Assembly (NCBI RefSeq): GCF_018524365.1
Contig: NZ_JAEKFT010000001.1
Coordinates: forward strand, 124,001 to 188,000
Length of the DNA stretch: 64,000 bases
DNA from: Denitromonas iodatirespirans
GTDB taxonomy: Bacteria > Pseudomonadota > Gammaproteobacteria > Burkholderiales > Rhodocyclaceae
Direction of reading: 5' to 3'
Shown here: piece by piece, positions 1 through 64,000 of the stretch
Layout of the letters: every line of letters starts with the position of its first letter
How positions within the stretch are numbered: position 1 is the stretch's first letter
The notes under the pieces: generated by a model
The model's input: only the letters and a program-made list of their open reading frames with translations
Databases searched by the model: none
Told to the model about the DNA's origin: nothing
Position numbers and translations under genes: made by a program

Positions 1-1
1 C

Positions 2-235
2 AGCCTGCTCCTGGCCCGCGAAGGCAATGTCATCGTCCGGGACCAAGCCTTTGCCACCCGCCTGCGCGAGCGGCTCGAACATGCCATGCATGACGGTGCG
101 GTCGAACTCAAGCCCCCCCACTGGCGCCGCAAGGCACTGCTGACACGGCTCTTTCACTGGATGGCCTACGGCTTGGTGCGCGTGGCGATCGGGCTTTCGG
201 GCTATGCCAACGAGCGGCTGCCCCGCAAGCGCTGA
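2..235 (+). CDS. Cardiolipin synthase B-like phospholipase D family protein, C-terminal fragment
   Basis: Only the last 77 codons lie in the window; the gene begins upstream. The tail reads REGNVIVRD, then a run on to YGLVRVAIGLSGYANERL and a basic end (PRKR). This resembles the C-terminus of ClsB-type cardiolipin synthases, where a short segment after the second HKD motif contains a 'N-V-x-x-x-D-x-x-F-A' stretch and ends in a hydrophobic amphipathic helix. Those enzymes make cardiolipin at the inner membrane. The catalytic HKD motifs are off the window, so the family assignment rests on the tail only. The gene converges on the CoA-binding protein gene, with a 3-bp gap. Confidence 0.6.
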   Translation, partial: SLLLAREGNVIVRDQAFATRLRERLEHAMHDGAVELKPPHWRRKALLTRLFHWMAYGLVRVAIGLSGYANERLPRKR

Positions 236-238
236 GGA

Positions 239-724
239 TCAGCGCGACCGGGCCGGCGACGGCGCCACCGGCCGCTTGCTGGAGATCACGCCGGTATTCA
301 CGCCAAACCAGCCGAGTCCGCCGAACAGCCGCGCATACTCGATCTTCACGCAGCGATCCATGACCACCTGCAGCCCCGCCGCCTCGGCACGCTCGACCGC
401 TTCGTGATTGATCACGCCGAGCTGCATCCACAGCGTGCGCGCCCCGATGGCGATGGCGTCGTCGACCAGGGGCATGATCTCCTCCGATTTGCGGAAACAA
501 TCGACCATATCCACCGGCACCGGCACATCGCGCAGGCTGGCATAGCAGGTCTGGCCAAGCACCTCGTCATAGGCCGGGTTGACCGGAATGATGGTGTAGC
601 CATGCTGCTGCATGTACTGCGCGGCAAAGAAACTGGGGCGATGCCACTTGGCGGACAGCCCCACCACGGCAATCGTCCGGGTTTGCGCCAGCACCCGGCG
701 CAGGCCGTCGGCGTCATCGATCAT
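239..724 (-). CDS. CoA-binding domain protein (YccU family)
   Basis: A 161-residue single-domain Rossmann protein. Near the N-terminus it has IAVVGLSAKWHRPSFFAAQY followed by GYTIIPVNPAYDEVLGQ, the CoA/nucleotide-binding signature of the YccU family, and near the end a WMQLGVINHEAVERAEAAG segment also typical of it. Family members bind CoA, but the physiological role is not established. The start was chosen at ATG 722-724 because AAGGAG lies 5 nt upstream; an in-frame extension to 892 is antisense to gluQ and was rejected. The start overlaps the end of gluQ by 11 bp, so the two genes are probably cotranscribed. Confidence 0.9.
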   Translation of the reverse strand: MIDDADGLRRVLAQTRTIAVVGLSAKWHRPSFFAAQYMQQHGYTIIPVNPAYDEVLGQTCYASLRDVPVPVDMVDCFRKSEEIMPLVDDAIAIGARTLWMQLGVINHEAVERAEAAGLQVVMDRCVKIEYARLFGGLGWFGVNTGVISSKRPVAPSPARSR

Positions 725-1646
725 AGTCGCTCCTTGCATGAACGGCCGCGCTGCGCGGCACGGCTTCGAGTGACCAGTGAGCCTGCGCCCACGGCCAGAT
801 TTCTGCAAGCGGCGCACCCGCCAGTTCGGCGGGCGGCCGCTGGCCGAGACAGGTGAGTGCATCGAGCACCACCTGCGCGGCGGGAAAGTCATCGACCGCC
901 CGCGCCAGCGACTGTTTCGACAGCTTCTGACCGCCGACGTCGACCACCACCGGCAGATGCGAATAGCACGGCGTCGGCACGCCGAGCGCCTGTTGCAGCG
1001 CGATCTGGCGCGCCGTCGAGGGCAGCAGGTCGATACCGCGCACCACCTCGGTCACGCCGGCCGCCGCATCGTCGACCACCACCGCCAGCTGGTAGGCGAA
1101 CAGGCCGTCGGCGCGCAGCAGCACGAAGTCGCCGACGTCGGCCGCCACATCCTCGGCCACATCGCCCTGCACCCCATCGGCGAAGCGGACCACGCCCGGT
1201 GTCACCGCAAAGCGCCAGGCGCGCGCCGTCTGTCCGGCCGGCAGGCCCGCTCGGCAGGTGCCCGGATAGCGCGCCGAGCCGTCGGCGGCCCGCGGCGCGT
1301 CGGCCAGCATCTTGCGCGTGCACGCGCAGCCATACACCCGGCCGCCATCGCGCAATGCCTGCAACGCCTCGGCATAGGCGTCGAGTCGGTCGTGCTGCCA
1401 CACCGGCGTGCCGTCCCACTCGAAGCCCAGATGCTCGAGCGTACGCAGAATACCCTCGCCGGCCCCAGGCACGGCGCGCGGTGCGTCGACATCCTCGATG
1501 CGCACCAACCAGCGCCCACCGGCCGAGCGGGCCGCCAGATAGCTGCCCACCGCCGCCACGACGGAGCCAAAATGCAACGGCCCGGTCGGCGACGGAGCGA
1601 AGCGTCCCACCGGACAAAGCGTGCGCGAATTCGTCATGGCCGACAT
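714..1646 (-). CDS. gluQ: Glutamyl-Q tRNA(Asp) synthetase
   Basis: A truncated glutamyl-tRNA synthetase paralogue that attaches glutamate to queuosine at position 34 of tRNA-Asp. The class I HIGH-type motif is FAPSPTGPLHFGS (residues about 14-27) and the KMSKS-type motif is KLSKQS. A zinc site is visible as CACTRK followed by Y..TC, typical of GluQRS. At 310 residues it lacks the anticodon-binding domain of full GluRS, as expected. The start could be ATG at 1646 or at 1637; neither has a strong Shine-Dalgarno. It is linked functionally to queG (44871-45977), which completes queuosine synthesis. Confidence 0.93.
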   Translation of the reverse strand: MSAMTNSRTLCPVGRFAPSPTGPLHFGSVVAAVGSYLAARSAGGRWLVRIEDVDAPRAVPGAGEGILRTLEHLGFEWDGTPVWQHDRLDAYAEALQALRDGGRVYGCACTRKMLADAPRAADGSARYPGTCRAGLPAGQTARAWRFAVTPGVVRFADGVQGDVAEDVAADVGDFVLLRADGLFAYQLAVVVDDAAAGVTEVVRGIDLLPSTARQIALQQALGVPTPCYSHLPVVVDVGGQKLSKQSLARAVDDFPAAQVVLDALTCLGQRPPAELAGAPLAEIWPWAQAHWSLEAVPRSAAVHARSDYDR

Positions 1647-1766
1647 GCTAAACCAAGGTCACGCACCGGACACCGGGCGAATCCCTATAACTAACGCTCA
1701 ATATCCAGCACCGCACAATGCGTCGATAATTTGCCCCGACACTTCCCGTGATACCGGACGGTCGGC

Positions 1767-3719
1767 ATGGATGTTTCGCTCCCCAGGCATCGCCACAGAC
1801 ACGCAGGTCGACTCGACCTGGCGCGGCGTGCGCACGCCGAAGCGCTGCGCCTGCAAGCGGTCACCGCGCGGGCCGGCATCCTGGCCCTGCTGGTCGGTGT
1901 CTTCGGCGCGCTGGCCTGGTTGTGGCCAGTCATGGCGCCCGCCGTTCTGCTGGCCTGGGGCGCCATCATGGGGGTCGGCATCCTGACCTCGCGCCACTTG
2001 GTGCGCGCCAGCGCCGACTGGCCCCAGAGCGCCAGCGCGCTGCACCGACTCGAATGGAGTTTTGCCGCCAACGCCTTCTTCATCGGTGCCCTGTGGGGCG
2101 CCCTGCCCCTGCTCGGCGCCTACACGCCGAGCAACGGCGCCCAGACGCTGGTCATCATGTTGCTGGGCATCGTCGCACTGGGCGGCACCGGCATCTTCGC
2201 CCCCAGCCGGCGCGTCTTCTTCGCCTTCATCGTCCCCACAGTCGGCCCGCTCATTGCCACCCTGGCCACCGATCCGCCCGCCGCCCTGCCCCAGGCCGCA
2301 ATCGCCGCCGGGGTGTTCGCCGCCATGCTCGGCGCACTGCACGAACTGTTTCATCACATGCTCACCTCGACCCTGGCCCAGCGTCTGAGCAGCGATACCC
2401 TGGCCGAGGAACAGCGTGTGATTCTCGACAGCGCCGGCGAGGCCATTCTGTTCACCCGCGGCGAACGACTCATCAAATGCAACCGCCGTTTCGCCGATAT
2501 GGTCGGCGAAACGGCGGAGCGCCTGGCCGGTCGCCCGCTGTGGCAGTGGCTGGCCGACCCGGCCGAGTGGCACCGCAATTCCGATCGCGCCCGCCATGCA
2601 CTGGCCAGCGGACTGACCTTCCGCACCAAGATCCGGCTGCGTCGGGCCAACGGCGAGTTGTTGTGGGTCGAGTTCACCGCCGAAGCGGTCGACGCCGCAC
2701 GCCTCGACAAGGGGATCGTCTGGCTGGGCCAGGATCTCACCTCACGGCTGCGCTCCGAGGCGACCTTACATGCGTCGGAAGCGCGCTACCGGCAGCTCAT
2801 CACGCTCACCTCGGACTGGTACTGGGAGTGGGACGACAAGCTGCGCTTCACGCATCTGAGCGGGCCAGGGCTGGCACGCGCCGGCCTCGGCCCCGCCGTC
2901 TATGGACGCGGTCTGGGGGCCCTGTCGGATCTGGTGGGGGTCAGCGCCGAGCGCTGGTCGGCGCTCCAGCAGCAGATCGAGCGGCATGAACCGTTTCGCG
3001 ACTTCATCTGGCAGCACGCCTCGGAAGCGCAGGAGGTGCGCTGGTTTTCGATGAGCGGCAATCCGACCTTCGACACTGAGGGCCATTTTGCCGGCTACCA
3101 CGGCATCGGCTCCGAGGTCACCGAGCAGATGCGCGGCTCCGAACAATTCCGCCATCTGGCCTACCACGACACCCTCACCGGACTGCCCAACCGCCGCCTG
3201 CTCGACGACCGCCTGCATCTGGCCATCGCCCAGGCCTCGCGCCGCAGCCAGCGGCTCGCCGTGATGGTGATCGATCTGGACAACTTCAAGCTCATCAACG
3301 ACAGCGCCGGCCATGCCACCGGCGACATGGTGCTGGTGGCCGTCGCACGCCGCCTGCAGGCGGCCATTCGCACCAGCGACACCGTCGCCCGGCTCGGCGG
3401 CGACGAATTTGTCGCCATCCTTCAGGACGTAGACGATGTCGCCGCCGTCCACACCGTCGCCCAGAAGATCACCGAGGCGCTCGCCTTGCCGGTCGACGCC
3501 GGCACCCGCCAGTATCTGCTCGGCGGCAGCGTCGGCGTAGCGATCTATCCCGATGATGGCAACTCTGCCCGCACGCTGCTGGCCCAGGCGGACAGCGCCA
3601 TGTACGAGGCCAAGCGCCGGGGCGGCAGCCAGCATGTCCTGCATGGCGCGCCGCTCCCGCCCGTCACCCCGAGGTCTGCGCCAACCCGGGCAGAGCGGAC
3701 AAACCGCCCCGCCAGTTGA
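1767..3719 (+). CDS. Membrane-anchored PAS-PAS-GGDEF diguanylate cyclase
   Basis: A 650-residue c-di-GMP synthase. About five hydrophobic segments occupy residues 35-195, followed by two PAS-like sensor regions (about 210-325 and 335-455) and a GGDEF domain (about 460-630). The active-site motif RLGGDEF is intact at 542-548, and an RTSD at 535-538 fits the RxxD inhibitory I-site five residues upstream, so product inhibition is likely. There is no EAL domain. The start is the first ATG that gives the complete membrane region. It is a single gene between the divergent gluQ and the convergent ychF, and the signal sensed is unknown. Confidence 0.9.
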   Translation: MDVSLPRHRHRHAGRLDLARRAHAEALRLQAVTARAGILALLVGVFGALAWLWPVMAPAVLLAWGAIMGVGILTSRHLVRASADWPQSASALHRLEWSFAANAFFIGALWGALPLLGAYTPSNGAQTLVIMLLGIVALGGTGIFAPSRRVFFAFIVPTVGPLIATLATDPPAALPQAAIAAGVFAAMLGALHELFHHMLTSTLAQRLSSDTLAEEQRVILDSAGEAILFTRGERLIKCNRRFADMVGETAERLAGRPLWQWLADPAEWHRNSDRARHALASGLTFRTKIRLRRANGELLWVEFTAEAVDAARLDKGIVWLGQDLTSRLRSEATLHASEARYRQLITLTSDWYWEWDDKLRFTHLSGPGLARAGLGPAVYGRGLGALSDLVGVSAERWSALQQQIERHEPFRDFIWQHASEAQEVRWFSMSGNPTFDTEGHFAGYHGIGSEVTEQMRGSEQFRHLAYHDTLTGLPNRRLLDDRLHLAIAQASRRSQRLAVMVIDLDNFKLINDSAGHATGDMVLVAVARRLQAAIRTSDTVARLGGDEFVAILQDVDDVAAVHTVAQKITEALALPVDAGTRQYLLGGSVGVAIYPDDGNSARTLLAQADSAMYEAKRRGGSQHVLHGAPLPPVTPRSAPTRAERTNRPAS

Positions 3720-3752
3720 GCGCCACCGCCCTACCGGGGGCCGTCCAACGAC

Positions 3753-4844
3753 TCAGACGTTGAACAAAAAGTTCAGTACATCGCCGTCCTTGACCACGTA
3801 TTCCTTGCCTTCGGCGCGCATCTTGCCCGCTTCCTTGGCGCCCTGCTCGCCGCCAAAGGCGATGAAGTCTTCGTAGGCGATGGTCTGGGCGCGGATGAAG
3901 CCGCGCTCGAAGTCGGTGTGGATCACGCCGGCAGCCTGAGGGGCGGTGTCGCCGACATGGATGGTCCAGGCGCGCACCTCTTTCACCCCAGCGGTGAAAT
4001 AGGTCTGCAGGCCGAGCAGTTTGTAGGCGGCACGAATGAGGCGGTTGAGACCCGGCTCCTCGAGGCCGAGATCGGCCAGGAACTCCTTTTTGTCCTCATC
4101 GTCGAGATCGGCCAGTTCCTGCTCGATCTTGGCGCAGACGGCCACCACCGGCGCATTCTCGCCCTCGGCCAGGGCCTTCAGGCGATCCAGGTGCGGGTTG
4201 TTCTCGAAGCCGTCTTCGAGCACGTTGGCCACATACATGGCCGGCTTGATGGTGAGCAGGCACAGCGGGCGGATCAGCTCGACCTCGTCGGCCGACAGTC
4301 CGAGGGTGCGCGCGGTGCGCCCCTCGTTCAGATGCGGCATCAGGCGTTCGAGCACTTCGACCAGTTTCTTGGCGTCCTTGTCACCAGCGCGCGCCTTCTT
4401 GTTCTCGCGGTGGATGGCCTTTTCGACGGCGGCCATGTCGGCCAGCGCCAGCTCGGTGACGATGGTTTCCATGTCGGCGATCGGGTCGACCCGGCCGGAC
4501 ACGTGCACCACGTTCTCGTCGTCGAAGCAGCGCACCACGTTCACGATGGCATCGGTCTCGCGGATGTTGGCCAGGAACTGGTTGCCCAGGCCCTCGCCTT
4601 TCGAGGCCCCGGCCACCAGACCGGCGATGTCGACGAACTCGACGATGGCGGGCTGCACCCGCTGCGGCTTGACGATGGCCGACAGCGCATCGAGGCGCGG
4701 ATCGGGCACTTCGACGATGCCGACGTTCGGCTCGATGGTGCAGAATGGATAGTTTTCCGCGGCGATGCCCGATTTGGTCAGCGCGTTGAAGAGGGTGGAT
4801 TTACCGACGTTGGGCAATCCGACGATGCCGCACTTCAGACTCAT
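3753..4844 (-). CDS. ychF: Redox-responsive ribosome-binding ATPase YchF (OLA1 family)
   Basis: The 363-residue length is standard for YchF. The P-loop [14 protein letters not shown] is at residues about 9-22. The G4 position is not NKxD, in line with the ATP preference of the family, and the C-terminus carries a TGS-type domain ([23 protein letters not shown]). YchF binds ribosomes and acts in stress and redox responses. Its ATG overlaps the stop of pth by 4 bp (4841-4844), the conserved pth-ychF pair, which implies translational coupling. Confidence 0.97.
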
Positions 4845-5440
4845 GGTGTCGCTTCCTTGCCGCGCGCGGGGCGCGTATTGATCTTCTGCGTGGCCACTTC
4901 AAAAGCGCCACGTGCGATGTCGGGCCAGGCGGCAAGCGCCCGATCCATGGCCGACTCGATGGCCTCGTGTTCTTCCTTGCGCGGCGGCTTGAGCACATAG
5001 CCGACCACCGCATTGCGATCGCCGGGGTGCCCGATGCCGAGCCGCAACCGCCAGTAGTCCTGCGTGCCGCTGTGACTGGTGATGTCCTTGAGCCCGTTGT
5101 GCCCACCCAGCCCGCCGCCGAACTTGAGCCGTGCCTGCCCCGGCGGCAGGTCGAGCTCGTCGTGCACGATCAGCATCTCGTCCGGCGCGATGCGGTAGAA
5201 GCGCGCCAGTGCGCCGACCGACTGTCCGGAACGGTTCATGAAGGTATCGGGCATCAGCAGCCACAGACCGTCGGTGGTTTTCGCCACCTGACCGTGGAAC
5301 CGGCTTTCGCGATTGAAGCGGGCGCCAAGCACACCGGCCAGAAGCTCACAAAACCAAAACCCGGCATTGTGCCGGGTTTCGGAATATTCGGCCCCGGGGT
5401 TCCCGAGGCCGACAATCAGGCGCGGAGGCTTGGCGTTCAT
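4841..5440 (-). CDS. pth: Peptidyl-tRNA hydrolase
   Basis: Hydrolyses peptidyl-tRNA released from stalled ribosomes. Diagnostic motifs are [21 protein letters not shown] (first about 30 residues, including the catalytic His of RHNAGF), [11 protein letters not shown], and HDELDLPPG with the catalytic Asp, then GGHNGLKDI. The 199-residue length is typical. It sits between rplY (33-bp gap) and ychF (4-bp overlap) in a translation-related operon. The C-terminal tail after position 175 is basic, as is common in the family. Confidence 0.97.
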
Positions 5441-5473
5441 CAGATGTTCCCGTTAGCACCGCAGCCGACGGCG

Positions 5474-6100
5474 TTACTCTTCGCCAGCGGCCTCGCCATT
5501 TTCTTCGCCTTCTTCGCCGACATCGGCTTCCTTGACCTGCGGCGACAGGATGGTGACCACCACCTGGTCAGCGTGACCATGGTCGACCACTTCCACGCCC
5601 TCGGGCAGCTTGAGGTCGCCTAGCGTGATCGAGTCGCCCAGGTTCATGCCGGTCAGGTCGACCTCGATGAACTCCGGCAGGTTGCGCGGCAGGGTCGAGA
5701 TCTCGACTTCGGTCAGGATGTGCGAGGCGATGCCGTGCTGGACTTTCAGGCCCGGAGAGGCCTCTTCGTTGGTGAAGTGCAGCGGCACCTTCATGGTGAT
5801 GGCCACGCCAGTCTTCACGCGCATGAAGTCCATGTGCAGCACGAGTTGCTTGTACGGGTGCCACTGCGCATCGCGCAGCACGACGCTCTCGGCCTTGCCG
5901 TCGACATCGATGTTCAGGATCGATGCGTGGAAGGCTTCCTTGTGCAGCCAGTGGTACATCTCGTTGTGGTCCAGGGTGACGGCGACGGCGTCCTGGTCCG
6001 CGCCGAAAATGATGGCGGGCACCTGGCCTGCGCGACGCAGGCGGCGGCTCGCACTCGATCCCTGCTCGGCGCGCTTGGCGGCGTTGATAGTGATTTCCAT
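5474..6100 (-). CDS. rplY: 50S ribosomal protein L25 (long CTC-type form)
   Basis: 208 residues: an N-terminal 5S rRNA-binding L25 domain (about 1-92, with RRLRRAGQVPAIIFG) plus the C-terminal TL5/CTC domain (VEVDLTGMNLGDSITLGDL) and an acidic tail rich in Glu/Gly. This long form is usual outside the enterobacteria. It lies between prs and pth in the conserved order prs-rplY-pth-ychF. The 79-bp gap to prs contains two GC hairpins without a good T-tract, so read-through from prs is likely. Confidence 0.96.
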   Translation of the reverse strand: MEITINAAKRAEQGSSASRRLRRAGQVPAIIFGADQDAVAVTLDHNEMYHWLHKEAFHASILNIDVDGKAESVVLRDAQWHPYKQLVLHMDFMRVKTGVAITMKVPLHFTNEEASPGLKVQHGIASHILTEVEISTLPRNLPEFIEVDLTGMNLGDSITLGDLKLPEGVEVVDHGHADQVVVTILSPQVKEADVGEEGEENGEAAGEE

Positions 6101-6179
6101 GACTACTCCACTTGAAGACAGGCCCGTCCGCGACCAGACGGGCCGAACACCCCGAACGGCAACGCCGTCCGGGAAAAAA

Positions 6180-7130
6180 TCAATCCATGAACAAGGAGCT
6201 CACCGACTCCTCGTTGCTGATGCGCAGCATCGTGTCGGCCAGCAGCGAGGCCACCGATACCTGCCGAATGCGGCCGGTGGCCCGGGCCTCGTCACGCAGC
6301 GGGATGGTGTCGGTCACCACCAGCTCGTCGAGTTCCGAATCGTTGATGCGCGAGATCGCCGCCCCCGACAGCACCGCATGGGTACAGTAGGCGAGCACGC
6401 GCTTGGCACCGTTTTCCTTGAGCGCGCCGGCGGCCTTGCACAGCGTGCCGGCGGTATCGACGATGTCGTCCATGATCACGCAGGTGCGGTCCTTGACCTC
6501 GCCGATGATGTTCATCACTTCCGACACATTGGCTTTCGGGCGGCGCTTGTCGATGATCGCCAGGTCGCATTCCATGCGCTTGGCGAAGGCGCGCGCGCGC
6601 ACCACGCCGCCGACGTCGGGCGAGACCACCATCAGGTCGGAATACTTTTGCTTGTCCAGGTCGGCCAGCAGCACCGGGGCGGCATAGACGTTGTCCACCG
6701 CGATGTCGAAGAAGCCCTGGATCTGGTCGGCATGCAGGTCCATGGTCAGCAGGCGCTGCACACCCACGGCCTGCAGCATGTTGGCCACCACCTTGGCGGT
6801 GATGGGCACGCGGGCCGAACGGGGGCGGCGATCCTGGCGGGCATAGCCGAAGTACGGGATGGCGGCGGTGATGCGGCCGGCCGAGGCGCGCTTGAGCGCA
6901 TCGACCAGGATCACCAGCTCCATCAGGTTGTCATTGGTCGGCACACAGGTAGGCTGGAGCACGAACACGTCCTTGCCGCGCACGTTTTCCAGCAACTCGA
7001 CGTTCACCTCGCCGTCGGAGAAGCGACCGACAGTGGCCGAGCCGAGCGCCATGCCGAGGCGCCGAACCACATCCGAGGCGAGTTTAGGATTGGCGTTGCC
7101 GGTAAAGACCATCAGGCTGCCGTGAGCCAT
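6180..7130 (-). CDS. prs: Ribose-phosphate pyrophosphokinase
   Basis: Makes PRPP from ribose 5-phosphate and ATP for nucleotide, histidine and tryptophan synthesis. The protein starts [18 protein letters not shown] (316 residues), the usual length. It has the ATP/Mg flexible region [16 protein letters not shown] and the PRPP-binding loop [13 protein letters not shown]. An in-frame extension to 7178 was rejected because family members begin at this Met. A strong intrinsic terminator lies between the upstream tRNA-Gln and this gene, so prs probably needs read-through or its own promoter. Confidence 0.96.
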
Positions 7131-7169
7131 ACTGCTTCTCCGATGACAATCAGATTCAGATCGTGGTCG

Positions 7170-7206
7170 CAAAAACACGTCGGGCAGGCATCAAGCCTGC
7201 CCGACG
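7170..7206 (-). terminator. Intrinsic terminator or attenuator between tRNA-Gln and prs
   Basis: A perfect 12-bp stem (CGTCGGGCAGGC and its complement, 7178-7189 with 7195-7206) with a 5-nt loop, followed on the minus strand by TGTTTTTG. It lies just downstream of tRNA-Gln and only about 40 bp before the prs start. It could terminate the lolB-ispE-tRNA transcript, or act as a partial terminator and processing boundary. Confidence 0.8.
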
Positions 7207-7213
7207 TCCATGC

Positions 7214-7290
7214 TGGCTGGGGAGGAAGGATTCGAACCCTCGAATGCCGGAATCAAAATCCGGTGCCTTAACCGACTTGGCGACTCCCCA
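7214..7290 (-). tRNA. tRNA-Gln (anticodon UUG)
   Basis: 77 nt including an encoded 3' CCA. The acceptor stem pairs TGGGGAG with CTCCCCA, with discriminator G. The anticodon stem CCGGA/TCCGG closes the loop TTTTGAT, giving anticodon TTG, and the T arm contains GGTTCGAATCC. It closely resembles E. coli tRNA-Gln. Its 5' end is one base after the ispE stop codon, so it must be cut out of the lolB-ispE mRNA unless a promoter lies inside ispE. Confidence 0.98.
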
Positions 7291-7291
7291 A

Positions 7292-8149
7292 TTAATCGTT
7301 TCGTGCCGGCGCCGCTGCCCTGTCATGCAGTGGGTGCCTGGCAAGGCTCCGCACCGCCCACGCCTGCCACCGCTCGGGGCACTGCGCGACCACCTGTCGG
7401 GCCGCGCGTTCGCTCTCGACTTCAGCAAACACACAGGCGCCCGAACCGGTCATCCGCGCACTTGCGTGGTGATTCAACCAGTCGATCGCCGAAGCGACCT
7501 GCGGGTACCGACCGCACACCACCGGCTGCAAATCGTTGCGAGTGGCGTGCATCACGAAGTCCGGCATTCTGATGATTTCCGTCGAACGCGTCAACTCCTT
7601 TGCGGAGAAAATTTCAGCGGTCGGCACCGACACCCCGGGCGCGATCACCACGTACCACGACGGCGGCAGATCCATGGCCGTCAACGCCTCGCCCACGCCC
7701 TCGACAAAGGCATCGCGACCGAAGACGAAGAACGGCACATCCGCCCCCAGCGCGAGGCCCAGCGCCTGGAGCCGCTCGCGCGAGGCGCCCACGCCCCACA
7801 GGCGGTTGAGCGCCAGCAAAGTGGTGGCCGCATCGGAACTGCCGCCGCCCAGGCCGCCGCCCATCGGCAGCACCTTGTCGACGGTGATCTCGACGCCTTG
7901 GGTCACGCCTGCCTGCGTCTGCAGCAGGCGCGCGGCGCGCACCACCAGATCCTGCTCGGCCGGCACGCCGGGCACCTCGTTCAGCCGCAGGATCTGCCCG
8001 TCCTCGCGCACGCGAAAATGGATCCGGTCGCCCCAGTCGAGCAGGCGGAAAGCACTTTGCAGCAGGTGATAGCCGTCCGGCCGACGCCCCACCACATGCA
8101 GAAACAGGTTGAGCTTCGCCGGTGCCAAGCAGCTCAGCTCGGCACTCAT
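7292..8149 (-). CDS. ispE: 4-diphosphocytidyl-2-C-methyl-D-erythritol kinase
   Basis: A GHMP-family kinase that phosphorylates CDP-ME in the MEP isoprenoid pathway. Motifs: [20 protein letters not shown] at the N-terminus, the glycine-rich ATP loop [16 protein letters not shown], and a C-terminal [13 protein letters not shown] chose ATG 8147-8149 (285 residues) because it makes a 4-bp ATGA overlap with the stop of lolB; a GTG 6 bp upstream is possible. The gene ends one base before tRNA-Gln, an unusually tight junction. Confidence 0.96.
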
Positions 8150-8712
8150 TGCCACTGCTCGACCAGCAATTTCAGACTCACCTCGCCACGGCTGACCTCG
8201 ACCAGCCGCGGCGGCGCATCGAAGGCGTCGCTGGCATAGCTGCGGTAGCGCACTTCCCAGCCCTGCTCCACGATGCGTTGCGGCCGCCCCTGCGGATCGC
8301 GCTCGCGCACGTCATCGAGCGCTATCACGCCCGCCTGCAGCCAGCGCGGCAGCATGGCCACCGGCACATCGGCGCCCAGCATCCGGGCCAGCAAGGTGTC
8401 GAGCGGCGCGACCTGGCGCTCGCCATCGGCCAGTTGCAGCACGGCCATGCCGTCGGCAGCGTCCAGCTCGGCAACGGTCTGGCCCAGCGGCGAGAAGAAC
8501 TGCCAGCGATCCTGCCCCTTGGCGTGCTGCCAGGCGAACCGGCCATTCACCGCCGCCTCCCCGCGCTGGGCAGCGAGCCGGCCGGTCACATGAAAGGCGT
8601 CCAGTTGCGGGCGCGCCAGCATCGCCTGCGGCGGCGGCAGGCTCACGTCGGGGAGCGTGGCGCAGCCGGCCAGTACCACGGCCGACACCAGCGTCAGGAG
8701 CCGGCGCATCAC
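8146..8712 (-). CDS. lolB: Outer-membrane lipoprotein LolB
   Basis: 188 residues with a lipoprotein signal peptide ([17 protein letters not shown], lipobox LAGC, mature N-terminus Cys17). The mature part carries the LolB features [22 protein letters not shown] and [14 protein letters not shown]. LolB receives lipoproteins from LolA and inserts them in the inner leaflet of the outer membrane. The start overlaps the stop of the TPR gene by 4 bp, and ispE starts within its stop, the classic lolB-ispE arrangement. Confidence 0.93.
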
Positions 8713-10448
8713 AGGCCGAATCGGTGCATCACCGCCTTGAGCACGGCATTGTCGGGGTGTTGCTGGGCCGCCGCCTGCCAGGTCTCGCGCGCGGCTTGGC
8801 GGTCGCCCTGCGTCCAGATCACTTCGCCCAGGTGGGCGGCGATCTCGGGATCCGAGCGCAGGGTGTAGGCCTTCTGGAGGATATTGCGGGCTTCGTCCAG
8901 ATGCCCTTGCTTGAAGCGCACCCAGCCGAGGCTGTCGAGAATGAACGCGTCGCCCGGCGACAGCTCGACGGCCTTGCGAATCAGCCGCTCCGCCTCGTCG
9001 AGGCGCATGCCGCGGTCGGCCAGCGAGTAGCCCAGCGCGTTGTAGGCATGGGCATAGTCGGGCTTGAGCGCGATGAGCTTGCGCAGCCGCCCTTCCATGG
9101 CGTCGATCCGCCCCATGCGCTCGAGCAGCATGGCCGATTCGTACAGCAGATCGGCGCTCTCGGGCACCTGCTTCAAGCCGGCATCGGCCACCTGCAGGGC
9201 GGCATCGAGCTGCCCGGCATCGCGCAGCAGCTGGGCCTCGAGCAGGATGTATTCCTCGCGCCCGTCGGCATCGCCCAGGGCCTGCAGCCGGGCACGGGCT
9301 TCGTCGATCGCGCCGCCCTTGGCCAGCATGCGAACGATCTGCAACTGCGCGCGCTCACGGCGCGGCGACTGGGCCACGGCCTCGTAGTGGGCCAGCGCCC
9401 CCGCCTCGTCGCCACGCGCTTCGAACACCTGGCCGAGCGCCAGTTCGATCGCGTCCTTGTCGGGATAGCCGCCGCTTTGCAGCTGATCGAGCTGCTGCTC
9501 GGCGGCGTCCAGATCGCCCATCTCCAGCGCGATCATGGCCACGGCGTAGCGCGAGGACTGGTCGTCCGCCTCGCTGACCAGCACCGCCTCGAAGGCCTTG
9601 CGCGCATCCTCGTATTGGCGGGTGCTGACCAGGGCGCGCCCGTAGGCACGCCGCACGGTGATGTTGTCGGGGAACTCCGCCAGATAGCCCGCCAGGGTAC
9701 GCACCGCCAGGGCCGGATCGGTGCCGTGCTGGATCTGGGCCTTCAGCAGCACAGGCTGATCCCAGTCCGGACGCAGGCGGATCGCCTGATCGAGCGCGGC
9801 CAGGCTGGCCGCTTCGTCACGCGCGGCGAAGGCCGCATGGGCGCGGGCGAAATGCGCTTCGGCATAGTCCAGATAGGGCTCGGTGACGCGGTCGATGATC
9901 TGCCGCACCATCGCCTTGTCGGTCATCCGGGCCAGCACGCGGTTCAGGCTGAGCAAATCGCCCGGCAGGCGCGCGCCCGAATTGGCCAGGGCCTCGGCCA
10001 AGCGCATGGCCACCTGCTCTGCCGAGGCCTGTCCGCCGATCGTGCCTGCCAGCACGCGCTTGGCCTCGGTGGATTCGGGATCGAGCTCCGCCCACACCGC
10101 GGCCGCCTGCTGTGCCGCATCCAGGCGGCGCGCATACAGCGCCACCTCGGTGGCCCGCTGGGCGACCCGCACGTCCCGCGTCAGTTGGACCAACTCCAGA
10201 TAGACCGGCACGGCCACGTCCATCCGCCCGCGGGCCCCGGCGATCTCCGCCAGCAACACCCCGTACAACACTTGCGGCAGCAACTCCTGCCCCGGCATGC
10301 CGGCCTGGGGGCCGGGCTGTTCCGCGACGGGCTCGGGCAGCGGCGTTTGCACTGCCGGCTGCGCCATGACGGCAAGAGGCGCCAGCCCGGCCGCGATGAG
10401 CATGGCCAGACGAAGCAGCGGCCGACAGAGCGTCGAAATCAAAGACAT
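8709..10448 (-). CDS. Periplasmic tetratricopeptide-repeat protein
   Basis: A 579-residue protein with an N-terminal signal peptide (MSLISTLCRPLLRLAMLIAAGLA, then AVMA-QP). The rest is helical TPR-type repeats, clearest near the C-terminus (YAHAYNALGYSLADRGMRLDEA, FILDSLGWVRFKQGHLDEA). Proteins of this kind commonly precede lolB in betaproteobacteria. They are presumed periplasmic scaffolds, but no function is established. The start is the Met with the signal peptide; the in-frame 150-codon extension is antisense to mutM and was rejected. It is divergent from mutM. Confidence 0.85.
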   Translation of the reverse strand: MSLISTLCRPLLRLAMLIAAGLAPLAVMAQPAVQTPLPEPVAEQPGPQAGMPGQELLPQVLYGVLLAEIAGARGRMDVAVPVYLELVQLTRDVRVAQRATEVALYARRLDAAQQAAAVWAELDPESTEAKRVLAGTIGGQASAEQVAMRLAEALANSGARLPGDLLSLNRVLARMTDKAMVRQIIDRVTEPYLDYAEAHFARAHAAFAARDEAASLAALDQAIRLRPDWDQPVLLKAQIQHGTDPALAVRTLAGYLAEFPDNITVRRAYGRALVSTRQYEDARKAFEAVLVSEADDQSSRYAVAMIALEMGDLDAAEQQLDQLQSGGYPDKDAIELALGQVFEARGDEAGALAHYEAVAQSPRRERAQLQIVRMLAKGGAIDEARARLQALGDADGREEYILLEAQLLRDAGQLDAALQVADAGLKQVPESADLLYESAMLLERMGRIDAMEGRLRKLIALKPDYAHAYNALGYSLADRGMRLDEAERLIRKAVELSPGDAFILDSLGWVRFKQGHLDEARNILQKAYTLRSDPEIAAHLGEVIWTQGDRQAARETWQAAAQQHPDNAVLKAVMHRFGL

Positions 10449-10611
10449 GTTGGGTCCCGAGAATCGATGAGGAGGCGCGCCCACCAACCGGTGGCGCACC
10501 TTGCTTGGAGTGCACCTGGTGCACCTGGTTCGCCGGATGTTAGCAGTTTCACGCCCTCGGGCAAGCGGCGCCGGGCGCTTACAATGCATGCTGATCACCG
10601 GATGACGCACG

Positions 10612-11424
10612 ATGCCAGAACTTCCCGAAGTCGAAACCACCCGGCGCGGCCTCGCCCCGCACCTGCTCGGACACGCGGTGCGCCGCGTCACCGTGCGTTG
10701 CGCCAGCCTGCGCCAGCCGATCCCCGCGAGCTTGCCGGCCGTGCTCACCGGCCAGACCCTGCAGCAGCTGGAGCGACGCGCCAAGTACCTGCTCTTCGGC
10801 TTCGAGCAGGGCGTCCTGCTGGCCCATCTGGGCATGTCGGGCAGCCTGCAACTGGTCGCCCCCGACAGCGCGCCGGGCAAGCATGACCATGTCGACATGG
10901 ATTTCGGCCACCTGACGCTGCGCTACCGCGATCCGCGTCGCTTCGGCATGCTGATGTGGCTCGACGACGGCGCCGACGCCGGGCCGCTCCGGCATCTGGG
11001 TATCGAGCCGCTCGATGAGCGCTTCGATGGCGCCTGGCTGCACCAGGCCACCCGTGGCCGCAGCACACCGATCAAGACCTGGCTGATGGACAACCACCAT
11101 GTGGTCGGCATCGGCAACATCTACGCCTCCGAAAGCCTGTTTCGCGCCCGCATCCATCCGCTCACGCCGGCCGGCCACCTCGGGCCGCAGCGCTGCGCCC
11201 GGCTAGCGACGGCGATCCGGGAAACGCTCGAGGCCGCCATCGCCGCCGGCGGCAGCACCCTGCGCGACTTCGTCGGCGGCGATGGCCGACCCGGTTATTT
11301 CCAGCAGCAATATTTCGTCTATGGCCGCACCGGCGAGCCGTGCCGGATCTGCCAGCGCCCGGTCCAGCGAATCGTCCAGGGACAGCGCGCAAGCTTCCTG
11401 TGCGCCCACTGCCAACGCCGCTGA
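10612..11424 (+). CDS. mutM: Formamidopyrimidine-DNA glycosylase
   Basis: Removes 8-oxoguanine and FaPy lesions. The start is MPELPEVETTRRGL, giving the mature catalytic Pro2 and Glu3. The conserved Lys of RRAKYLLF is present, GNIYASESLF is the H2TH region, and the last 25 residues form the zinc finger (C-x2-C ... C-x2-C, from CRICQRP to LCAHC). Its 270 residues are typical. It is divergent from the TPR gene; a TACAAT hexamer at 10580-10585 could be its -10 element, without a good -35. Confidence 0.97.
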   Translation: MPELPEVETTRRGLAPHLLGHAVRRVTVRCASLRQPIPASLPAVLTGQTLQQLERRAKYLLFGFEQGVLLAHLGMSGSLQLVAPDSAPGKHDHVDMDFGHLTLRYRDPRRFGMLMWLDDGADAGPLRHLGIEPLDERFDGAWLHQATRGRSTPIKTWLMDNHHVVGIGNIYASESLFRARIHPLTPAGHLGPQRCARLATAIRETLEAAIAAGGSTLRDFVGGDGRPGYFQQQYFVYGRTGEPCRICQRPVQRIVQGQRASFLCAHCQRR

Positions 11425-11477
11425 CCGCCGTTCGTCGTTTTGCGCCGACCACCGGCGCGGCACCGCAGCCTGTCTGA

Positions 11478-11506
11478 TTGGCCAAGATCGGGCACAGCGC
11501 TATGCT
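11478..11506 (+). promoter_or_regulatory. Candidate sigma-70 promoter of the dynamin-like gene
   Basis: TTGGCC (11478-11483), a 17-bp spacer, then TATGCT (11501-11506), about 60 bp before the chosen start. It would make the dynamin-like gene independent of mutM. Prediction from hexamer match only. Confidence 0.4.
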
Positions 11507-11565
11507 AGCGGCTTGCGACAGACTCGGCCCGCGTGCCGCACACGGTTCAACACACAGGGTTCAGC

Positions 11566-13518
11566 ATGGCACTCATCGACCAGTTTTCCGAGTACAGCCG
11601 CTGGCGCGCCGACGCGGCGCGCACCGTCGGGCAATTGCGCCACTGGCTCAGCCAGAACGAAATCGGCGACGCCCAGGGCGATCTGCGGCTGCAGTACGTG
11701 CTCGACCGCCTCGGCGAAGACAAGCTCACCGTTGCCTTCGTGGCCGAGTTCTCGCGCGGCAAGTCCGAGCTGATCAACGCCCTGTTCTTCGCCGACTACG
11801 GCAACCGGGTGCTGCCCTCCAGCGCCGGGCGCACCACCATGTGCCCGACCGAGCTGCAATGGTCCGAGGGCGACACCCCGCAGATCCGCCTGCTGCCGAT
11901 CGAGACCCGCCGCGAGCACACCACGGTCGGCGAGCTCAAGCGCTTCCCCGAGATGTGGACACAGTTCCCGCTCGACACCGGCTCGGCCCAATCGCTGCAG
12001 ACGGCGCTGGCCCGTGTCGGCGAAACCCGCCGGGTCACGCAGGCCGAGGCCGAAGCGCTGGGCTTTGCGATCGATCCGCAAGGCGAAGACGGCCTGCAGC
12101 CGGACGAAGACGGGCTGTTCGAGATCCCCTGCTGGCGCCACGCCGTCATCCATTTCCGCCACCCCCTGCTCGAACAGGGGCTGGTCGTCCTCGACACGCC
12201 GGGGCTCAACGCCATCGGTGCCGAGCCGGAGCTGACGCTCTCGCTGTTGCCCAACGCCCACGCCATCCTGTTCATCCTGGCGGCCGACACCGGCGTCACC
12301 CAGAGCGACCTGTCGGTGTGGCGCGAGTATGTCAATGCCGGCCAGCGCCGCGACGGGCGGCTGGTGGTGCTCAACAAGATCGACAGCCTGTGGGACGGCC
12401 TGCGCGACGAAGCGCGCATCCAGGAAGAACTCGATCGCCAGGTGCAGTCGGTCGCGCGGACGCTGGCGCTCGGCGCCGACCACATCTTCCCGATTTCGGC
12501 ACAGAAAGGGCTGCTGGCGCGCATCCAGAGCGACGCCGCCCTGCTCGAACGCAGCCAGCTGGTACAGCTCGAAGAGGCACTGACCGGCCAATTGCTGCCC
12601 GCCAAGCAGCAAATCGTGCGCAACGCCACGCTGGCCGAGACCGACGACCTGGTCGCCCATGCCGACAGTCTGATGGCCTCGCGCCTGACAGGGGTGCGCG
12701 AGCAACTCAACGAGCTGACCGAGCTGCGCGGCAAGAACCAGAGCGTCATCGAATACATGATGCGCAAGATCCGCAGCGAAAAGACCGAGTTCGAAGACGG
12801 CCTGAAGAAGTACTACGCGGTGCGCAGCGTGTTCACCAGCCTGACCAACAACCTGCTCGGCCATCTCGGGCTCGACGCCCTGCGCGACGAAACCCGGCGC
12901 ACCCGCGAAGCCATGCTCGATTCGACCTTCTCGCGCGGGCTGCGCGAGGCCATGCTCGACTTCTTCAAGCACCTGCGCGGCAACCTGCGCAAGTCCTCCG
13001 ACGAGGTCGAGGAGATCTCGGGCATGCTCAGCGCCATGTACAAGCGCTTCTCGGTCGAGCACGGCCTCAAGCTGGCGCCGCCCTCGGCCTTCTCCACCTC
13101 ACGCTACGAGCGCGAGATCGATCGCCTCGAACAGGCCTTCAATCACCAGCTCAACACGCCGCTGACCCTGCTCACCACCGAGAAGCACACGCTGACGCAG
13201 AAGTTCTTCGAGACCATCGCCGTGCAGGCGCGACGCACCTTCGAACTGGCTAATCGGGATGTCGAGCACTGGCTGCGGGCCGTCATGTCGCCGCTCGAAA
13301 CCCAGGTGCGCGAGTACCAGTTGCAGCTCAAGCGACGGCTCGAAAGCGTCAAGCGCATCCACCAGGCCACCGACACGCTCGAAGACCGCATCGTCGAACT
13401 GCAGCAGCAGGAAGACGCGCTGATCAAGCTGCGCACCGATCTCGACATGGTAGCCAGCGACGTTCGCAAAGCGCTGGGCGCAGTCCCCGTCGAGGAGCGC
13501 CGCATCATGGCCGCCTGA
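11566..13518 (+). CDS. Dynamin-like GTPase
   Basis: A 650-residue protein with an N-terminal large GTPase domain: P-loop AEFSRGKS (residues 60-67), a threonine-containing switch I (SAGRTTMCPTEL), G3 DTPG (210-213) and G4 NKID (270-273). After about residue 340 it is almost wholly helical and charged, with heptad-rich segments at the C-terminus (about 590-640), as in bacterial dynamin-like proteins that remodel membranes. I see no transmembrane segment. The P-loop starts with Ala where Gly is usual. An 11-codon upstream extension is possible. Partners and membrane target are unknown. A strong terminator follows. Confidence 0.85.
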   Translation: MALIDQFSEYSRWRADAARTVGQLRHWLSQNEIGDAQGDLRLQYVLDRLGEDKLTVAFVAEFSRGKSELINALFFADYGNRVLPSSAGRTTMCPTELQWSEGDTPQIRLLPIETRREHTTVGELKRFPEMWTQFPLDTGSAQSLQTALARVGETRRVTQAEAEALGFAIDPQGEDGLQPDEDGLFEIPCWRHAVIHFRHPLLEQGLVVLDTPGLNAIGAEPELTLSLLPNAHAILFILAADTGVTQSDLSVWREYVNAGQRRDGRLVVLNKIDSLWDGLRDEARIQEELDRQVQSVARTLALGADHIFPISAQKGLLARIQSDAALLERSQLVQLEEALTGQLLPAKQQIVRNATLAETDDLVAHADSLMASRLTGVREQLNELTELRGKNQSVIEYMMRKIRSEKTEFEDGLKKYYAVRSVFTSLTNNLLGHLGLDALRDETRRTREAMLDSTFSRGLREAMLDFFKHLRGNLRKSSDEVEEISGMLSAMYKRFSVEHGLKLAPPSAFSTSRYEREIDRLEQAFNHQLNTPLTLLTTEKHTLTQKFFETIAVQARRTFELANRDVEHWLRAVMSPLETQVREYQLQLKRRLESVKRIHQATDTLEDRIVELQQQEDALIKLRTDLDMVASDVRKALGAVPVEERRIMAA

Positions 13519-13540
13519 GGCCACCGCGGCGCAGCCAAAG

Positions 13541-13572
13541 AAAAAGCGAGGCCGATGGCCTCGCTTTTTTTT
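13541..13572. terminator. Bidirectional intrinsic terminator
   Basis: A GCGAGGCC/GGCCTCGC stem with the short loop GAT, flanked by AAAAA on the left and eight T on the right. It can serve the dynamin-like gene on the plus strand and the ferredoxin gene on the minus strand, which converge here. Confidence 0.9.
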
Positions 13573-13591
13573 GCCCGGTGGATGGGCCGGA

Positions 13592-13846
<255 letters not shown>

Positions 13847-13858
13847 TCAATCCTCTCC

Positions 13859-14882
<1,024 letters not shown>

Positions 14883-14886
<4 letters not shown>

Positions 14887-16223
14887 CGGGCTTTGGCGGC
14901 GTCGGAGGTGGCGGCCGCGGTCGTGTCGCCTTCACCGCCGACAATCACCGTCACCAGATGATCCGGCAGCACGCGTCGGCGGAAGGCATCGCGCACTTCG
15001 TCGATGCTCAGCGCAGAGACCGCTTTCGGATACTGCTCGAGCCAGTCGGTCGGCAAGCCGTAGAAGCCGATCACGCCCACATAGCCGAGCAGTTTGGCGT
15101 TGGAATCCAGGCGCAGGCCGAAACCATTGACGATGTTGCCCTTGGCCGCGTCGAGCTCCTCGGCCGTCGGCCCCTCGTCGATGAAGGTCTGCAGCGTCTG
15201 GCGTGCCACCGCCACCGCATCATCCGCCTGCTGACCGCGGGTCTGCAGGCCGATACGGAAGGGCCCGGCCACGCGCTGCGGCTCGAAATAGCTGTACACG
15301 CTGTAGGCATAGCCGCGCTTCTCGCGCACTTCCTTCATCAGCCGCGACACGAAGCCGCCGCCGCCGAGCACATAGTTGCCGGTGACCAGCGCGTAGTAGT
15401 CGGGGTCGTCCCGACGCAGGCCGGGCATGCCCATCAGCACATGCGCCTGGGCGGCCGGATGCGGCACGCGCAGCAGCTTCGCGTCGGGCAGTGAAGGCGC
15501 CGGCAGCGCCGCCGGCGGTGCGCCCTTGGGCAGTTGCCGGGTCAGCCGTTCGGCCACCGCCTCGGCCTGCGCGCGGCTCAGATCGCCGACGATGGCCACA
15601 TGGGCCGCCGCGGCGACATAGAACTGCCGGTGGAAGGCCACCACATCGGCCCGCGTCAGGCCGGCCAGGCTCGCTTCGCTGGCGCTGCGGCCATAGGGAT
15701 GCGTGCCATACACCGCCTCGCCGAAGGCGCGCTCGACCAGGTAGCCGGGCTGGGTCTGCGCCTCCTTGAGGCCGGCGATGGCGCGGGCGCGTTCGCGCTC
15801 GAACACCGCCTGCGGAAAGGCCGGCTGCTGGATCACTTCGGCCAGCAGATCGATGGCCGCCTCGCGCTCGCTCGCGTTCGACAGGGTGCGCAAGGAGATG
15901 CTGGCGCGGTCGGTCTCGGCACCGGCGCCAAAGCGCGCGCCCAGGTCGGCAAAGCGGTCGGCCAGCGCATTTTCGTCGCGCTGCCGCGTGCCGGCGTCGA
16001 GCAGGCTGGCGGTCAGCCCGGCCAGGCCGCTCTTGGCCGCTGGTGCATAGGCGCCGCCGGCGGCGACATCGACCTGAATGTCGACAATCGGCAAGGCATG
16101 GGTCTCGACGAAGGACACCCGCGCCCCGGTCGAGGCCACCCATTGCTGGATATCCACCGCGGCCGAGGCCAGCGGCGCGGCGAGCGCCATCGTCAAAGCG
16201 ATCAGGCTTCGTGTCAGTCGCAT
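14883..16223 (-). CDS. M16 family peptidase-like protein lacking the zinc motif (partner subunit)
   Basis: 446 residues with a signal peptide (MRLTRSLIALTMALAAPLASA). The two-lobed M16 fold is recognisable (ALPIVDIQVDVAAGGAYAP, GLAGLTASLLDAGT, and the second-half R/Y region GGGFVSRLMKEVREKRGYAYSV). The HxxEH position is replaced (GLAGLTASL), so this is the non-catalytic partner that supplies substrate-binding Arg/Tyr residues, as in mitochondrial processing peptidase-type heterodimers. It lies 9 bp downstream of the catalytic subunit. Location is periplasmic by signal peptide; the substrate is unknown. Confidence 0.9.
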
Positions 16224-16232
16224 GTCAGGTCC

Positions 16233-17663
16233 TCAATGGCGGGTAGCGATGGCCGGCCGGCGCGGTGCGGCCGGCAATGGCAGCGGGTCGAGCGACACCA
16301 CCGTCAGCTTGTCTTCGGAAAAATAACGTTGCGCCACCGATTTGACGTCTTCGGCACTCACCTGCCGGATGCCTTCGAGCAGGGCCGCCTCGTCCTTCCA
16401 GGACAGGCCGACGGCGGCCAGCGAGCCGATCTCCATCGCCTGGCCCATCAACGAATCGCGCTGGTAGACCCGGCTGGCCACGGCCTGGGTCTTGACCCGC
16501 GCAAGTTCCTGCGCGTCCACGCCTTCGGTCTGGATGCGCTGGATCTCGTCGCGCAGGGCGGCTTCCACCTCGGCCAGGGTCTTGCCCGGCGCGGGCGCGC
16601 CGTCCAGGTAGAACAGCGAGGGGCCGCGGGCCAGGCCGTCGTAGCCGGCGCCGGCGCTCTGGGCGATGCGCTTGTCGCGCACCAGAGTGCGCGACAAGCG
16701 CGCGCCGTCGTAGCCGTCGAGCACCGCGGCGAGCACCTGCAGCGCATACACATCCTTGCCCTCGGCCGGATCGCGCAGCGTCGGTGTCGGCCAGGCCAGC
16801 GCCACGTACGGCAACTCCGCCGGCGCCTTGACCACGCTGCGACGCATGCCGCGTTGCGGCGGCTCTTCGACCACCGGGCGGGCCGGCAACTCGGCGGCCG
16901 GCACCGCGCCATAGGTCTCGGCAGCCTGGCGGAACACCGTCTGGTGGTCCACATCGCCGACCACCACCAGCGTGGCGTTGTTCGGCGCATACCAGCTGCG
17001 ATACCAGCGCCGCGCATCCTCGGCCGTCATGCGGTCGAGATCGGTCATCCAGCCGATCACCGGGCGCTGGTAGGGATGGGTGTGGAAGGCAGTGGCCATC
17101 AGCTCTTCGTGCACCAGCGCGCGCGGCTTGTCCTCGGTGCGCAGGCGCCGCTCTTCCTTGATGACCTCGATCTCCTTCGCGAAGGCCTCGTCGGAGAGCT
17201 TCAGGTTGTGCATGCGATCGGCTTCGAGCGCCATCATCCGCCCGAGCTGGTCGGCCGGCACCTGTTGGAAATAGGCAGTGTAGTCGTAGCTGGTGAAGGC
17301 GTTGTCGCGCCCGCCCACCCCGGCCACGATCTTGTTGAATTCGCCCGGGCCGACCTTGGTCGTGCCCTTGAACATCATGTGTTCGAGCACATGGGCCACG
17401 CCGGAGGTGCCGGCCACCTCGTCCATGGCACCGGCGTCGTACCACACCATGTGCACCACCGAGGGCGCGCGCCGGTCTTCCTTGACCACCACCCGCATGC
17501 CGTTGTCGAGGCGTGTCTCGAAAGGATTGGCCCGCACTGCGGGCGCGCTCACCGCCAGCGTCAGGGCCACGGCACCCAGCCAGGGCCACGCCCGGCGGCC
17601 GGTCGACGGCGCCGTGTCAGGCCCGCGATCGGGGTCGTTGCACCACAGAGTCCACAATCTCAT
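16233..17663 (-). CDS. M16 family zinc metallopeptidase (catalytic subunit)
   Basis: 476 residues from the chosen ATG (17661-17663), which has AGGA about 8 nt upstream; another ATG lies 15 bp earlier. An N-terminal hydrophobic segment ending VSAPAVRA-NP acts as a signal peptide. The active site HVLEHMMFKG carries HxxEH, and the downstream Glu needed for zinc lies in EIEVIKEERRLR. Periplasmic peptidases of this type degrade peptides or process secreted proteins. It is paired with the inactive subunit downstream, a common two-gene unit. Confidence 0.92.
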   Translation of the reverse strand: MRLWTLWCNDPDRGPDTAPSTGRRAWPWLGAVALTLAVSAPAVRANPFETRLDNGMRVVVKEDRRAPSVVHMVWYDAGAMDEVAGTSGVAHVLEHMMFKGTTKVGPGEFNKIVAGVGGRDNAFTSYDYTAYFQQVPADQLGRMMALEADRMHNLKLSDEAFAKEIEVIKEERRLRTEDKPRALVHEELMATAFHTHPYQRPVIGWMTDLDRMTAEDARRWYRSWYAPNNATLVVVGDVDHQTVFRQAAETYGAVPAAELPARPVVEEPPQRGMRRSVVKAPAELPYVALAWPTPTLRDPAEGKDVYALQVLAAVLDGYDGARLSRTLVRDKRIAQSAGAGYDGLARGPSLFYLDGAPAPGKTLAEVEAALRDEIQRIQTEGVDAQELARVKTQAVASRVYQRDSLMGQAMEIGSLAAVGLSWKDEAALLEGIRQVSAEDVKSVAQRYFSEDKLTVVSLDPLPLPAAPRRPAIATRH

Positions 17664-17786
17664 GCACGCATCCTGCATCTGATAAAATTCGGCCTTCGCC
17701 CGGTCCCGGACCGGCGGGCCATCTTAGCCGCTCGCAGCCAGCGCTGCCAGCGGCCCCGGCAAACAACCCCTCAGACTCGAGACGCC

Positions 17787-18863
17787 ATGTTTGGTTTCTT
17801 CAAAAAGTCGCCCGCCAAAGGCGACGCCTCCGTCGATACGCCGGCCCCCGCCGAGCCGGACATCGCCCACGACGTCCCCACCGAACCGGCCCCCGACGTC
17901 GTCGCACCGGCCGCCGCCGAGCCCAAGCGTTCCTGGAGCGAACGGCTCAAAGCCGGCCTGGCACGTACCCGCAAGCAGTGGGGCGGCGGCCTGGCGCATA
18001 TGTTCGGCCTGCGCAAGATCGACGAGGATCTGCTCGAAGAGCTCGAAAGCACGCTGCTGATGGCCGATTGCGGCGTCGAGGCCACCAGCCATTTGATCGA
18101 CGCGCTGCGCAAACGCTGGAAGCGCGACAAGCTCGAGACCGGCGACCAGCTGCAGGCCGTGCTGGTCGAAGAACTCACCGCCCTGCTCTCGCCGCTCGAA
18201 GCGCCGCTGACCGCCGATACCCACAAGCCCTTCATCATCATGGTGGCCGGGGTCAATGGCTCGGGCAAGACCACGTCCATCGGCAAGCTGGCGCGCTGGT
18301 ACCAGAGCCAGGGCAAGAAGGTGCTGCTGGCCGCCGGCGACACCTTCCGCGCCGCCGCGCGCGAGCAACTCATCACCTGGGGCGAGCGCAACGGGGTGGA
18401 CGTGATCGCCCAGCAAAGCGGCGATGCGGCCGCGGTGATGTTCGATGCGGTCAACGCTGCCCGTGCCCGCGGCGTCGACGTGGTGCTGGCCGACACCGCC
18501 GGCCGCCTGCCGACCCAGCTGCACCTGATGGAAGAGATCGCCAAGGTACGCCGTGTCATCACCAAGGCCGACGGCACGGCGCCGCACGAGGTGCTGCTGG
18601 TGCTCGATGCCAACATCGGCCAGAACGCGCTGGCCCAGGTCAAGGCCTTCGACGCCGCGGCCGGCGTCACCGGCCTGGTCGTCACCAAGCTCGACGGCAC
18701 CGCCAAGGGCGGCGTGCTGGCCGCGATCGCCCGCCAGTGCCCCAAGCCGCTGCGCTTCATCGGCGTGGGCGAAGGTATCGACGATCTGCGTCCCTTCCAT
18801 GCGCGGGAGTTCGTCGACGCGCTGTTCGCCAAATCCGAAACCACCAAGTCGCGCACCGAATGA
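17787..18863 (+). CDS. ftsY: Signal recognition particle receptor FtsY
   Basis: 358 residues. After a short Ala/Pro/Asp-rich acidic N-terminus comes the N domain and the SRP GTPase G domain: P-loop GVNGSGKTTSIGKLA, the DTFRAAAREQL insertion-box motif, DTAGRLPTQ and TKLDGTAKGG. FtsY docks the SRP-ribosome complex at the inner membrane. The start MFGFFKK is the conventional one; a frame open far upstream is antisense to the M16 genes. Its stop overlaps the ftsE start by 4 bp. Confidence 0.97.
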   Translation: MFGFFKKSPAKGDASVDTPAPAEPDIAHDVPTEPAPDVVAPAAAEPKRSWSERLKAGLARTRKQWGGGLAHMFGLRKIDEDLLEELESTLLMADCGVEATSHLIDALRKRWKRDKLETGDQLQAVLVEELTALLSPLEAPLTADTHKPFIIMVAGVNGSGKTTSIGKLARWYQSQGKKVLLAAGDTFRAAAREQLITWGERNGVDVIAQQSGDAAAVMFDAVNAARARGVDVVLADTAGRLPTQLHLMEEIAKVRRVITKADGTAPHEVLLVLDANIGQNALAQVKAFDAAAGVTGLVVTKLDGTAKGGVLAAIARQCPKPLRFIGVGEGIDDLRPFHAREFVDALFAKSETTKSRTE

Positions 18864-19522
18864 TCGTCTTCGAGCAGGTTTCCAAGCGCTACCCGGGCGG
18901 GCACGAGGCGCTGTCCGAGGTCAGCTTCGAGCTGCGCCATGGCGAGCTGGTGGTGCTGTCGGGCCACTCCGGCGCCGGCAAGAGCACGCTGCTCAAGATG
19001 ATCCCGGTGCTTGAGCGCCCCAGTGCCGGCCGGGTGCTGATCAACAACCAGGACGTCAGCCACCTGCAGCGCTCGGCGATTCCCTACCTGCGCCGCAGCC
19101 TCGGCCTGATGCTGCAGGACAACCGCCTGCTCTACGACCGCAACGTGTTCGACAACGTGGTGCTGCCGCTGGTGATCGCCGGCATGTCGCCCAAGGACGC
19201 CGCACGCCGCGTCCACGCCGCGCTCGAACGGGTGGGCCTGGGCGGGCGCGACCAGGAGATGCCGATCGGCCTCTCAGGCGGCGAGCAGCAGCGCGTGGCG
19301 ATCGCTCGCGCCATCGTCAAGCGGCCGTCGATCCTCATCGCCGACGAACCCACCGCCCACCTCGACGCGGCCTACGCCCATGAGATCGCCGAGCTGTTCC
19401 AGTCCTTCAAGTCGGTTGGCGTCACCGTCATCGTGTGCACCCATGACCCGGCCCTGTTCGCCGAGACCCGCCCGCGTCGCCTGGTGCTGCGCCAAGGCCG
19501 TCTGATCGAAGGGGCAGAATGA
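18860..19522 (+). CDS. ftsE: Cell division ATP-binding protein FtsE
   Basis: A 220-residue ABC ATPase of the FtsEX complex, which controls septal peptidoglycan amidases. Walker A is GHSGAGKSTLLK, the signature is LSGGEQQRVAIARAI, Walker B is ILIADEPTAHLD, and the H-loop is VCTHD. The ATG overlaps the ftsY stop (ATGA, 18860-18863). The stop TGA at 19520-19522 is part of a second ATGA that would normally start ftsX. Here a 234-bp element intervenes. Confidence 0.97.
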   Translation: MIVFEQVSKRYPGGHEALSEVSFELRHGELVVLSGHSGAGKSTLLKMIPVLERPSAGRVLINNQDVSHLQRSAIPYLRRSLGLMLQDNRLLYDRNVFDNVVLPLVIAGMSPKDAARRVHAALERVGLGGRDQEMPIGLSGGEQQRVAIARAIVKRPSILIADEPTAHLDAAYAHEIAELFQSFKSVGVTVIVCTHDPALFAETRPRRLVLRQGRLIEGAE

Positions 19523-19523
19523 T
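19519..19523 (+). repeat. Left copy of the 5-bp target duplication (ATGAT)
   Basis: ATGAT immediately left of the inserted element, identical to 19758-19762 on its right. It contains the ftsE stop. Removing the element and one copy restores a normal ftsE/ftsX ATGA overlap. The reading as a target duplication is inference. Confidence 0.65.
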
Positions 19524-19757
19524 CCTAGAAACCGCAGTTGACCGCTTCAGCGTGTTAACGAGGGGCTGCTACATGCAACAAATCCTGCCTCCGAGCCCGA
19601 CCTCCCGTCTGGTGAGAGCGCTACGCGCCCGATTGCACGCCTGGCGAGCCGCCTGGCTGCGTTGCTCCTCCTTACAGCGTGCAGGCTGTGCGTCGTCGCG
19701 CCTTGCCAGACATCTCGCCAGACGCCCACTCGGCCGCGTCCAACTACGGTCTCTAGG
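19524..19757. mobile_element. 234-bp MITE-like element inserted between ftsE and ftsX
   Basis: The element begins CCTAGAAACCGCAGTTG and ends with the inverted partner (CAACTACGGTCTCTAGG), matching at 15 of 17 positions. It is flanked by ATGAT on both sides. Inside is a short hairpin (ACAGC 19674-19678 with GCTGT 19685-19689) and an imperfect inverted region around it. No transposase is encoded. An open frame of 80 codons runs through it from ATG 19519 (inside the ftsE stop overlap) to TGA 19759-19761 (inside the ftsX start); its product would be Arg-rich and has no recognisable domain. A non-autonomous element is the simplest reading. Confidence 0.75.
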
Positions 19758-19762
19758 ATGAT
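19758..19762 (+). repeat. Right copy of the 5-bp target duplication (ATGAT)
   Basis: ATGAT immediately right of the element, identical to 19519-19523. It supplies the ftsX start codon. Confidence 0.65.
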
Positions 19763-20660
19763 GCGCGCCTGGTCCTACCAACATCGCAAGGCCATCGCCC
19801 ACGCCATGCAGCGCCTGCTGCGCCAGCCGCTGGGCACGCTGCTCTCGGCACTGGTGGTCGGCATTGCGCTGGCCCTGCCGGCCGGCGGCTTCGTGCTGGT
19901 CGACAATGCCGCCTCGCTGGCGCGCGGTGTCACCGGCAGCCCGGAGATCAGCCTGTATCTGTCGCTCGATGCCACCGAGGCCGACGTGGCCGACATCGAA
20001 TCGCGCCTGCGCGCTCAGGACGCGCTGGCCGGCGTGCAGTTCGTGCCGCGCGACGCCGCCCTCAAGCAACTGGCTGACAACGGCCTGGCGGACGTGCTCG
20101 ACGGCCTGGAGCGCAACCCGCTGCCGCATGCCTTCATCGTCACCCCGCGCCAGGAAGACCCGGCCCTGTTCGAGCGCCTGCACACCACCTTCGCCGCCTG
20201 GCCCAAGGTCGATCATGTGCAGCTCGACGCGGCCTGGGTGCAGCGCCTGCACACCCTGCTGTCGCTGGTCGAACTCGGCGTCAGCCTGCTCGCGGTGCTG
20301 CTCGGCGCGGCGCTGGTGATCATCACCTTCAACACCATCCGCCTGCAGATCCTCACCCAGCGTGCCGAGATCGACGTCACCCGCCTGCTCGGCGCCACCG
20401 ACGCTTTCATCCGCCGCCCCTTCTACTGGCTGGGCTGCCTGCAAGGCCTGCTCGGCGGCCTGGTGGCCTGGAGCGTCGTCACCCTCAGCATCGCGCTGAT
20501 GCGCCCCTCGGTCGAGGCGCTGGCCGAAGCCTACGGTGCGGTCTTCTCGCTCAACGGACCGACGCCGCCGCAAGTGCTCGCCCTGCTGGTGGTGGCCATC
20601 GCGCTGGGCTGGCTGGGCACGGCGCTGTCGGTACGGCGGCATCTGCGCGAGAGCCAATAA
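19758..20660 (+). CDS. ftsX: Cell division protein FtsX (permease-like)
   Basis: 300 residues from ATG 19758, which starts MMRAWSYQHRKAIAHAMQRLLRQPLGTLL. FtsX topology is clear: one TM (about residues 25-45), a periplasmic ECD-like segment (about 50-165, ISLYLSLDATEADVADIE), then three TMs, with FNTIRLQILTQRAEIDVTRLLGA between the second and third. FtsX transmits FtsE ATPase cycles to periplasmic EnvC/amidases. A second ATG follows at 19761. An upstream in-frame extension lies within the inserted element and is not FtsX-like. Translation may be coupled through the 80-codon frame that ends on its start codon. Confidence 0.94.
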   Translation: MMRAWSYQHRKAIAHAMQRLLRQPLGTLLSALVVGIALALPAGGFVLVDNAASLARGVTGSPEISLYLSLDATEADVADIESRLRAQDALAGVQFVPRDAALKQLADNGLADVLDGLERNPLPHAFIVTPRQEDPALFERLHTTFAAWPKVDHVQLDAAWVQRLHTLLSLVELGVSLLAVLLGAALVIITFNTIRLQILTQRAEIDVTRLLGATDAFIRRPFYWLGCLQGLLGGLVAWSVVTLSIALMRPSVEALAEAYGAVFSLNGPTPPQVLALLVVAIALGWLGTALSVRRHLRESQ

Positions 20661-20777
20661 CCCCTTAGTGGCCGACCGTGGTGTGACACGTTTCTCACCA
20701 CGCCCTCAGCCCGCCCGCGCCCTGTCCACATCGCCGGAAACGCGTGCCATGATACGCATCTGACCGACGCGCCCGCC

Positions 20778-23249
20778 ATGCCGACCCTGCTCGACACCTA
20801 CGCCCCTCCTGCCGACCGCTACGACGAGCTGCTCGACGCCCACGGCAAGCCGCGCGCCCACTGGCGCCCGCTGGTCGCCCGGCTCGACGGTCTGGGGGTC
20901 GACGGCCTCGACGCCCGCGCCCAGCTGGTGGCCGACTCGATCCTCTCCGACGGCATTTCCTACAACGTGCATGCCGAAGGCCAGGAGGCCCGCCACCCGT
21001 GGGAGCTCGATCCGCTGCCGCTGGTCATCGCACCGGAAGAATGGCACTACCTGTCGGAGGCGGTCGCCCAGCGTGCCGGCGTGCTCAATGCCACCCTGGC
21101 CGACCTCTACGGCCCCCAGCACCTGCTCGCCGAAGGGCTGCTGCCGCCCGCCCTGGCCTTTGGCCAACCCGGCTACAAATGGCCCTGCGTCGGCATCCGC
21201 CCGCCCGGCGGCATCTTCCTGAACACCTATGCGGTCGACCTCGCGCGCGGCCCGGACGGCAAGTGGTGGGTGATCGCCGACCACACCCGCAGCCCTGCGG
21301 GCGCCGGCTACAGCCTGCAGAACCGCATCATCCTGGCCAAGACCTTCCCGGACGCCTTCCGCCAGCTGCAGGTCCATCCGCTGTCGGGCTTCTTCCGCAC
21401 CCTGCTCGACGGCTTCGCCCGGCTCGCCCCCTCCGAAGGCGAGCCGCCGCTGGTCGTGCTGCTCACCCCCGGCCCCGGCGACGACAGCTATTTCGAGCAC
21501 GCCTTCCTGGCCCGCTACCTGGGCTATCCGCTGGTCGAGGGGCGCGACCTCACGGTGCGCGACAACACCGTCTACCTCAAGACCCTGCGCGGCCTGCGCC
21601 GGGTGCACGGCATCCTGCGCCGGCTCGATGACGACCTGTGCGATCCGCTCGAACTGCGCGCCGACTCGGCCGTGGGCGTGCCCGGCCTGCTCGCCGCGGT
21701 GCGCGCCGGGCGGGTGCTGGTGAGCAATGCGCTGGGCAGCGGCGTGCTCGAAACGGGTGCGCTGTTCGGCTTCCTGCCCGGCATCGCCGAACGCCTCACC
21801 GGCGAGGCGCTGAGCATGCCGTCGGTGGCCAGCTGGTGGTGCGGCGAGGCGGCGGCGCTCGACCATGTCATCGCGCATCTCGACGACCTCGTCATCAAGC
21901 CCGCGTTTTCCGACATGAGCCTGCCGGCCGTCTTCGGCCACACGCTCGAAGGCGCCGAACGCGAAGACATGATCGCCCGCCTGCGTGCACAGCCGCATGC
22001 CTATGTCGCCCAGGAATGGATCCGCATGGCGCAGGCACCCACCTGGGGCCCGGCCGGCCTGCAGGCGCGCACCGTCGGCCTGCGCCTGTTCGCCTGCGCC
22101 ACCCCGGAGGGCTATGCGGTGATGCCCGGCGCGCTCGGCCGGGTGGCCGCCAGCCCGCATCAAGAGATCCTGTCGATGCCGCGCGGCGGCGTGTCGAAGG
22201 ACGTGTGGGTGCGCGCCGCTGGCCCGGTACGGCGGGTCAGCCTGCTCAAGCGCCGCCTCGGCGTCATCGACCTGGTCTGCGGCGGCTCCGACGTGCCCTC
22301 GCGGGTCGGCGACAACCTGTTCTGGATGGGCCGCTACACCGAGCGCAGCGAAGCCACCGCACGCCTGCTGCGTGCCACGCTGAGCCGCCTGTCCACCGGC
22401 GAGGACGACGACGAATCGAGCCTGCCCGACTTGCTCGCCGCCTGCCATCACATGGACATCCTCGCCGCCGCGCCCGACCCCGCGGCGAGCGCCGACGAGC
22501 GCGAGAAGGAAGTGCTCGCCGCGGTCTGCGACCCGACCCAGCCCGGCTCGCTGGCCAGCATGTCGCGCCAGCTCAGCTACAGCGCCGGTCAGGTGCGCGA
22601 GCGCATGTCCTCCGACAACTGGCATGCGCTCAACCGCATGGCCCGCCTCTTCGACCGGCCGCTGCTGTCGGTCGGCCAGGCGCTGGCGGCGGTCGACCGC
22701 GCCATGCTCGACAGCATCTCGCTGGCCGGTTTCGCACTCGACGACATGACCCGCGACGAAGGCTGGCGCTTTCTCATCCTCGGTCGGCGCATCGAGCGCC
22801 TGCACCGGCTCGCCGCACTGATCGAGGTGGTGCTGCGCTTCGGTGACGCGGCGCGCGAGCGCAGCCTCGAATGGCTGCTCGAAGCGACCAACGCCATCGT
22901 CACCTATCGGGCCCGCTACCGGCGCGTCCCCGAAGTGCTGCCGGTGATCCACCTGCTGGTCTTCGACGACAGCAACCCACATGCCGTGATCTTCCAGATC
23001 AACGAACTCGACACCGAACTCGACAGCGTCGCACGCGACCTCGGCCATCCGCGCACCGACGCCCTGCACGCCATGCGCGAGGCCCTGCACCGCTTCGACC
23101 TGACGCGCTTCGAAGCCGACGACAACCGCCTCGCCTGCCGCGCGCTGGCCGAGCAGCTCGAACGCATCGCCGACGACACCTCGGCCCTGTCCGAAACCCT
23201 GCACAAGCGCTACTTCACCCACACCGCGCCCGACGCCCGGACCCACTGA
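20778..23249 (+). CDS. Fused circularly permuted ATP-grasp (COG2308) and alpha-E (COG2307) protein
   Basis: 823 residues. The first about 480 form a circularly permuted ATP-grasp-like domain (GISYNVHAEG, then PGGIFLNTYAVDLARGPDG, VIADHTRSPAGAGYSLQNR and LRGLRRVHGILRRLDDD). The remainder, from about 505 (RVGDNLFWMGRYTERSEATARLLR), is the helical alpha-E domain. In many genomes these are two genes next to a transglutaminase, and they are predicted to form or modify a peptide by ATP-dependent ligation; no substrate is proven. The downstream transglutaminase starts 2 bp after the stop. No signal peptide, so the protein is probably cytosolic. Confidence 0.88.
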   Translation: MPTLLDTYAPPADRYDELLDAHGKPRAHWRPLVARLDGLGVDGLDARAQLVADSILSDGISYNVHAEGQEARHPWELDPLPLVIAPEEWHYLSEAVAQRAGVLNATLADLYGPQHLLAEGLLPPALAFGQPGYKWPCVGIRPPGGIFLNTYAVDLARGPDGKWWVIADHTRSPAGAGYSLQNRIILAKTFPDAFRQLQVHPLSGFFRTLLDGFARLAPSEGEPPLVVLLTPGPGDDSYFEHAFLARYLGYPLVEGRDLTVRDNTVYLKTLRGLRRVHGILRRLDDDLCDPLELRADSAVGVPGLLAAVRAGRVLVSNALGSGVLETGALFGFLPGIAERLTGEALSMPSVASWWCGEAAALDHVIAHLDDLVIKPAFSDMSLPAVFGHTLEGAEREDMIARLRAQPHAYVAQEWIRMAQAPTWGPAGLQARTVGLRLFACATPEGYAVMPGALGRVAASPHQEILSMPRGGVSKDVWVRAAGPVRRVSLLKRRLGVIDLVCGGSDVPSRVGDNLFWMGRYTERSEATARLLRATLSRLSTGEDDDESSLPDLLAACHHMDILAAAPDPAASADEREKEVLAAVCDPTQPGSLASMSRQLSYSAGQVRERMSSDNWHALNRMARLFDRPLLSVGQALAAVDRAMLDSISLAGFALDDMTRDEGWRFLILGRRIERLHRLAALIEVVLRFGDAARERSLEWLLEATNAIVTYRARYRRVPEVLPVIHLLVFDDSNPHAVIFQINELDTELDSVARDLGHPRTDALHAMREALHRFDLTRFEADDNRLACRALAEQLERIADDTSALSETLHKRYFTHTAPDARTH

Positions 23250-23251
23250 GC

Positions 23252-24193
23252 ATGAGCGCCGTCCGCTACCACCTGCTGCACGACACCCTCTACCGCTACA
23301 CCTATCCGGTGAGCGAGTCGCGCCAGATGATCCGCCTCACCCCGCGCCTGCTCGAGCACCAGCGCAGCCTGTCGCACCGCCTGCAGATCGAGCCCGCACC
23401 CTCGCGCAGCGAAAACTGGATCGACAGCTTCGGCAACCCGGTGCGCACCATCGACCTCGAAGCCAGCCACGAGCACCTGCTGATCCGTGCCGAATCCTGG
23501 ATCGAACTCAACCCGCGCCCCCCCCTCGATGTCGCCCAGAGCCCGGCCTGGGAACGCGTGCGCGACACCCTCGCCTACCGCGCCGGCCGGGCGCTGGCGC
23601 CCGAACTGCTGGCGGCCAGCGCCTTCTGCTTCGAGTCGCCCAACGTGCGCCTCAAGCGCGAGTTCGCCGCCTATGCGCTGGAGGTCTTCACCCCGGGCCT
23701 GCCATTCCTGGCCGGCGTCCAGGCCTTGATGGCCCGCATCCATCGCGAATTCACCTTCGACCCCAAGGCCACCGACGTGGCCACCCCGGTGACCCGCGTT
23801 TTCGAGCAGCGCCGCGGCGTGTGCCAGGACCTGAGCCATGTGATGATCTCCTGCCTGCGCTCGATCGGCCTGGCCGCCCGCTATGTGAGCGGCTACCTGC
23901 TCACCGTGCCGCCGCCGGGCAAGCCCCGTCTGATCGGCGCCGACGCCACCCATGCCTGGGTCTCGGTGTTCTGCCCGGGCCTGGGCTGGGTCGATTTCGA
24001 CCCGACCAACAACACCACCCCGGCGCTCGAACACATCACCGTCGGCTGGGGGCGCGATTTCGCCGACGTCTCGCCGGTGCGCGGCGTGATCCTCGGCGCC
24101 GGCAGCCACACGCTCAAGATCTCAGTCACCGTGGTCCCCGAATCCGAGTTCTCCCTCGTCTACGAAAACGGCCGCGCCCAGCCCGCCGCCTGA
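23252..24193 (+). CDS. Transglutaminase-like cysteine protease family protein
   Basis: 313 residues of the COG1305 type. The N-terminal beta domain starts MSAVRYHLLHDTLYRYTYPVSESRQ. The catalytic triad is visible: Cys in RRGVCQDLSHVM, His in DATHAWVSVF and Asp in WVDFDPTN. There is no signal peptide. It is two bases downstream of the ATP-grasp/alpha-E fusion and almost certainly cotranscribed. The triplet ATP-grasp, alpha-E and transglutaminase is conserved, often with a proteasome-like Anbu gene that is absent here. Whether it cuts or links peptides is unknown. Confidence 0.9.
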   Translation: MSAVRYHLLHDTLYRYTYPVSESRQMIRLTPRLLEHQRSLSHRLQIEPAPSRSENWIDSFGNPVRTIDLEASHEHLLIRAESWIELNPRPPLDVAQSPAWERVRDTLAYRAGRALAPELLAASAFCFESPNVRLKREFAAYALEVFTPGLPFLAGVQALMARIHREFTFDPKATDVATPVTRVFEQRRGVCQDLSHVMISCLRSIGLAARYVSGYLLTVPPPGKPRLIGADATHAWVSVFCPGLGWVDFDPTNNTTPALEHITVGWGRDFADVSPVRGVILGAGSHTLKISVTVVPESEFSLVYENGRAQPAA

Positions 24194-24217
24194 CCAGCGG
24201 CCGGTTTCGGCTATGCT
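24190..24217 (+). promoter_or_regulatory. Weak candidate promoter for recC
   Basis: CTGACC (24190-24195), a 16-bp spacer, TATGCT (24212-24217), starting at the stop codon of the transglutaminase gene and about 40 bp before the recC start. Hexamer match only. Confidence 0.3.
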
Positions 24218-24257
24218 TGGCCCCTGAAACGCCACCCCGCGCCCGACGGAACCCGCC

Positions 24258-27200
24258 TTGACCGCTGCCGCCCTGCCCACCGGCCTGATGCTCGTCCACG
24301 GCAACCACGCCGAAGCCCTGCGCGACCTGATGGTCGGCTGGATGCAGCGCTACCCGCTGGCCCCGCTCGAAAACGAAGTCATCCTGGTGCAGAGCAACGG
24401 CATCGCCCAGTGGCTGCGCCTGTCGCTGGCCGCCGACCGGCACGCCGGCGGCTGCGGCATCGCCGCCGCGCTCGACTTCCTGCTGCCCTCGCGCTTTCTG
24501 TGGCAGGCCTACCGCGCCGTGCTCGGCCGCGAGGCGGTGCCCGAGACCTCGCCCTTCGACAAGACCCGCCTCGTCTGGCGCCTGATGCGCCTGCTGCCTG
24601 CACTGATGCACGCGCCGGCCTACGCCCCGCTGCAGCGCTTTCTCGACGACGACGCCGACCTGCGCAAGCGCTTCCAGCTGGCCGAGCGCCTCGCCGACCT
24701 GTTCGACCAGTACCAGGTCTATCGCGCCGACTGGCTGGCCGCCTGGGCCGACGGCAGCGATGTGCTGATCGACGCCGGCGCCACCCGAGCGCCGCTGCCC
24801 GACGACCAACGCTGGCAGGCGGCGCTGTGGCGCGCCATCCTCGACGACGTCGGCGGCGCCAACACCCCGAACGACAGCGGCCGCGCCGCGGTGCACGCCG
24901 CCTTCATGGCCCGCGCCCGCGACTGGCATGGCGACGCGCGCCCGGCCGGCCTGCCGCGCCGCGTCATGGTCTTCGGCATCTCCTCGCTGCCGCGCCAGTC
25001 GCTCGAAGTGCTCGCCGTGCTGGGCCGCTGGACGCAAGTGGTGATGTGCGTGCACAACCCCTGCGAGCACTACTGGGCCGACATCGTCGCCGGCAAGGAC
25101 CTGCTGCGCCAGAGCGCCCGCCGCCAGGCACGCCGCGCCGGCATGCCCGAGGCGCTGCCCGACGACGCCCTGCACCTCTACGCCCATCCGCTGCTGGCCG
25201 CCTGGGGCAAGCAGGGGCGCGACTTCATCGCCCTGCTCGACGAGCACGACAGCGCCGAGGCGCGCGAACACTATGCCCGCCATTTCGATGCCATCGGCCA
25301 GCGCATCGACCTGTTCTCGCCGCCCGACACCGGCCACCTGCTCGGCCAGCTGCAGGACGACATCCGCGCCCTGCGCCCGCTGGCCGAGAGCCGCGCCACC
25401 TGGCCGGCGCTCGACCCGGCACGCGATACCTCGCTGCGCTTCCATGTCGCCCACGGCCCGCAGCGCGAGGTCGAGATCCTGCACGACCAGCTGCTCGACG
25501 CCTTCAACGCCGACCCCAGCCTGCGCCCGCGCGACGTGATCGTCATGGTCCCCGACATCGACGCCTACGCCCCGCATGTGCAGGCGGTGTTCGGCCTGCT
25601 CGACACCGACGATGCGCGCCACATCCCCTTCAGCCTGGCCGACCAGGGCCGCCGCCATGCCGACCCCTTGCTCAACGCCGTGGCCCAGCTGCTGGCCCTG
25701 CCACAGTCGCGCCTGGCGGTCAGCGAGCTGCTCGACCTGATCGAAGTGCCCGCCCTGCGCGCGCGCTTCGGCATCGACGCGGCCGACCTGCCGCTGCTGC
25801 ACCGCTGGATCCACGGCGCCAATATCCGCTGGGGCCTGCATGCCGGGCATCGCGCCAGCCTCGACCTGCCCGCGCCGGCCGAGGCCGCCGCCCCCAACAC
25901 CTGGCTGTTCGGCCTGCGTCGCCTGCTGCTCGGCTATGCCGCCGGCCCCGACGCCGGGCCGTGGCAAGGCATCGAACCGCATGGCGACGTCGGCGGCCTC
26001 GACGCCGCCGTGCTCGGCCCGCTGGTGCAGCTGCTCGAACGCATTGAGCAGACCTGGCAGGCGCTGACCACGCCGGCCGACGTCCCCACCTGGTGCGCGC
26101 GCCTGCGCCGCCTGATGGCCGACTTCTTCGCCGCCGAGGACAGCGACGACGCCCTCACCCTGGCCCAGCTCGACACCGCCCTGCAGCGCTGGCAGGACGC
26201 CTGTGACGAAGCCGCGCTCACCGACGCCCTGCCCGTCTCGGTGGTCGGCGACGACTGGCTGGCCCGGCTCGACGAGGCCGGCCTGGCGCAGCGCTTCTTC
26301 GGCGGCGCCGTCACCTTCGCCACCCTCATGCCGATGCGCGCGATTCCCTTCCGCCAGGTGTGCCTGCTCGGCATGAACGACGGCGACTACCCGCGCACCC
26401 GCATCCCCATGGATTTCGACCTGATGGGCCGCGACTACCGCCCCGGCGACCGCTCGCGCCGCGAGGACGACCGCTACCTGTTTCTCGAAGCCCTGCTGTC
26501 GGCGCGCGAGCGGCTCACCATTTCGTGGGTCGGGCGCAGCATCACCGACAACACCCCGCGCCCGCCCTCGGTGCTGGTCGGCCAACTGCGCGACCACCTC
26601 GCCACCGGCTGGCGCCTGGCCGGCCATGACGACCCCGACGCCCTGCTCGCCGCGCTCACCACCGAGCACCGCCTGCAGCCCTTCAGCCCCGACTACTTCC
26701 CGCCCGCGCCCAACGACGCCGGCCACTTCACCTATGCCCGCGAATGGGCCGCCGACGCCCCGCCGCGCGCGCCCGACACCGCCCTGGCGCCGATCGCGCG
26801 CGAGACGCCGCTGTCGCTGCGCGAGCTGGCCGACTTCCTCCGGAACCCCGCCCGCGCCTTCTTCCAGCAACGTCTCGGCGTGCGCTTCGAGACCGACGAC
26901 GCCACCAGCGACGATGTCGAGCCCTTCGAACTCGACGGCCTCGGTCACTGGGCGCTGCAGGCCGAGCTGATCGAGGCCCAGGCGCGTGCGCTGGCCGAAG
27001 GCGGCGACATCGACCACGCCCGCGACACCGCCCTGGCCGCCATCGCCCGGCGCGGCGCGCTGGCCGGCGGCGGCTTCGGCGAGGCCATGGGCGCGGCCCT
27101 GGTGGCGCCCATGCCGGAGCTCTTCGAGGCCTATGCCGACGCCCTGGCGCGCTGGCCGCAGGCGGCAAGCGAGGACGAAGCCATCCGCTTCGCCGCCACC

Positions 27201-27791
27201 CTCGACGGCCAGCCGCTCGAGCTGGCCGACTGGCTCGGCGGCCTGCGCCATGCCGTAGACGGCGCACGCGGCCGGGTGCGGCTGTCCGACAGCGATCTGG
27301 TCAAGGACAACAAGTACCGCGGCGACAAGCTCGTCCCGCACTGGGTCGCGCACCTGGCCGCCACCGTGTCGGGCGGCCCGATCACCACCGAGATCGTCAG
27401 CAAGGTCGGCGAGGTGACGCTGCCGCCGCTGGACCCCGACACCGCCGGCCGCCATCTGCACACCTTGCTCGCCGCCTGGCAGCAAGGCATGCGCCGGCCC
27501 TTGCCGCTGGCGCCGCGCACCGCCTTCGCCTGGCTCAACGCCCTGCCCGACCCGGGCGCCGCCGAGGGCGACGGCGCCGAGCTCGCCCTGCAAAAAGCCA
27601 CCAGCGCCGCACGCCGGGCCTTCGAAGACAGCTACCAGGGCGCCGGCGAGCTGAACGGCGACGCCTACCTGCGCCGCGTCTGGGCCGACTTCGACGCCTT
27701 CGCCGGCGACGGCGAATTCGCCGAGCTGGCCGAGATGCTGCTGCGCCCGCTGCCGCTGGCGCTCCATGCCAAGGCGGACGGCCGCGCATGA
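24258..27791 (+). CDS. recC: Exodeoxyribonuclease V subunit gamma (RecC)
   Basis: 1177 residues, close to E. coli RecC. The N-terminus has LMLVHGNHAEALRDLM and VILVQSNGIAQWLRL, the hallmark RecC opening. Downstream are an inactive helicase-like core (FRQVCLLGMNDGDYPR) and a C-terminal nuclease-like remnant. RecC recognises Chi and holds RecB and RecD. The chosen start is TTG 24258-24260, preceded by CGGA; an ATG 30 bp later (24288) is the alternative. The stop overlaps the recB start by 4 bp. The gene order recC-recB-recD is that of many betaproteobacteria. Confidence 0.95.
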   Translation: MTAAALPTGLMLVHGNHAEALRDLMVGWMQRYPLAPLENEVILVQSNGIAQWLRLSLAADRHAGGCGIAAALDFLLPSRFLWQAYRAVLGREAVPETSPFDKTRLVWRLMRLLPALMHAPAYAPLQRFLDDDADLRKRFQLAERLADLFDQYQVYRADWLAAWADGSDVLIDAGATRAPLPDDQRWQAALWRAILDDVGGANTPNDSGRAAVHAAFMARARDWHGDARPAGLPRRVMVFGISSLPRQSLEVLAVLGRWTQVVMCVHNPCEHYWADIVAGKDLLRQSARRQARRAGMPEALPDDALHLYAHPLLAAWGKQGRDFIALLDEHDSAEAREHYARHFDAIGQRIDLFSPPDTGHLLGQLQDDIRALRPLAESRATWPALDPARDTSLRFHVAHGPQREVEILHDQLLDAFNADPSLRPRDVIVMVPDIDAYAPHVQAVFGLLDTDDARHIPFSLADQGRRHADPLLNAVAQLLALPQSRLAVSELLDLIEVPALRARFGIDAADLPLLHRWIHGANIRWGLHAGHRASLDLPAPAEAAAPNTWLFGLRRLLLGYAAGPDAGPWQGIEPHGDVGGLDAAVLGPLVQLLERIEQTWQALTTPADVPTWCARLRRLMADFFAAEDSDDALTLAQLDTALQRWQDACDEAALTDALPVSVVGDDWLARLDEAGLAQRFFGGAVTFATLMPMRAIPFRQVCLLGMNDGDYPRTRIPMDFDLMGRDYRPGDRSRREDDRYLFLEALLSARERLTISWVGRSITDNTPRPPSVLVGQLRDHLATGWRLAGHDDPDALLAALTTEHRLQPFSPDYFPPAPNDAGHFTYAREWAADAPPRAPDTALAPIARETPLSLRELADFLRNPARAFFQQRLGVRFETDDATSDDVEPFELDGLGHWALQAELIEAQARALAEGGDIDHARDTALAAIARRGALAGGGFGEAMGAALVAPMPELFEAYADALARWPQAASEDEAIRFAATLDGQPLELADWLGGLRHAVDGARGRVRLSDSDLVKDNKYRGDKLVPHWVAHLAATVSGGPITTEIVSKVGEVTLPPLDPDTAGRHLHTLLAAWQQGMRRPLPLAPRTAFAWLNALPDPGAAEGDGAELALQKATSAARRAFEDSYQGAGELNGDAYLRRVWADFDAFAGDGEFAELAEMLLRPLPLALHAKADGRA

Positions 27792-30700
27792 GTGCCGTCG
27801 ATACCCTCCTCGACCCGCTGCGCTTCGCGCTGCACGGCAGCCGGCTGATCGAGGCCAGCGCCGGCACCGGCAAGACCTACACCATCGCCGCGCTCTACCT
27901 GCGCCTGGTGCTCGGCCATGGCGGCGAGCACGGCTTTGCCCGGCCGCTGACGCCGCCCGAGATCCTGGTCGTCACCTTCACCGAGGCGGCCACCCAGGAG
28001 TTGCGCGAGCGCATTCGCCAGCGCCTGGCCGAGGCGGTCGGCGTCTTTCTCGCAGACCCCGACAGCGTCACCGAGCGCCCGCCCGGCGAAGACCTGCTGC
28101 ACGACCTGCGCGCCGACTTCCCGCCCGAGCAATGGCCCGCCTGCGCGCGCCGCCTGCAACTGGCCGCCGAATGGATGGACGAGGCCGCCGTGTCGACCAT
28201 CCACGGCTGGTGCAACCGTATGCTGCGCGAGCATGCCTTCGACAGCGGCAGCCTGTTCACCCAGGCGCTCGAAACCGACCAGAGCGAGCTGCTCGCCGAA
28301 ACCGTGCGCGATTACTGGCGCAGCCACATGGTGCCGCTGCCGGCGGCCTCGGTGCTCGAGGTACTCGAGCACTGGCCCGGCCCGGCCACCCTGCAAGAAG
28401 ACCTCGACGCCCTGCTGCCCCATGCCGCCACCCTGCCTGAGCCGGCCGCGCCGGCCGACACCCTGGCGCGCGTGCTGCATGAACGCAGCGCCGCCCTCGA
28501 GGCGCTCAAGGCACCGTGGGGTGCGTGGGTGGACGAGTTGCGCGCCCTGATCGACGCGGCGCGCGCGCAGAAGGCCTTCAACGGCGCCAAGCTCAACGGG
28601 CCCAACTTCGACAAGGCAATGGCCGCCATCGCCGCCTGGCGCGACGATGTCGACCTGATCCATCCGGGCCTGAGCGGCGCCACCAAGGATCGGCTCACCG
28701 AAAGCGGGCTGGCCGAGATCTGGAAGACCGGCGCGCCCCCGACCCATCCGGCCCTGCGCGCGCTCGACACCCTCGACACCACGCTCGCCGCCCTGCCCGA
28801 GGCGCGCGCCGACCTGCTGTGCCACGCCGCCCGCTGGGTCGCCGAGCGCTTCGAGCGCGAGCAGCGGCGCCGCGCCCAGATGGGCTTCGACGACCTGCTC
28901 ACCCGCCTCGCCGCCGCGCTTGCCGGCCCCAACGGCGCGCAGCTGGCGGCGCGCATCCGCCACAGCTTCCCGGTGGCGCTGATCGACGAGTTCCAGGACA
29001 CCGACCCGGTGCAGTACGCCATCTTCGACGCGGTCTATCGCATCGCGGCCAATGCGCCCGACACCGCGCTGATCCTCATCGGCGACCCCAAGCAGGCGAT
29101 CTACGCCTTCCGCGGCGCCGACATCCACACCTATCTGGTCGCGCGCCGCGCCTGCGCCGGGCGCCGGCACACGCTCCAGCGCAACTACCGCGCCACGGCC
29201 GAGATGGTCGAGGCCACCAACCGCTGCTTCGCGCGCGCCGAGGCGCACCCGGACGGCGCCTTCCTGTTCAAGAGCGCGCAGGGCAACCCGGTGCCCTTCG
29301 TGCCGGCCGAGGCGCGCGGGCGGGCCGAGCGCTTCTGCATCGACGCCGCGCCCCTGCCGGCGCTCACCGCCTGGCATCTGCCGCCCGGCGAGAAAGGCAT
29401 CGTCACCAAGGACAGCTACATCAGCCGCATGGCCGAGGCCGCCGCCAGCGAGATGGTGCGCCTGCTCAACTTCGGCCAGGCTGGCCGCGCCGCCTTCGTC
29501 GGCCCCGGCGGCGAGGCCCCGCTGCGCCCGGCCGACATCGCGGTGCTGGTCAACAATCGCAGCGAAGCGGCCGCCATCCGCGCCGCGCTGAGCGCGCTCG
29601 GCGTGCGCAGCGTCTATCTGTCCGAGCGCGACTCGGTACTGCAGACCGCCCAGGCCGCCGACCTGCAGCTGTGGCTGGCCGCCTGCGCCGAGCCGGACGA
29701 CCCGCGCCGCCTGCGCGCCGCGCTGGCCACGCCCACGCTGGCGCTCGGCTGGGCCGAGCTGGACACCTTCAACCACGACGAGCAGGCGTGGGAGGCGCGC
29801 GTGCTGCAGTTTCGCGCCTACCGCGAGTGCTGGCGCCGGCAGGGCGTGCTGCCGATGCTGCGCCGGCTGATGCACGACTTCCACCTGCCCGCCCGCTTGA
29901 TGGCCGATCCGCAGGCCAATGGCGAACGCGCCCTCACCGACCTGCTGCACCTGGCCGAATTGCTGCAGCAGGCCAGCGCCCGCATCGACGGCGAGCACGC
30001 GCTGATCCGCCATCTGGCCGAGCTGCGCGCCGACGACCGCCCCGGCGCCGACGCGCGGCAGATCCGCCTCGAAAGCGATGCCGACCTGGTGCAGGTGGTG
30101 ACGGTGCACAAATCCAAGGGCCTGGAATACCCGCTGGTGTTCCTGCCCTTCGCCTGCACCTACCGCGCGGTCAAGCGCACCGACCTGCCGCTCAAGACGC
30201 ATGATGCCGACGGCCGGCTCACGCTCACGCTGAACGCGGACGAAGCCACCCGCCGCCAGGCCGACCGCGAACGCCTCGGCGAAGACCTGCGCAAGCTGTA
30301 TGTGGCGCTGACCCGCGCGCGCCACGCCACCTGGATCGGCGTGGCGCCCATCGACGGCCTGGCCGACAGCGCCATCGGCTATCTGCTCGGCGGCGGCGAG
30401 GCCATCGCCCCCGAGGCGCTCGCCCCCTTGCTGACGGAACTGGCCGGCGAGGCCGGGCCGATCTGCGTCGCCCCAGCCCCCGAAGCGGGCGAGGCGCGCT
30501 TCACCCCGCCCGCCGCAGCCGCCGCCCGCGGCGCCGCGCGCCAGCCGCAGCGCCCGGTGCGCGAGCATTGGTGGATCGCCAGCTACTCGGCGCTCAAGGC
30601 CGGCGGCCCGATGGCGCGCGGCGCCGCCGACACGCCGGGCGAGGACATCCTGCGCGAAACCCTGGCCACGCCCGACGCGGCCCCGCAGCCACCGCTCAAG

Positions 30701-31447
30701 ACACCGGCGCCCGGCTCGCTGCACGCCTTCCCGCGCGGCGCCGAGGTCGGCAGCTTCCTCCACGAACTGCTCGAATGGGCGGCGCGCGAGGGCTTCGCCG
30801 CCAGCGCCGCGCAGCGCCCGCGCCTGCGCGAGATGATCGCCCGGCGCTGCCAGCAGCGCGGCTGGGGCGAGTGGACAGACACCCTCACCGACTGGCTGAC
30901 CCACTTCGTCACCGTCGAGCTGCAGTTGCCGGATGCGACGGTCTCGCTGGCCACGCTCGACACCACGGTGGCCGAAATGGAGTTCTGGATCGCCGCGCAC
31001 CAGGTCGACACCCTCGCCCTCGACCGCCTGGTGTGCGCCCACACCCTCGGCGCCGCGCCGCGCCCGGCACTGCAACCCGACCGGCTCAACGGCATGCTCA
31101 AGGGCTTCATCGACCTGGTGTTCGTGCATGAAGGCCGCTACTACGTGGCCGACTACAAGTCCAATTGGCTCGGCCCGGACGACGCCGCCTACACCGCCGA
31201 GGCCATGCGCGCGGCCATCCTCGACGCCCGCTACGAGCTGCAGTACGTGCTCTACACCTTCGCCCTGCACCGCCTGCTCGCCGCCCGCCTGCCCGACTAC
31301 GACTACGAGCGCCACATCGGCGGCGCGGTGTACCTGTTCCTGCGCGGCAGCCGCGCCCCCGGCCAGGGCCTGCATGTCGAGCGCGCGCCACGCGCGCTGA
31401 TCGAGGCGCTCGATGCGCTATTCGCCGCCACGCCGGAGGCCGCATGA
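27788..31447 (+). CDS. recB: Exodeoxyribonuclease V subunit beta (RecB)
   Basis: 1219 residues. SF1 helicase motifs in order: EASAGTGKTYTIAALYLRL (Walker A, about residue 22), VALIDEFQDTDPVQYAIF (Walker B), GDPKQAIYAFRGADIHTYL, TVHKSKGLEYPLVFLPF, and LYVALTRARHATWIG. The C-terminal nuclease carries GFIDLVF and YYVADYKSNWLG with the catalytic Asp and Lys. RecB is the 3'-5' motor and sole nuclease of RecBCD in double-strand break repair. Start ATG 27788 overlaps the recC stop, and its stop overlaps the recD start. Confidence 0.97.
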   Translation: MSAVDTLLDPLRFALHGSRLIEASAGTGKTYTIAALYLRLVLGHGGEHGFARPLTPPEILVVTFTEAATQELRERIRQRLAEAVGVFLADPDSVTERPPGEDLLHDLRADFPPEQWPACARRLQLAAEWMDEAAVSTIHGWCNRMLREHAFDSGSLFTQALETDQSELLAETVRDYWRSHMVPLPAASVLEVLEHWPGPATLQEDLDALLPHAATLPEPAAPADTLARVLHERSAALEALKAPWGAWVDELRALIDAARAQKAFNGAKLNGPNFDKAMAAIAAWRDDVDLIHPGLSGATKDRLTESGLAEIWKTGAPPTHPALRALDTLDTTLAALPEARADLLCHAARWVAERFEREQRRRAQMGFDDLLTRLAAALAGPNGAQLAARIRHSFPVALIDEFQDTDPVQYAIFDAVYRIAANAPDTALILIGDPKQAIYAFRGADIHTYLVARRACAGRRHTLQRNYRATAEMVEATNRCFARAEAHPDGAFLFKSAQGNPVPFVPAEARGRAERFCIDAAPLPALTAWHLPPGEKGIVTKDSYISRMAEAAASEMVRLLNFGQAGRAAFVGPGGEAPLRPADIAVLVNNRSEAAAIRAALSALGVRSVYLSERDSVLQTAQAADLQLWLAACAEPDDPRRLRAALATPTLALGWAELDTFNHDEQAWEARVLQFRAYRECWRRQGVLPMLRRLMHDFHLPARLMADPQANGERALTDLLHLAELLQQASARIDGEHALIRHLAELRADDRPGADARQIRLESDADLVQVVTVHKSKGLEYPLVFLPFACTYRAVKRTDLPLKTHDADGRLTLTLNADEATRRQADRERLGEDLRKLYVALTRARHATWIGVAPIDGLADSAIGYLLGGGEAIAPEALAPLLTELAGEAGPICVAPAPEAGEARFTPPAAAAARGAARQPQRPVREHWWIASYSALKAGGPMARGAADTPGEDILRETLATPDAAPQPPLKTPAPGSLHAFPRGAEVGSFLHELLEWAAREGFAASAAQRPRLREMIARRCQQRGWGEWTDTLTDWLTHFVTVELQLPDATVSLATLDTTVAEMEFWIAAHQVDTLALDRLVCAHTLGAAPRPALQPDRLNGMLKGFIDLVFVHEGRYYVADYKSNWLGPDDAAYTAEAMRAAILDARYELQYVLYTFALHRLLAARLPDYDYERHIGGAVYLFLRGSRAPGQGLHVERAPRALIEALDALFAATPEAA

Positions 31448-33450
31448 TCCCCTGCCTGCCCGAATCGGCACCGCCCGCAGCCGACGCCCTGCCCATGGCC
31501 ACGTTGCTGGCTGGCTGGGCCGAGCGCGGCTGGCTGCGAGCGCTCGACGTGGCCTTTGCCGGCTTTCTGTGGCGCGAGGTGCCCGAGGCGCCACCGCTCG
31601 CCATCCTCGCCGCCGCGCTGGCCAGCCACCAGCTCGGGCGCGGCCATGTATGCCTGGACCTGGCCGCCACGCTGGCCGACCCGGCCTTCGCCCTGTCGCT
31701 GCCGCCCGAGGGTGCCGAGGCCACCGAGCCGGCCGCCCTGCCCGGCGCGGTACTCAAAACGGTCACACTCGATGCCTGGCTGGCCGCGCTCGACAGCCCG
31801 GCCCTGGTCGCTCCCGGCGCCGGCAGCACGCCGCTGGTGCGCGTCGGCAACCGCCTCTACCTGCGCCGCTACTGGCAGTACGAGCAGGACGTGCGCGCCG
31901 GCATCGACCAGCGCCTGCAAGCCGGCACACCACCTGCCGCCACCGCGCTGCGCGGCCCGCTCGATGCGCTGTTTACCTCCACCACCGGCGGCCCCGACTG
32001 GCAGAAGATCGCCTGCGCACTGGCCGCTCGCAGCGGCTTTGCCATCGTCACCGGTGGCCCCGGCACCGGCAAGACCACCACCGTGGTCAAGCTGCTGGCC
32101 CTGCTACAGGCGTTGGCGCTGGACCAACCCGGGGGGCGCGAGTTGCGCATCCGCCTGGCCGCGCCGACCGGCAAGGCCGCCGCGCGCCTCAATGCCTCGA
32201 TCGCCACCGCCGTGGCCGGCCTGCCGCTGGGCGCGCTGGCCGATGGCGACGCGGTGCGCGCCGCGATTCCGACCGCCGTCACCACCTTGCACCGCCTGCT
32301 CGGCAGCCGGCCGGACAGCCGCCAGTTCCGCCACCATGCCGGCAAGCGCCTGCCGCTCGACGTGCTGGTGATCGACGAAGCCTCGATGGTCGACCTCGAA
32401 ATGATGGCCGCCGTGCTCGCCGCCCTGCCGCCGCAGGCCCGGCTGATCCTGCTCGGCGACAAGGATCAGCTGGCCTCGGTGGAAGCCGGCGCGGTGCTCG
32501 GCGAGCTGTGCCGCCGCGCCGAGGTAGGCCACTACACCCCGGCCACGGCCGCGTGGCTGGCCGAGGCCTGCGGCGAGGCGCTAGACCCCGCCTTGGTCGA
32601 CAGCGCCGGCACGGCGCTCGACCAGGCCGTGGCGATGCTGCGGGCGAGCCACCGCTTTTCGGCCGACAGTGGCATCGGCCGCCTCGCCGCGGCGGTCAAT
32701 GCCGGCGACCCGGTCGCGGTGGCCGCGCTGTGGCAAGCCGCGCCGACCGACCTGCGCCGCCTGACGGGCGACGCCTGCACCGAGGCCGCCTTCGGCGCAT
32801 TGATCCTCGATGCTAAGCACGGCTACCGCCACTACCTCGAGCATGTCGGCCGCGAACGCCCGGCCCATGACGCCGGCCAGCCGGCCTTCGACGCCTGGGC
32901 ACATGCCGTGCTGGCCGCCCACGGCCGCTTCCAGCTGCTGTGCGCGCTGCGCCGCGGCGCCTGGGGCGTGGAAGGGCTCAACACGCGCATCGCCCAGGTG
33001 CTGCACGGCGCCGGGCTGATCCCCGCGGTCGACGGCTGGTATGCCGGCCGGCCGGTGCTGGTGACGCGCAACGACTACGGCCTGGGCCTGATGAACGGCG
33101 ACATCGGCATCACCCTGCCGGTGCCGGGCACGGGTGAGGACGGGTGGAGCCTGCGTGTGGCCTTCCCGGCCAGCGATGGCAGCGCGGGCATCCACTGGGT
33201 GCTGCCCAGTCGCCTGCAGGCGGTGGAGACGGTGTATGCGCTCACGGCGCACAAGTCGCAGGGCTCGGAGTTCGCGCATGTGGCACTGGCGCTGCCCGAA
33301 GCGCCCAGCCCGATCCTCACCCGCGAGCTGCTGTACACCGGCATCACCCGCGCCCGCATGGCCTTCACGCTGCTGTGCCCCGGCGGCGCGGCGGTCGAGC
33401 AGGCGGCGATCGAGCGGCGTGTGTTGCGCGACAGCGGCTTGATGGCTTAG
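31444..33450 (+). CDS. recD: Exodeoxyribonuclease V subunit alpha (RecD)
   Basis: 668 residues. Helicase motifs: VTGGPGTGKTTTVVKLLALL, APTGKAAARLNASI, VIDEASMVDLEMMAAVL, LLGDKDQLASVEAGAVLGEL and, near the end, YALTAHKSQGSEF and LLYTGITRARMAF. RecD is the 5'-3' motor of RecBCD. ATG 31444 lies in the 4-bp overlap with recB. With recC and recB this makes a complete enzyme, so Chi-regulated resection is expected here. Confidence 0.97.
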   Translation: MIPCLPESAPPAADALPMATLLAGWAERGWLRALDVAFAGFLWREVPEAPPLAILAAALASHQLGRGHVCLDLAATLADPAFALSLPPEGAEATEPAALPGAVLKTVTLDAWLAALDSPALVAPGAGSTPLVRVGNRLYLRRYWQYEQDVRAGIDQRLQAGTPPAATALRGPLDALFTSTTGGPDWQKIACALAARSGFAIVTGGPGTGKTTTVVKLLALLQALALDQPGGRELRIRLAAPTGKAAARLNASIATAVAGLPLGALADGDAVRAAIPTAVTTLHRLLGSRPDSRQFRHHAGKRLPLDVLVIDEASMVDLEMMAAVLAALPPQARLILLGDKDQLASVEAGAVLGELCRRAEVGHYTPATAAWLAEACGEALDPALVDSAGTALDQAVAMLRASHRFSADSGIGRLAAAVNAGDPVAVAALWQAAPTDLRRLTGDACTEAAFGALILDAKHGYRHYLEHVGRERPAHDAGQPAFDAWAHAVLAAHGRFQLLCALRRGAWGVEGLNTRIAQVLHGAGLIPAVDGWYAGRPVLVTRNDYGLGLMNGDIGITLPVPGTGEDGWSLRVAFPASDGSAGIHWVLPSRLQAVETVYALTAHKSQGSEFAHVALALPEAPSPILTRELLYTGITRARMAFTLLCPGGAAVEQAAIERRVLRDSGLMA

Positions 33451-33488
33451 AACCGCAGGGCAGGCTCTCAACACACAAGGCGCGACGC

Positions 33489-35117
33489 ATGGCCCACACC
33501 CATCCCGACGGCTGGCAGACCCTCAACGCCACCGGCGCCCAGGCGCGGCGCATCGACACCCTGGCCCGCCTGGCGCGCGCCCTGCCCGCGGCCTACACCA
33601 TCTATCACGCGGTGCACTGGAGCACGCTGGAGGGCGAGCAGTCGATCTATGGCGAGATCGACTTCATCCTCGTCAACCAGGCCGGCGATGTGCTGCTGAT
33701 TGAACAGAAGGCCGGCCTGCTCGACGAGACCGATGCCGGCCTCGTCGAGCGCCACCCGGTGCGCCCGCGGCAGGTGGCGGCGCGCATCGCACAGGCGCTG
33801 CACATCGTGCGCGGCAAGCTGGACGCCGCCCTGGGCAAGGAGCGCGGCGGGCTCGAATACCTCTTCTTCTGCCCCGACTACCATGTCAGGTCGCCGGCCA
33901 CCGCCGGCATCGACGCCGGGCGCATCGTCGACGCCGGCCGGCGCGAGGCGCTCGTCGAGATCATCGACCGCATCCTGCCGCCGCGCAGCGACCACGCCCG
34001 CGCCGCCAAGGTGCATCGCCTATTGCGCGACATCCTGCAATTGCAGCCGGACGTCAGCGCGTTGGTCGGCCGCGCCGAGGCGATGGTCACGCGCATCTCG
34101 GGCGGGCTGGCGCACTGGGGCCGGCGGCTGGATTTCAGCCCCTTCCGCCTGCGGGTCACCGGTACCGCCGGCTCGGGCAAGACCCAGCTCGCGCTGGCCG
34201 AGTACCAGGCCACGCTCGAGGCCGGCAAGCGGCCGCTCTATGTGTGCTACAACCGGCCGCTGGCCGACCATTTCAACGCCATCGTCCCGCGCGGCGGGCT
34301 GGCCTGCACCTTCCACATGCTGTGCGACCTGCACCTGCAGTCGCACGACGAGGCCACCGATTTCTCCGCCCCCGGCGCCTTCGAGCAGTTGGTCAGCCGC
34401 GCCGCCGCCCGGCCGCCGCAGGCCGAACTGATGTTCGACACCGTGATCGTCGACGAGGGGCAGGACTTCTCCGCCGCCTGGCGCGACATCGTGCTGCGCC
34501 ACGCCACGCCCGAAGCGCGCCAGCTGTGGCTGGAAGACCCGCTGCAGAATCTCTACGAGCAGCCGCCGGTCGAGTTGCCCGGCTGGGTCACGCTGCGCTC
34601 CGAGGCCAACTACCGCAGCCCGCGCGCCATCGTCGACTTCCTGCGTCCGCTCTTGCCCGAGGGCCTGCAGATCGAGGCCCAGTCGCCCTTCAGCGACACC
34701 GGCGTGGACATCCTCACCTACCGCGATGCCGAGCAGCTGCGCGAGCGCGTCAAGGAGGCCATCCGCCGCACCTACGCGGCCGGCTTTCGCAAGGAAGACC
34801 TCGCCATCCTCAGCTTCCGCGGGCATCAGCACTCGGCCCTGCTGCATGCCGAGCGCCTCGGCCAGACCACGCTGCGCACCTTCACCGGCGGTTACGACCT
34901 GCTCGGCCAGCCGGCGTACACCGCGGGCGAGGTGCTGATCGAATCGGTCTATCGCTTCAAGGGCCAGGCCGCGCCGGCCGTCATCCTGGCCGAGATCGAC
35001 TTCGACACGCTCGATGCGCGCAGCGCCCGCAAGCTCTTCGTCGGCGCCACCCGCGCGCGCCTGCACCTGGTGCTGGTGATGTCGGAACGCGCAGCGGCCC
35101 GACTGGCGCAGGCGTAG
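33489..35117 (+). CDS. Nuclease-related (NERD-like) domain fused to a UvrD-type helicase
   Basis: 542 residues. An N-terminal restriction-nuclease-like segment has GEIDFILVN (Asp58) followed by LLIEQKAG (Glu72-x-Lys74), the D...ExK pattern of PD-(D/E)xK or NERD folds. The rest is an SF1-like helicase: GTAGSGKT (225-232), VDEGQDFSAAW (321-331), LWLEDPLQNLYE in place of the usual GDxxQ, SEANYRSPRAI, VYRFKGQAAPAVIL and FVGATRARLHL. It lies 38 bp after recD in the same orientation and could be an accessory to end processing or to defence. Family recognised; function unknown. Confidence 0.8.
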   Translation: MAHTHPDGWQTLNATGAQARRIDTLARLARALPAAYTIYHAVHWSTLEGEQSIYGEIDFILVNQAGDVLLIEQKAGLLDETDAGLVERHPVRPRQVAARIAQALHIVRGKLDAALGKERGGLEYLFFCPDYHVRSPATAGIDAGRIVDAGRREALVEIIDRILPPRSDHARAAKVHRLLRDILQLQPDVSALVGRAEAMVTRISGGLAHWGRRLDFSPFRLRVTGTAGSGKTQLALAEYQATLEAGKRPLYVCYNRPLADHFNAIVPRGGLACTFHMLCDLHLQSHDEATDFSAPGAFEQLVSRAAARPPQAELMFDTVIVDEGQDFSAAWRDIVLRHATPEARQLWLEDPLQNLYEQPPVELPGWVTLRSEANYRSPRAIVDFLRPLLPEGLQIEAQSPFSDTGVDILTYRDAEQLRERVKEAIRRTYAAGFRKEDLAILSFRGHQHSALLHAERLGQTTLRTFTGGYDLLGQPAYTAGEVLIESVYRFKGQAAPAVILAEIDFDTLDARSARKLFVGATRARLHLVLVMSERAAARLAQA

Positions 35118-35126
35118 GCTTGGGCC

Positions 35127-35618
35127 ATGAAGACGCTACTGATCGTGTATCACACCATGACCGGCGGCACCTTGCAGATGGCACGCGCCGCCGCGGACGG
35201 CGCTGCGACCGAAGAGGCGGTCGCGGTGAGGCTGCTGCATGCCGCCGAAGCCGGCCCCGAGGATGTGCTGGCAGCCGACGGCTACCTCTTTGCCACGCCG
35301 GAGAACCTGGCCGCCATCTCGGGCCAGCTCAAGGACTTTTTCGACCGCAGCTATTACGCCGCGCTCGACCAGCTCAACGGCCGCCCCTACGCCACCCTGG
35401 TATGCGCGGGCAGCGACGGCGCCAACGCGGCACGCCAGATCGAACGCATCGCGACCGGCTGGCGGCTCAAGGCGGTGTCGCCGCCCTTGATCGTGTGCAC
35501 CCATGCGCAGACGACCGAAGAAATCCTGCGTCAGAAGCACATCGCGGCGGACGAGCTGACCCGCTGCGAGGAGATCGGCGCAGCCTTGGCGGCCGGCCTG
35601 GCGATGGGCGTGTTCTGA
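35127..35618 (+). CDS. Flavodoxin-like / NAD(P)H-dependent FMN reductase family protein
   Basis: 163 residues with a flavodoxin fold: MKTLLIVYHTMTGGTLQMA is the phosphate-binding loop, DGYLFATPENLAAISGQLKDFFDR matches the FMN isoalloxazine loop of NADPH-dependent FMN reductases, and LVCAGSDGANAA follows. It probably binds FMN and acts as a soluble reductase; the partner is unknown. It starts 9 bp after the helicase gene, in the same direction, and may be part of that transcript by proximity only. Confidence 0.78.
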   Translation: MKTLLIVYHTMTGGTLQMARAAADGAATEEAVAVRLLHAAEAGPEDVLAADGYLFATPENLAAISGQLKDFFDRSYYAALDQLNGRPYATLVCAGSDGANAARQIERIATGWRLKAVSPPLIVCTHAQTTEEILRQKHIAADELTRCEEIGAALAAGLAMGVF

Positions 35619-35646
35619 GGCATTGCCGCGCGGCCGGCCCCCCCGG

Positions 35647-36009
35647 CTACGACAACCACAGCGCCAGCAGCCCGATCGCGGCCGGCAGCGCCTGCACGAA
35701 GAGGATCTTGCGGCTGGCGGTTGCCGCGCCGTATAGCCCGGCGACCAGCACGCAGGCGAGAAAGAACACCTTGACCGCGAAACCGTCGGCACCGAGCACC
35801 AGCCCCCACAGCAGGCCGGCGGCGAGAAAGCCGTTGTACAGCCCCTGGTTGGCCGCCAGCACCTTCGATGCACGCGCCGATTCCAGCGTTTGGCCGAAGG
35901 CGCGCAGCCCCGCCGGCTTGTCCCACAGAAACATCTCGAGCACCAGGATGTAGAGGTGGATCAGCGCCACAAGCGCCACAACAATGTTACCGAACGTTCC
36001 CATGGACAT
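35647..36009 (-). CDS. DUF1304 family integral membrane protein
   Basis: A 120-residue protein with four predicted transmembrane helices (about residues 5-25, 50-70, 76-95 and 98-118), matching the DUF1304 family (IVVALVALIHLYILVLEMFLWDKP, NQGLYNGFLAAGLLWGL). Function unknown. The start is ATG 36007-36009 or the Met two codons later; the 90-codon upstream extension has no membrane character and was rejected. It converges with the flavodoxin gene. Confidence 0.85.
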   Translation of the reverse strand: MSMGTFGNIVVALVALIHLYILVLEMFLWDKPAGLRAFGQTLESARASKVLAANQGLYNGFLAAGLLWGLVLGADGFAVKVFFLACVLVAGLYGAATASRKILFVQALPAAIGLLALWLS

Positions 36010-36364
36010 TTTTTTCCGATCGACAGGGCCTGCGGCCAAGCCCGACATGTGGGTGGAGCACGCAGTGTAGCGTGTCGGCGAGCCCGAATCACCGCCCCCG
36101 GTAATGCCGCGGCCTCCCGGCCCATCGCAAAGCAATCGGGCGCCTTTGAGCGGCGTCCATGGCGCGGGAGCGCCGCACCGCGCGGTTCGCCAGCCTGCGT
36201 CAGGACACCGGCAAGCACGTCGGCACTTACAAATATTCCGTTGCAGTTTTATGGCATGCCAATGTTCTACCGTCGACAATGAAAATGTTATATCTTGTCA
36301 GCCGATCGAACGACCCGGCAGTGGGCGCAACCGCCCGCCCCACTCAGCCACCTGGAGAAGCAGC
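36010..36364. other. Gene-free interval between DUF1304 and the PEP-CTERM gene
   Basis: 355 bp. The right part (about 36225-36300) is AT-rich and probably holds the promoter of the PEP-CTERM gene. It includes a 10-bp palindrome TGGCATGCCA (36252-36261) and a TTATAT hexamer at 36288-36293. No convincing -35, sigma-54 site or small gene was found; the left part is GC-rich and looks non-coding. Confidence 0.6.
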
Positions 36365-37180
36365 ATGCAATTACCCGCTTTCATGACCCTCGCCGTCGGC
36401 CTGTCGGCGGCCATGGCCGCCCCGTCGGCTTGGGCACTCCCCGACGCCGAACTGAACAGCACGGCGACCGGTAGCTACGACTTCACGCTCGGCGCGAAGT
36501 CCGGCAACCTCAGCACCTCCGAATCCGATGCCACCGGTGCGCCGAGCACCGTCAGCGGCAGCAAGAACGGTTTCGGTTTCGATGCCACGGCCGCGGTGAA
36601 CGAAACCGCCCTCTCGGCCTACGCCAGCACCGCCTACCATCCCGCCGGCAATGCCGGCTCCGGCAGCAGCAGCGCCTCGGCCGTCGCCAGCCTGACCGAC
36701 TTCATCACCTTTTCCGGCGGCGCCGGCATGGGCAGCGCCAGCCTCACGGCACTGCTCACCGGCACCCTCACCGGCAACAACTTCGGTTCGGCCGGGTACT
36801 CGCTCAGCATTGCGCTGTACGACGTGACCGACCTGGGCACGAGCTACAGCCTTTCGAACCCGCTGATGCTGGCCGCCGACACCCGGAACATCGCCGGGCG
36901 TCAGTTCGTGACGGTCAACGACACCTTCGAGTCGGACTTCGATTTCGAGTACGGCAAGACCTACGGTCTGGTGGCCACCTTCTCCGCCCTGGCGGACAAC
37001 GGGGGCGTTGCCGATTTCAGCAACACCACCAGTTTCGCCATGGCGGCAGCTCCCAATGTGCGACTGGAATCCCAGGCCGGCATCGACTACGGCATTGCCG
37101 CGGTTCCTGAGCCTCAGTCCTACGCCATGCTGCTCGCCGGCATCGGTTTGATGGGCCTGATCGCCCGCCGTCGCAGCTGA
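36365..37180 (+). CDS. PEP-CTERM sorting domain protein (secreted, exosortase substrate)
   Basis: 271 residues. A signal peptide (MQLPAFMTLAVGLSAAMAAPSAWA) is followed by a Ser/Thr/Gly-rich beta-type mature region. The last about 25 residues form the PEP-CTERM signal: VPEPQSYAMLLAG, a hydrophobic helix and a RRRS end. Exosortase EpsH-type enzymes cut at the PEP motif and attach or release the protein at the cell surface, in bacteria that make exopolysaccharide. Start at ATG 36365 with GGAGAAG upstream. No exosortase gene is in the window. The terminator at 37201 follows. Confidence 0.92.
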   Translation: MQLPAFMTLAVGLSAAMAAPSAWALPDAELNSTATGSYDFTLGAKSGNLSTSESDATGAPSTVSGSKNGFGFDATAAVNETALSAYASTAYHPAGNAGSGSSSASAVASLTDFITFSGGAGMGSASLTALLTGTLTGNNFGSAGYSLSIALYDVTDLGTSYSLSNPLMLAADTRNIAGRQFVTVNDTFESDFDFEYGKTYGLVATFSALADNGGVADFSNTTSFAMAAAPNVRLESQAGIDYGIAAVPEPQSYAMLLAGIGLMGLIARRRS

Positions 37181-37200
37181 GTCGTTCCCGCACCGTTCGA

Positions 37201-37226
37201 CCGGGGGCCCGTGGGCCCCCGGTTTT
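37201..37226 (+). terminator. Intrinsic terminator after the PEP-CTERM gene
   Basis: A near-perfect stem CCGGGGGCCC/GGGCCCCCGG with a 2-nt loop, followed by TTTT. It also separates the converging dnaJ-like gene. Confidence 0.85.
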
Positions 37227-37249
37227 CATTTGTGCCCACCGCAGGCGGG

Positions 37250-38302
37250 CTACCCCGCTTTCTTGCGCGATTTCTTGCCGGACTTCCGGGGGGTCATGCC
37301 CAGCCAAGTGGCGCGCCACTCGGCCAGCGCGGGATAGAGTTTGGCTTCGCGTCCGGCCAGTGCGGCTTGCAAGGCACGCAAGGCCGCGATGTCGGTCTTG
37401 CCCAGAGCCTCGGGCAGCACCGGCTGCATCACAACATGCAAGGCGCCGCGCCCGCCGCTGCGCAATGGCAGACCCTGGCCGGGCAGCTCCAGGCAGGTTT
37501 CGACCGCCGTGCCCGCCGGCACTTCGACACATACCGTCTCACCGCCGGGCACCGGCACCGTCACCGGCTCGCCCGCCAGCAGGGCGAACAACGGGACCGG
37601 CACGCGCACTTCGAGCGCCTCGCCGCGCAGGGCAAACAGCCCGTGCAGACGCAATTGGCAGACCAGCAACAGATCGCCCGGCGGCAGATCGCCCACCGGC
37701 TGTGCCTTGCCGGCCACACGCAACGTGCGCCCCGGCCACATGCCAGCCGGCACCGTCACCCGCAGCTTGCGACCGGCCCGGCGCTCGCCGCTGCCCTCAC
37801 AGGCCTCGCACGCCGCCTCGGCGGAGTACCCGCGCCCGCCGCAGACATCGCAGCGCACCAAGCCGTGGCGGCCCTGCACCCGTCCGCTGCCCCGGCAGCA
37901 GGCGCACATGCGCGACGAGGCCAGCGTGATCCGGCCCGTGCCGTCGCATTCGTCGCAAGGTTCGGGCCGCGTCAGCTCGAGCACCTGAACGTCGCCGAAG
38001 ATCGCCTCCTCGACCGTCAGCCACAGCATCTCCTGCTGGTCGGGGCCGCGCACCGGCGCCGCGTCTGGCTCGGCCATGTCGTCGGCCACATCATCCGGCC
38101 CGGTATCCGCACCGCCGCCGCGGATCAGCAGATCATGCGCCGCCTTGACCTGCCGAAAGCGCTCGGCCGCTTCCGCCCCCGCGTTGCGGTCGGGATGCCA
38201 GTGCATGGCCAGCCGACGAAAGGCGCGCTTGATCTCGGCGGGCACGGCACCGGGGGCGAGGCCGAGGGCGGAATAGGCTTGGGTACGGGACGAGGCAGGC
38301 AT
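37250..38302 (-). CDS. DnaJ-like co-chaperone
   Basis: 350 residues. The N-terminal J domain (about 7-65) has the HPD motif in AMHWHPDRN. Instead of the G/F-rich region there is an acidic linker (GADTGPDDVADDMAEPDAAP). The zinc-finger region has four CxxCxGxG repeats (CDECDGTG, CACCRGSG, CDVCGGRG, CEACEGSG), followed by a C-terminal beta domain and a basic tail (KSGKKSRKKAG). It should stimulate DnaK-type Hsp70 but is not the canonical DnaJ, which lies elsewhere. Monocistronic, convergent with the PEP-CTERM gene. Confidence 0.87.
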   Translation of the reverse strand: MPASSRTQAYSALGLAPGAVPAEIKRAFRRLAMHWHPDRNAGAEAAERFRQVKAAHDLLIRGGGADTGPDDVADDMAEPDAAPVRGPDQQEMLWLTVEEAIFGDVQVLELTRPEPCDECDGTGRITLASSRMCACCRGSGRVQGRHGLVRCDVCGGRGYSAEAACEACEGSGERRAGRKLRVTVPAGMWPGRTLRVAGKAQPVGDLPPGDLLLVCQLRLHGLFALRGEALEVRVPVPLFALLAGEPVTVPVPGGETVCVEVPAGTAVETCLELPGQGLPLRSGGRGALHVVMQPVLPEALGKTDIAALRALQAALAGREAKLYPALAEWRATWLGMTPRKSGKKSRKKAG

Positions 38303-38715
38303 GGTCGAACGCAGGGATCATCAACACATCGGGGCGCCAGCTTAACCCGGAAATTTCATCGGGGCGCGGATGGATGGGCGAGCAGTGGGCAATGCAGTTC
38401 GGTCGCGAACGACGAAGACAAGGCCGGGGGCCTTGGTGAGGAGGAGCGGCCGAAATGCGCGGCCAATGCACGCACAGCCACCGCGCAGGCCCGACGAGCC
38501 AAAGTGGCTCTGGCGTCGGCTGCGGCAAAGCCGCGCGGGTATTGACGCTGCCGGCAGAAAGGGGCCGGCCTGGTGAAATATCCGGGTTAGCCCGCCCGGG
38601 GCCTCGGCGGCGCAGCGGTGGTGACGGCCGGCAGCGCAAGAACGCTTACGTTTTCGGGCTGGTCGCCCGGCCCGCCGCCGACTAGCTTGAAATAACCCCA
38701 CGCAGGAGATCAAGC
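38303..38715. other. Gene-free interval
   Basis: 413 bp between the dnaJ-like gene and the small secreted protein. No open frame shows protein-like character, no tRNA or repeat is visible and there is no convincing hairpin. It probably holds the two divergent promoters. An AGGAG ribosome site lies directly before 38716. Confidence 0.6.
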
Positions 38716-38958
38716 ATGACGCTGAAAACCGCACTGGCAGCCGCCCTGTTCGCCGTCTCGACCGGCGCCTGGGCCTTTCACTGCCCGATCGACATGAAGA
38801 AGATCGACGAGGCCATGTCCAAGAATCCGCAACTCAGCGCCGAACAGATGGCGCAGGTCAAGACCTGGCGCGCCGAAGGCGAAGCCTTGCACAAGGCCGG
38901 CAAGCATCAGGAGGCGGTCGACACGCTGGCCAAAGCCTTGAAAGTGCTCGGCGTGTAA
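38716..38958 (+). CDS. Small secreted helical protein
   Basis: 80 residues with a signal peptide (MTLKTALAAALFAVSTGAWA), then FHCPIDMKKIDEAM and two helices (LSAEQMAQVKTWRAEGEALH and KHQEAVDTLAKALKVLGV) that resemble one TPR-like repeat. AGGAG lies 7 nt before the ATG. There is one cysteine after processing. Similar short proteins are frequent in betaproteobacteria. No function is known; it is not recognised as a named family. Confidence 0.72.
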   Translation: MTLKTALAAALFAVSTGAWAFHCPIDMKKIDEAMSKNPQLSAEQMAQVKTWRAEGEALHKAGKHQEAVDTLAKALKVLGV

Positions 38959-38971
38959 AGGGCCGCCTGGC

Positions 38972-39880
38972 TCAAGCCGCACGCAAGCCCAGCTTCGTCG
39001 CCCAGCGACGCAATTTGTCGCCATCGACCAGCCCGGTCGCCAGCGCAGTGCCGGCCAGGATCACGCCGGCACCGGCGAGCATGCGCAGGCCGAGGGCTTC
39101 GTCGAGGATCAGCACGCCCCAGCCCATGCCGAAGGCGGGGATCAGAAAGGTAACGGCGATCGCGCGCGCCGGGCCGATGTTGGCGATGAGCCGGAAGTAG
39201 AGAATGTAGGCCACCGCCGTGCAGGCCACTGCCAGCACGGCGGCAGCGCCCCAGGCGCCAAGGCTGATCGGGCCGTCCGGCCACAGCCACCAGGCCAGCG
39301 GCGCCAGCGCGATGGCCGCGGCGGTCTGCCCGCCGGTGGCAATCGCCAGCGAGGAGACACCGGTGAGATAGCGCTTGGTGTAGTTGGCCGACACACCATA
39401 CGACAGCGTCGCGGCCAACCCCGCCACCACCGACAACACGATGTGCTCGCCATGGAAGCCGGCCTTGCCCGACACCAGCACGCCGACGCCGACGAAGCCG
39501 ATCGCCAGCCCCGCCGCGCGCCAGCGGGTGAGCCGCTCGCCAAACCACAGCCGCGCCACCAGGGCGGCCCACAAGGGCGCGGTGGCGTTGACGATGGAGG
39601 CGAAACCGGCCGTCAGCGAGAGCAGCGCCCAGGCGATCAGCACGAAGGGCAGCGCGGAGTTGAGAATACCTATGACGGTCAGCGGCCAGGCATGCTGCAC
39701 CAGCTCGCGCCACTGCCCGCGCCAGACGATGATCGGCAGCAGGAACAGCGCGGCGAACAGCACGCGGATGAAGATCAGCCCGACCGGTCCGAACTCTGGC
39801 GCGGCCTGGCGCATGAACAGGAAGGAGGCGCCCCACAGGGCGGCGAGCAGGATCAGGTCGAACGTGTCACGCGGTCGCAT
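38972..39880 (-). CDS. EamA/DMT family transporter
   Basis: 302 residues with about ten hydrophobic segments and the two EamA repeats typical of drug/metabolite transporters (LAALWGASFLFMRQAAPEF in the first, YTKRYLTGVSSLAIATGGQT at the start of the second). The substrate is unknown. Its start overlaps the end of ogt by 14 bp, so it is last in the ada-alkA/ogt unit. Linkage to alkylation repair is unexplained and may be positional only. Confidence 0.85.
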   Translation of the reverse strand: MRPRDTFDLILLAALWGASFLFMRQAAPEFGPVGLIFIRVLFAALFLLPIIVWRGQWRELVQHAWPLTVIGILNSALPFVLIAWALLSLTAGFASIVNATAPLWAALVARLWFGERLTRWRAAGLAIGFVGVGVLVSGKAGFHGEHIVLSVVAGLAATLSYGVSANYTKRYLTGVSSLAIATGGQTAAAIALAPLAWWLWPDGPISLGAWGAAAVLAVACTAVAYILYFRLIANIGPARAIAVTFLIPAFGMGWGVLILDEALGLRMLAGAGVILAGTALATGLVDGDKLRRWATKLGLRAA

Positions 39881-40337
39881 GCGCGGCCTCCAGGTCGAGC
39901 AAGGCCCGCTTGCGGTCGAGCCCGCCCGCGTAGCCGGTGAGGGATCCGTCGCGCCCGATCACGCGATGGCAGGGGATGATCAGCCACAGCGGATTGCGGC
40001 CCACCGCGGCGCCGACGGCACGCGCGGCGCGCGGGCGACCGAGCGCCTCGGCCAGGGCGCCGTAATGCGTGGTGGCGCCGTAGGGCAGCTTGAGCAAGGC
40101 GGTCCACACCGCCTGCTGGAAGGCGGTGCCTTGCGGATCAAGCGACAGATCGAACGCCGTGCGTTCGCCGGCGAAATAGGCACGGATCTGGCGCGCCGCC
40201 TCGTGGCACACGGCGCTGGCCGGCAGATCGCAATCGGCATCGTCGAAATACGCGCTGAGCAGGCCGGCCTTGCCGGCGCGCAACTGGCAGACGCCGAGCG
40301 GGGTGTCGAAGCGCAGTCCGTAGCTTGCTGAAATCAT
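39867..40337 (-). CDS. ogt: Methylated-DNA--protein-cysteine methyltransferase
   Basis: 156 residues that repair O6-alkylguanine by irreversible transfer to a Cys. The C-terminal domain holds FQQAVWTALLKLPYGATTHYGALAE and the active-site PCHRVIGRDGSLTGYAGGL with the acceptor Cys in the PCHRV motif. The N-terminal domain is short. The ATG overlaps the stop of the ada-alkA gene by 4 bp (40334-40337), so expression is tied to it; induction by alkylation through that regulator is likely by analogy with E. coli ada. Confidence 0.95.
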   Translation of the reverse strand: MISASYGLRFDTPLGVCQLRAGKAGLLSAYFDDADCDLPASAVCHEAARQIRAYFAGERTAFDLSLDPQGTAFQQAVWTALLKLPYGATTHYGALAEALGRPRAARAVGAAVGRNPLWLIIPCHRVIGRDGSLTGYAGGLDRKRALLDLEAAHATA

Positions 40338-41767
40338 GATGTCGCCTCCTCGGCTTCGCCGAGCGAAGCCCATAAATGCATCACGGCGTAGGCCCGCCAG
40401 GGGCGCCAGGCCTCGGCCTGCTGGCGCGCCTCGCGGGCGCTGCACATGCCCAGCGCAGCACGCACGCCATAGTCGCCGTCGGGGTAGGCATCGGGCCAGG
40501 CCAGCGCGCGCATGGCGATGTAGTGCGCCGTCCATGGGCCGATGCCGGGCAAGGCCTGCAGCTGGGCGATGGTGTCCTGCACCGGCGCGCCGGGCGAGAG
40601 CATGAGCCGCCCCTCGGCCACGGCCGCTGCCAGGGCAATGATGACCTCGGCGCGACGGCGGATCACGCCCAGCTCGGCGATCTGCGACACGCTCAGCGCG
40701 GCGATGCGCTCGGCCGTGGGGAAGGTGGTATTGACCGCGGCCCACGGAGTATCGAGCGCCGTGCCGAAGGCCGCGGTGAAGCGGCCGGCCAGCGTGCGGG
40801 CGGCCTTGACCGTGATCTGCTGGCCGAGCACCGCCCGCACCGCCATCTCGATGCCATCGAAGGCGCCGGGCAGGCGCAGGCCGGGCCGGGCCTCGGCGAG
40901 CGGGCCGAGCGCCTGGGTCACGGCGGCGGGATCGGCATCCAGATCGAACAGGCGGCGCACCCCGGCCAGCGCGGCCGGCACGGCGGCGGCCAGCGAGGCC
41001 GACAGCGTCACTTCCAGCGCCGCCTTGCCGGGGCGCACGCCCAGCCAGCCGCGCACGCCGTCGAGGCGCACGCTGCGGCGGTATTCACCATCGACCACCT
41101 GCTCGACGCCGGCGATGGTGCGCCCGGCGAGGAAGTCGACGAGGCGCGCGTAGTCCAGCGGCGGGCGGTAGCTGAGCGTGAAGTGCAGCGCATCGTCCGC
41201 CCCCGGCCGGCGCGGGCCGCGCAGCGCCGAGGGCACCATGCGGTAGTGGCGCTGGAAGGCGGCTTCGAGCGCGCGCAGGCTGCCGAAACCGGCCGCGGCT
41301 GCCACATCGGTGACCGGCAACCCGGTATCGGTGAGCAGACGCTTGGCCAGCAGCAGGCGGCGGGTGCGCAGGTAGTCGGCCGGCGCCACGCCGAAATGCT
41401 CACGGAACAGGCGGCGCAGATGGCGATCAGTGATCCCCACCTTGCCGGCCAGCGAGGCCACCGACAAGTCGTCGGCCAGATGCGCATCGATCAGGCCGGC
41501 CGCGGCATGGGCCAGGGTGGCGCTGGCATCCATCGCCGACAACCCCGGCGCCAGCTCGGGCCGGCAGCGCAGGCAGGGCCGGAAACCCGCCGCCTCGGCT
41601 GCCGCGGCGCTCACGTAGAACGTACACACGGACCGCCGCGGCGTGCGCACCCGGCACACGGGCCGGCAGTAAATGCCGGTGGAGCGCACGCCGACGAACA
41701 CCCGTCCGTCGAAGCGGGCGTCATGGGCGGTGAAAGCGTCGTAGCAGCGGTCGGGATCGAGTTCCAT
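40334..41767 (-). CDS. Ada-type regulator fused to AlkA 3-methyladenine DNA glycosylase
   Basis: 477 residues combining three modules. The Ada N-terminal zinc domain has C34, C38, C65 and C68 (YCRPVCR and PCLRC), of which the first is the phosphotriester methyl acceptor. An AraC-type HTH region spans about 80-180 (GITDRHLRRLFREHFGVAPADYL), and AlkA N plus HhH-GPD glycosylase cover about 195-470 (LPGIGPWTAHYIAMRALAWPDAY and GDYGVRAAL with the catalytic Asp). The O6-methyltransferase domain of E. coli Ada is separate here as ogt. It is expected to sense and repair alkylation and to regulate its own operon. Confidence 0.93.
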   Translation of the reverse strand: MELDPDRCYDAFTAHDARFDGRVFVGVRSTGIYCRPVCRVRTPRRSVCTFYVSAAAAEAAGFRPCLRCRPELAPGLSAMDASATLAHAAAGLIDAHLADDLSVASLAGKVGITDRHLRRLFREHFGVAPADYLRTRRLLLAKRLLTDTGLPVTDVAAAAGFGSLRALEAAFQRHYRMVPSALRGPRRPGADDALHFTLSYRPPLDYARLVDFLAGRTIAGVEQVVDGEYRRSVRLDGVRGWLGVRPGKAALEVTLSASLAAAVPAALAGVRRLFDLDADPAAVTQALGPLAEARPGLRLPGAFDGIEMAVRAVLGQQITVKAARTLAGRFTAAFGTALDTPWAAVNTTFPTAERIAALSVSQIAELGVIRRRAEVIIALAAAVAEGRLMLSPGAPVQDTIAQLQALPGIGPWTAHYIAMRALAWPDAYPDGDYGVRAALGMCSAREARQQAEAWRPWRAYAVMHLWASLGEAEEATS

Positions 41768-41890
41768 GCCTGCATTATGGTCAGCGCGCCGGCATGGGGC
41801 ACGAACACATCGGACATGGAATCGGGCAAAACTGTCAGGCCCGCCGCGGGCTGTGGTTCAATGCCGCATTGTGTTGCACTGCGCCATGCC

Positions 41891-42754
41891 ATGCCCGCTC
41901 TGTGGATGATCCTCGCCAGTTTGCTGTTCGCCTGCATGGGCGTGTGCGTCAAGCTCGGTGCGGACCGCTTCAGTGTCGCAGAGCTGACCTTCTACCGTGG
42001 CCTGGCCGGCCTGCTGTTCATGGCCGTGTTCATGCGCCACCGCGGCACGACTTTTCGCACCCGGCACTGGCGCCTGCAGGTGTCGCGCGCCGTGTCCGGC
42101 TCGGTGGCGCTGGGGTGCTATTTCTTCGCCATCAGCCAATTGCCGCTGGCGGCGGCCGTCACGCTCAACTACACCTCGCCGATCTTCGTCGCCTTGCTGC
42201 TCGCGCTGTGGTTCCGCGAAGCGCTGCGACCGCTGGCGCTTGTCGCCGTGCTGCTCGGCTTTGTCGGCGTCGTGGCCTTGCTGCGCCCGACCCTGGCGGC
42301 CGATCAATGGCTGGGCGCGCTGGCCGGCCTGGGCTCGGGCCTGATCGCCAGCCTGGCCTACATCAATGTGCGCGAACTGGGGCGCGCCGGCGAGCCGGAA
42401 TCGCGCACCGTCTTCTACTTTTCGTGCATCACCTGTCTGGGCGCCCTGCCCTTCGTGGTGGCCGGCGGCGGCTTTCGCCTGCCCGAGGCCAGCGGCGCGG
42501 CGCTGGTGCTGGGCATCGGCGTGTTCGGCACCGCCGCCCAATTGGCCATGACCCGCGCCTACCGGGTCGGCGCCACCATCGTGGCGGCCAACCTGGCCTA
42601 TTCCACCGTGGTGTTCGCCAGCCTGTTCGGGGTGCTGTTGTGGGGCGAAGTGCTGCCCGCGCCGGCCTGGTTGGGCATCGCCCTGATCATGAGCAGCGGC
42701 ATCCTCGTCACGCGTGCCCGAGCACCCGCGCCCGGCGCACCACGCGGCGATTGA
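41891..42754 (+). CDS. EamA/DMT family transporter
   Basis: 287 residues with about ten transmembrane segments (MPALWMILASLLFACMGVCVKL at the start; TLNYTSPIFVALLLALWF; GTAAQLAMTRAYRVG in the second repeat). A substrate cannot be assigned. The start could be ATG 41891 or ATG 41861 (10 codons longer); neither has a clear ribosome site. It is divergent from the ada-alkA gene. Confidence 0.85.
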   Translation: MPALWMILASLLFACMGVCVKLGADRFSVAELTFYRGLAGLLFMAVFMRHRGTTFRTRHWRLQVSRAVSGSVALGCYFFAISQLPLAAAVTLNYTSPIFVALLLALWFREALRPLALVAVLLGFVGVVALLRPTLAADQWLGALAGLGSGLIASLAYINVRELGRAGEPESRTVFYFSCITCLGALPFVVAGGGFRLPEASGAALVLGIGVFGTAAQLAMTRAYRVGATIVAANLAYSTVVFASLFGVLLWGEVLPAPAWLGIALIMSSGILVTRARAPAPGAPRGD

Positions 42755-42779
42755 AGCGCTCCGGGCCGGTCGTTATAGT
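42751..42779 (+). promoter_or_regulatory. Predicted sigma-70 promoter for the SpoIIAA-like gene and mst
   Basis: TTGAAG (42751-42756), a 17-bp spacer, TATAGT (42774-42779). The -35 overlaps the stop of the upstream transporter gene. AAAAGGAG precedes ATG 42813. Prediction from hexamers and spacing. Confidence 0.5.
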
Positions 42780-42812
42780 AGAAGCAGGCCTTCTGCCCAA
42801 AAGGAGCACGGC

Positions 42813-43172
42813 ATGATCACCAAAGAGCACGCCCCCGGCATCGTCGCCATCGCGGTCTTCGGCGAGTTCACCCTGGACGATTACCGGGAGTTCGAAGAAC
42901 TGGTCAATTACAAGATCAAGTTCGAGGGGCCGGTCAATCTGCTGATCGATCTGCGCGAGATGAGCGGCTTCACGATCGACGTGGCATGGGAAGAAATCCG
43001 CTTCAGCCGCCAGCACAAGAACGACTTCGGCAAGATCGCCGTCATCACCGAAGACCAGTGGGCGACCTGGAGCGCCTGGATATCGCAGATGTTCGTCGAG
43101 GCCGATGTGCGGGTCTTCGCCGATGAAGCCGACGGCCGCGCCTGGCTGGCCGGCGAGGAACTGGTCGAGTGA
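42813..43172 (+). CDS. SpoIIAA/STAS-like domain protein
   Basis: 119 residues of the SpoIIAA-like family: MITKEHAPGIVAIAVFGEFTLDDYREFEELV, then VNLLIDLREMSGFTIDVAWEEIRF and KIAVITEDQWATWSAWISQMF. The fold is an alpha/beta STAS-like domain with unclear function, possibly membrane or lipid binding. AAAAGGAG lies upstream. The stop overlaps the start of the sulfurtransferase gene (GTGA), so the two are translationally coupled. Confidence 0.83.
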   Translation: MITKEHAPGIVAIAVFGEFTLDDYREFEELVNYKIKFEGPVNLLIDLREMSGFTIDVAWEEIRFSRQHKNDFGKIAVITEDQWATWSAWISQMFVEADVRVFADEADGRAWLAGEELVE

Positions 43173-44020
43173 GCGAGCCTTTTCGCACGCTGATCACCCC
43201 CGAGCGCCTGATCCATCATCTGCAGACGCCCGGGTGGGTGGTGGTGGATTGCCGCCACGACCTGGCCAACCCCGATTTCGGCCGCGCCGCCTACGCCAAG
43301 AGCCACATCCCCGGTGCCCGTTTCCTGCACCTGGACGACGATCTGTCCGGCCCGCGCACCGGCCGCAACGGTCGCCACCCGCTGCCGGACCCCACCGATC
43401 TCGCCCGCCGGCTGGGCGAGATCGGCATCGACCGCGACAGCCAGGTTGTCGCCTACGATGATTCGGGCGGCATGTACGCAGCCCGCCTGTGGTGGCTGCT
43501 CAACTGGCTCGGCCACCGCAATGTGGCCGTGCTCGACGGTGGTTTTCAGGGCTGGTGTTCGGATGTCGCCCTGCTCACCCACCAGCCGACCACCCCGGCT
43601 CCGACCCGCTTCGACGCCGCGCCGCAACCGCTCGCGGTGGATGTGGACTATGTCGACCGGCACAAGGGCGGCGACGCCATGGTGCTGGTCGATGCCCGCA
43701 GCCCGGATCGTTTCCGCGGCGAAAACGAAACCATCGACCCGGTCGGCGGCCACATCCCGGGCGCCATCAACCGCTTCTTCAAGGACAACCTCCGCCCCGA
43801 CGGCCGCTTCAAGCCGGCCGACCAGCTACGCCGCGAATTCACCACCCTGCTCGCCGGGCGCGATCCGCAAGAGGTGGTGCATCAATGCGGCTCGGGGGTC
43901 ACCGCCTGCCACAACCTGCTGGCGATGGAGATCGCCGGGCTGCCCAGCGGACGGCTGTATCCCGGGTCGTGGAGCGAGTGGTGTGCGGATGCGACGCGCC
44001 CGGTGGCGCGCGGAGCCTAG
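43169..44020 (+). CDS. Sulfurtransferase, 3-mercaptopyruvate type (two-domain rhodanese)
   Basis: 283 residues: two rhodanese domains, with DCRHDLANPDFGRAAYAKSHIPGARF in the first and LVDARSPDRFRGENE in the second. The catalytic Cys240 is in CGSGVTA, the loop of mercaptopyruvate sulfurtransferases rather than the CRKGVT loop of thiosulfate enzymes. It transfers sulfur to thiol acceptors in the cytosol. The start is GTG 43169-43171, inside the stop of the SpoIIAA-like gene. sseA is a possible symbol. Confidence 0.9.
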   Translation: MSEPFRTLITPERLIHHLQTPGWVVVDCRHDLANPDFGRAAYAKSHIPGARFLHLDDDLSGPRTGRNGRHPLPDPTDLARRLGEIGIDRDSQVVAYDDSGGMYAARLWWLLNWLGHRNVAVLDGGFQGWCSDVALLTHQPTTPAPTRFDAAPQPLAVDVDYVDRHKGGDAMVLVDARSPDRFRGENETIDPVGGHIPGAINRFFKDNLRPDGRFKPADQLRREFTTLLAGRDPQEVVHQCGSGVTACHNLLAMEIAGLPSGRLYPGSWSEWCADATRPVARGA

Positions 44021-44031
44021 CCCGTCGGGCG

Positions 44032-44841
44032 CTACCAGTCCACGCGTTCGATCTGGCCGAGCGAGCGGCCCAGAAAGCGTTCGCCGATGGTCTGGAAGCG
44101 CAGTGGCACGTCGGTCACGCAGAACTGCGTGGCCGAATGCTGTGCGCCGGGATTGGCCAGATCGAGCCTCGCCAGCGTTTGCGCGGCCTGCTCGGCCACC
44201 GTGATCGCCGAGTCGACCAGCCGCACATCGCGCCCGACCACGTCCATCAGCAGCGGCTTGAGCAGCGGGTAATGCGTACAGCCGAGCACCAGGGAGTCGA
44301 CCTGCTCGGCCAGCACCGGCTTGAGGTATTCGAGCGCCGTCAGCCGGGTCACCGGATGGTCGAGCCAGCCCTCTTCGACCAGGGGCACGAACAGCGGGCA
44401 AGCCTGCGAATAGACGCGCACACCAGCGTCGAGCGCATGCATGCGGCGGGCGTAGGCATTGGAGTTGATGGTGGTGGGCGTGCCGATGACGCCGATGGCG
44501 CGGCCGCGCGAGCCGGCCACGGCGGCCTGGGCGCCGGCATCGATCACGTCCAGCACCGGCACCTCGCCCGCCTGCCGACGCACCACATCGCCAGCCACGG
44601 CGGCCATGGTGTTGCAGGCGACGATCAGCATCTTGACGCCGCGCGCCATCAGGAAATCGGTGATCTGTTCAGTGTAGTGGGCGATGGTGGCGACCGACTT
44701 GATGCCGTAGGGCACGCGGGCGGTGTCGCCGAAATAGACGATGTTCTCGAGCGGCAGGCGCTCCATCAGCGCACGCACCACGGTCAGCCCGCCGACGCCG
44801 GAATCGAACACACCAATGGGCAGGGAACGGTCAGCAGGCAT
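44032..44841 (-). CDS. murI: Glutamate racemase
   Basis: 269 residues making D-glutamate for peptidoglycan. The start is MPADRSLPIGVFDSGVGGLTV, the usual glutamate racemase N-terminus. The two catalytic cysteines are visible in VACNTMA and LGCTHYPLL, with YFGDTARVPYG between the N-terminus and the first. It converges with the sulfurtransferase gene 11 bp away and follows queG in the same direction. Confidence 0.96.
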   Translation of the reverse strand: MPADRSLPIGVFDSGVGGLTVVRALMERLPLENIVYFGDTARVPYGIKSVATIAHYTEQITDFLMARGVKMLIVACNTMAAVAGDVVRRQAGEVPVLDVIDAGAQAAVAGSRGRAIGVIGTPTTINSNAYARRMHALDAGVRVYSQACPLFVPLVEEGWLDHPVTRLTALEYLKPVLAEQVDSLVLGCTHYPLLKPLLMDVVGRDVRLVDSAITVAEQAAQTLARLDLANPGAQHSATQFCVTDVPLRFQTIGERFLGRSLGQIERVDW

Positions 44842-44870
44842 GGACGGGGCCGCGCGAAAAAGCGGCCATT

Positions 44871-45959
<1,089 letters not shown>

Positions 45960-45977
<18 letters not shown>

Positions 45978-46466
45978 AGCCCGGATGATAGCGACCCGAC
46001 CCTGCGGGCGCATCTGGCCGACGAGGCGGCCACGCTCGCGCTCGGCGCCGCGCTGGCGCCAGCCCTGCAACGCGGGCTGGTGATCTACCTGCTCGGCGAC
46101 CTCGGCGCGGGCAAAACCACGCTGGTGCGCGGCCTGCTCAGGGGGCTCGGTCACACCGGCAGTGTGAAAAGTCCCACATACACCTTGATTGAACCTTATG
46201 TCGTTTCTAGATTAGACTTATATCACTTTGATTTTTATCGGTTCACTTCGCCCGACGAATTTCTCGACGCGGGCCTTGAAGAATACTTTTCAGCTCAGGG
46301 AGTCTGCCTGGTCGAATGGCCGCAGAAAGCCGAGCCGTATGTGAGCCCGGCGGACATCGAAATCAGGCTGGACATTGAAGGGGACGGGCGCGAAGCGATC
46401 ATTCGCCCTTTGACGGACACGGGACGACAATGCGCAAAAAAAATAGCAACGAGCCCCGCCCGGTAG
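45960..46466 (+). CDS. tsaE: tRNA threonylcarbamoyladenosine biosynthesis ATPase TsaE
   Basis: 168 residues. The P-loop GDLGAGKTTLVRGLL is at about residues 46-60. KSPTYTLIEPYV is followed by LYHFDFYRF and the acidic ending EWPQKAEPYV. TsaE powers TsaBD in making t6A in tRNA. The coding region from about 46180 to 46250 is about one-third G+C against about two-thirds elsewhere, and spells conserved residues with rare AT-rich codons. The 3' end overlaps amiC by 37 bp. The head-to-head start overlaps queG. Confidence 0.94.
46185..46213 (+). promoter_or_regulatory. Possible internal promoter inside tsaE for amiC
   Basis: TTGATT (46185-46190), a 17-bp spacer, TAGATT (46208-46213), both within the AT-rich patch of tsaE, about 220 bp before the amiC start. 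Hexamers match the consensus at four of six positions each. Low specificity; offered as one explanation of the patch. Confidence 0.3.
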
Positions 46467-47755
46467 GGCAGAACGCACCGCGCCGGCACTTTCTCAAGGC
46501 CGCAGGCGCCACCTTCGCCATGCTGGTCACGCCGCTCGGCCATGCCATGCCGCGACTGCTGGCCGTGCGCATCTGGCCGGCCGAGGACTACACCCGGATC
46601 ACCCTCGAATCGCATGCCGAGATCAAGGCCTCGCACCTGATCGTCAAGAACCCGGAGCGCTTGGTCATCGACCTCGAAGGCGTGGAGTTCGACAGCGTGC
46701 TCAAGCATCTGCCCGACAGCGTGACCGGGGGTGACCCCTACATCCAGCTGATCCGCGCCGGGCGCAACCGCCCGGGTGTGGTGCGCGTGGTGGTCGAGCT
46801 CAAGCAGGAAATCAAACCGCAGATCTTCACCCTGCAGCCGGTCGGCGCCTATGGCCACCGCCTGGTGGTGGATCTCTACCCCACGCAGCCGATCGATCCG
46901 CTGCTGGCGCTGATCGAAAAGAACTCGCCCACCGAAGCGGCGATCGGCGACGCGCCGACGCCGAGCCGCGACGAGGCCGAACCGCAGACCGTGAAGCACG
47001 CCGAGCGGCGCGATCCGGCCGGCGAACGCAAGATGAACCGCTTGGTGACGGTGGCCATCGACCCCGGCCATGGCGGCGAGGACCCGGGCGCAGTCGGCCG
47101 GCGCGGCAGCTATGAAAAGAACGTCACGCTCAAGATCGCCCGTCTGCTGAAGAAGAAGATCGACGCCGAACCGGGCATGCGTGCCGTGCTGACGCGCGAC
47201 GGCGATTACTTCGTGCCGCTGCAGACACGGGTGCGCAAGGCCCGCGCGGTCAAGGCCGATCTGTTCCTGTCGATCCATGCCGACGCCTTCGTCAAACCGG
47301 ATGCGCGCGGCAGTTCGGTATTCGTGCTCTCCGAGCGCGGCGCGTCGAGCGCGGCGGCGCGCTGGCTGGCCAAACGCGAAAACGATGCCGACCTGATCGG
47401 CGGCGTGGCCATCGGCGGCCAGGACGGCCACCTGGCGCGCACCCTGCTCGACCTGTCGCAGACCGCCACCATCAACGACAGCATGAAGGTCGGCAAGGCC
47501 GTGCTGGCCGAGCTGGGCGACATCAACACGCTGCACAAGCGCGATGTCGAGCATGCCGGCTTTGCCGTGCTGAAGGCGCCGGACATCCCCTCGGTGCTGG
47601 TCGAAACCGCCTTCATCAGCAATCCGGAAGAAGAGCGCCGGCTCAACGACTCCGCCTACCAGGACAAGATGGCTCAGGCCATCCTGAAGGGCATCCGTCG
47701 CTACTTCGACGACAACCCGCCGCTGAACCGCACGCGCGTCGCCCAGCTCAACTAG
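46430..47755 (+). CDS. amiC: N-acetylmuramoyl-L-alanine amidase (AmiC type)
   Basis: 441 residues. An N-terminal twin-arginine signal (RRHFLKAAGATFAMLVTPLGHA) precedes an AMIN domain (about 40-150, LLAVRIWPAEDYTRITLES) and a C-terminal Amidase_3 domain (about 205-430). Zinc ligands are visible: PGHGGEDPGA, the Glu of YEKNVTLK, SIHADAF; a catalytic Glu is in VETAFISN. It is exported by Tat and cleaves septal peptidoglycan, the activity that FtsEX and EnvC control. It overlaps tsaE by 37 bp and converges on egtD with an 8-bp overlap. Confidence 0.94.
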   Translation: MRKKNSNEPRPVGQNAPRRHFLKAAGATFAMLVTPLGHAMPRLLAVRIWPAEDYTRITLESHAEIKASHLIVKNPERLVIDLEGVEFDSVLKHLPDSVTGGDPYIQLIRAGRNRPGVVRVVVELKQEIKPQIFTLQPVGAYGHRLVVDLYPTQPIDPLLALIEKNSPTEAAIGDAPTPSRDEAEPQTVKHAERRDPAGERKMNRLVTVAIDPGHGGEDPGAVGRRGSYEKNVTLKIARLLKKKIDAEPGMRAVLTRDGDYFVPLQTRVRKARAVKADLFLSIHADAFVKPDARGSSVFVLSERGASSAAARWLAKRENDADLIGGVAIGGQDGHLARTLLDLSQTATINDSMKVGKAVLAELGDINTLHKRDVEHAGFAVLKAPDIPSVLVETAFISNPEEERRLNDSAYQDKMAQAILKGIRRYFDDNPPLNRTRVAQLN

Positions 47756-48722
47756 GGCCTGCAGCCACCCGCAGGCAGTGCACGCTGAACAGCTGTTCAG
47801 CGTCGCACCACACCTGCTCGGTGACAAACCCCACTTCGGCCGCCAGGGCCGCGAATTGCGCCGGGCTGTACTTGTAGGAATTCTCGGTGTGGATGCCCTC
47901 GCCTTCGGCAAAGTCGAAGATCTGGCCAGCCACCTGGATGCGGGTGGGCCGACAGGCCTGCAGATGCATCTCGATCCGCCCGAGCGCCTCGTGGTAGAAG
48001 GCGCGGTGGACAAAGTCGTCGATCACCAGCTGCGCCCCCAGTTCCCGGACCATCCGCTTGAGCACGTTGCGATTGAACGCGGCGGTCACGCCGGCGGCGT
48101 CGTTGTAGGCGGCGTTGAGCCGGGCCGGGTCTTTCTTCAGATCGACCCCGATCAGCAAACGCCCGCCGGGCCCGACCATGCCGGCGACCCAGCGCAACAG
48201 GTCGCGCACGTCGTCCGGTTCGAAATTGCCGACGCTGGAGCCGGGGTAGAACACCACCCGGTGGGCCTCCGGCGACATCGGCGGCAGTGCGAACTGGCGC
48301 GTGTAATCCACGCAGGTGGCGCGCACCCGGATCTGCGGATAGTCGCGCGCAATCCCCAGCGCGGAATCCCGCAGATGCGTCAGTGAGATGTCGAGCGGCA
48401 GGTATTCGGCCGGCCGCAACACGTCGAGCAGGCTACGGATCTTGATGTCGCTGCCGCTGCCCAACTCGATCAGCGCGGCCTGCCGGCCAAGGCGCTCGGC
48501 GATCTCGCGGCCATGCGCGCGCAGCAGACCGATCTCGGTGCGCGTCGGGTAGTACTCGGGTTGGCACGTGATCGCGTCGAACAGCTGCGAGCCCTCGGCA
48601 TCGTAAAAGAACTTCGGGGGAATGCGCCGGGGGCTCACGGCCAGGCCGGCGAGGACTTCGCGCCGGAAGTCGGCCACGGCGGGCTTGAGGTCGTGCAACT
48701 CGAAATTGGCCGGTTCTGTCAT
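47748..48722 (-). CDS. egtD: L-histidine N(alpha)-methyltransferase
   Basis: 324 residues, first step of ergothioneine synthesis (trimethylation of histidine to hercynine). Features: FRREVLAGLAVSPRRIPPKFFYDAEGSQLFDAIT and LPRTEIGLL-type EYYPTRTEIGLLR, SAM motif ALIELGSGSDIKIRSLL, and VVFYPGSSVGNF. ATG 48720-48722 overlaps the stop of egtB by 4 bp. The last codons overlap the end of amiC on the other strand by 8 bp. Confidence 0.95.
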   Translation of the reverse strand: MTEPANFELHDLKPAVADFRREVLAGLAVSPRRIPPKFFYDAEGSQLFDAITCQPEYYPTRTEIGLLRAHGREIAERLGRQAALIELGSGSDIKIRSLLDVLRPAEYLPLDISLTHLRDSALGIARDYPQIRVRATCVDYTRQFALPPMSPEAHRVVFYPGSSVGNFEPDDVRDLLRWVAGMVGPGGRLLIGVDLKKDPARLNAAYNDAAGVTAAFNRNVLKRMVRELGAQLVIDDFVHRAFYHEALGRIEMHLQACRPTRIQVAGQIFDFAEGEGIHTENSYKYSPAQFAALAAEVGFVTEQVWCDAEQLFSVHCLRVAAGPS

Positions 48723-50005
48723 GTCGGGTCCTGCGCCAGGCGGATGCCCTGGAACTGCCAGCGCTCCTGGGGATAGAAGAAGTTGCGATAGGTGGCGCGC
48801 ACATGGCCGACCGGCGTGGCGCAGGAGCCGCCGCGCAAGACCATCTGCCCGGACATGAACTTGCCGTTGTACTCGCCGAGCGCCCCCGCCGGCGGCCGAT
48901 AGCCGGGGTAGGCCAGATAGGCCGAGGCGGTGTGCTCCCACACATCGCCGAAGAGCTGCACCAGGCCGTCGCCGGTGGCCGCCTGCGGATGCAGCAGGCC
49001 GTGATCGACAAAGTTGCCCAGCACCGGCGCCTGGGCGGCGGCCACTTCCCACTCCGCTTCGGTGGGCAGGCGTGCGCCGGCCCACGTGGCGTAGGCGTCG
49101 GCCTCGAAATAGCTCACATGCGACACCGGCGCCGCCAGATCGAGCGGGCGCAGACCGCCGAGGGTGAACTCATGCCAATCGCCGTCGATGCGCTCCCAGT
49201 AGCGCGGCGCGCTCCAGCGCCCAGCCTGCGCCGTGGCCCAACCGTCGGACAGCCACAGCGCCGGATTGCGGTAGCCACCGGCATCGACGAAGGCGAGGTA
49301 CTCGGCATTGGTCACCGGCCGGTTGGCCAGGGCATAGGGGCGGAGGAACACCTTGTGGCGCGGGCGCTCGTTGTCATAGCTGAACCCTTCGCCATCATCG
49401 CCACAGGCGAGCAAACCGCCCTCGAATGCCTGCCAGGCCAGCGGCAGCGCATCGACCGAGCGCGGCGCCGCCAGGTCGGCGCGGTAGGCCGGGCGCAGCG
49501 GGTTGACCGAAAAGTGCTGCTTGACGTCGGTGAGCAGCAACTCCTGGTGCTGCTGCTCGTGATTGAGGCCGATCGCCAGGCGCGACTGCACCGTCGGCCA
49601 CAGGTCCTCGCCGATCTGGTCGACCAGCGCCGCCATGGCGCCATCCACATGCGCCCGGTAGCGATACACCTCGGCCACCGTGGGCCGCGACAGATGCCCC
49701 CGATCGGGCCGAGGATGGAACTGGCCGACCTGCTCGTAGTAGGAGTTGAACAGCGTCCGGTAAGCCGGATCGAAGACCCGGTAGCCGGGCAGAAAGGGTT
49801 CGAGCAGAAAGGTCTCGAAAAACCAGCTCACATGGGCCAGATGCCACTTGGGCGGGCTGGCAAAGTCGGCGGTCTGCAGCCCGTAGTCTTCCACGCACAG
49901 CGGTGTGCACAAGGCCTCGCTGGCGGCGCGGACGCGGCGGTAGGCGCCTGCCCACGCGCTGCGGTCGCCGACGTGGGCCGGATCGGTGTCAGTCAGGTCG
50001 GTCAT
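48719..50005 (-). CDS. egtB: Ergothioneine biosynthesis sulfoxide synthase EgtB
   Basis: 428 residues joining hercynine with a thiol using iron and O2. The N-terminal DinB-like domain has HLAHVSWFFETFLL and the iron motif region NHEQQHQELLLTD. The C-terminal FGE-sulfatase-like domain has RPVTNAEYLAFV, RLPTEAEWEVAAA, LFGDVWEHTASAY and MVLRGGSCATP. The start is ATG 50003-50005 with GAGGGG upstream. With egtD this makes a two-gene cluster without egtC or egtE, as in many proteobacteria. Confidence 0.94.
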   Translation of the reverse strand: MTDLTDTDPAHVGDRSAWAGAYRRVRAASEALCTPLCVEDYGLQTADFASPPKWHLAHVSWFFETFLLEPFLPGYRVFDPAYRTLFNSYYEQVGQFHPRPDRGHLSRPTVAEVYRYRAHVDGAMAALVDQIGEDLWPTVQSRLAIGLNHEQQHQELLLTDVKQHFSVNPLRPAYRADLAAPRSVDALPLAWQAFEGGLLACGDDGEGFSYDNERPRHKVFLRPYALANRPVTNAEYLAFVDAGGYRNPALWLSDGWATAQAGRWSAPRYWERIDGDWHEFTLGGLRPLDLAAPVSHVSYFEADAYATWAGARLPTEAEWEVAAAQAPVLGNFVDHGLLHPQAATGDGLVQLFGDVWEHTASAYLAYPGYRPPAGALGEYNGKFMSGQMVLRGGSCATPVGHVRATYRNFFYPQERWQFQGIRLAQDPT

Positions 50006-50141
50006 CAGGCGCCCCTCACGGATCAACCCTGCCAGCAAACCAAATGCACACGCCATGCGTCAAGCGCAACGATCCTGCGGCGTTTGTCGGCAACGGACTT
50101 GCGGCGGCGCACCAAGCGCCCGAAAATCGACGCCTTGGGGC

Positions 50142-50147
50142 TATAAT
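50142..50147 (+). promoter_or_regulatory. Consensus -10 element before ribF
   Basis: A perfect TATAAT, 21 bp before the ribF start. No good -35 hexamer is visible, but the position and the short leader suit the promoter of the ribF-ileS-lspA operon. Confidence 0.5.
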
Positions 50148-50168
50148 TGCCGCTTTTTTCAGGCGCTT

Positions 50169-51113
50169 ATGCAGGTTACACGCGGCGACGCGGAACAGGC
50201 TCCGACCGCCTCGGTGCTGACCATCGGCAACTTCGATGGCATCCACCGCGGGCACCAGGCCCTGCTCCGCCTCCTTACGGACAAGGCGCACACGTTGGGT
50301 TTGCCGGCGGTCGTGCTGACCTTCGAACCGCACCCGCGCGAGTATTTCTCGCCCGGCAAGGCCCCCGCTCGCCTGGCCTCCCTGCGCGAAAAGCTGCTGC
50401 TGCTGGCCGCCGCCGGGGTGGACATCACCCGCATCATCCGCTTCAACGCCCGCTTTGCCGCCGTCACCGCCGAGCACTTCATCGAGACGGTGCTGGTGCG
50501 CAATCTCAAGGTGCGCCACCTGATCATCGGCGACGACTTCCGCTTCGGCGCCGGGCGCAAGGGCGACTTCGCCATGCTCCAGGCCGCCGGCGAGCGCTTC
50601 GGTTTCGTGGTCGAAGCCATGCCCACCCATGCGTGCGATACCGAGCGCGTCTCCAGCTCGGCGGTGCGCGCAGCGCTGGCCGAGGGCAACCTGGATCGTG
50701 CCGCCATGCTGCTGGGCCGCGCCTACAGCATCGCCGGGCGGGTCATCCATGGCGACAAGATCGGTCGCAAGCTGGGCTACCCGACGGCCAACATCCAGCT
50801 CAAGGGCCGCCACCCGCCGCTGTCGGGCGTGTATGCCGTGGCCATCGAAGGCCTGGGCGACGCGTTGCGCCCGGCTGTGGCCAGCGTGGGCGTGCGCCCC
50901 ACCGTCAATAGCGCCGGCCGGCCGACGCTGGAAGTGCATCTGTTCGACTTCGATCAGGACTGCTACGGTGCGCATTTGCGGGTGCACTTCCTGCACAAGC
51001 TGCGCGACGAGCAGAAGTTCGACTCCTTCGACGCGCTGACCGCCCAGATCGCCCGTGACGCCGATGCCGCCCGCGCCTGGCTCTCCCACAATTCGCTCGA
51101 TACTTCACGCTAA
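50169..51113 (+). CDS. ribF: Bifunctional riboflavin kinase/FAD synthetase
   Basis: 314 residues. The N-terminal nucleotidyltransferase carries VLTIGNFDGIHRGHQALL and IIGDDFRFGAGRKGDF, with VSSSAVRAALAEG; the C-terminal flavokinase carries GDKIGRKLGYPTANI. It produces FMN and FAD in the cytosol. The start is the short form after the TATAAT; a longer frame to 49986 runs through the promoter and was rejected. It starts a ribF-ileS-lspA-fkpB-ispH transcript, with ileS 9 bp later. Confidence 0.95.
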   Translation: MQVTRGDAEQAPTASVLTIGNFDGIHRGHQALLRLLTDKAHTLGLPAVVLTFEPHPREYFSPGKAPARLASLREKLLLLAAAGVDITRIIRFNARFAAVTAEHFIETVLVRNLKVRHLIIGDDFRFGAGRKGDFAMLQAAGERFGFVVEAMPTHACDTERVSSSAVRAALAEGNLDRAAMLLGRAYSIAGRVIHGDKIGRKLGYPTANIQLKGRHPPLSGVYAVAIEGLGDALRPAVASVGVRPTVNSAGRPTLEVHLFDFDQDCYGAHLRVHFLHKLRDEQKFDSFDALTAQIARDADAARAWLSHNSLDTSR

Positions 51114-51122
51114 AGAACCGCA

Positions 51123-53921
51123 ATGGCCGACTACCGCACGACGCTCAATCTCCCCGACACCCCCTTCCCGATGCGCGGCAACCTGCCCAAGCGCGAGCCG
51201 GGCTGGGTTCAGGACTGGCAGCAGCGCAAGCTCTACCAGAAGATTCGCCAGGCGTCGGCCGGCCGGCCGAAGTTCGTGCTGCACGATGGCCCGCCGTATG
51301 CCAACGGCAATCTTCACCTCGGCCATGCGCTGAACAAGATTCTCAAGGACATCATCGTCCGCTCCAAGACCCTGGCCGGCTACGACGCGCCCTATGTGCC
51401 GGGCTGGGACTGCCACGGCCTGCCGATCGAGCACAAGGTGGAAGTCACCCACGGCAAGGGCCTGCCCGCCGACAAGGTGCGCGAGCTGTGCCGCGCCTAC
51501 GCCGCCGAGCAGGTGGATATCCAGAAAGCGGAGTTCATCCGTCTCGGCGTCCTGGGCGACTGGGACCGGCCCTACCTGACCATGAACTTCGCCAACGAAG
51601 CCGGCGAGATCCGCGCGCTGGCCAAGATGGTCGAGGCCGGCTATGTGTTCAAGGGCCTCAAGCCGGTGAACTGGTGCTTCGACTGCGGCTCGGCGCTGGC
51701 CGAGGCCGAGGTGGAGTACGCCGACAAGCAGTCGCCGCAGATCGATGTGGCCTTCCCGGTCGGCGAGGCCGATAAGCTGGCTGCCGCCTTCGGCCTGAAC
51801 ACGCTGGCCAAGCCGGCCTTCGCCGTGATCTGGACCACCACGCCCTGGACGATCCCGGTCAACCAGGCGCTCAACATGCACCCCGAGTTCGACTACGCCC
51901 TGGTCGACGTCGGCGATCGGTTGCTGGTGCTGGCGAGCGAGTTGGTCGAGGCCTGCCTGGGCCGTTACAAGCTGGAAGGCAGCGTGCTGGCCACCGCCAA
52001 GGGCGCGGCCTTCGACCGCATCGAATTCCGCCACCCCTTCTACGACCGCGTCTCGCCCGTGTACCTGGCCGACTACGTGGGCCTCGACGCCGGCACTGGC
52101 ATCGTGCACTCCTCGCCCGCGCATGGCGTGGACGACTTCAACGCCTGGCATGCCTACGGCCGCACGAATGACGAGATCCTCACCCCGGTGATGGGCGACG
52201 GCCACTATGTGCCCGACCTGCCCTTCTTCGGCGGCCAGATGATCTGGAAGGCCAACCCGAATATCGTCGCCAAGATCGAAGAAGTCGGCTGCCTGCTCGC
52301 GCACCTGAAGATCACCCACAGCTACATGCACTGCTGGCGCCACAAAACGCCGGTGATCTACCGCGCCACGGCGCAGTGGTTCGTCGGCATGGACCGCCGG
52401 GTGGCCGACGGCTCCACCCTGCGCGAGCGCGCGCTCAAGGGCGTGGACGACACCCGCTTCTACCCCTCGTGGGGCCAGTCGCGCCTGCATGCCATGATCG
52501 CCAACCGGCCTGACTGGTGCATCTCGCGCCAGCGCAACTGGGGCGTGCCGATCCCCTTCTTCCTGCACAAGGAAACCGGCGAGCTGCATCCGCGCACCGT
52601 CGAGCTGATGGAACAAGTCGCCCAGCGCGTCGACCAGGAAGGCATCGAAGCCTGGTTCAAGCTTGACCCGGCCGAACTGCTCGGTGACGAGGCGACCCTA
52701 TACACCAAGATCAGCGACACGCTCGACGTGTGGTTCGACTCCGGCACCACGCACTGGCACGTGCTGCGCGGCTCGCACCACGACGGCCACGCCACCGGTC
52801 CGCGCGCCGACCTCTACCTCGAAGGCTCCGACCAGCATCGCGGCTGGTTCCATTCCTCGCTGCTCACCGGCTGCGCCATCGATGGACACCCGCCCTACAA
52901 AGGGCTGCTGACGCACGGTTTCACGGTCGATCAACAAGGCCGGAAGATGAGCAAGTCGCTCGGCAATACGATCCTGCCGCAGGAAGTCTCCGACAAACTC
53001 GGCGCCGAGATCCTGCGCCTGTGGGTCGCCAGCACCGACTACTCCGGCGAATTGGCCATGTCCAAGGAGATTCTCGATCGCGTGGTCGAAGGCTATCGCC
53101 GCATCCGCAACACGCTGCGCTTCCTGCTCGCCAACACCGCCGACTTCGACATCGAGAAGAACGGCGTGCCGGTCGAACAATGGCTGGACGTCGACCGCTA
53201 CGCACTGGCCTTCACCCGACAGCTGGTGCAACAGGCCGAGGCCGACTACGCCACCTTCGAATTCCATCGCGTGGTGCAGGCGATGCAGATCTTCTGCTCG
53301 GAAGAACTCGGCGCCTTCTACCTCGACATCCTCAAGGACCGCCTCTACACCACGGCCGAGAACTCACCCGCACGCCGCGCCGCGCAGACCGCGCTGTGGC
53401 ACATCACCCAGACCCTGGTCAAGCTGATGGCGCCGATCCTGTCCTTCACCGCCGAGGAGATCTGGGCGCTGATCGGCAGCGGCGAGGACGACAGCGTGAT
53501 GCTGCACACCTGGCATGTGCTGCCCGAGCAGGCCAACGAGGGCGAGCTGATCGCCCGCTGGGAGATCATCCGCGAAGCCCGCGCCGACGTGCAGAAGCAG
53601 CTCGAAGCCCTGCGCACCACCGGCGCCATCGGCTCGGCGCTGCAGGCCGAGGTGGTGGTCAAGGCCGCCCCCGAGCGCCTGGCCGCGCTGGCCTCGCTGG
53701 GCGAGGACCTGCGCCTGGTGCTGCAGACCTCGGCCGCCACGCTGGAGGCGGTCAACAGCGAAGACGAACAGCGGGTCGACGCCGTCGCCTCCGAACACAC
53801 CAAATGCGAGCGCTGCTGGCACTACCGACCGGAAGTCGGCTCGATCCCCGATCACCCCGCCCTGTGCAGCCGCTGCCACAGCAATCTGCATGGCGACGGC
53901 GAAGCCCGTAGCCATGCATAG
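51123..53921 (+). CDS. ileS: Isoleucine--tRNA ligase
   Basis: 932 residues, class I. The HIGH motif is [11 protein letters not shown] (about residue 60) and the KMSKS motif is KMSKSLGN (about 608). The editing CP1 domain has WTTTPWTIP and [13 protein letters not shown]-terminal zinc ribbon is formed by CERCWHYR and CSRCHSNL. Its ATG follows the ribF stop by 9 bp. The triple 78-bp repeat begins 9 bp after its stop. Confidence 0.98.
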
Positions 53922-53930
53922 AGAAAAAAG

Positions 53931-54008
53931 GCCCCCACGCTCACTGCGTTCGCTGCCCCCCGAGGGGGCGGCGCCCGCCCTTGGGGCGGCCCGGCGGGCG
54001 GGCGGTCG
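53931..54008 (+). repeat. 78-bp tandem repeat, copy 1
   Basis: Starts GCCCCCACGCTCACTGCG. The unit contains a GCCCCC/GGGGGC hairpin and a CGCCCGCC/GGCGGGCG hairpin. Read in the frame of the ATG at 53890 it encodes PPRSLRSLPPEGAAPAL. Confidence 0.93.
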
Positions 54009-54086
54009 GCCCCCACGCTCACTGCGTTCGCTGCCCCCCGAGGGGGCGGCGCCCGCCCTTGGGGCGGCCCGGCGGGCGGGCGGGCG
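54009..54086 (+). repeat. 78-bp tandem repeat, copy 2
   Basis: Same length and phase as copy 1. The visible difference is near its end (GGGC where copy 1 has GGTC). Confidence 0.93.
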
Positions 54087-54164
54087 GCCCCCACGCTCAC
54101 TGCGTTCGCTGCCCCCCGAGGGGGCGGCGCCCGTCCTTGGGGCGGCCCGGCGGGCGGGCGGTCT
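54087..54164 (+). repeat. 78-bp tandem repeat, copy 3
   Basis: Same unit with one C-to-T change in the middle (CCGTCC for CCGCCC) and a different last three bases. It ends 3 bp before the lspA start codon. The frame from ATG 53890 stops at TGA 54166-54168, sharing one base with the lspA ATG. Confidence 0.93.
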
Positions 54165-54167
54165 CTG

Positions 54168-54662
54168 ATGCGTCCGCGTTTCAGCCTGTGGCTGGCTTTT
54201 TCCGGCGTGGTGGTGGTGCTCGACCAGTTGAGCAAGAAGATCGTGCTCGCTCAGCTGGTGCCGGGCGAGTCGATCCCGGTCACCGACTTCTTCAACCTGG
54301 TGCTGTTGTTCAATCCGGGCGCGGCCTTCAGCTTTCTGGCCGATCACTCGGGCTGGCAGCGCTGGTTCTTTACCGGTCTGGCCGCCATCATCTGCCTGTG
54401 GCTGGGTCGGCTGATGTACCAACATCAGCATGAACGCCTGCAGCCCTTCGCCTTCGCGCTGATCATCGGTGGCGCGATCGGCAACGTGATCGACCGGCTC
54501 AGCATCGGCGCCGTGGTCGACTTCCTGTACTTCCACGTGGGTCGCTACGGCTGGCCCGCGTTCAATCTGGCCGACTCGGCCATCACGCTGGGCGTCGGGC
54601 TGATGCTCTGGGCGCAGTTCCGCCCGTCCAGCCAGGCCTCGCCCAAGGAGAACCATTCGTGA
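54168..54662 (+). CDS. lspA: Lipoprotein signal peptidase (signal peptidase II)
   Basis: 164 residues with four transmembrane helices. The two catalytic aspartates lie in GNVIDR and FNLADSAI; VVLDQLSKK is the N-terminal conserved motif. It cleaves the signal peptides of lipidated prolipoproteins (such as LolB here) in the inner membrane. There is no clear Shine-Dalgarno because the 78-bp repeat array abuts the ATG, leaving only TCTCTG before it. The stop overlaps the fkpB start. Confidence 0.96.
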   Translation: MRPRFSLWLAFSGVVVVLDQLSKKIVLAQLVPGESIPVTDFFNLVLLFNPGAAFSFLADHSGWQRWFFTGLAAIICLWLGRLMYQHQHERLQPFAFALIIGGAIGNVIDRLSIGAVVDFLYFHVGRYGWPAFNLADSAITLGVGLMLWAQFRPSSQASPKENHS

Positions 54663-55087
54663 CGCGCACCATCCAATCCAACAGCCTGGTCACGCTCAAC
54701 TACCGCATTTCGCTGGAGAGCGGCCAGCCGGTGATCAGCACCTTCGAGGGCAAACCGGCCACGCTGCAGCTGGGTGCCAACGAAATGATGCCGCAGCTCG
54801 AGGCTCGCCTCGCCGGCCTCGAGGACGGCAGCTACCACAGCTTCACGCTGACGCCCGAGGAGGCCTTCGGCCCCTACCGGCCGGAATTGGTCGAGACGGT
54901 GCGCCGCCAGGACATGCCGGACGAGCCGATCGAGGCCATGAGCATCATGGAGTTCGTGGCGCCGGACGGTTCGCGCTATTCCGGCCTGGTGCGCGAGATC
55001 GACGACACGCAGGCCAAGGTGGACTTCAACCACCCGCTGGCCGGCAAGACCATCACCCTGGATGTCGAAGTGATCGGCATCCTCTGA
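54659..55087 (+). CDS. fkpB: FKBP-type peptidyl-prolyl cis-trans isomerase (SlpA/FkpB)
   Basis: 142 residues of the SlyD-like FKBP type ([42 protein letters not shown], and [21 protein letters not shown]). It is a small cytosolic proline isomerase and chaperone. The start is GTG 54659-54661, overlapping the lspA stop by 4 bp. The order lspA-fkpB-ispH matches E. coli. Confidence 0.93.
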
Positions 55088-55100
55088 ACGGCTTCACATC

Positions 55101-56033
55101 ATGACCGACAAGGAAATCCTGCTCGCCAACCCCCGTGGCTTCTGCGCCGGGGTCGAGCGCGCCATCGAGATCGTCGAACAGGCGCTGATCCGCTTCGGCG
55201 CGCCGATCTATGTGCGCCACGAAGTGGTGCACAACAAGTTCGTGGTCGACGACCTGCGCGCCAAGGGGGCGATCTTCGTCGAGGAACTGGACGAAGTGCC
55301 CGACGGCAACACCGTGATCTTCAGCGCCCACGGCGTGCCCCTGTCGGTGCGTGCCGAGGCCGACGCACGCGGCCTGCGCGTGTACGACGCCACCTGCCCG
55401 CTGGTCACCAAGGTGCACCTCGAAGTGTCTCGCATGCGCGCCCAGGGCAAGGAAATCGTCATGATCGGCCACAAGGGCCACCCGGAGGTGGAAGGCACCA
55501 TGGGCCAGGTGGACAGCGGCATCCTGCTGGCCGAGAGCGTCGCTGACGTGGCCACGCTGCAGGTCGCCGACCCCGAGCAGCTCGCCTATGTCACCCAGAC
55601 CACGCTGTCGGTGGACGACGCCGCGGCCATCGTCACCGCGCTGCGCGAGCGCTTCCCGAACATCGTCGGCCCCAAAAAGGACGACATCTGCTACGCCACC
55701 CAGAACCGCCAGGACGCCGTGAAGTTCATGGCCCCACAGGTCGATCTGGTGCTGGTGGTCGGTTCGCAGAACAGCTCCAACTCCAACCGCCTGCGCGAAG
55801 TGGCCGCGCTGCGCGGCGTGGACGCCTACCTGGTGGAAAACGCCGACGCCATCGAGCCGGCCTGGCTGGACGGCAAGCGGCGCATCGGCGTCACCGCCGG
55901 TGCCTCGGCGCCCGAAGTGCTGGTCTCGGCCGTCATCGACCGGCTCAAGTCGCTCGGCGCGCCGTCGGTGCGCACGCTCGAAGGCGCCGCCGAAAACGTC
56001 ACCTTTCCGCTGCCCAAGTCGCTGGTCGGCTGA
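55101..56033 (+). CDS. ispH: 4-hydroxy-3-methylbut-2-enyl diphosphate reductase
   Basis: 310 residues, last step of the MEP pathway, producing IPP and DMAPP. The three Fe-S cysteines are in [24 protein letters not shown] and [13 protein letters not shown]. Further conserved sequence: [10 protein letters not shown] and [14 protein letters not shown]. It is the last gene of the ribF operon and is followed by a strong terminator. Confidence 0.97.
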
Positions 56034-56050
56034 GCGGCAGGGCACACACA

Positions 56051-56085
56051 AACGACAACGGGGCCGCACGGCCCCGTTGTCGTTT
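56051..56085. terminator. Bidirectional terminator between ispH and the Rieske gene
   Basis: A 15-bp perfect stem (AACGACAACGGGGCC and its complement) with a GCAC loop, then TTT on the right. An A-rich left flank lets it act for the minus-strand oxygenase gene as well. Confidence 0.85.
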
Positions 56086-56099
56086 CCGGCATCCTGCGA

Positions 56100-57200
56100 T
56101 CAGAGATGGCCGGCCATCATGCGCCGGTAGAACTCGTGGAAATGCAGCATGCCGTCCTCGAAGGGCGACTGATACGGCCCCACCTCGTTGCGCCCGGCCT
56201 TGAGCAGCGCGCGCCGCCCGCGATCCATGCGCTCACCGATCTCGTCATCCTCGATCGCCGTCTCCATGTAGGCCGCCTGTTCGGCCTCGACGAACTCGCG
56301 CTCGAACTCGACGATGTCCTCGGGGTAGTAGAACTCCACCACGTTGGTGGTCTTGTCCACATCGGTCGGCAGCAAGGTGCTGACCACCAGCACGTGCGGA
56401 TACCACTCGATCATCACGTTCGGGTAGTACACCAGCCAGATCGCCCCGTGCGGCGGCGCCTCGCCACCGTAATAGTCCTGCACCGCCTGCTGCCAGCGCC
56501 GGTAGGCCGGCGTGCCCGGTTTCTGCAGCGAGGTGACGCCGACACGCTGCACGGAGTACCACTCACCGAACTGCCAGGTCAGCGCGTCGCAATCGACGAA
56601 GCGCCCGAGCCCCGGGTGGAAGGGCACCACGTGATAATCCTCGAGGTACACCTCGATGAAGGTCTTCCAGTTGTAGTTGCACTCATGCTGCTCGACATGG
56701 TCGAGCTTGTAGCCGGTGAAATCGAAGGCCGGCGCCACCTTCATCGTCGCCAGGTCGGCCGCGGCCGAGCGCGGCCCGCGAAACAGCAGGCCCTGCCAGT
56801 TCTCCAGCGGCTGGCGCTGCAGGTTGAGGCAAGGGTTGTCGGCAAAATGCGGGGCGCCGAGCAGGGTGCCGCGGTTGTCGTAGGTCCAGCGATGCAGCGG
56901 ACACACGATGTGTTCGGTGTTGCCACGGCCTTCGAGCATGATCGCCTGCCGATGCCGGCAGATGTTCGACAACTCGTAGCAGCCATCGGCCCCGTGCACC
57001 AGCAGCTTGGCATGGTCGAGCCACTCCAGCGAGCGGTAGTCGTTGCGCTCGGGCACCATCAATTCGTGGCCCACATAGCCCGGGCCGGCATCGAAGAGCA
57101 GGCGTTTCTCCTCTTCGAACAGTTTCTCGTCAAAGTAACTCGACACCGGCAGCTGGGGCGCTGCTCGGGTCAATCCGTGTTGCGTTGCGATGTCGGACAT
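56100..57200 (-). CDS. Rieske non-haem iron oxygenase, alpha subunit family
   Basis: 366 residues. The Rieske [2Fe-2S] ligands are C81 and H83 (CRHRQ) and C100 and H103 (CPLHR). The C-terminal catalytic domain has NWKTFIEVYLEDYHVVPFHP, in which the Asp and the two His fit the mononuclear iron site. A GAGGGGG lies 8 nt upstream of ATG 57198-57200. No ferredoxin or reductase gene is adjacent, so electrons must come from elsewhere. The substrate is unknown; it is divergent from the xseB-ispA-dxs operon. Confidence 0.9.
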   Translation of the reverse strand: MSDIATQHGLTRAAPQLPVSSYFDEKLFEEEKRLLFDAGPGYVGHELMVPERNDYRSLEWLDHAKLLVHGADGCYELSNICRHRQAIMLEGRGNTEHIVCPLHRWTYDNRGTLLGAPHFADNPCLNLQRQPLENWQGLLFRGPRSAAADLATMKVAPAFDFTGYKLDHVEQHECNYNWKTFIEVYLEDYHVVPFHPGLGRFVDCDALTWQFGEWYSVQRVGVTSLQKPGTPAYRRWQQAVQDYYGGEAPPHGAIWLVYYPNVMIEWYPHVLVVSTLLPTDVDKTTNVVEFYYPEDIVEFEREFVEAEQAAYMETAIEDDEIGERMDRGRRALLKAGRNEVGPYQSPFEDGMLHFHEFYRRMMAGHL

Positions 57201-57256
57201 CCGCGAACCCCCTCGAAAACGCGCAAAAGGTCCAATAAAACAATGGGTAACAGAAA

Positions 57257-57262
57257 ATTATA
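57257..57262 (-). promoter_or_regulatory. Consensus -10 element of the Rieske gene
   Basis: TATAAT on the minus strand, about 57 bp before the Rieske start, in an AT-rich stretch. No clear -35. Divergent from the xseB promoter. Confidence 0.4.
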
Positions 57263-57275
57263 GCCGAAAGCTGGT

Positions 57276-57305
57276 TTGACCGCAGTGCCCACCTTCGGGT
57301 ATTTT
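57276..57305 (+). promoter_or_regulatory. Predicted sigma-70 promoter of xseB-ispA-dxs
   Basis: TTGACC (57276-57281), an 18-bp spacer, TATTTT (57300-57305). About 32 bp before the xseB start. Prediction from hexamers and spacing. Confidence 0.5.
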
Positions 57306-57336
57306 TCCGCCTTTGATCCTCGCGTAACGCCGCCCC

Positions 57337-57585
57337 ATGGCTAAACCGGCAAAATCCCCCAAGAGCTTCGAAAACGCCATCGCCCAACTCGAAGACATCG
57401 TGGCCGCGATGGAATCGCGCGACCTGCCGCTGGAAGACGCCCTCAATCACTATCAACAGGGCATCGGCCTGCTGCGTTACTGCCAGGACACCCTGAACCG
57501 GGCCGAGGCCCGGCTCGAGACGCTGGAGGCAGATGCCGCCAGCCCACGCCCCGACGATACGCCTTCAGCAAGCGATCTGTCATGA
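57337..57585 (+). CDS. xseB: Exodeoxyribonuclease VII small subunit
   Basis: 82 residues with the characteristic helical hairpin KSFENAIAQLEDIVAAMESRDLPLEDALNHYQQG, followed by the LNRAEARLETL helix. It pairs with XseA in ExoVII, a single-strand exonuclease. Its stop overlaps the ispA start by 4 bp, the common xseB-ispA junction. Confidence 0.95.
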   Translation: MAKPAKSPKSFENAIAQLEDIVAAMESRDLPLEDALNHYQQGIGLLRYCQDTLNRAEARLETLEADAASPRPDDTPSASDLS

Positions 57586-58478
57586 GCACGGCGACTTTTT
57601 CCGACTGGATGCGCACCATCCAGGCGCGCACCGAGACGGCCCTGTCGGCCGCACTGCCGCCGCTCGACGTGCTGCCCGACCGCCTGCACGAGGCCATGCG
57701 CTACGCCGTGCTCGAAGGCGGTAAGCGCGTGCGCCCGCTGCTGGCGCATGGCGCCGGCCGGGTCACGGGCGCCGAGGCGGCCATCGTCGATCGGGTGGCC
57801 TGCGCGGTCGAGCTGATCCACGCCTACTCGCTGGTGCACGACGACATGCCGTGCATGGACGACGACAGCCTGCGCCGCGGCAAACCGACGGTGCATGTCG
57901 AATACGACGACGCCACCGCGCTGCTGGTGGGCGACGCCCTGCAATCGCTGGCCTTCCAGCAGCTGGCCGAACCCGACCTGTTGCCGGATGCCGCCCGCCA
58001 GCTGAAGATGGTCGAGCACCTGGCCATCGCCTCGGGTTCGCGCGGCATGGCCGGCGGCCAGGCCATCGACCTGCAGTCGGTGGGGCAGTCGATCAGCCGC
58101 GAAGCGCTCGAAATCATGCACATCCACAAGACCGGTGCGCTGATCCGCGCCTCGGTGCAACTGGGCGCCTTGTGCGGCCCCGAGCAGGACCCGACGGTGT
58201 TGGCCCGCCTCGATCAGTTCAGCAAGCGCATCGGCCTGCTGTTCCAGGTGGTCGACGACATCCTCGACTGCGAGGCGGACACCGCCACGCTCGGCAAGAC
58301 CGCGGGCAAGGATGCCCGCAACGACAAACCCACCTACGTGACGCTGCTCGGCATGGACGAAGCCCGCCGCCTGGCCGCCGAGCTCGAAGCCGACGCCATG
58401 GACGCCATCGGCGACCTGGATGCACGCGCCGACATGCTGCGCGCGCTGGCCGCCTACATCGTCCGCCGCCGATTCTGA
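57582..58478 (+). CDS. ispA: Geranyl/farnesyl diphosphate synthase
   Basis: 298 residues of the short-chain isoprenyl diphosphate synthase family. The first Asp-rich motif is in [11 protein letters not shown], the second in [28 protein letters not shown] is near the N-terminus and LQSLAFQQL follows the first motif. It condenses IPP with DMAPP and GPP to FPP. The ATG overlaps the xseB stop (ATGA). Confidence 0.95.
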
Positions 58479-58492
58479 GGCCCGCGCCCCGA

Positions 58493-60373
58493 ATGAACGA
58501 TCCCATGACCGTCACCTATCCCCTGCTCAACGCCATCGACTCCCCCGCCGACCTGCGTGCGCTCGATCGCAAGCAGCTACCGGCGCTGGCCAAGGAGTTG
58601 CGCCAGTTCCTGATCGAGTCGGTGTCGCGCACCGGCGGCCACCTCTCGTCGAACCTCGGCACGGTCGAGCTGACCATCGCCCTGCACTATGTCTTCAACA
58701 CGCCCGACGACCGCATCGTGTGGGACGTGGGCCACCAGACCTACGGCCACAAGGTGCTCACCGGCCGGCGCGCTCGCATGCCGACGCTGCGCAAGTACCA
58801 GGGCATGTCGGGCTTTCCGCGGCGCTGCGAGAGCGAATACGACACCTTCGGCACCGCGCACTCGTCCACCTCGATCTCGGCGGCGCTCGGCATGGCCGTG
58901 GCCGCCCGCAACCGGGGTGAAGACCGCCGTGCCATCGCAGTGATCGGCGACGGCGCGATGTCGGCCGGCATGGCTTTCGAGGCGCTCAACAACGCCGGCG
59001 ACATGCGCGACGTCAACCTGCTGGTGATCCTCAACGACAACGAGATGTCGATCTCGCCGCCGGTCGGCGCGCTGACTCAGATCCTCGCCCGCCTGATGAC
59101 CGGCCGCACCGTCAGCGCCGCGCGCCGCGCCGGCGGCAAGATGCTGGGCGTCGCCCCACCGATGCTCGATTTCGCGCGCCGGGTCGAAGAGCATGTCAAA
59201 GGCCTGGTCACGCCGGGCACCCTGTTCGAGGAATTCGGCTTCAACTACATCGGCCCGATCGACGGCCACGACCTCGACGCCCTGCTGCCGACCCTGCACA
59301 ACCTGCGCAAGCTCGACGGCCCGCATTTCCTGCATGTGGTCACGCGCAAGGGCCAGGGCTACAAGCTGGCCGAGGCCGACCCGATCCTCTACCACGGGGT
59401 GTCGACCTTCGATCACACCGAGGGCATCAAATCGTCCGGCAAGAGCGGCGGAAAACTGAGCTACACCCAGGTCTTCAGCGACTGGCTGTGCGACATCGCG
59501 GCCCAGGACAAGCGCGTGGTCGGCATTACCCCCGCCATGCGCGAAGGCTCCGGCCTGGTGCGCTTCGCCGAGGAATACCCCGATCGCTACTACGATGTCG
59601 GCATCGCCGAGCAGCATGCCCTGACCTTCGCCGCCGGCCTGGCCGCCGACGGCATGAAGCCGGTGGTGGCGATCTACTCCACCTTCCTGCAGCGCGCCTA
59701 CGACCAATACATCCACGACATCGCCCTGCAGAACCTGCCGGTAGTCTTCGCCATCGACCGCGCCGGCCTGGTCGGCGCCGACGGCGCCACCCACCACGGC
59801 GCCTACGACCTGTCCTACCTCACCTGTATCCCCAACCTGGTGCTGATGGCGCCGGCCGACGAGAACGAATGCCGGCAGATGCTCTACACCGCCCACTGCC
59901 ACGACGGCCCGTCCGCGGTGCGCTATCCGCGCGGCAGCGGCATGGGCGTGACGCCCGACAAGGCCATGACCGCCTACCCCATCGGCAAGGCCGAACTGCG
60001 CCGCAGCGGCAAGAAGATCGCCCTGCTGGCCTTCGGCGCGATGCTCAAGCCGGCCCTCGAGGTCGGCGAGCAGCTCGATGCCACGGTGGTCAACATGCGC
60101 TTCATCAAGCCGCTCGACAGCGCACTCATCCTCGAACTGGCGCAAACCCACGAACTGATCGTGACGATCGAGGAAAACGCCGTCATCGGCGGCGCCGGCA
60201 GCGAGGTGAGCCGGGTGCTCGAAGCCGCACCGGCACCAGTGCGTACCCTGCGCCTCGGTCTGCCCGACCGCTTCATCGACCATGGCGAACAAGCGCAGTT
60301 GCTGGCCGAGGTCGGCCTCGACGCCGAGGGCATCCGCAAGGCCATAACGGCAGTCTATCCGGCTAATAGTTGA
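58493..60373 (+). CDS. dxs: 1-deoxy-D-xylulose-5-phosphate synthase
   Basis: 626 residues, thiamine-dependent first step of the MEP pathway. N-terminal [19 protein letters not shown] and [11 protein letters not shown]; the TPP-binding motif is [18 protein letters not shown]; the pyrimidine domain has [15 protein letters not shown] and [16 protein letters not shown]. The start is the first ATG after ispA (15 bp after its stop); Met five codons later is an alternative. An upstream frame inside ispA was rejected. Confidence 0.96.
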
Positions 60374-60398
60374 GTCTTTTTGTCGGGAACGCTAGTCT
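60370..60398 (+). promoter_or_regulatory. Candidate promoter of folE2
   Basis: TTGAGT (60370-60375), a 17-bp spacer, TAGTCT (60393-60398), within the end of dxs. A GGGAAC/GTTCCC inverted repeat (60385-60390 with 60403-60408) overlaps it. Hexamer match only. Confidence 0.35.
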
Positions 60399-60426
60399 TG
60401 GCGGTTCCCGCATGATCGAGACGCTG

Positions 60427-61224
60427 ATGTCCGCCATTGAAACCCCCACCATCCCCGACGTCCAGAACAGCCAGGACGCCCGCCAGATCGCCATCGACAA
60501 GGTCGGTATCAAGGCCATTCGCCACCCGGTCACGGTCAGCGATCGCAGCGGCGGCGTGCAGCACACCATCGCCGTGTTCAACATGTATGTCGGCCTGCCC
60601 CATAACTTCAAGGGCACCCACATGTCGCGCTTCGTCGAGATCCTCAACGGCGGCGAGCGCGAGATCTCGGTCGAATCCTTCGAGCCGATGCTGCGCGAGA
60701 TGGTGCAGCGCCTCGAAGCCGAGACCGGCCATGTCGAGATGACCTTCCCGTACTTCATCAACAAGGCCGCGCCGATCTCCGGCGTGCACAGCCTGATGGA
60801 CTACGACGTCACCTTCATCGGCGAGATTGCCGAAGGCGGCGCCTACAGCTTCCGCATGAAAGTGGTGGTGCCGGTCACCAGCCTGTGCCCGTGCTCCAAG
60901 AAGATTTCCAGCTACGGCGCGCACAACCAGCGCTCGCATGTCACCGTCACCGCGCACCTGCGCGAGCATGTGTGGATCGAGGAAATCGTCGAGCAGGTCG
61001 AGGCCCAAGCCTCGTGCGAACTCTACGGCCTGCTCAAGCGCCCCGACGAGAAGTACGTCACCGAGCGCGCCTACGACAACCCCAAGTTCGTCGAAGACAT
61101 GGTGCGCGACGTGGCCGGCGTGCTCGACCGCGAAGCGCGCATCGGCGCCTATGTGGTCGAATCCGAGAACTTCGAGTCCATCCACAACCACTCGGCCTAC
61201 GCCCTGATCGAACGCCAGAAGTAA
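60427..61224 (+). CDS. folE2: GTP cyclohydrolase FolE2 (type IB)
   Basis: 265 residues from ATG 60427, making dihydroneopterin triphosphate for folate and queuosine-type pathways. Markers: [27 protein letters not shown], the metal/catalytic Cys in [10 protein letters not shown] and NQRSHVTV, and the C-terminal [16 protein letters not shown] longer frame from a TTG overlapping the dxs stop, or ATG 60412, is less likely. FolE2 is the zinc-independent isozyme in many bacteria. It follows dxs, in the same direction. Confidence 0.92.
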
Positions 61225-61315
61225 GCGCGTCAGCGGGCCGGGGATTGATCCGGGCCAATCCCGTCGCCGGCCGATCATGCGACAATGCCGCCCATCGATG
61301 CCGCAGGATGCCGCC

Positions 61316-61825
61316 ATGAGCGCCCAGCCGATCGCCGCCCTCTTCTACCCGTCCGACGCCGACCCCACGCCGGTGCTGACGCAGTTCGTCCGCGCCCTGC
61401 AGGAGCGCGGCGTGGCACTGGCCGGCGCCATCCAGCACGACACCGGCCCGCGTGCCACCTGCACCATGGCGCTCGAATTGCTGCCCTCCGGCCGACACAT
61501 GCCGATGTCTCAGTATTTGGGCAGCGGCTCGACCTCCTGCCGGCTCGACCCGGCCGCCATGGCCGAAGCCGCCATCACCGTGCAAGCGGCGATCGCCGAC
61601 GGCGCCGAACTGGCGGTGTTCAACAAGTTCGGCTCCCAGGAAGCGCTGGGCGACGGGCTGCGCGACGAGATGGCCGCCGCGGTGATGGCCGGCGTGCCGC
61701 TGATCACCGCCGTCGGCGAGCGCTTTGTCGAGGCCTGGACGGACTTCACCGGCGGCGCCTACGACCGTCTCGACTGCACGACCGAGGCCGCCCTGGCCTG
61801 GTGGGCCGCGCTCGATTCCGACTGA
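61316..61825 (+). CDS. DUF2478 family protein
   Basis: 169 residues matching the DUF2478 family: NKFGSQEALGDGLRDEMAAAVMAGVPLITAVGERFVEAW is the conserved core, preceded by IAALFYPSDADPTPVLTQFVRAL. It resembles a P-loop-type NTPase fold without a classical P-loop. Family members are often near molybdate uptake genes; there are none here. AGGA lies 7 nt before ATG 61316. The downstream gene starts 7 bp after its stop. Confidence 0.78.
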   Translation: MSAQPIAALFYPSDADPTPVLTQFVRALQERGVALAGAIQHDTGPRATCTMALELLPSGRHMPMSQYLGSGSTSCRLDPAAMAEAAITVQAAIADGAELAVFNKFGSQEALGDGLRDEMAAAVMAGVPLITAVGERFVEAWTDFTGGAYDRLDCTTEAALAWWAALDSD

Positions 61826-61832
61826 TCCGGCC

Positions 61833-62576
61833 GTGCCCGCCGACGCTCCACGCCTGAGCTCGCACTGGCTCGACGCCAGTGGCGGCCTGGGCTACCACTG
61901 GCGCGCCCTGCGCTACCGGCAGCGGCTGTGGCTACCATTTGCCCGGCAGGTCGGCCGCTGGCTCGAGGCCTGGCACCCGCCCACCACCGATCTGGTGCTG
62001 GTCGGCCCGTCTGCCGGCTACGCCCTCGACACCGCCTTTCTCGATCGCTTCGCGCGCATCACCGTGCTCGAACCGGACCGGCTGGCGCGCATGCTGCTAC
62101 GTCGCCGCTTCCCGGCCGCATCGCTGCGCATGGCCGACATCGACATCTTCGCCCTGCCCGACGGCCCGGCCGCGCTGGCACACGCCCGGCCCGACGCAGC
62201 GATCCTGTTCTGCAACGTGATCGGTCAGCGCCTCGATGCCGACACCGCGCCGCCGTGGCGCCAGGTTCAGCAGGCCGCCTTGAGCGGCCACCACTGGGCG
62301 AGTTGGCATGACGTGTTTTCGGCGCCCCGACCACCGCACCGCCTGCCCGAGCCCACCGGTCACCCCGATGGCGCGGCCGTGGCCCGCCGGCTGTGGGCCG
62401 GCATGGCCTGCGAGGTGGTCGACCACGGCACGCTTGGCTGGGGCCCGGCGGCCGACTACGCGCTCTGGCAGCTGACGCCGAGGCAGTGGCAAGTGATCGA
62501 GTGGGTGCGCCATGCACCCACCCCACCCGCAGACCTTACTGAGACGGGCCGATCTCCTCGGCCAGCGCCGACATGA
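61833..62576 (+). CDS. Unrecognised protein with a Rossmann/methyltransferase-like core
   Basis: 247 residues from GTG 61833. No named family recognised. A class I methyltransferase-like stretch is visible: LVLVGPSAGYALDTAFLDRF, then ARITVLEPDRLARMLLRRRF with an acidic Glu at the end of strand 2, ADIDIFALPDGPAALAHARPDAAILFCNVIGQRL, and a late WHDVFSAP segment. Whether it binds SAM is not shown. It follows the DUF2478 gene by 7 bp and is probably coupled. Its last 41 bp overlap the 3' end of the sensor kinase on the opposite strand. Confidence 0.6.
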   Translation: MPADAPRLSSHWLDASGGLGYHWRALRYRQRLWLPFARQVGRWLEAWHPPTTDLVLVGPSAGYALDTAFLDRFARITVLEPDRLARMLLRRRFPAASLRMADIDIFALPDGPAALAHARPDAAILFCNVIGQRLDADTAPPWRQVQQAALSGHHWASWHDVFSAPRPPHRLPEPTGHPDGAAVARRLWAGMACEVVDHGTLGWGPAADYALWQLTPRQWQVIEWVRHAPTPPADLTETGRSPRPAPT

Positions 62577-64000
62577 GCGCCGAGAAGCGCTCGCGCACAC
62601 GCGCCAGGCAGCGCTCCGCGGCGGCCATGTCGCCCGCCCCGTAGGCCGTCTCCAGCGCCTGCGCCGCCTCCGACACGGCGAGCGCACCGATGGTGGCGGC
62701 CGAACTCTTCAGGGTGTGCGCCAGGCGGTAGGCCTCGCCGCCCGGCCCTTGCGCATGCGCCGCCTCGAAGCGCACCAGCAGATCCGCCTGTGTCTCGTAG
62801 AAGCGCCTCAGCAGGCGCTGGCGCAAGGCTTCCTTGCCGCCGGCGTAGCGCAGGCCGGTGTCACGGTCGATGACCGGCGCGCCGCTCTCGGTTACCGCGG
62901 GCGCGACGCTCGCCGGCGGAGTCGATGGCAGGCCGCCCCGATGACGGGCCAGCACTTCGTACAGCGCCTGCGGCTCGACCGGTTTGGTGAGGAAGTCGTC
63001 CATGCCCACCGCCACGCACCGCGCCCGCTCCTCGGCCAGGGCATGTGCCGTCATGGCGATCACCGGCAGTCGGCAAAAGCGCGGGTCGCCCCGCAGCCGG
63101 CGTGTCGCCGTGTAGCCGTCCATGCGCGGCATCTGGATGTCCATCAGCACCACGTCGAAGGCTGCTTCGGCTTCGAGTCGCGCCAGCGCGGCCTGGCCAT
63201 CGTCGGCCACCCAGACCTCGACGCCGACCTCCTCAAGCAGCTCGCATGCCAACTGCTGGTTGAGCGGATTGTCCTCGACCAACAGCACCCGCATGCCGGC
63301 CAGCGCGGCGGTCACCGTCGAGCACATCGGCGCAGGCGGGGGCGCGGCAGCATCGGCCACCGCGAATGGCGCCTCGAAGCAGAAGCGGCTGCCCTGCCCC
63401 GGGGTGCTGTCCACCGTGATGTGCCCGTCCATCGCTTCGGCCAGGTGGCGGGAGATCACCAGCCCCAGCCCCGTCCCCCCGTAGCGGCGGGACGTGCTGG
63501 CATCGGCCTGCCAGAACGGCCGGAACAGCTGCGCCATGGACGCGGACGACATGCCGATGCCGGTATCCGTCACCACGAAGCGCAGGCGGAGCCCGCCGCC
63601 CTCGGCGACACATCGCTCGACGGCGAGTTCGACCTCTCCCCGTTCGGTGAACTTGATCGCATTGCCCGCCAGATTGGTGAGAATCTGGCGCAAGCGCAAC
63701 GCATCGCCGGTGAGCACCGGCGGCACCGCGTCGTCCACGCGGATCCGCCAGTCCAGGCCTTTCTGGACGGCTCGGTACGACACCACCGCCGCCACGCCGT
63801 CGATCACGTCGTGCAGGCGGAATGGCGCCGACTCCATCTGCAGCTGCCGGGCTTCGATCTTCGACAGGTCGAGGATGTCGTTGAGAATGCCGAGCAGCGA
63901 CTGGGCGGACGCGTTGACCTTGACGATGTAGTCGCGCTGGCGCGCATCGAGATCGGTCTTGAGGCACTGCCCGGAGAGCCCGATGATGGCATTCATCGGT
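62536..64000 (-). CDS. Hybrid sensor histidine kinase with receiver and Hpt domains (5' end outside the window)
   Basis: The visible 487 codons begin with PMNAIIGLS, just past the phosphoacceptor H-box His, which lies off the window. They continue with the dimerisation helix, the HATPase (NAIKFTERG, DTGIGMSSASM, GGTGLGLVISRHL), a receiver domain (LLVEDNPLNQQ, VVLMDIQMPRMDGY, MTAHAL and DDFLTKPVEP, with phospho-Asp in LMD), and a C-terminal Hpt domain with RLAHTLKSSAATIGA. It is a phosphorelay kinase of the BarA/ArcB style. The input domain cannot be seen. Confidence 0.92.
   Translation of the reverse strand, partial: PMNAIIGLSGQCLKTDLDARQRDYIVKVNASAQSLLGILNDILDLSKIEARQLQMESAPFRLHDVIDGVAAVVSYRAVQKGLDWRIRVDDAVPPVLTGDALRLRQILTNLAGNAIKFTERGEVELAVERCVAEGGGLRLRFVVTDTGIGMSSASMAQLFRPFWQADASTSRRYGGTGLGLVISRHLAEAMDGHITVDSTPGQGSRFCFEAPFAVADAAAPPPAPMCSTVTAALAGMRVLLVEDNPLNQQLACELLEEVGVEVWVADDGQAALARLEAEAAFDVVLMDIQMPRMDGYTATRRLRGDPRFCRLPVIAMTAHALAEERARCVAVGMDDFLTKPVEPQALYEVLARHRGGLPSTPPASVAPAVTESGAPVIDRDTGLRYAGGKEALRQRLLRRFYETQADLLVRFEAAHAQGPGGEAYRLAHTLKSSAATIGALAVSEAAQALETAYGAGDMAAAERCLARVRERFSALMSALAEEIGPSQ

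Follow-up and report, generated by a model that had tools for sequence, protein, structure and literature searches.

A 234-bp MITE in the start-stop overlap of ftsE and ftsX, and the near one-way orientation of its repeat family at gene boundaries

An insertion between two coupled essential genes is expected to be costly, and ftsX is essential, as are ftsL and dapB. How, then, can the junction between ftsE and ftsX of Denitromonas iodatirespirans carry a mobile element? We analysed a stretch of 64,000 nucleotides (contig NZ_JAEKFT010000001.1, positions 124,001 to 188,000), which is called the window here and whose coordinates are used throughout. The junction has the following features:

18860-19522, plus strand: ftsE (Pfam ABC_tran, 1.4e-35), ending with TGA inside the left ATGAT
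19519-19523, no strand: left copy of the 5-bp target duplication ATGAT, with the ftsE stop and the start of the element frame; a single ATGAT at the empty site of five same-genus genomes
19519-19761, plus strand: 80-codon frame with an ATGA overlap with ftsE and another with ftsX; a conserved peptide was not seen
19524-19757, plus strand: 234-bp MITE, putatively of IS1380 type, in canonical (sense) orientation, recognised by its ends, copies and target duplications
19524-19540, plus strand: left terminal inverted repeat CCTAGAAACCGCAGTTG (sequence reading, pattern scan)
19622-19740, minus strand: conserved hairpin core, minus-strand fold (model R1, 110.8 bits)
19741-19757, minus strand: right terminal inverted repeat, 15/17 to the left one (sequence reading, pattern scan)
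19758-19762, no strand: right ATGAT copy, with the element-frame stop and the ftsX start
19758-20660, plus strand: ftsX (Pfam FtsX_ECD, 2e-13; FtsX, 2.6e-11)

Direct reading of the sequence yielded ATGAT at 19519-19523 and again at 19758-19762, with 234 bp between the two copies. Of 17 positions, 15 are identical between the left end CCTAGAAACCGCAGTTG and the reverse complement of the right end, CCTAGAGACCGTAGTTG. The TGA of ftsE (19520-19522) lies inside the left ATGAT, the ATG of ftsX (19758-19760) is followed by a second ATG of the same frame at 19761, and the frame 19519-19761 (80 codons plus TGA) starts in the left ATGAT and stops in the right one. When the window was scanned for the terminal pattern with up to three mismatches, only these two places were found; 0.31 were expected, and two matches were reached in 3 of 100 shuffles. 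The segment is 234 bp long, has inverted ends, leaves no room for a transposase and contains an 80-aa frame without Pfam match. Thus, 19524-19757 is a non-autonomous transposon (MITE) in the start-stop overlap of ftsE and ftsX. The earlier note on this DNA had placed a MITE-like insertion exactly there; each of its coordinates was correct, and the ends, the ATGAT duplication, the family copies and the empty site in relatives bear the claim out. At 18860-18863, the start of ftsE overlaps the stop of the upstream frame (ATGA, in ATGATC), which is the same kind of site but unoccupied.

The same note had proposed to search for further copies with 5-bp duplications, and it would have given up its claim if there were none or if an ordinary conserved gene occupied the locus. 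Here, we found about a dozen full or interrupted copies in the own genome, and matches at E<=1e-10 in 5 of 10 genomes of the genus and in 40 of 297 genomes of the family. A pattern scan of named genomes yielded at least 116 stretches, the loci being a sample of those present. The 80 matches listed, counted by hand, carry 64 betaproteobacterial names (Thiobacillus, Polaromonas, Rhodoferax, Acidovorax, Denitromonas and others), six gammaproteobacterial ones (including Halochromatium and Paraglaciecola) and ten unspecific ones. The exact left end is rare and was present in 8 of 300 genomes drawn from the order. Before counting, elements were excluded if their ends exceeded the permitted number of mismatches or if the flank was shorter than 30 bases. 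Among the 124 paired-end elements first collected (modal length 234), the 5-bp flanks were identical in 69 and inverted in two; when the set was widened and orthologous sites were removed, 160 insertions were obtained, 91 with identical and three with inverted flanks. The commonest targets were TTGAA, ATGAT, ATAAT, TTCAA, ATCAT and ATTAT, which conform to WTNAW. These data place the element in the window in a large family of repeats that is mainly betaproteobacterial and has 5-bp WTNAW duplications. Searches of open-licence literature gave no description of this MITE family. Several Denitromonas copies (L004, L008, L010, L011, L047) are 308-312 bp long, and in two of them (L010, L011) the interior contains, at corresponding positions, similar GC-rich sequences of about 78 bp, which may represent a second repeat that entered the first. 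At another locus (L076, about 5845-6160), two ends of the family meet at a single ATTAT, which looks as though a copy had landed in the duplication of another.

A comparison with the junctions of relatives had also been suggested. FtsE was matched in eight of the ten genus genomes at the threshold used, and six junctions besides the own one were read, with one locus (L275) left out. The element was absent from all six. Five of them read GAATGATG and one reads GAATAATG (ATGATG in the five, TAATG in the one). In the closest relative, G009, the FtsE of which is 98% identical, the sequence ..GGGGCCGAATGATGCGCGCCTGG.. corresponds to the predicted uninterrupted joint. In a wider sample of the family, FtsE was matched in 28 of 61 genomes; 26 other junctions were without the element, one of these (L243) being counted among the six same-genus junctions as well, and one was masked. 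Since the site is empty in the relatives read, the insertion is recent and, as far as sampled, private to its own lineage. With abundant copies elsewhere and an empty site in these relatives, neither ground for giving up the claim was found.

IS1380-family elements and the MITEs are alike in their CCTA.. ends and 5-bp duplications, and the IS1380 family as a whole has such ends and duplications of 4-5 bp. A transposase matching PF13701 was found neither in the own genome nor in 10 of the 18 copy-bearing genomes searched. However, on a Polaromonas plasmid (L230), a complete element with TTAAA on both sides adjoins a copy of the family. Its ends are CCTATTTTCGGCAGTT and CCTAGAAACGGCAGTT, and its 510-residue protein matches PF13701 at 1.5e-24; against the IS1380 NCBIfam model it scored 155.5, which is below the model cut-off of 180. 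Relatives of this protein were present in 7 of 399 genomes of the order. Two further loci (L238, L240) have the same kind of ends, with flanks that differ at one position each (TTCAA/TTCAT and TTTAT/TTTAA); the CCTA.. ends of the three elements read CCTATTTTCGGCAGTT, CCTAGAAACGGCAGTT, CCTATTTCCGGCAGTT or CCTAAATCCGGCAGTT. A fourth locus (L232) has a matching left end at ATGAT and a right flank without match. The pair of ends of the MITE itself was not found at the IS1380 loci scanned (30 loci of the family; 17 new and three repeated), nor was an autonomous element with ends identical to those of the MITE among the loci inspected. In contrast to the IS1380 elements found, the MITE in the window has no transposase, and its interior is a conserved hairpin rather than a visible deletion derivative of them. 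From the likeness of ends and duplications, we infer that an IS1380-like transposase is the most likely mobiliser.

Another candidate for the autonomous partner was rejected. A 1693-bp segment (L089:1957-3649) shares the ends of the MITE, is flanked by a TTTAA duplication and contains a transposase frame of IS1634 type, but turned out in blastn to be a family MITE interrupted by an ISAzo6-like IS1634 element. The transposase frame of this IS1634 element is short, and at six loci with relatives of its transposase, the ends of the MITE were absent.

If the element enters boundaries of genes, does its orientation matter? To call the genes on either side, we used a dicodon model that had been trained on these loci and that replaced a codon-only caller too weak for strand calls; 151 of the 160 insertions were classified, and nine had too short flanks. 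Both neighbours were co-directional with the element in 59 cases and against it in 15 (two-sided p 2.6e-7). A stop codon lay at the junction in 40 cases for genes running with the element (left junction) versus four for genes running against it (right junction), and a start codon in 45 versus nine. Upstream stop and downstream start were both at the junction in 18 insertions with the genes and in none against them, among the 151 classified non-orthologous insertions. For inclusion among these 18, a stop had to lie within 2-7 nt of the left junction and a start codon in the first six positions on the right, so that a few of them (L061 and L068, for example) are no strict 4-bp overlaps. At tandem sites away from boundaries the ratio was 14 to 11, which differs from the ratio at boundary tandem sites (45:4; Fisher p=5.7e-4). 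The fact that the orientation is one-way at boundaries, and not clearly so at other sites, speaks for a boundary bias caused by selection on expression.

When 15 of the 18 overlap junctions were scanned (L027, L061 and L146 were omitted), 29 of 30 proteins had a Pfam match in the called strand; at L335, only the downstream protein matches. Among the pairs are ftsE-ftsX, mraW-ftsL, bamE-dapB, azlC-azlD, a response regulator with a RisS-like kinase, two transport permeases, an RsmB/F methyltransferase with an MscS-type channel, two glycosyltransferases, and a heavy-metal ATPase with a MerR regulator. The mraW-ftsL copy (L186:482-1909), which comes from another genus, sits in gene orientation at the stop-start joint of a second division operon. 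Near one-way insertions before ftsX, ftsL, dapB and other genes represent natural experiments on the passage of ribosomes over a structured spacer of 234 nt.

Our preferred reading, to which we assign a probability of about 0.6, is that an IS1380-type MITE is tolerated in overlaps in one orientation and that ribosomes reach the next start by reinitiation. An IS1380-like transposase would move the MITE and duplicate a 5-bp palindromic target, WTNAW; ATGAT is such a target and can be supplied by a 4-bp start-stop overlap. Because the insertion duplicates ATGAT, the upstream gene keeps its TGA and the downstream gene its ATG, now 234 bp away. Ribosomes ending the upstream gene might start again at the left ATG, traverse the element in one short frame or a few, and so be passed on to the ATG of the downstream gene. 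A copy would survive mainly when it lies in the direction of the operon, since ribosomes could then relay to the downstream gene. With the element reversed, the minus strand, which is predicted to fold more stably and contains a strong Shine-Dalgarno-like motif, would be part of the mRNA, and the insertion would be polar.

To follow such a relay through the copies, we simulated a walk with reinitiation within 12 nt of each stop and an idealised ATGAT at both ends. The downstream start was reached in 17 of the 18 overlap copies when ATG, GTG and TTG were allowed and in 15 with ATG only. By its sequence, the right end (..CTAGG+ATGA) is indifferent to frame: one frame meets TAG one base before the ATG, another the TGA of ATGA, and the third runs into the gene in frame. 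With the idealised flanks, 12 of 18 overlap copies ended at the TGA of ATGA. The ATG-only chain at 12 nt was completed in 15/18 overlap copies versus 74/133 others (one-sided p=0.02), and in the same 18 read antisense it was completed in seven (shuffles 0.27). With a 6-nt window and ATG only, the figures were 13/18 and 48/133 (p=0.004). Over nine settings (uncorrected, one-sided), this enrichment had p<0.05 in three, p=0.08 in one and p>0.1 in five. When GTG or TTG was counted in the 12-nt window, sense and antisense were similar (16 vs 15 and 17 vs 15 of 18), and over all 117 copies (ATG and GTG) the chain passed in 0.78 sense and 0.79 antisense. Since the antisense strand is about as passable with GTG or TTG, open frames alone do not explain the orientation bias. 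The suggestion of the earlier note that the repeat acts as a translational adaptor is thus borne out indirectly and for the family, in that insertions at stops and starts lie mostly in gene direction and most overlap copies allow a reinitiation chain, whereas an enrichment over other copies appears in only three of the nine settings. The relay is the mechanism that we consider most likely, with an enrichment that depends on the settings.

The orientation bias might also arise from what the reversed element does. The consensus fold pairs the ends of the element and a long inner stem (58-72 consensus pairs). In 58 pairs found from both strands (64 copies), plus-strand A-C, which is G-U on the minus strand, occurred 242 times versus 50 times for plus-strand G-U. 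When 24 diverse minus-strand cores were aligned, 26 of 36 pairs had compensatory changes, and three pairs were G-U in more than half of the sequences. Moreover, in 114 of 117 copies the more stable strand was the minus strand (mean -130 vs -109 kcal/mol). From the G-U pairs, the covariation and the greater minus-strand stability, it appears that the fold is under selection in the strand opposite to the operon mRNA, be it as RNA or perhaps as single-stranded DNA. The mean best Shine-Dalgarno-like energy was -10.0 kcal/mol for the minus and -6.3 kcal/mol for the plus strand. A reversed copy would put the stable hairpin and the AAGGAGGAG motif into the mRNA, where they could trap ribosomes or end transcription; the forward orientation would then be merely less harmful and the downstream gene initiated independently. 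The stability and energy differences are in line with such purely negative selection, which is compatible with a relay. On the other hand, the forward strand itself is very stable, and the reverse orientation is tolerated at 11 of 25 non-boundary tandem sites, though these may lie in transcripts too. Polarity of the reverse strand may contribute to the bias or be its whole cause; as a complete explanation, we regard negative selection as possible but doubtful.

Alternatively, the element may be a plain MITE without translational role. In this case, ATGAT would be among its targets by chance, the duplication would restore both codons, ftsX would be translated from the right end or weakly, and the bias would reflect a target-strand preference of the transposase. 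A purine stood at the target centre in 27 of 32 cases at boundaries and, away from them, in 36 of 54 (36:18, p=0.02); since the centre is purine-biased away from boundaries too, a weak intrinsic preference may exist. The lack of clear coding selection and the dependence of the relay enrichment on settings fit this explanation as well. However, even under an assumed intrinsic preference of 2:1, the 40/44 and 18/18 cases stay unlikely (1.9e-4 and 6.8e-4), and the difference between boundary and other tandem sites given above speaks against this account. In addition, whichever way the element lies, the 17 nt immediately before the downstream start are almost the same terminal repeat, and the end alone is therefore unlikely to explain the orientation difference. 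Taken together, we consider a plain MITE an improbable account of the boundary insertions.

Finally, the 80-codon frame might encode a functional Arg-rich peptide acting with FtsE and FtsX, as had been proposed. It is open end to end, and one copy in another genus (L182) also has a single through-frame of 80 codons; but of the 37 copies with an upstream stop at the junction, only 7 can be read from the left start across the whole element in a single frame, the frame has no Pfam match, the insertion is absent from the close relatives read, and two codon-position tests did not support a conserved peptide, so that we regard this idea as very improbable and found nothing to indicate that the exact frame matters. 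In the first test (117 copies, related pairs), the diversity at the three codon positions was 0.112/0.107/0.143 in the right and 0.218/0.253/0.256 in the left part, which amounts to a small third-position excess in one part; in the second (64 diverse copies), the changes had no significant codon phase (permutation p 0.19-0.82).

The preferred reading of an element crossed by reinitiating ribosomes has a counterpart in the mycobacterial interspersed repetitive units (MIRUs), which are not known to have inverted repeats or dyad symmetry and are oriented with the neighbouring genes. The present family has inverted ends (15/17) and dyad symmetry (58-72 consensus pairs). In one account, start codons are named as the insertion sites of MIRUs, an internal frame of which becomes coupled to the gene with a spacing of -4 nt, probably at little cost for expression (PMC12548453). 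Judged by its sequence, the copy in the window has this -4 nt arrangement on both sides; it differs in its host phylum and in its classical inverted ends, its 5-bp duplication and its long hairpin with covariation. The MIRU idea is the closest published one, and by the arrangement described the MITE family would work alike while being built differently, so that a proposal made for mycobacterial repeats may be extended to a classical inverted-repeat transposon in other bacteria. Another MITE, Chunjie of Geobacter uraniireducens, reportedly leaves the operon structure undisturbed, according to the title of the original paper. A review describes it as a 235-bp MITE in a phosphate-uptake operon that disrupts one operon copy (PMC10969869), and by this description it resembles the MITE in the window in length and operon location. 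QMITE1 and QMITE2 of Coxiella and the Correia elements are described as MITEs with very stable hairpin RNA, some of them transcribed and one contributing a C-terminus; the passages on them mention neither start-stop targeting nor an orientation rule (PMC5896051, PMC10969869). Rickettsia palindromic elements are mobile repeats that tolerate translation (PMC10969869); as described there, they fuse in frame inside proteins, whereas the MITE in the window leaves the genes intact and separated.

The hairpin core is not confined to this family. At E<=1e-5, the core model R1 had matches in 25 of the 190 class genomes searched, the own genome included; this was the only search that covered non-named genomes outside the order. 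R1 also recognises repeats whose ends are unrelated, and the own genome has six of these. A structured core thus recurs in MITE-like repeats with different ends, and no Rfam match was obtained in the searches made: the window segment 19300-20000 gave six rows at E<=10, all far below the gathering scores (best mir-431, 26.1 of 70 bits), and 12 further loci gave one tRNA only, which is not on an element. HEARO RNAs land near ATGA, and a search of the open-licence literature for a comparison with them yielded nothing useful. A more far-reaching version of the preferred reading, which we put forward tentatively and hold to be rather unlikely in full, is a mobile ribosome relay: the family would have evolved ends and a hairpin core that enter the overlaps of operons, even essential ones, one-way without breaking the translational coupling. 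The core would be a transferable structured module, common to several MITE families with unrelated ends and selected as RNA of the strand opposite to the operon. MITE-like repeats with different inverted ends contain the core at the own-genome loci L388-L393 and at L371, L373, L374, L376 and L377; they score 41-67 bits as compared with 110.8 for the copy in the window. Two opposed R1 matches are present in six of them (L388, L390-L393, L377), and CTAG stands on both sides of three (L391, L376, L373). In the window itself, 38363-38487 gives a weak R1 match (20.4 bits, E 0.011) with a GAGGAGGAGCGGCC motif.
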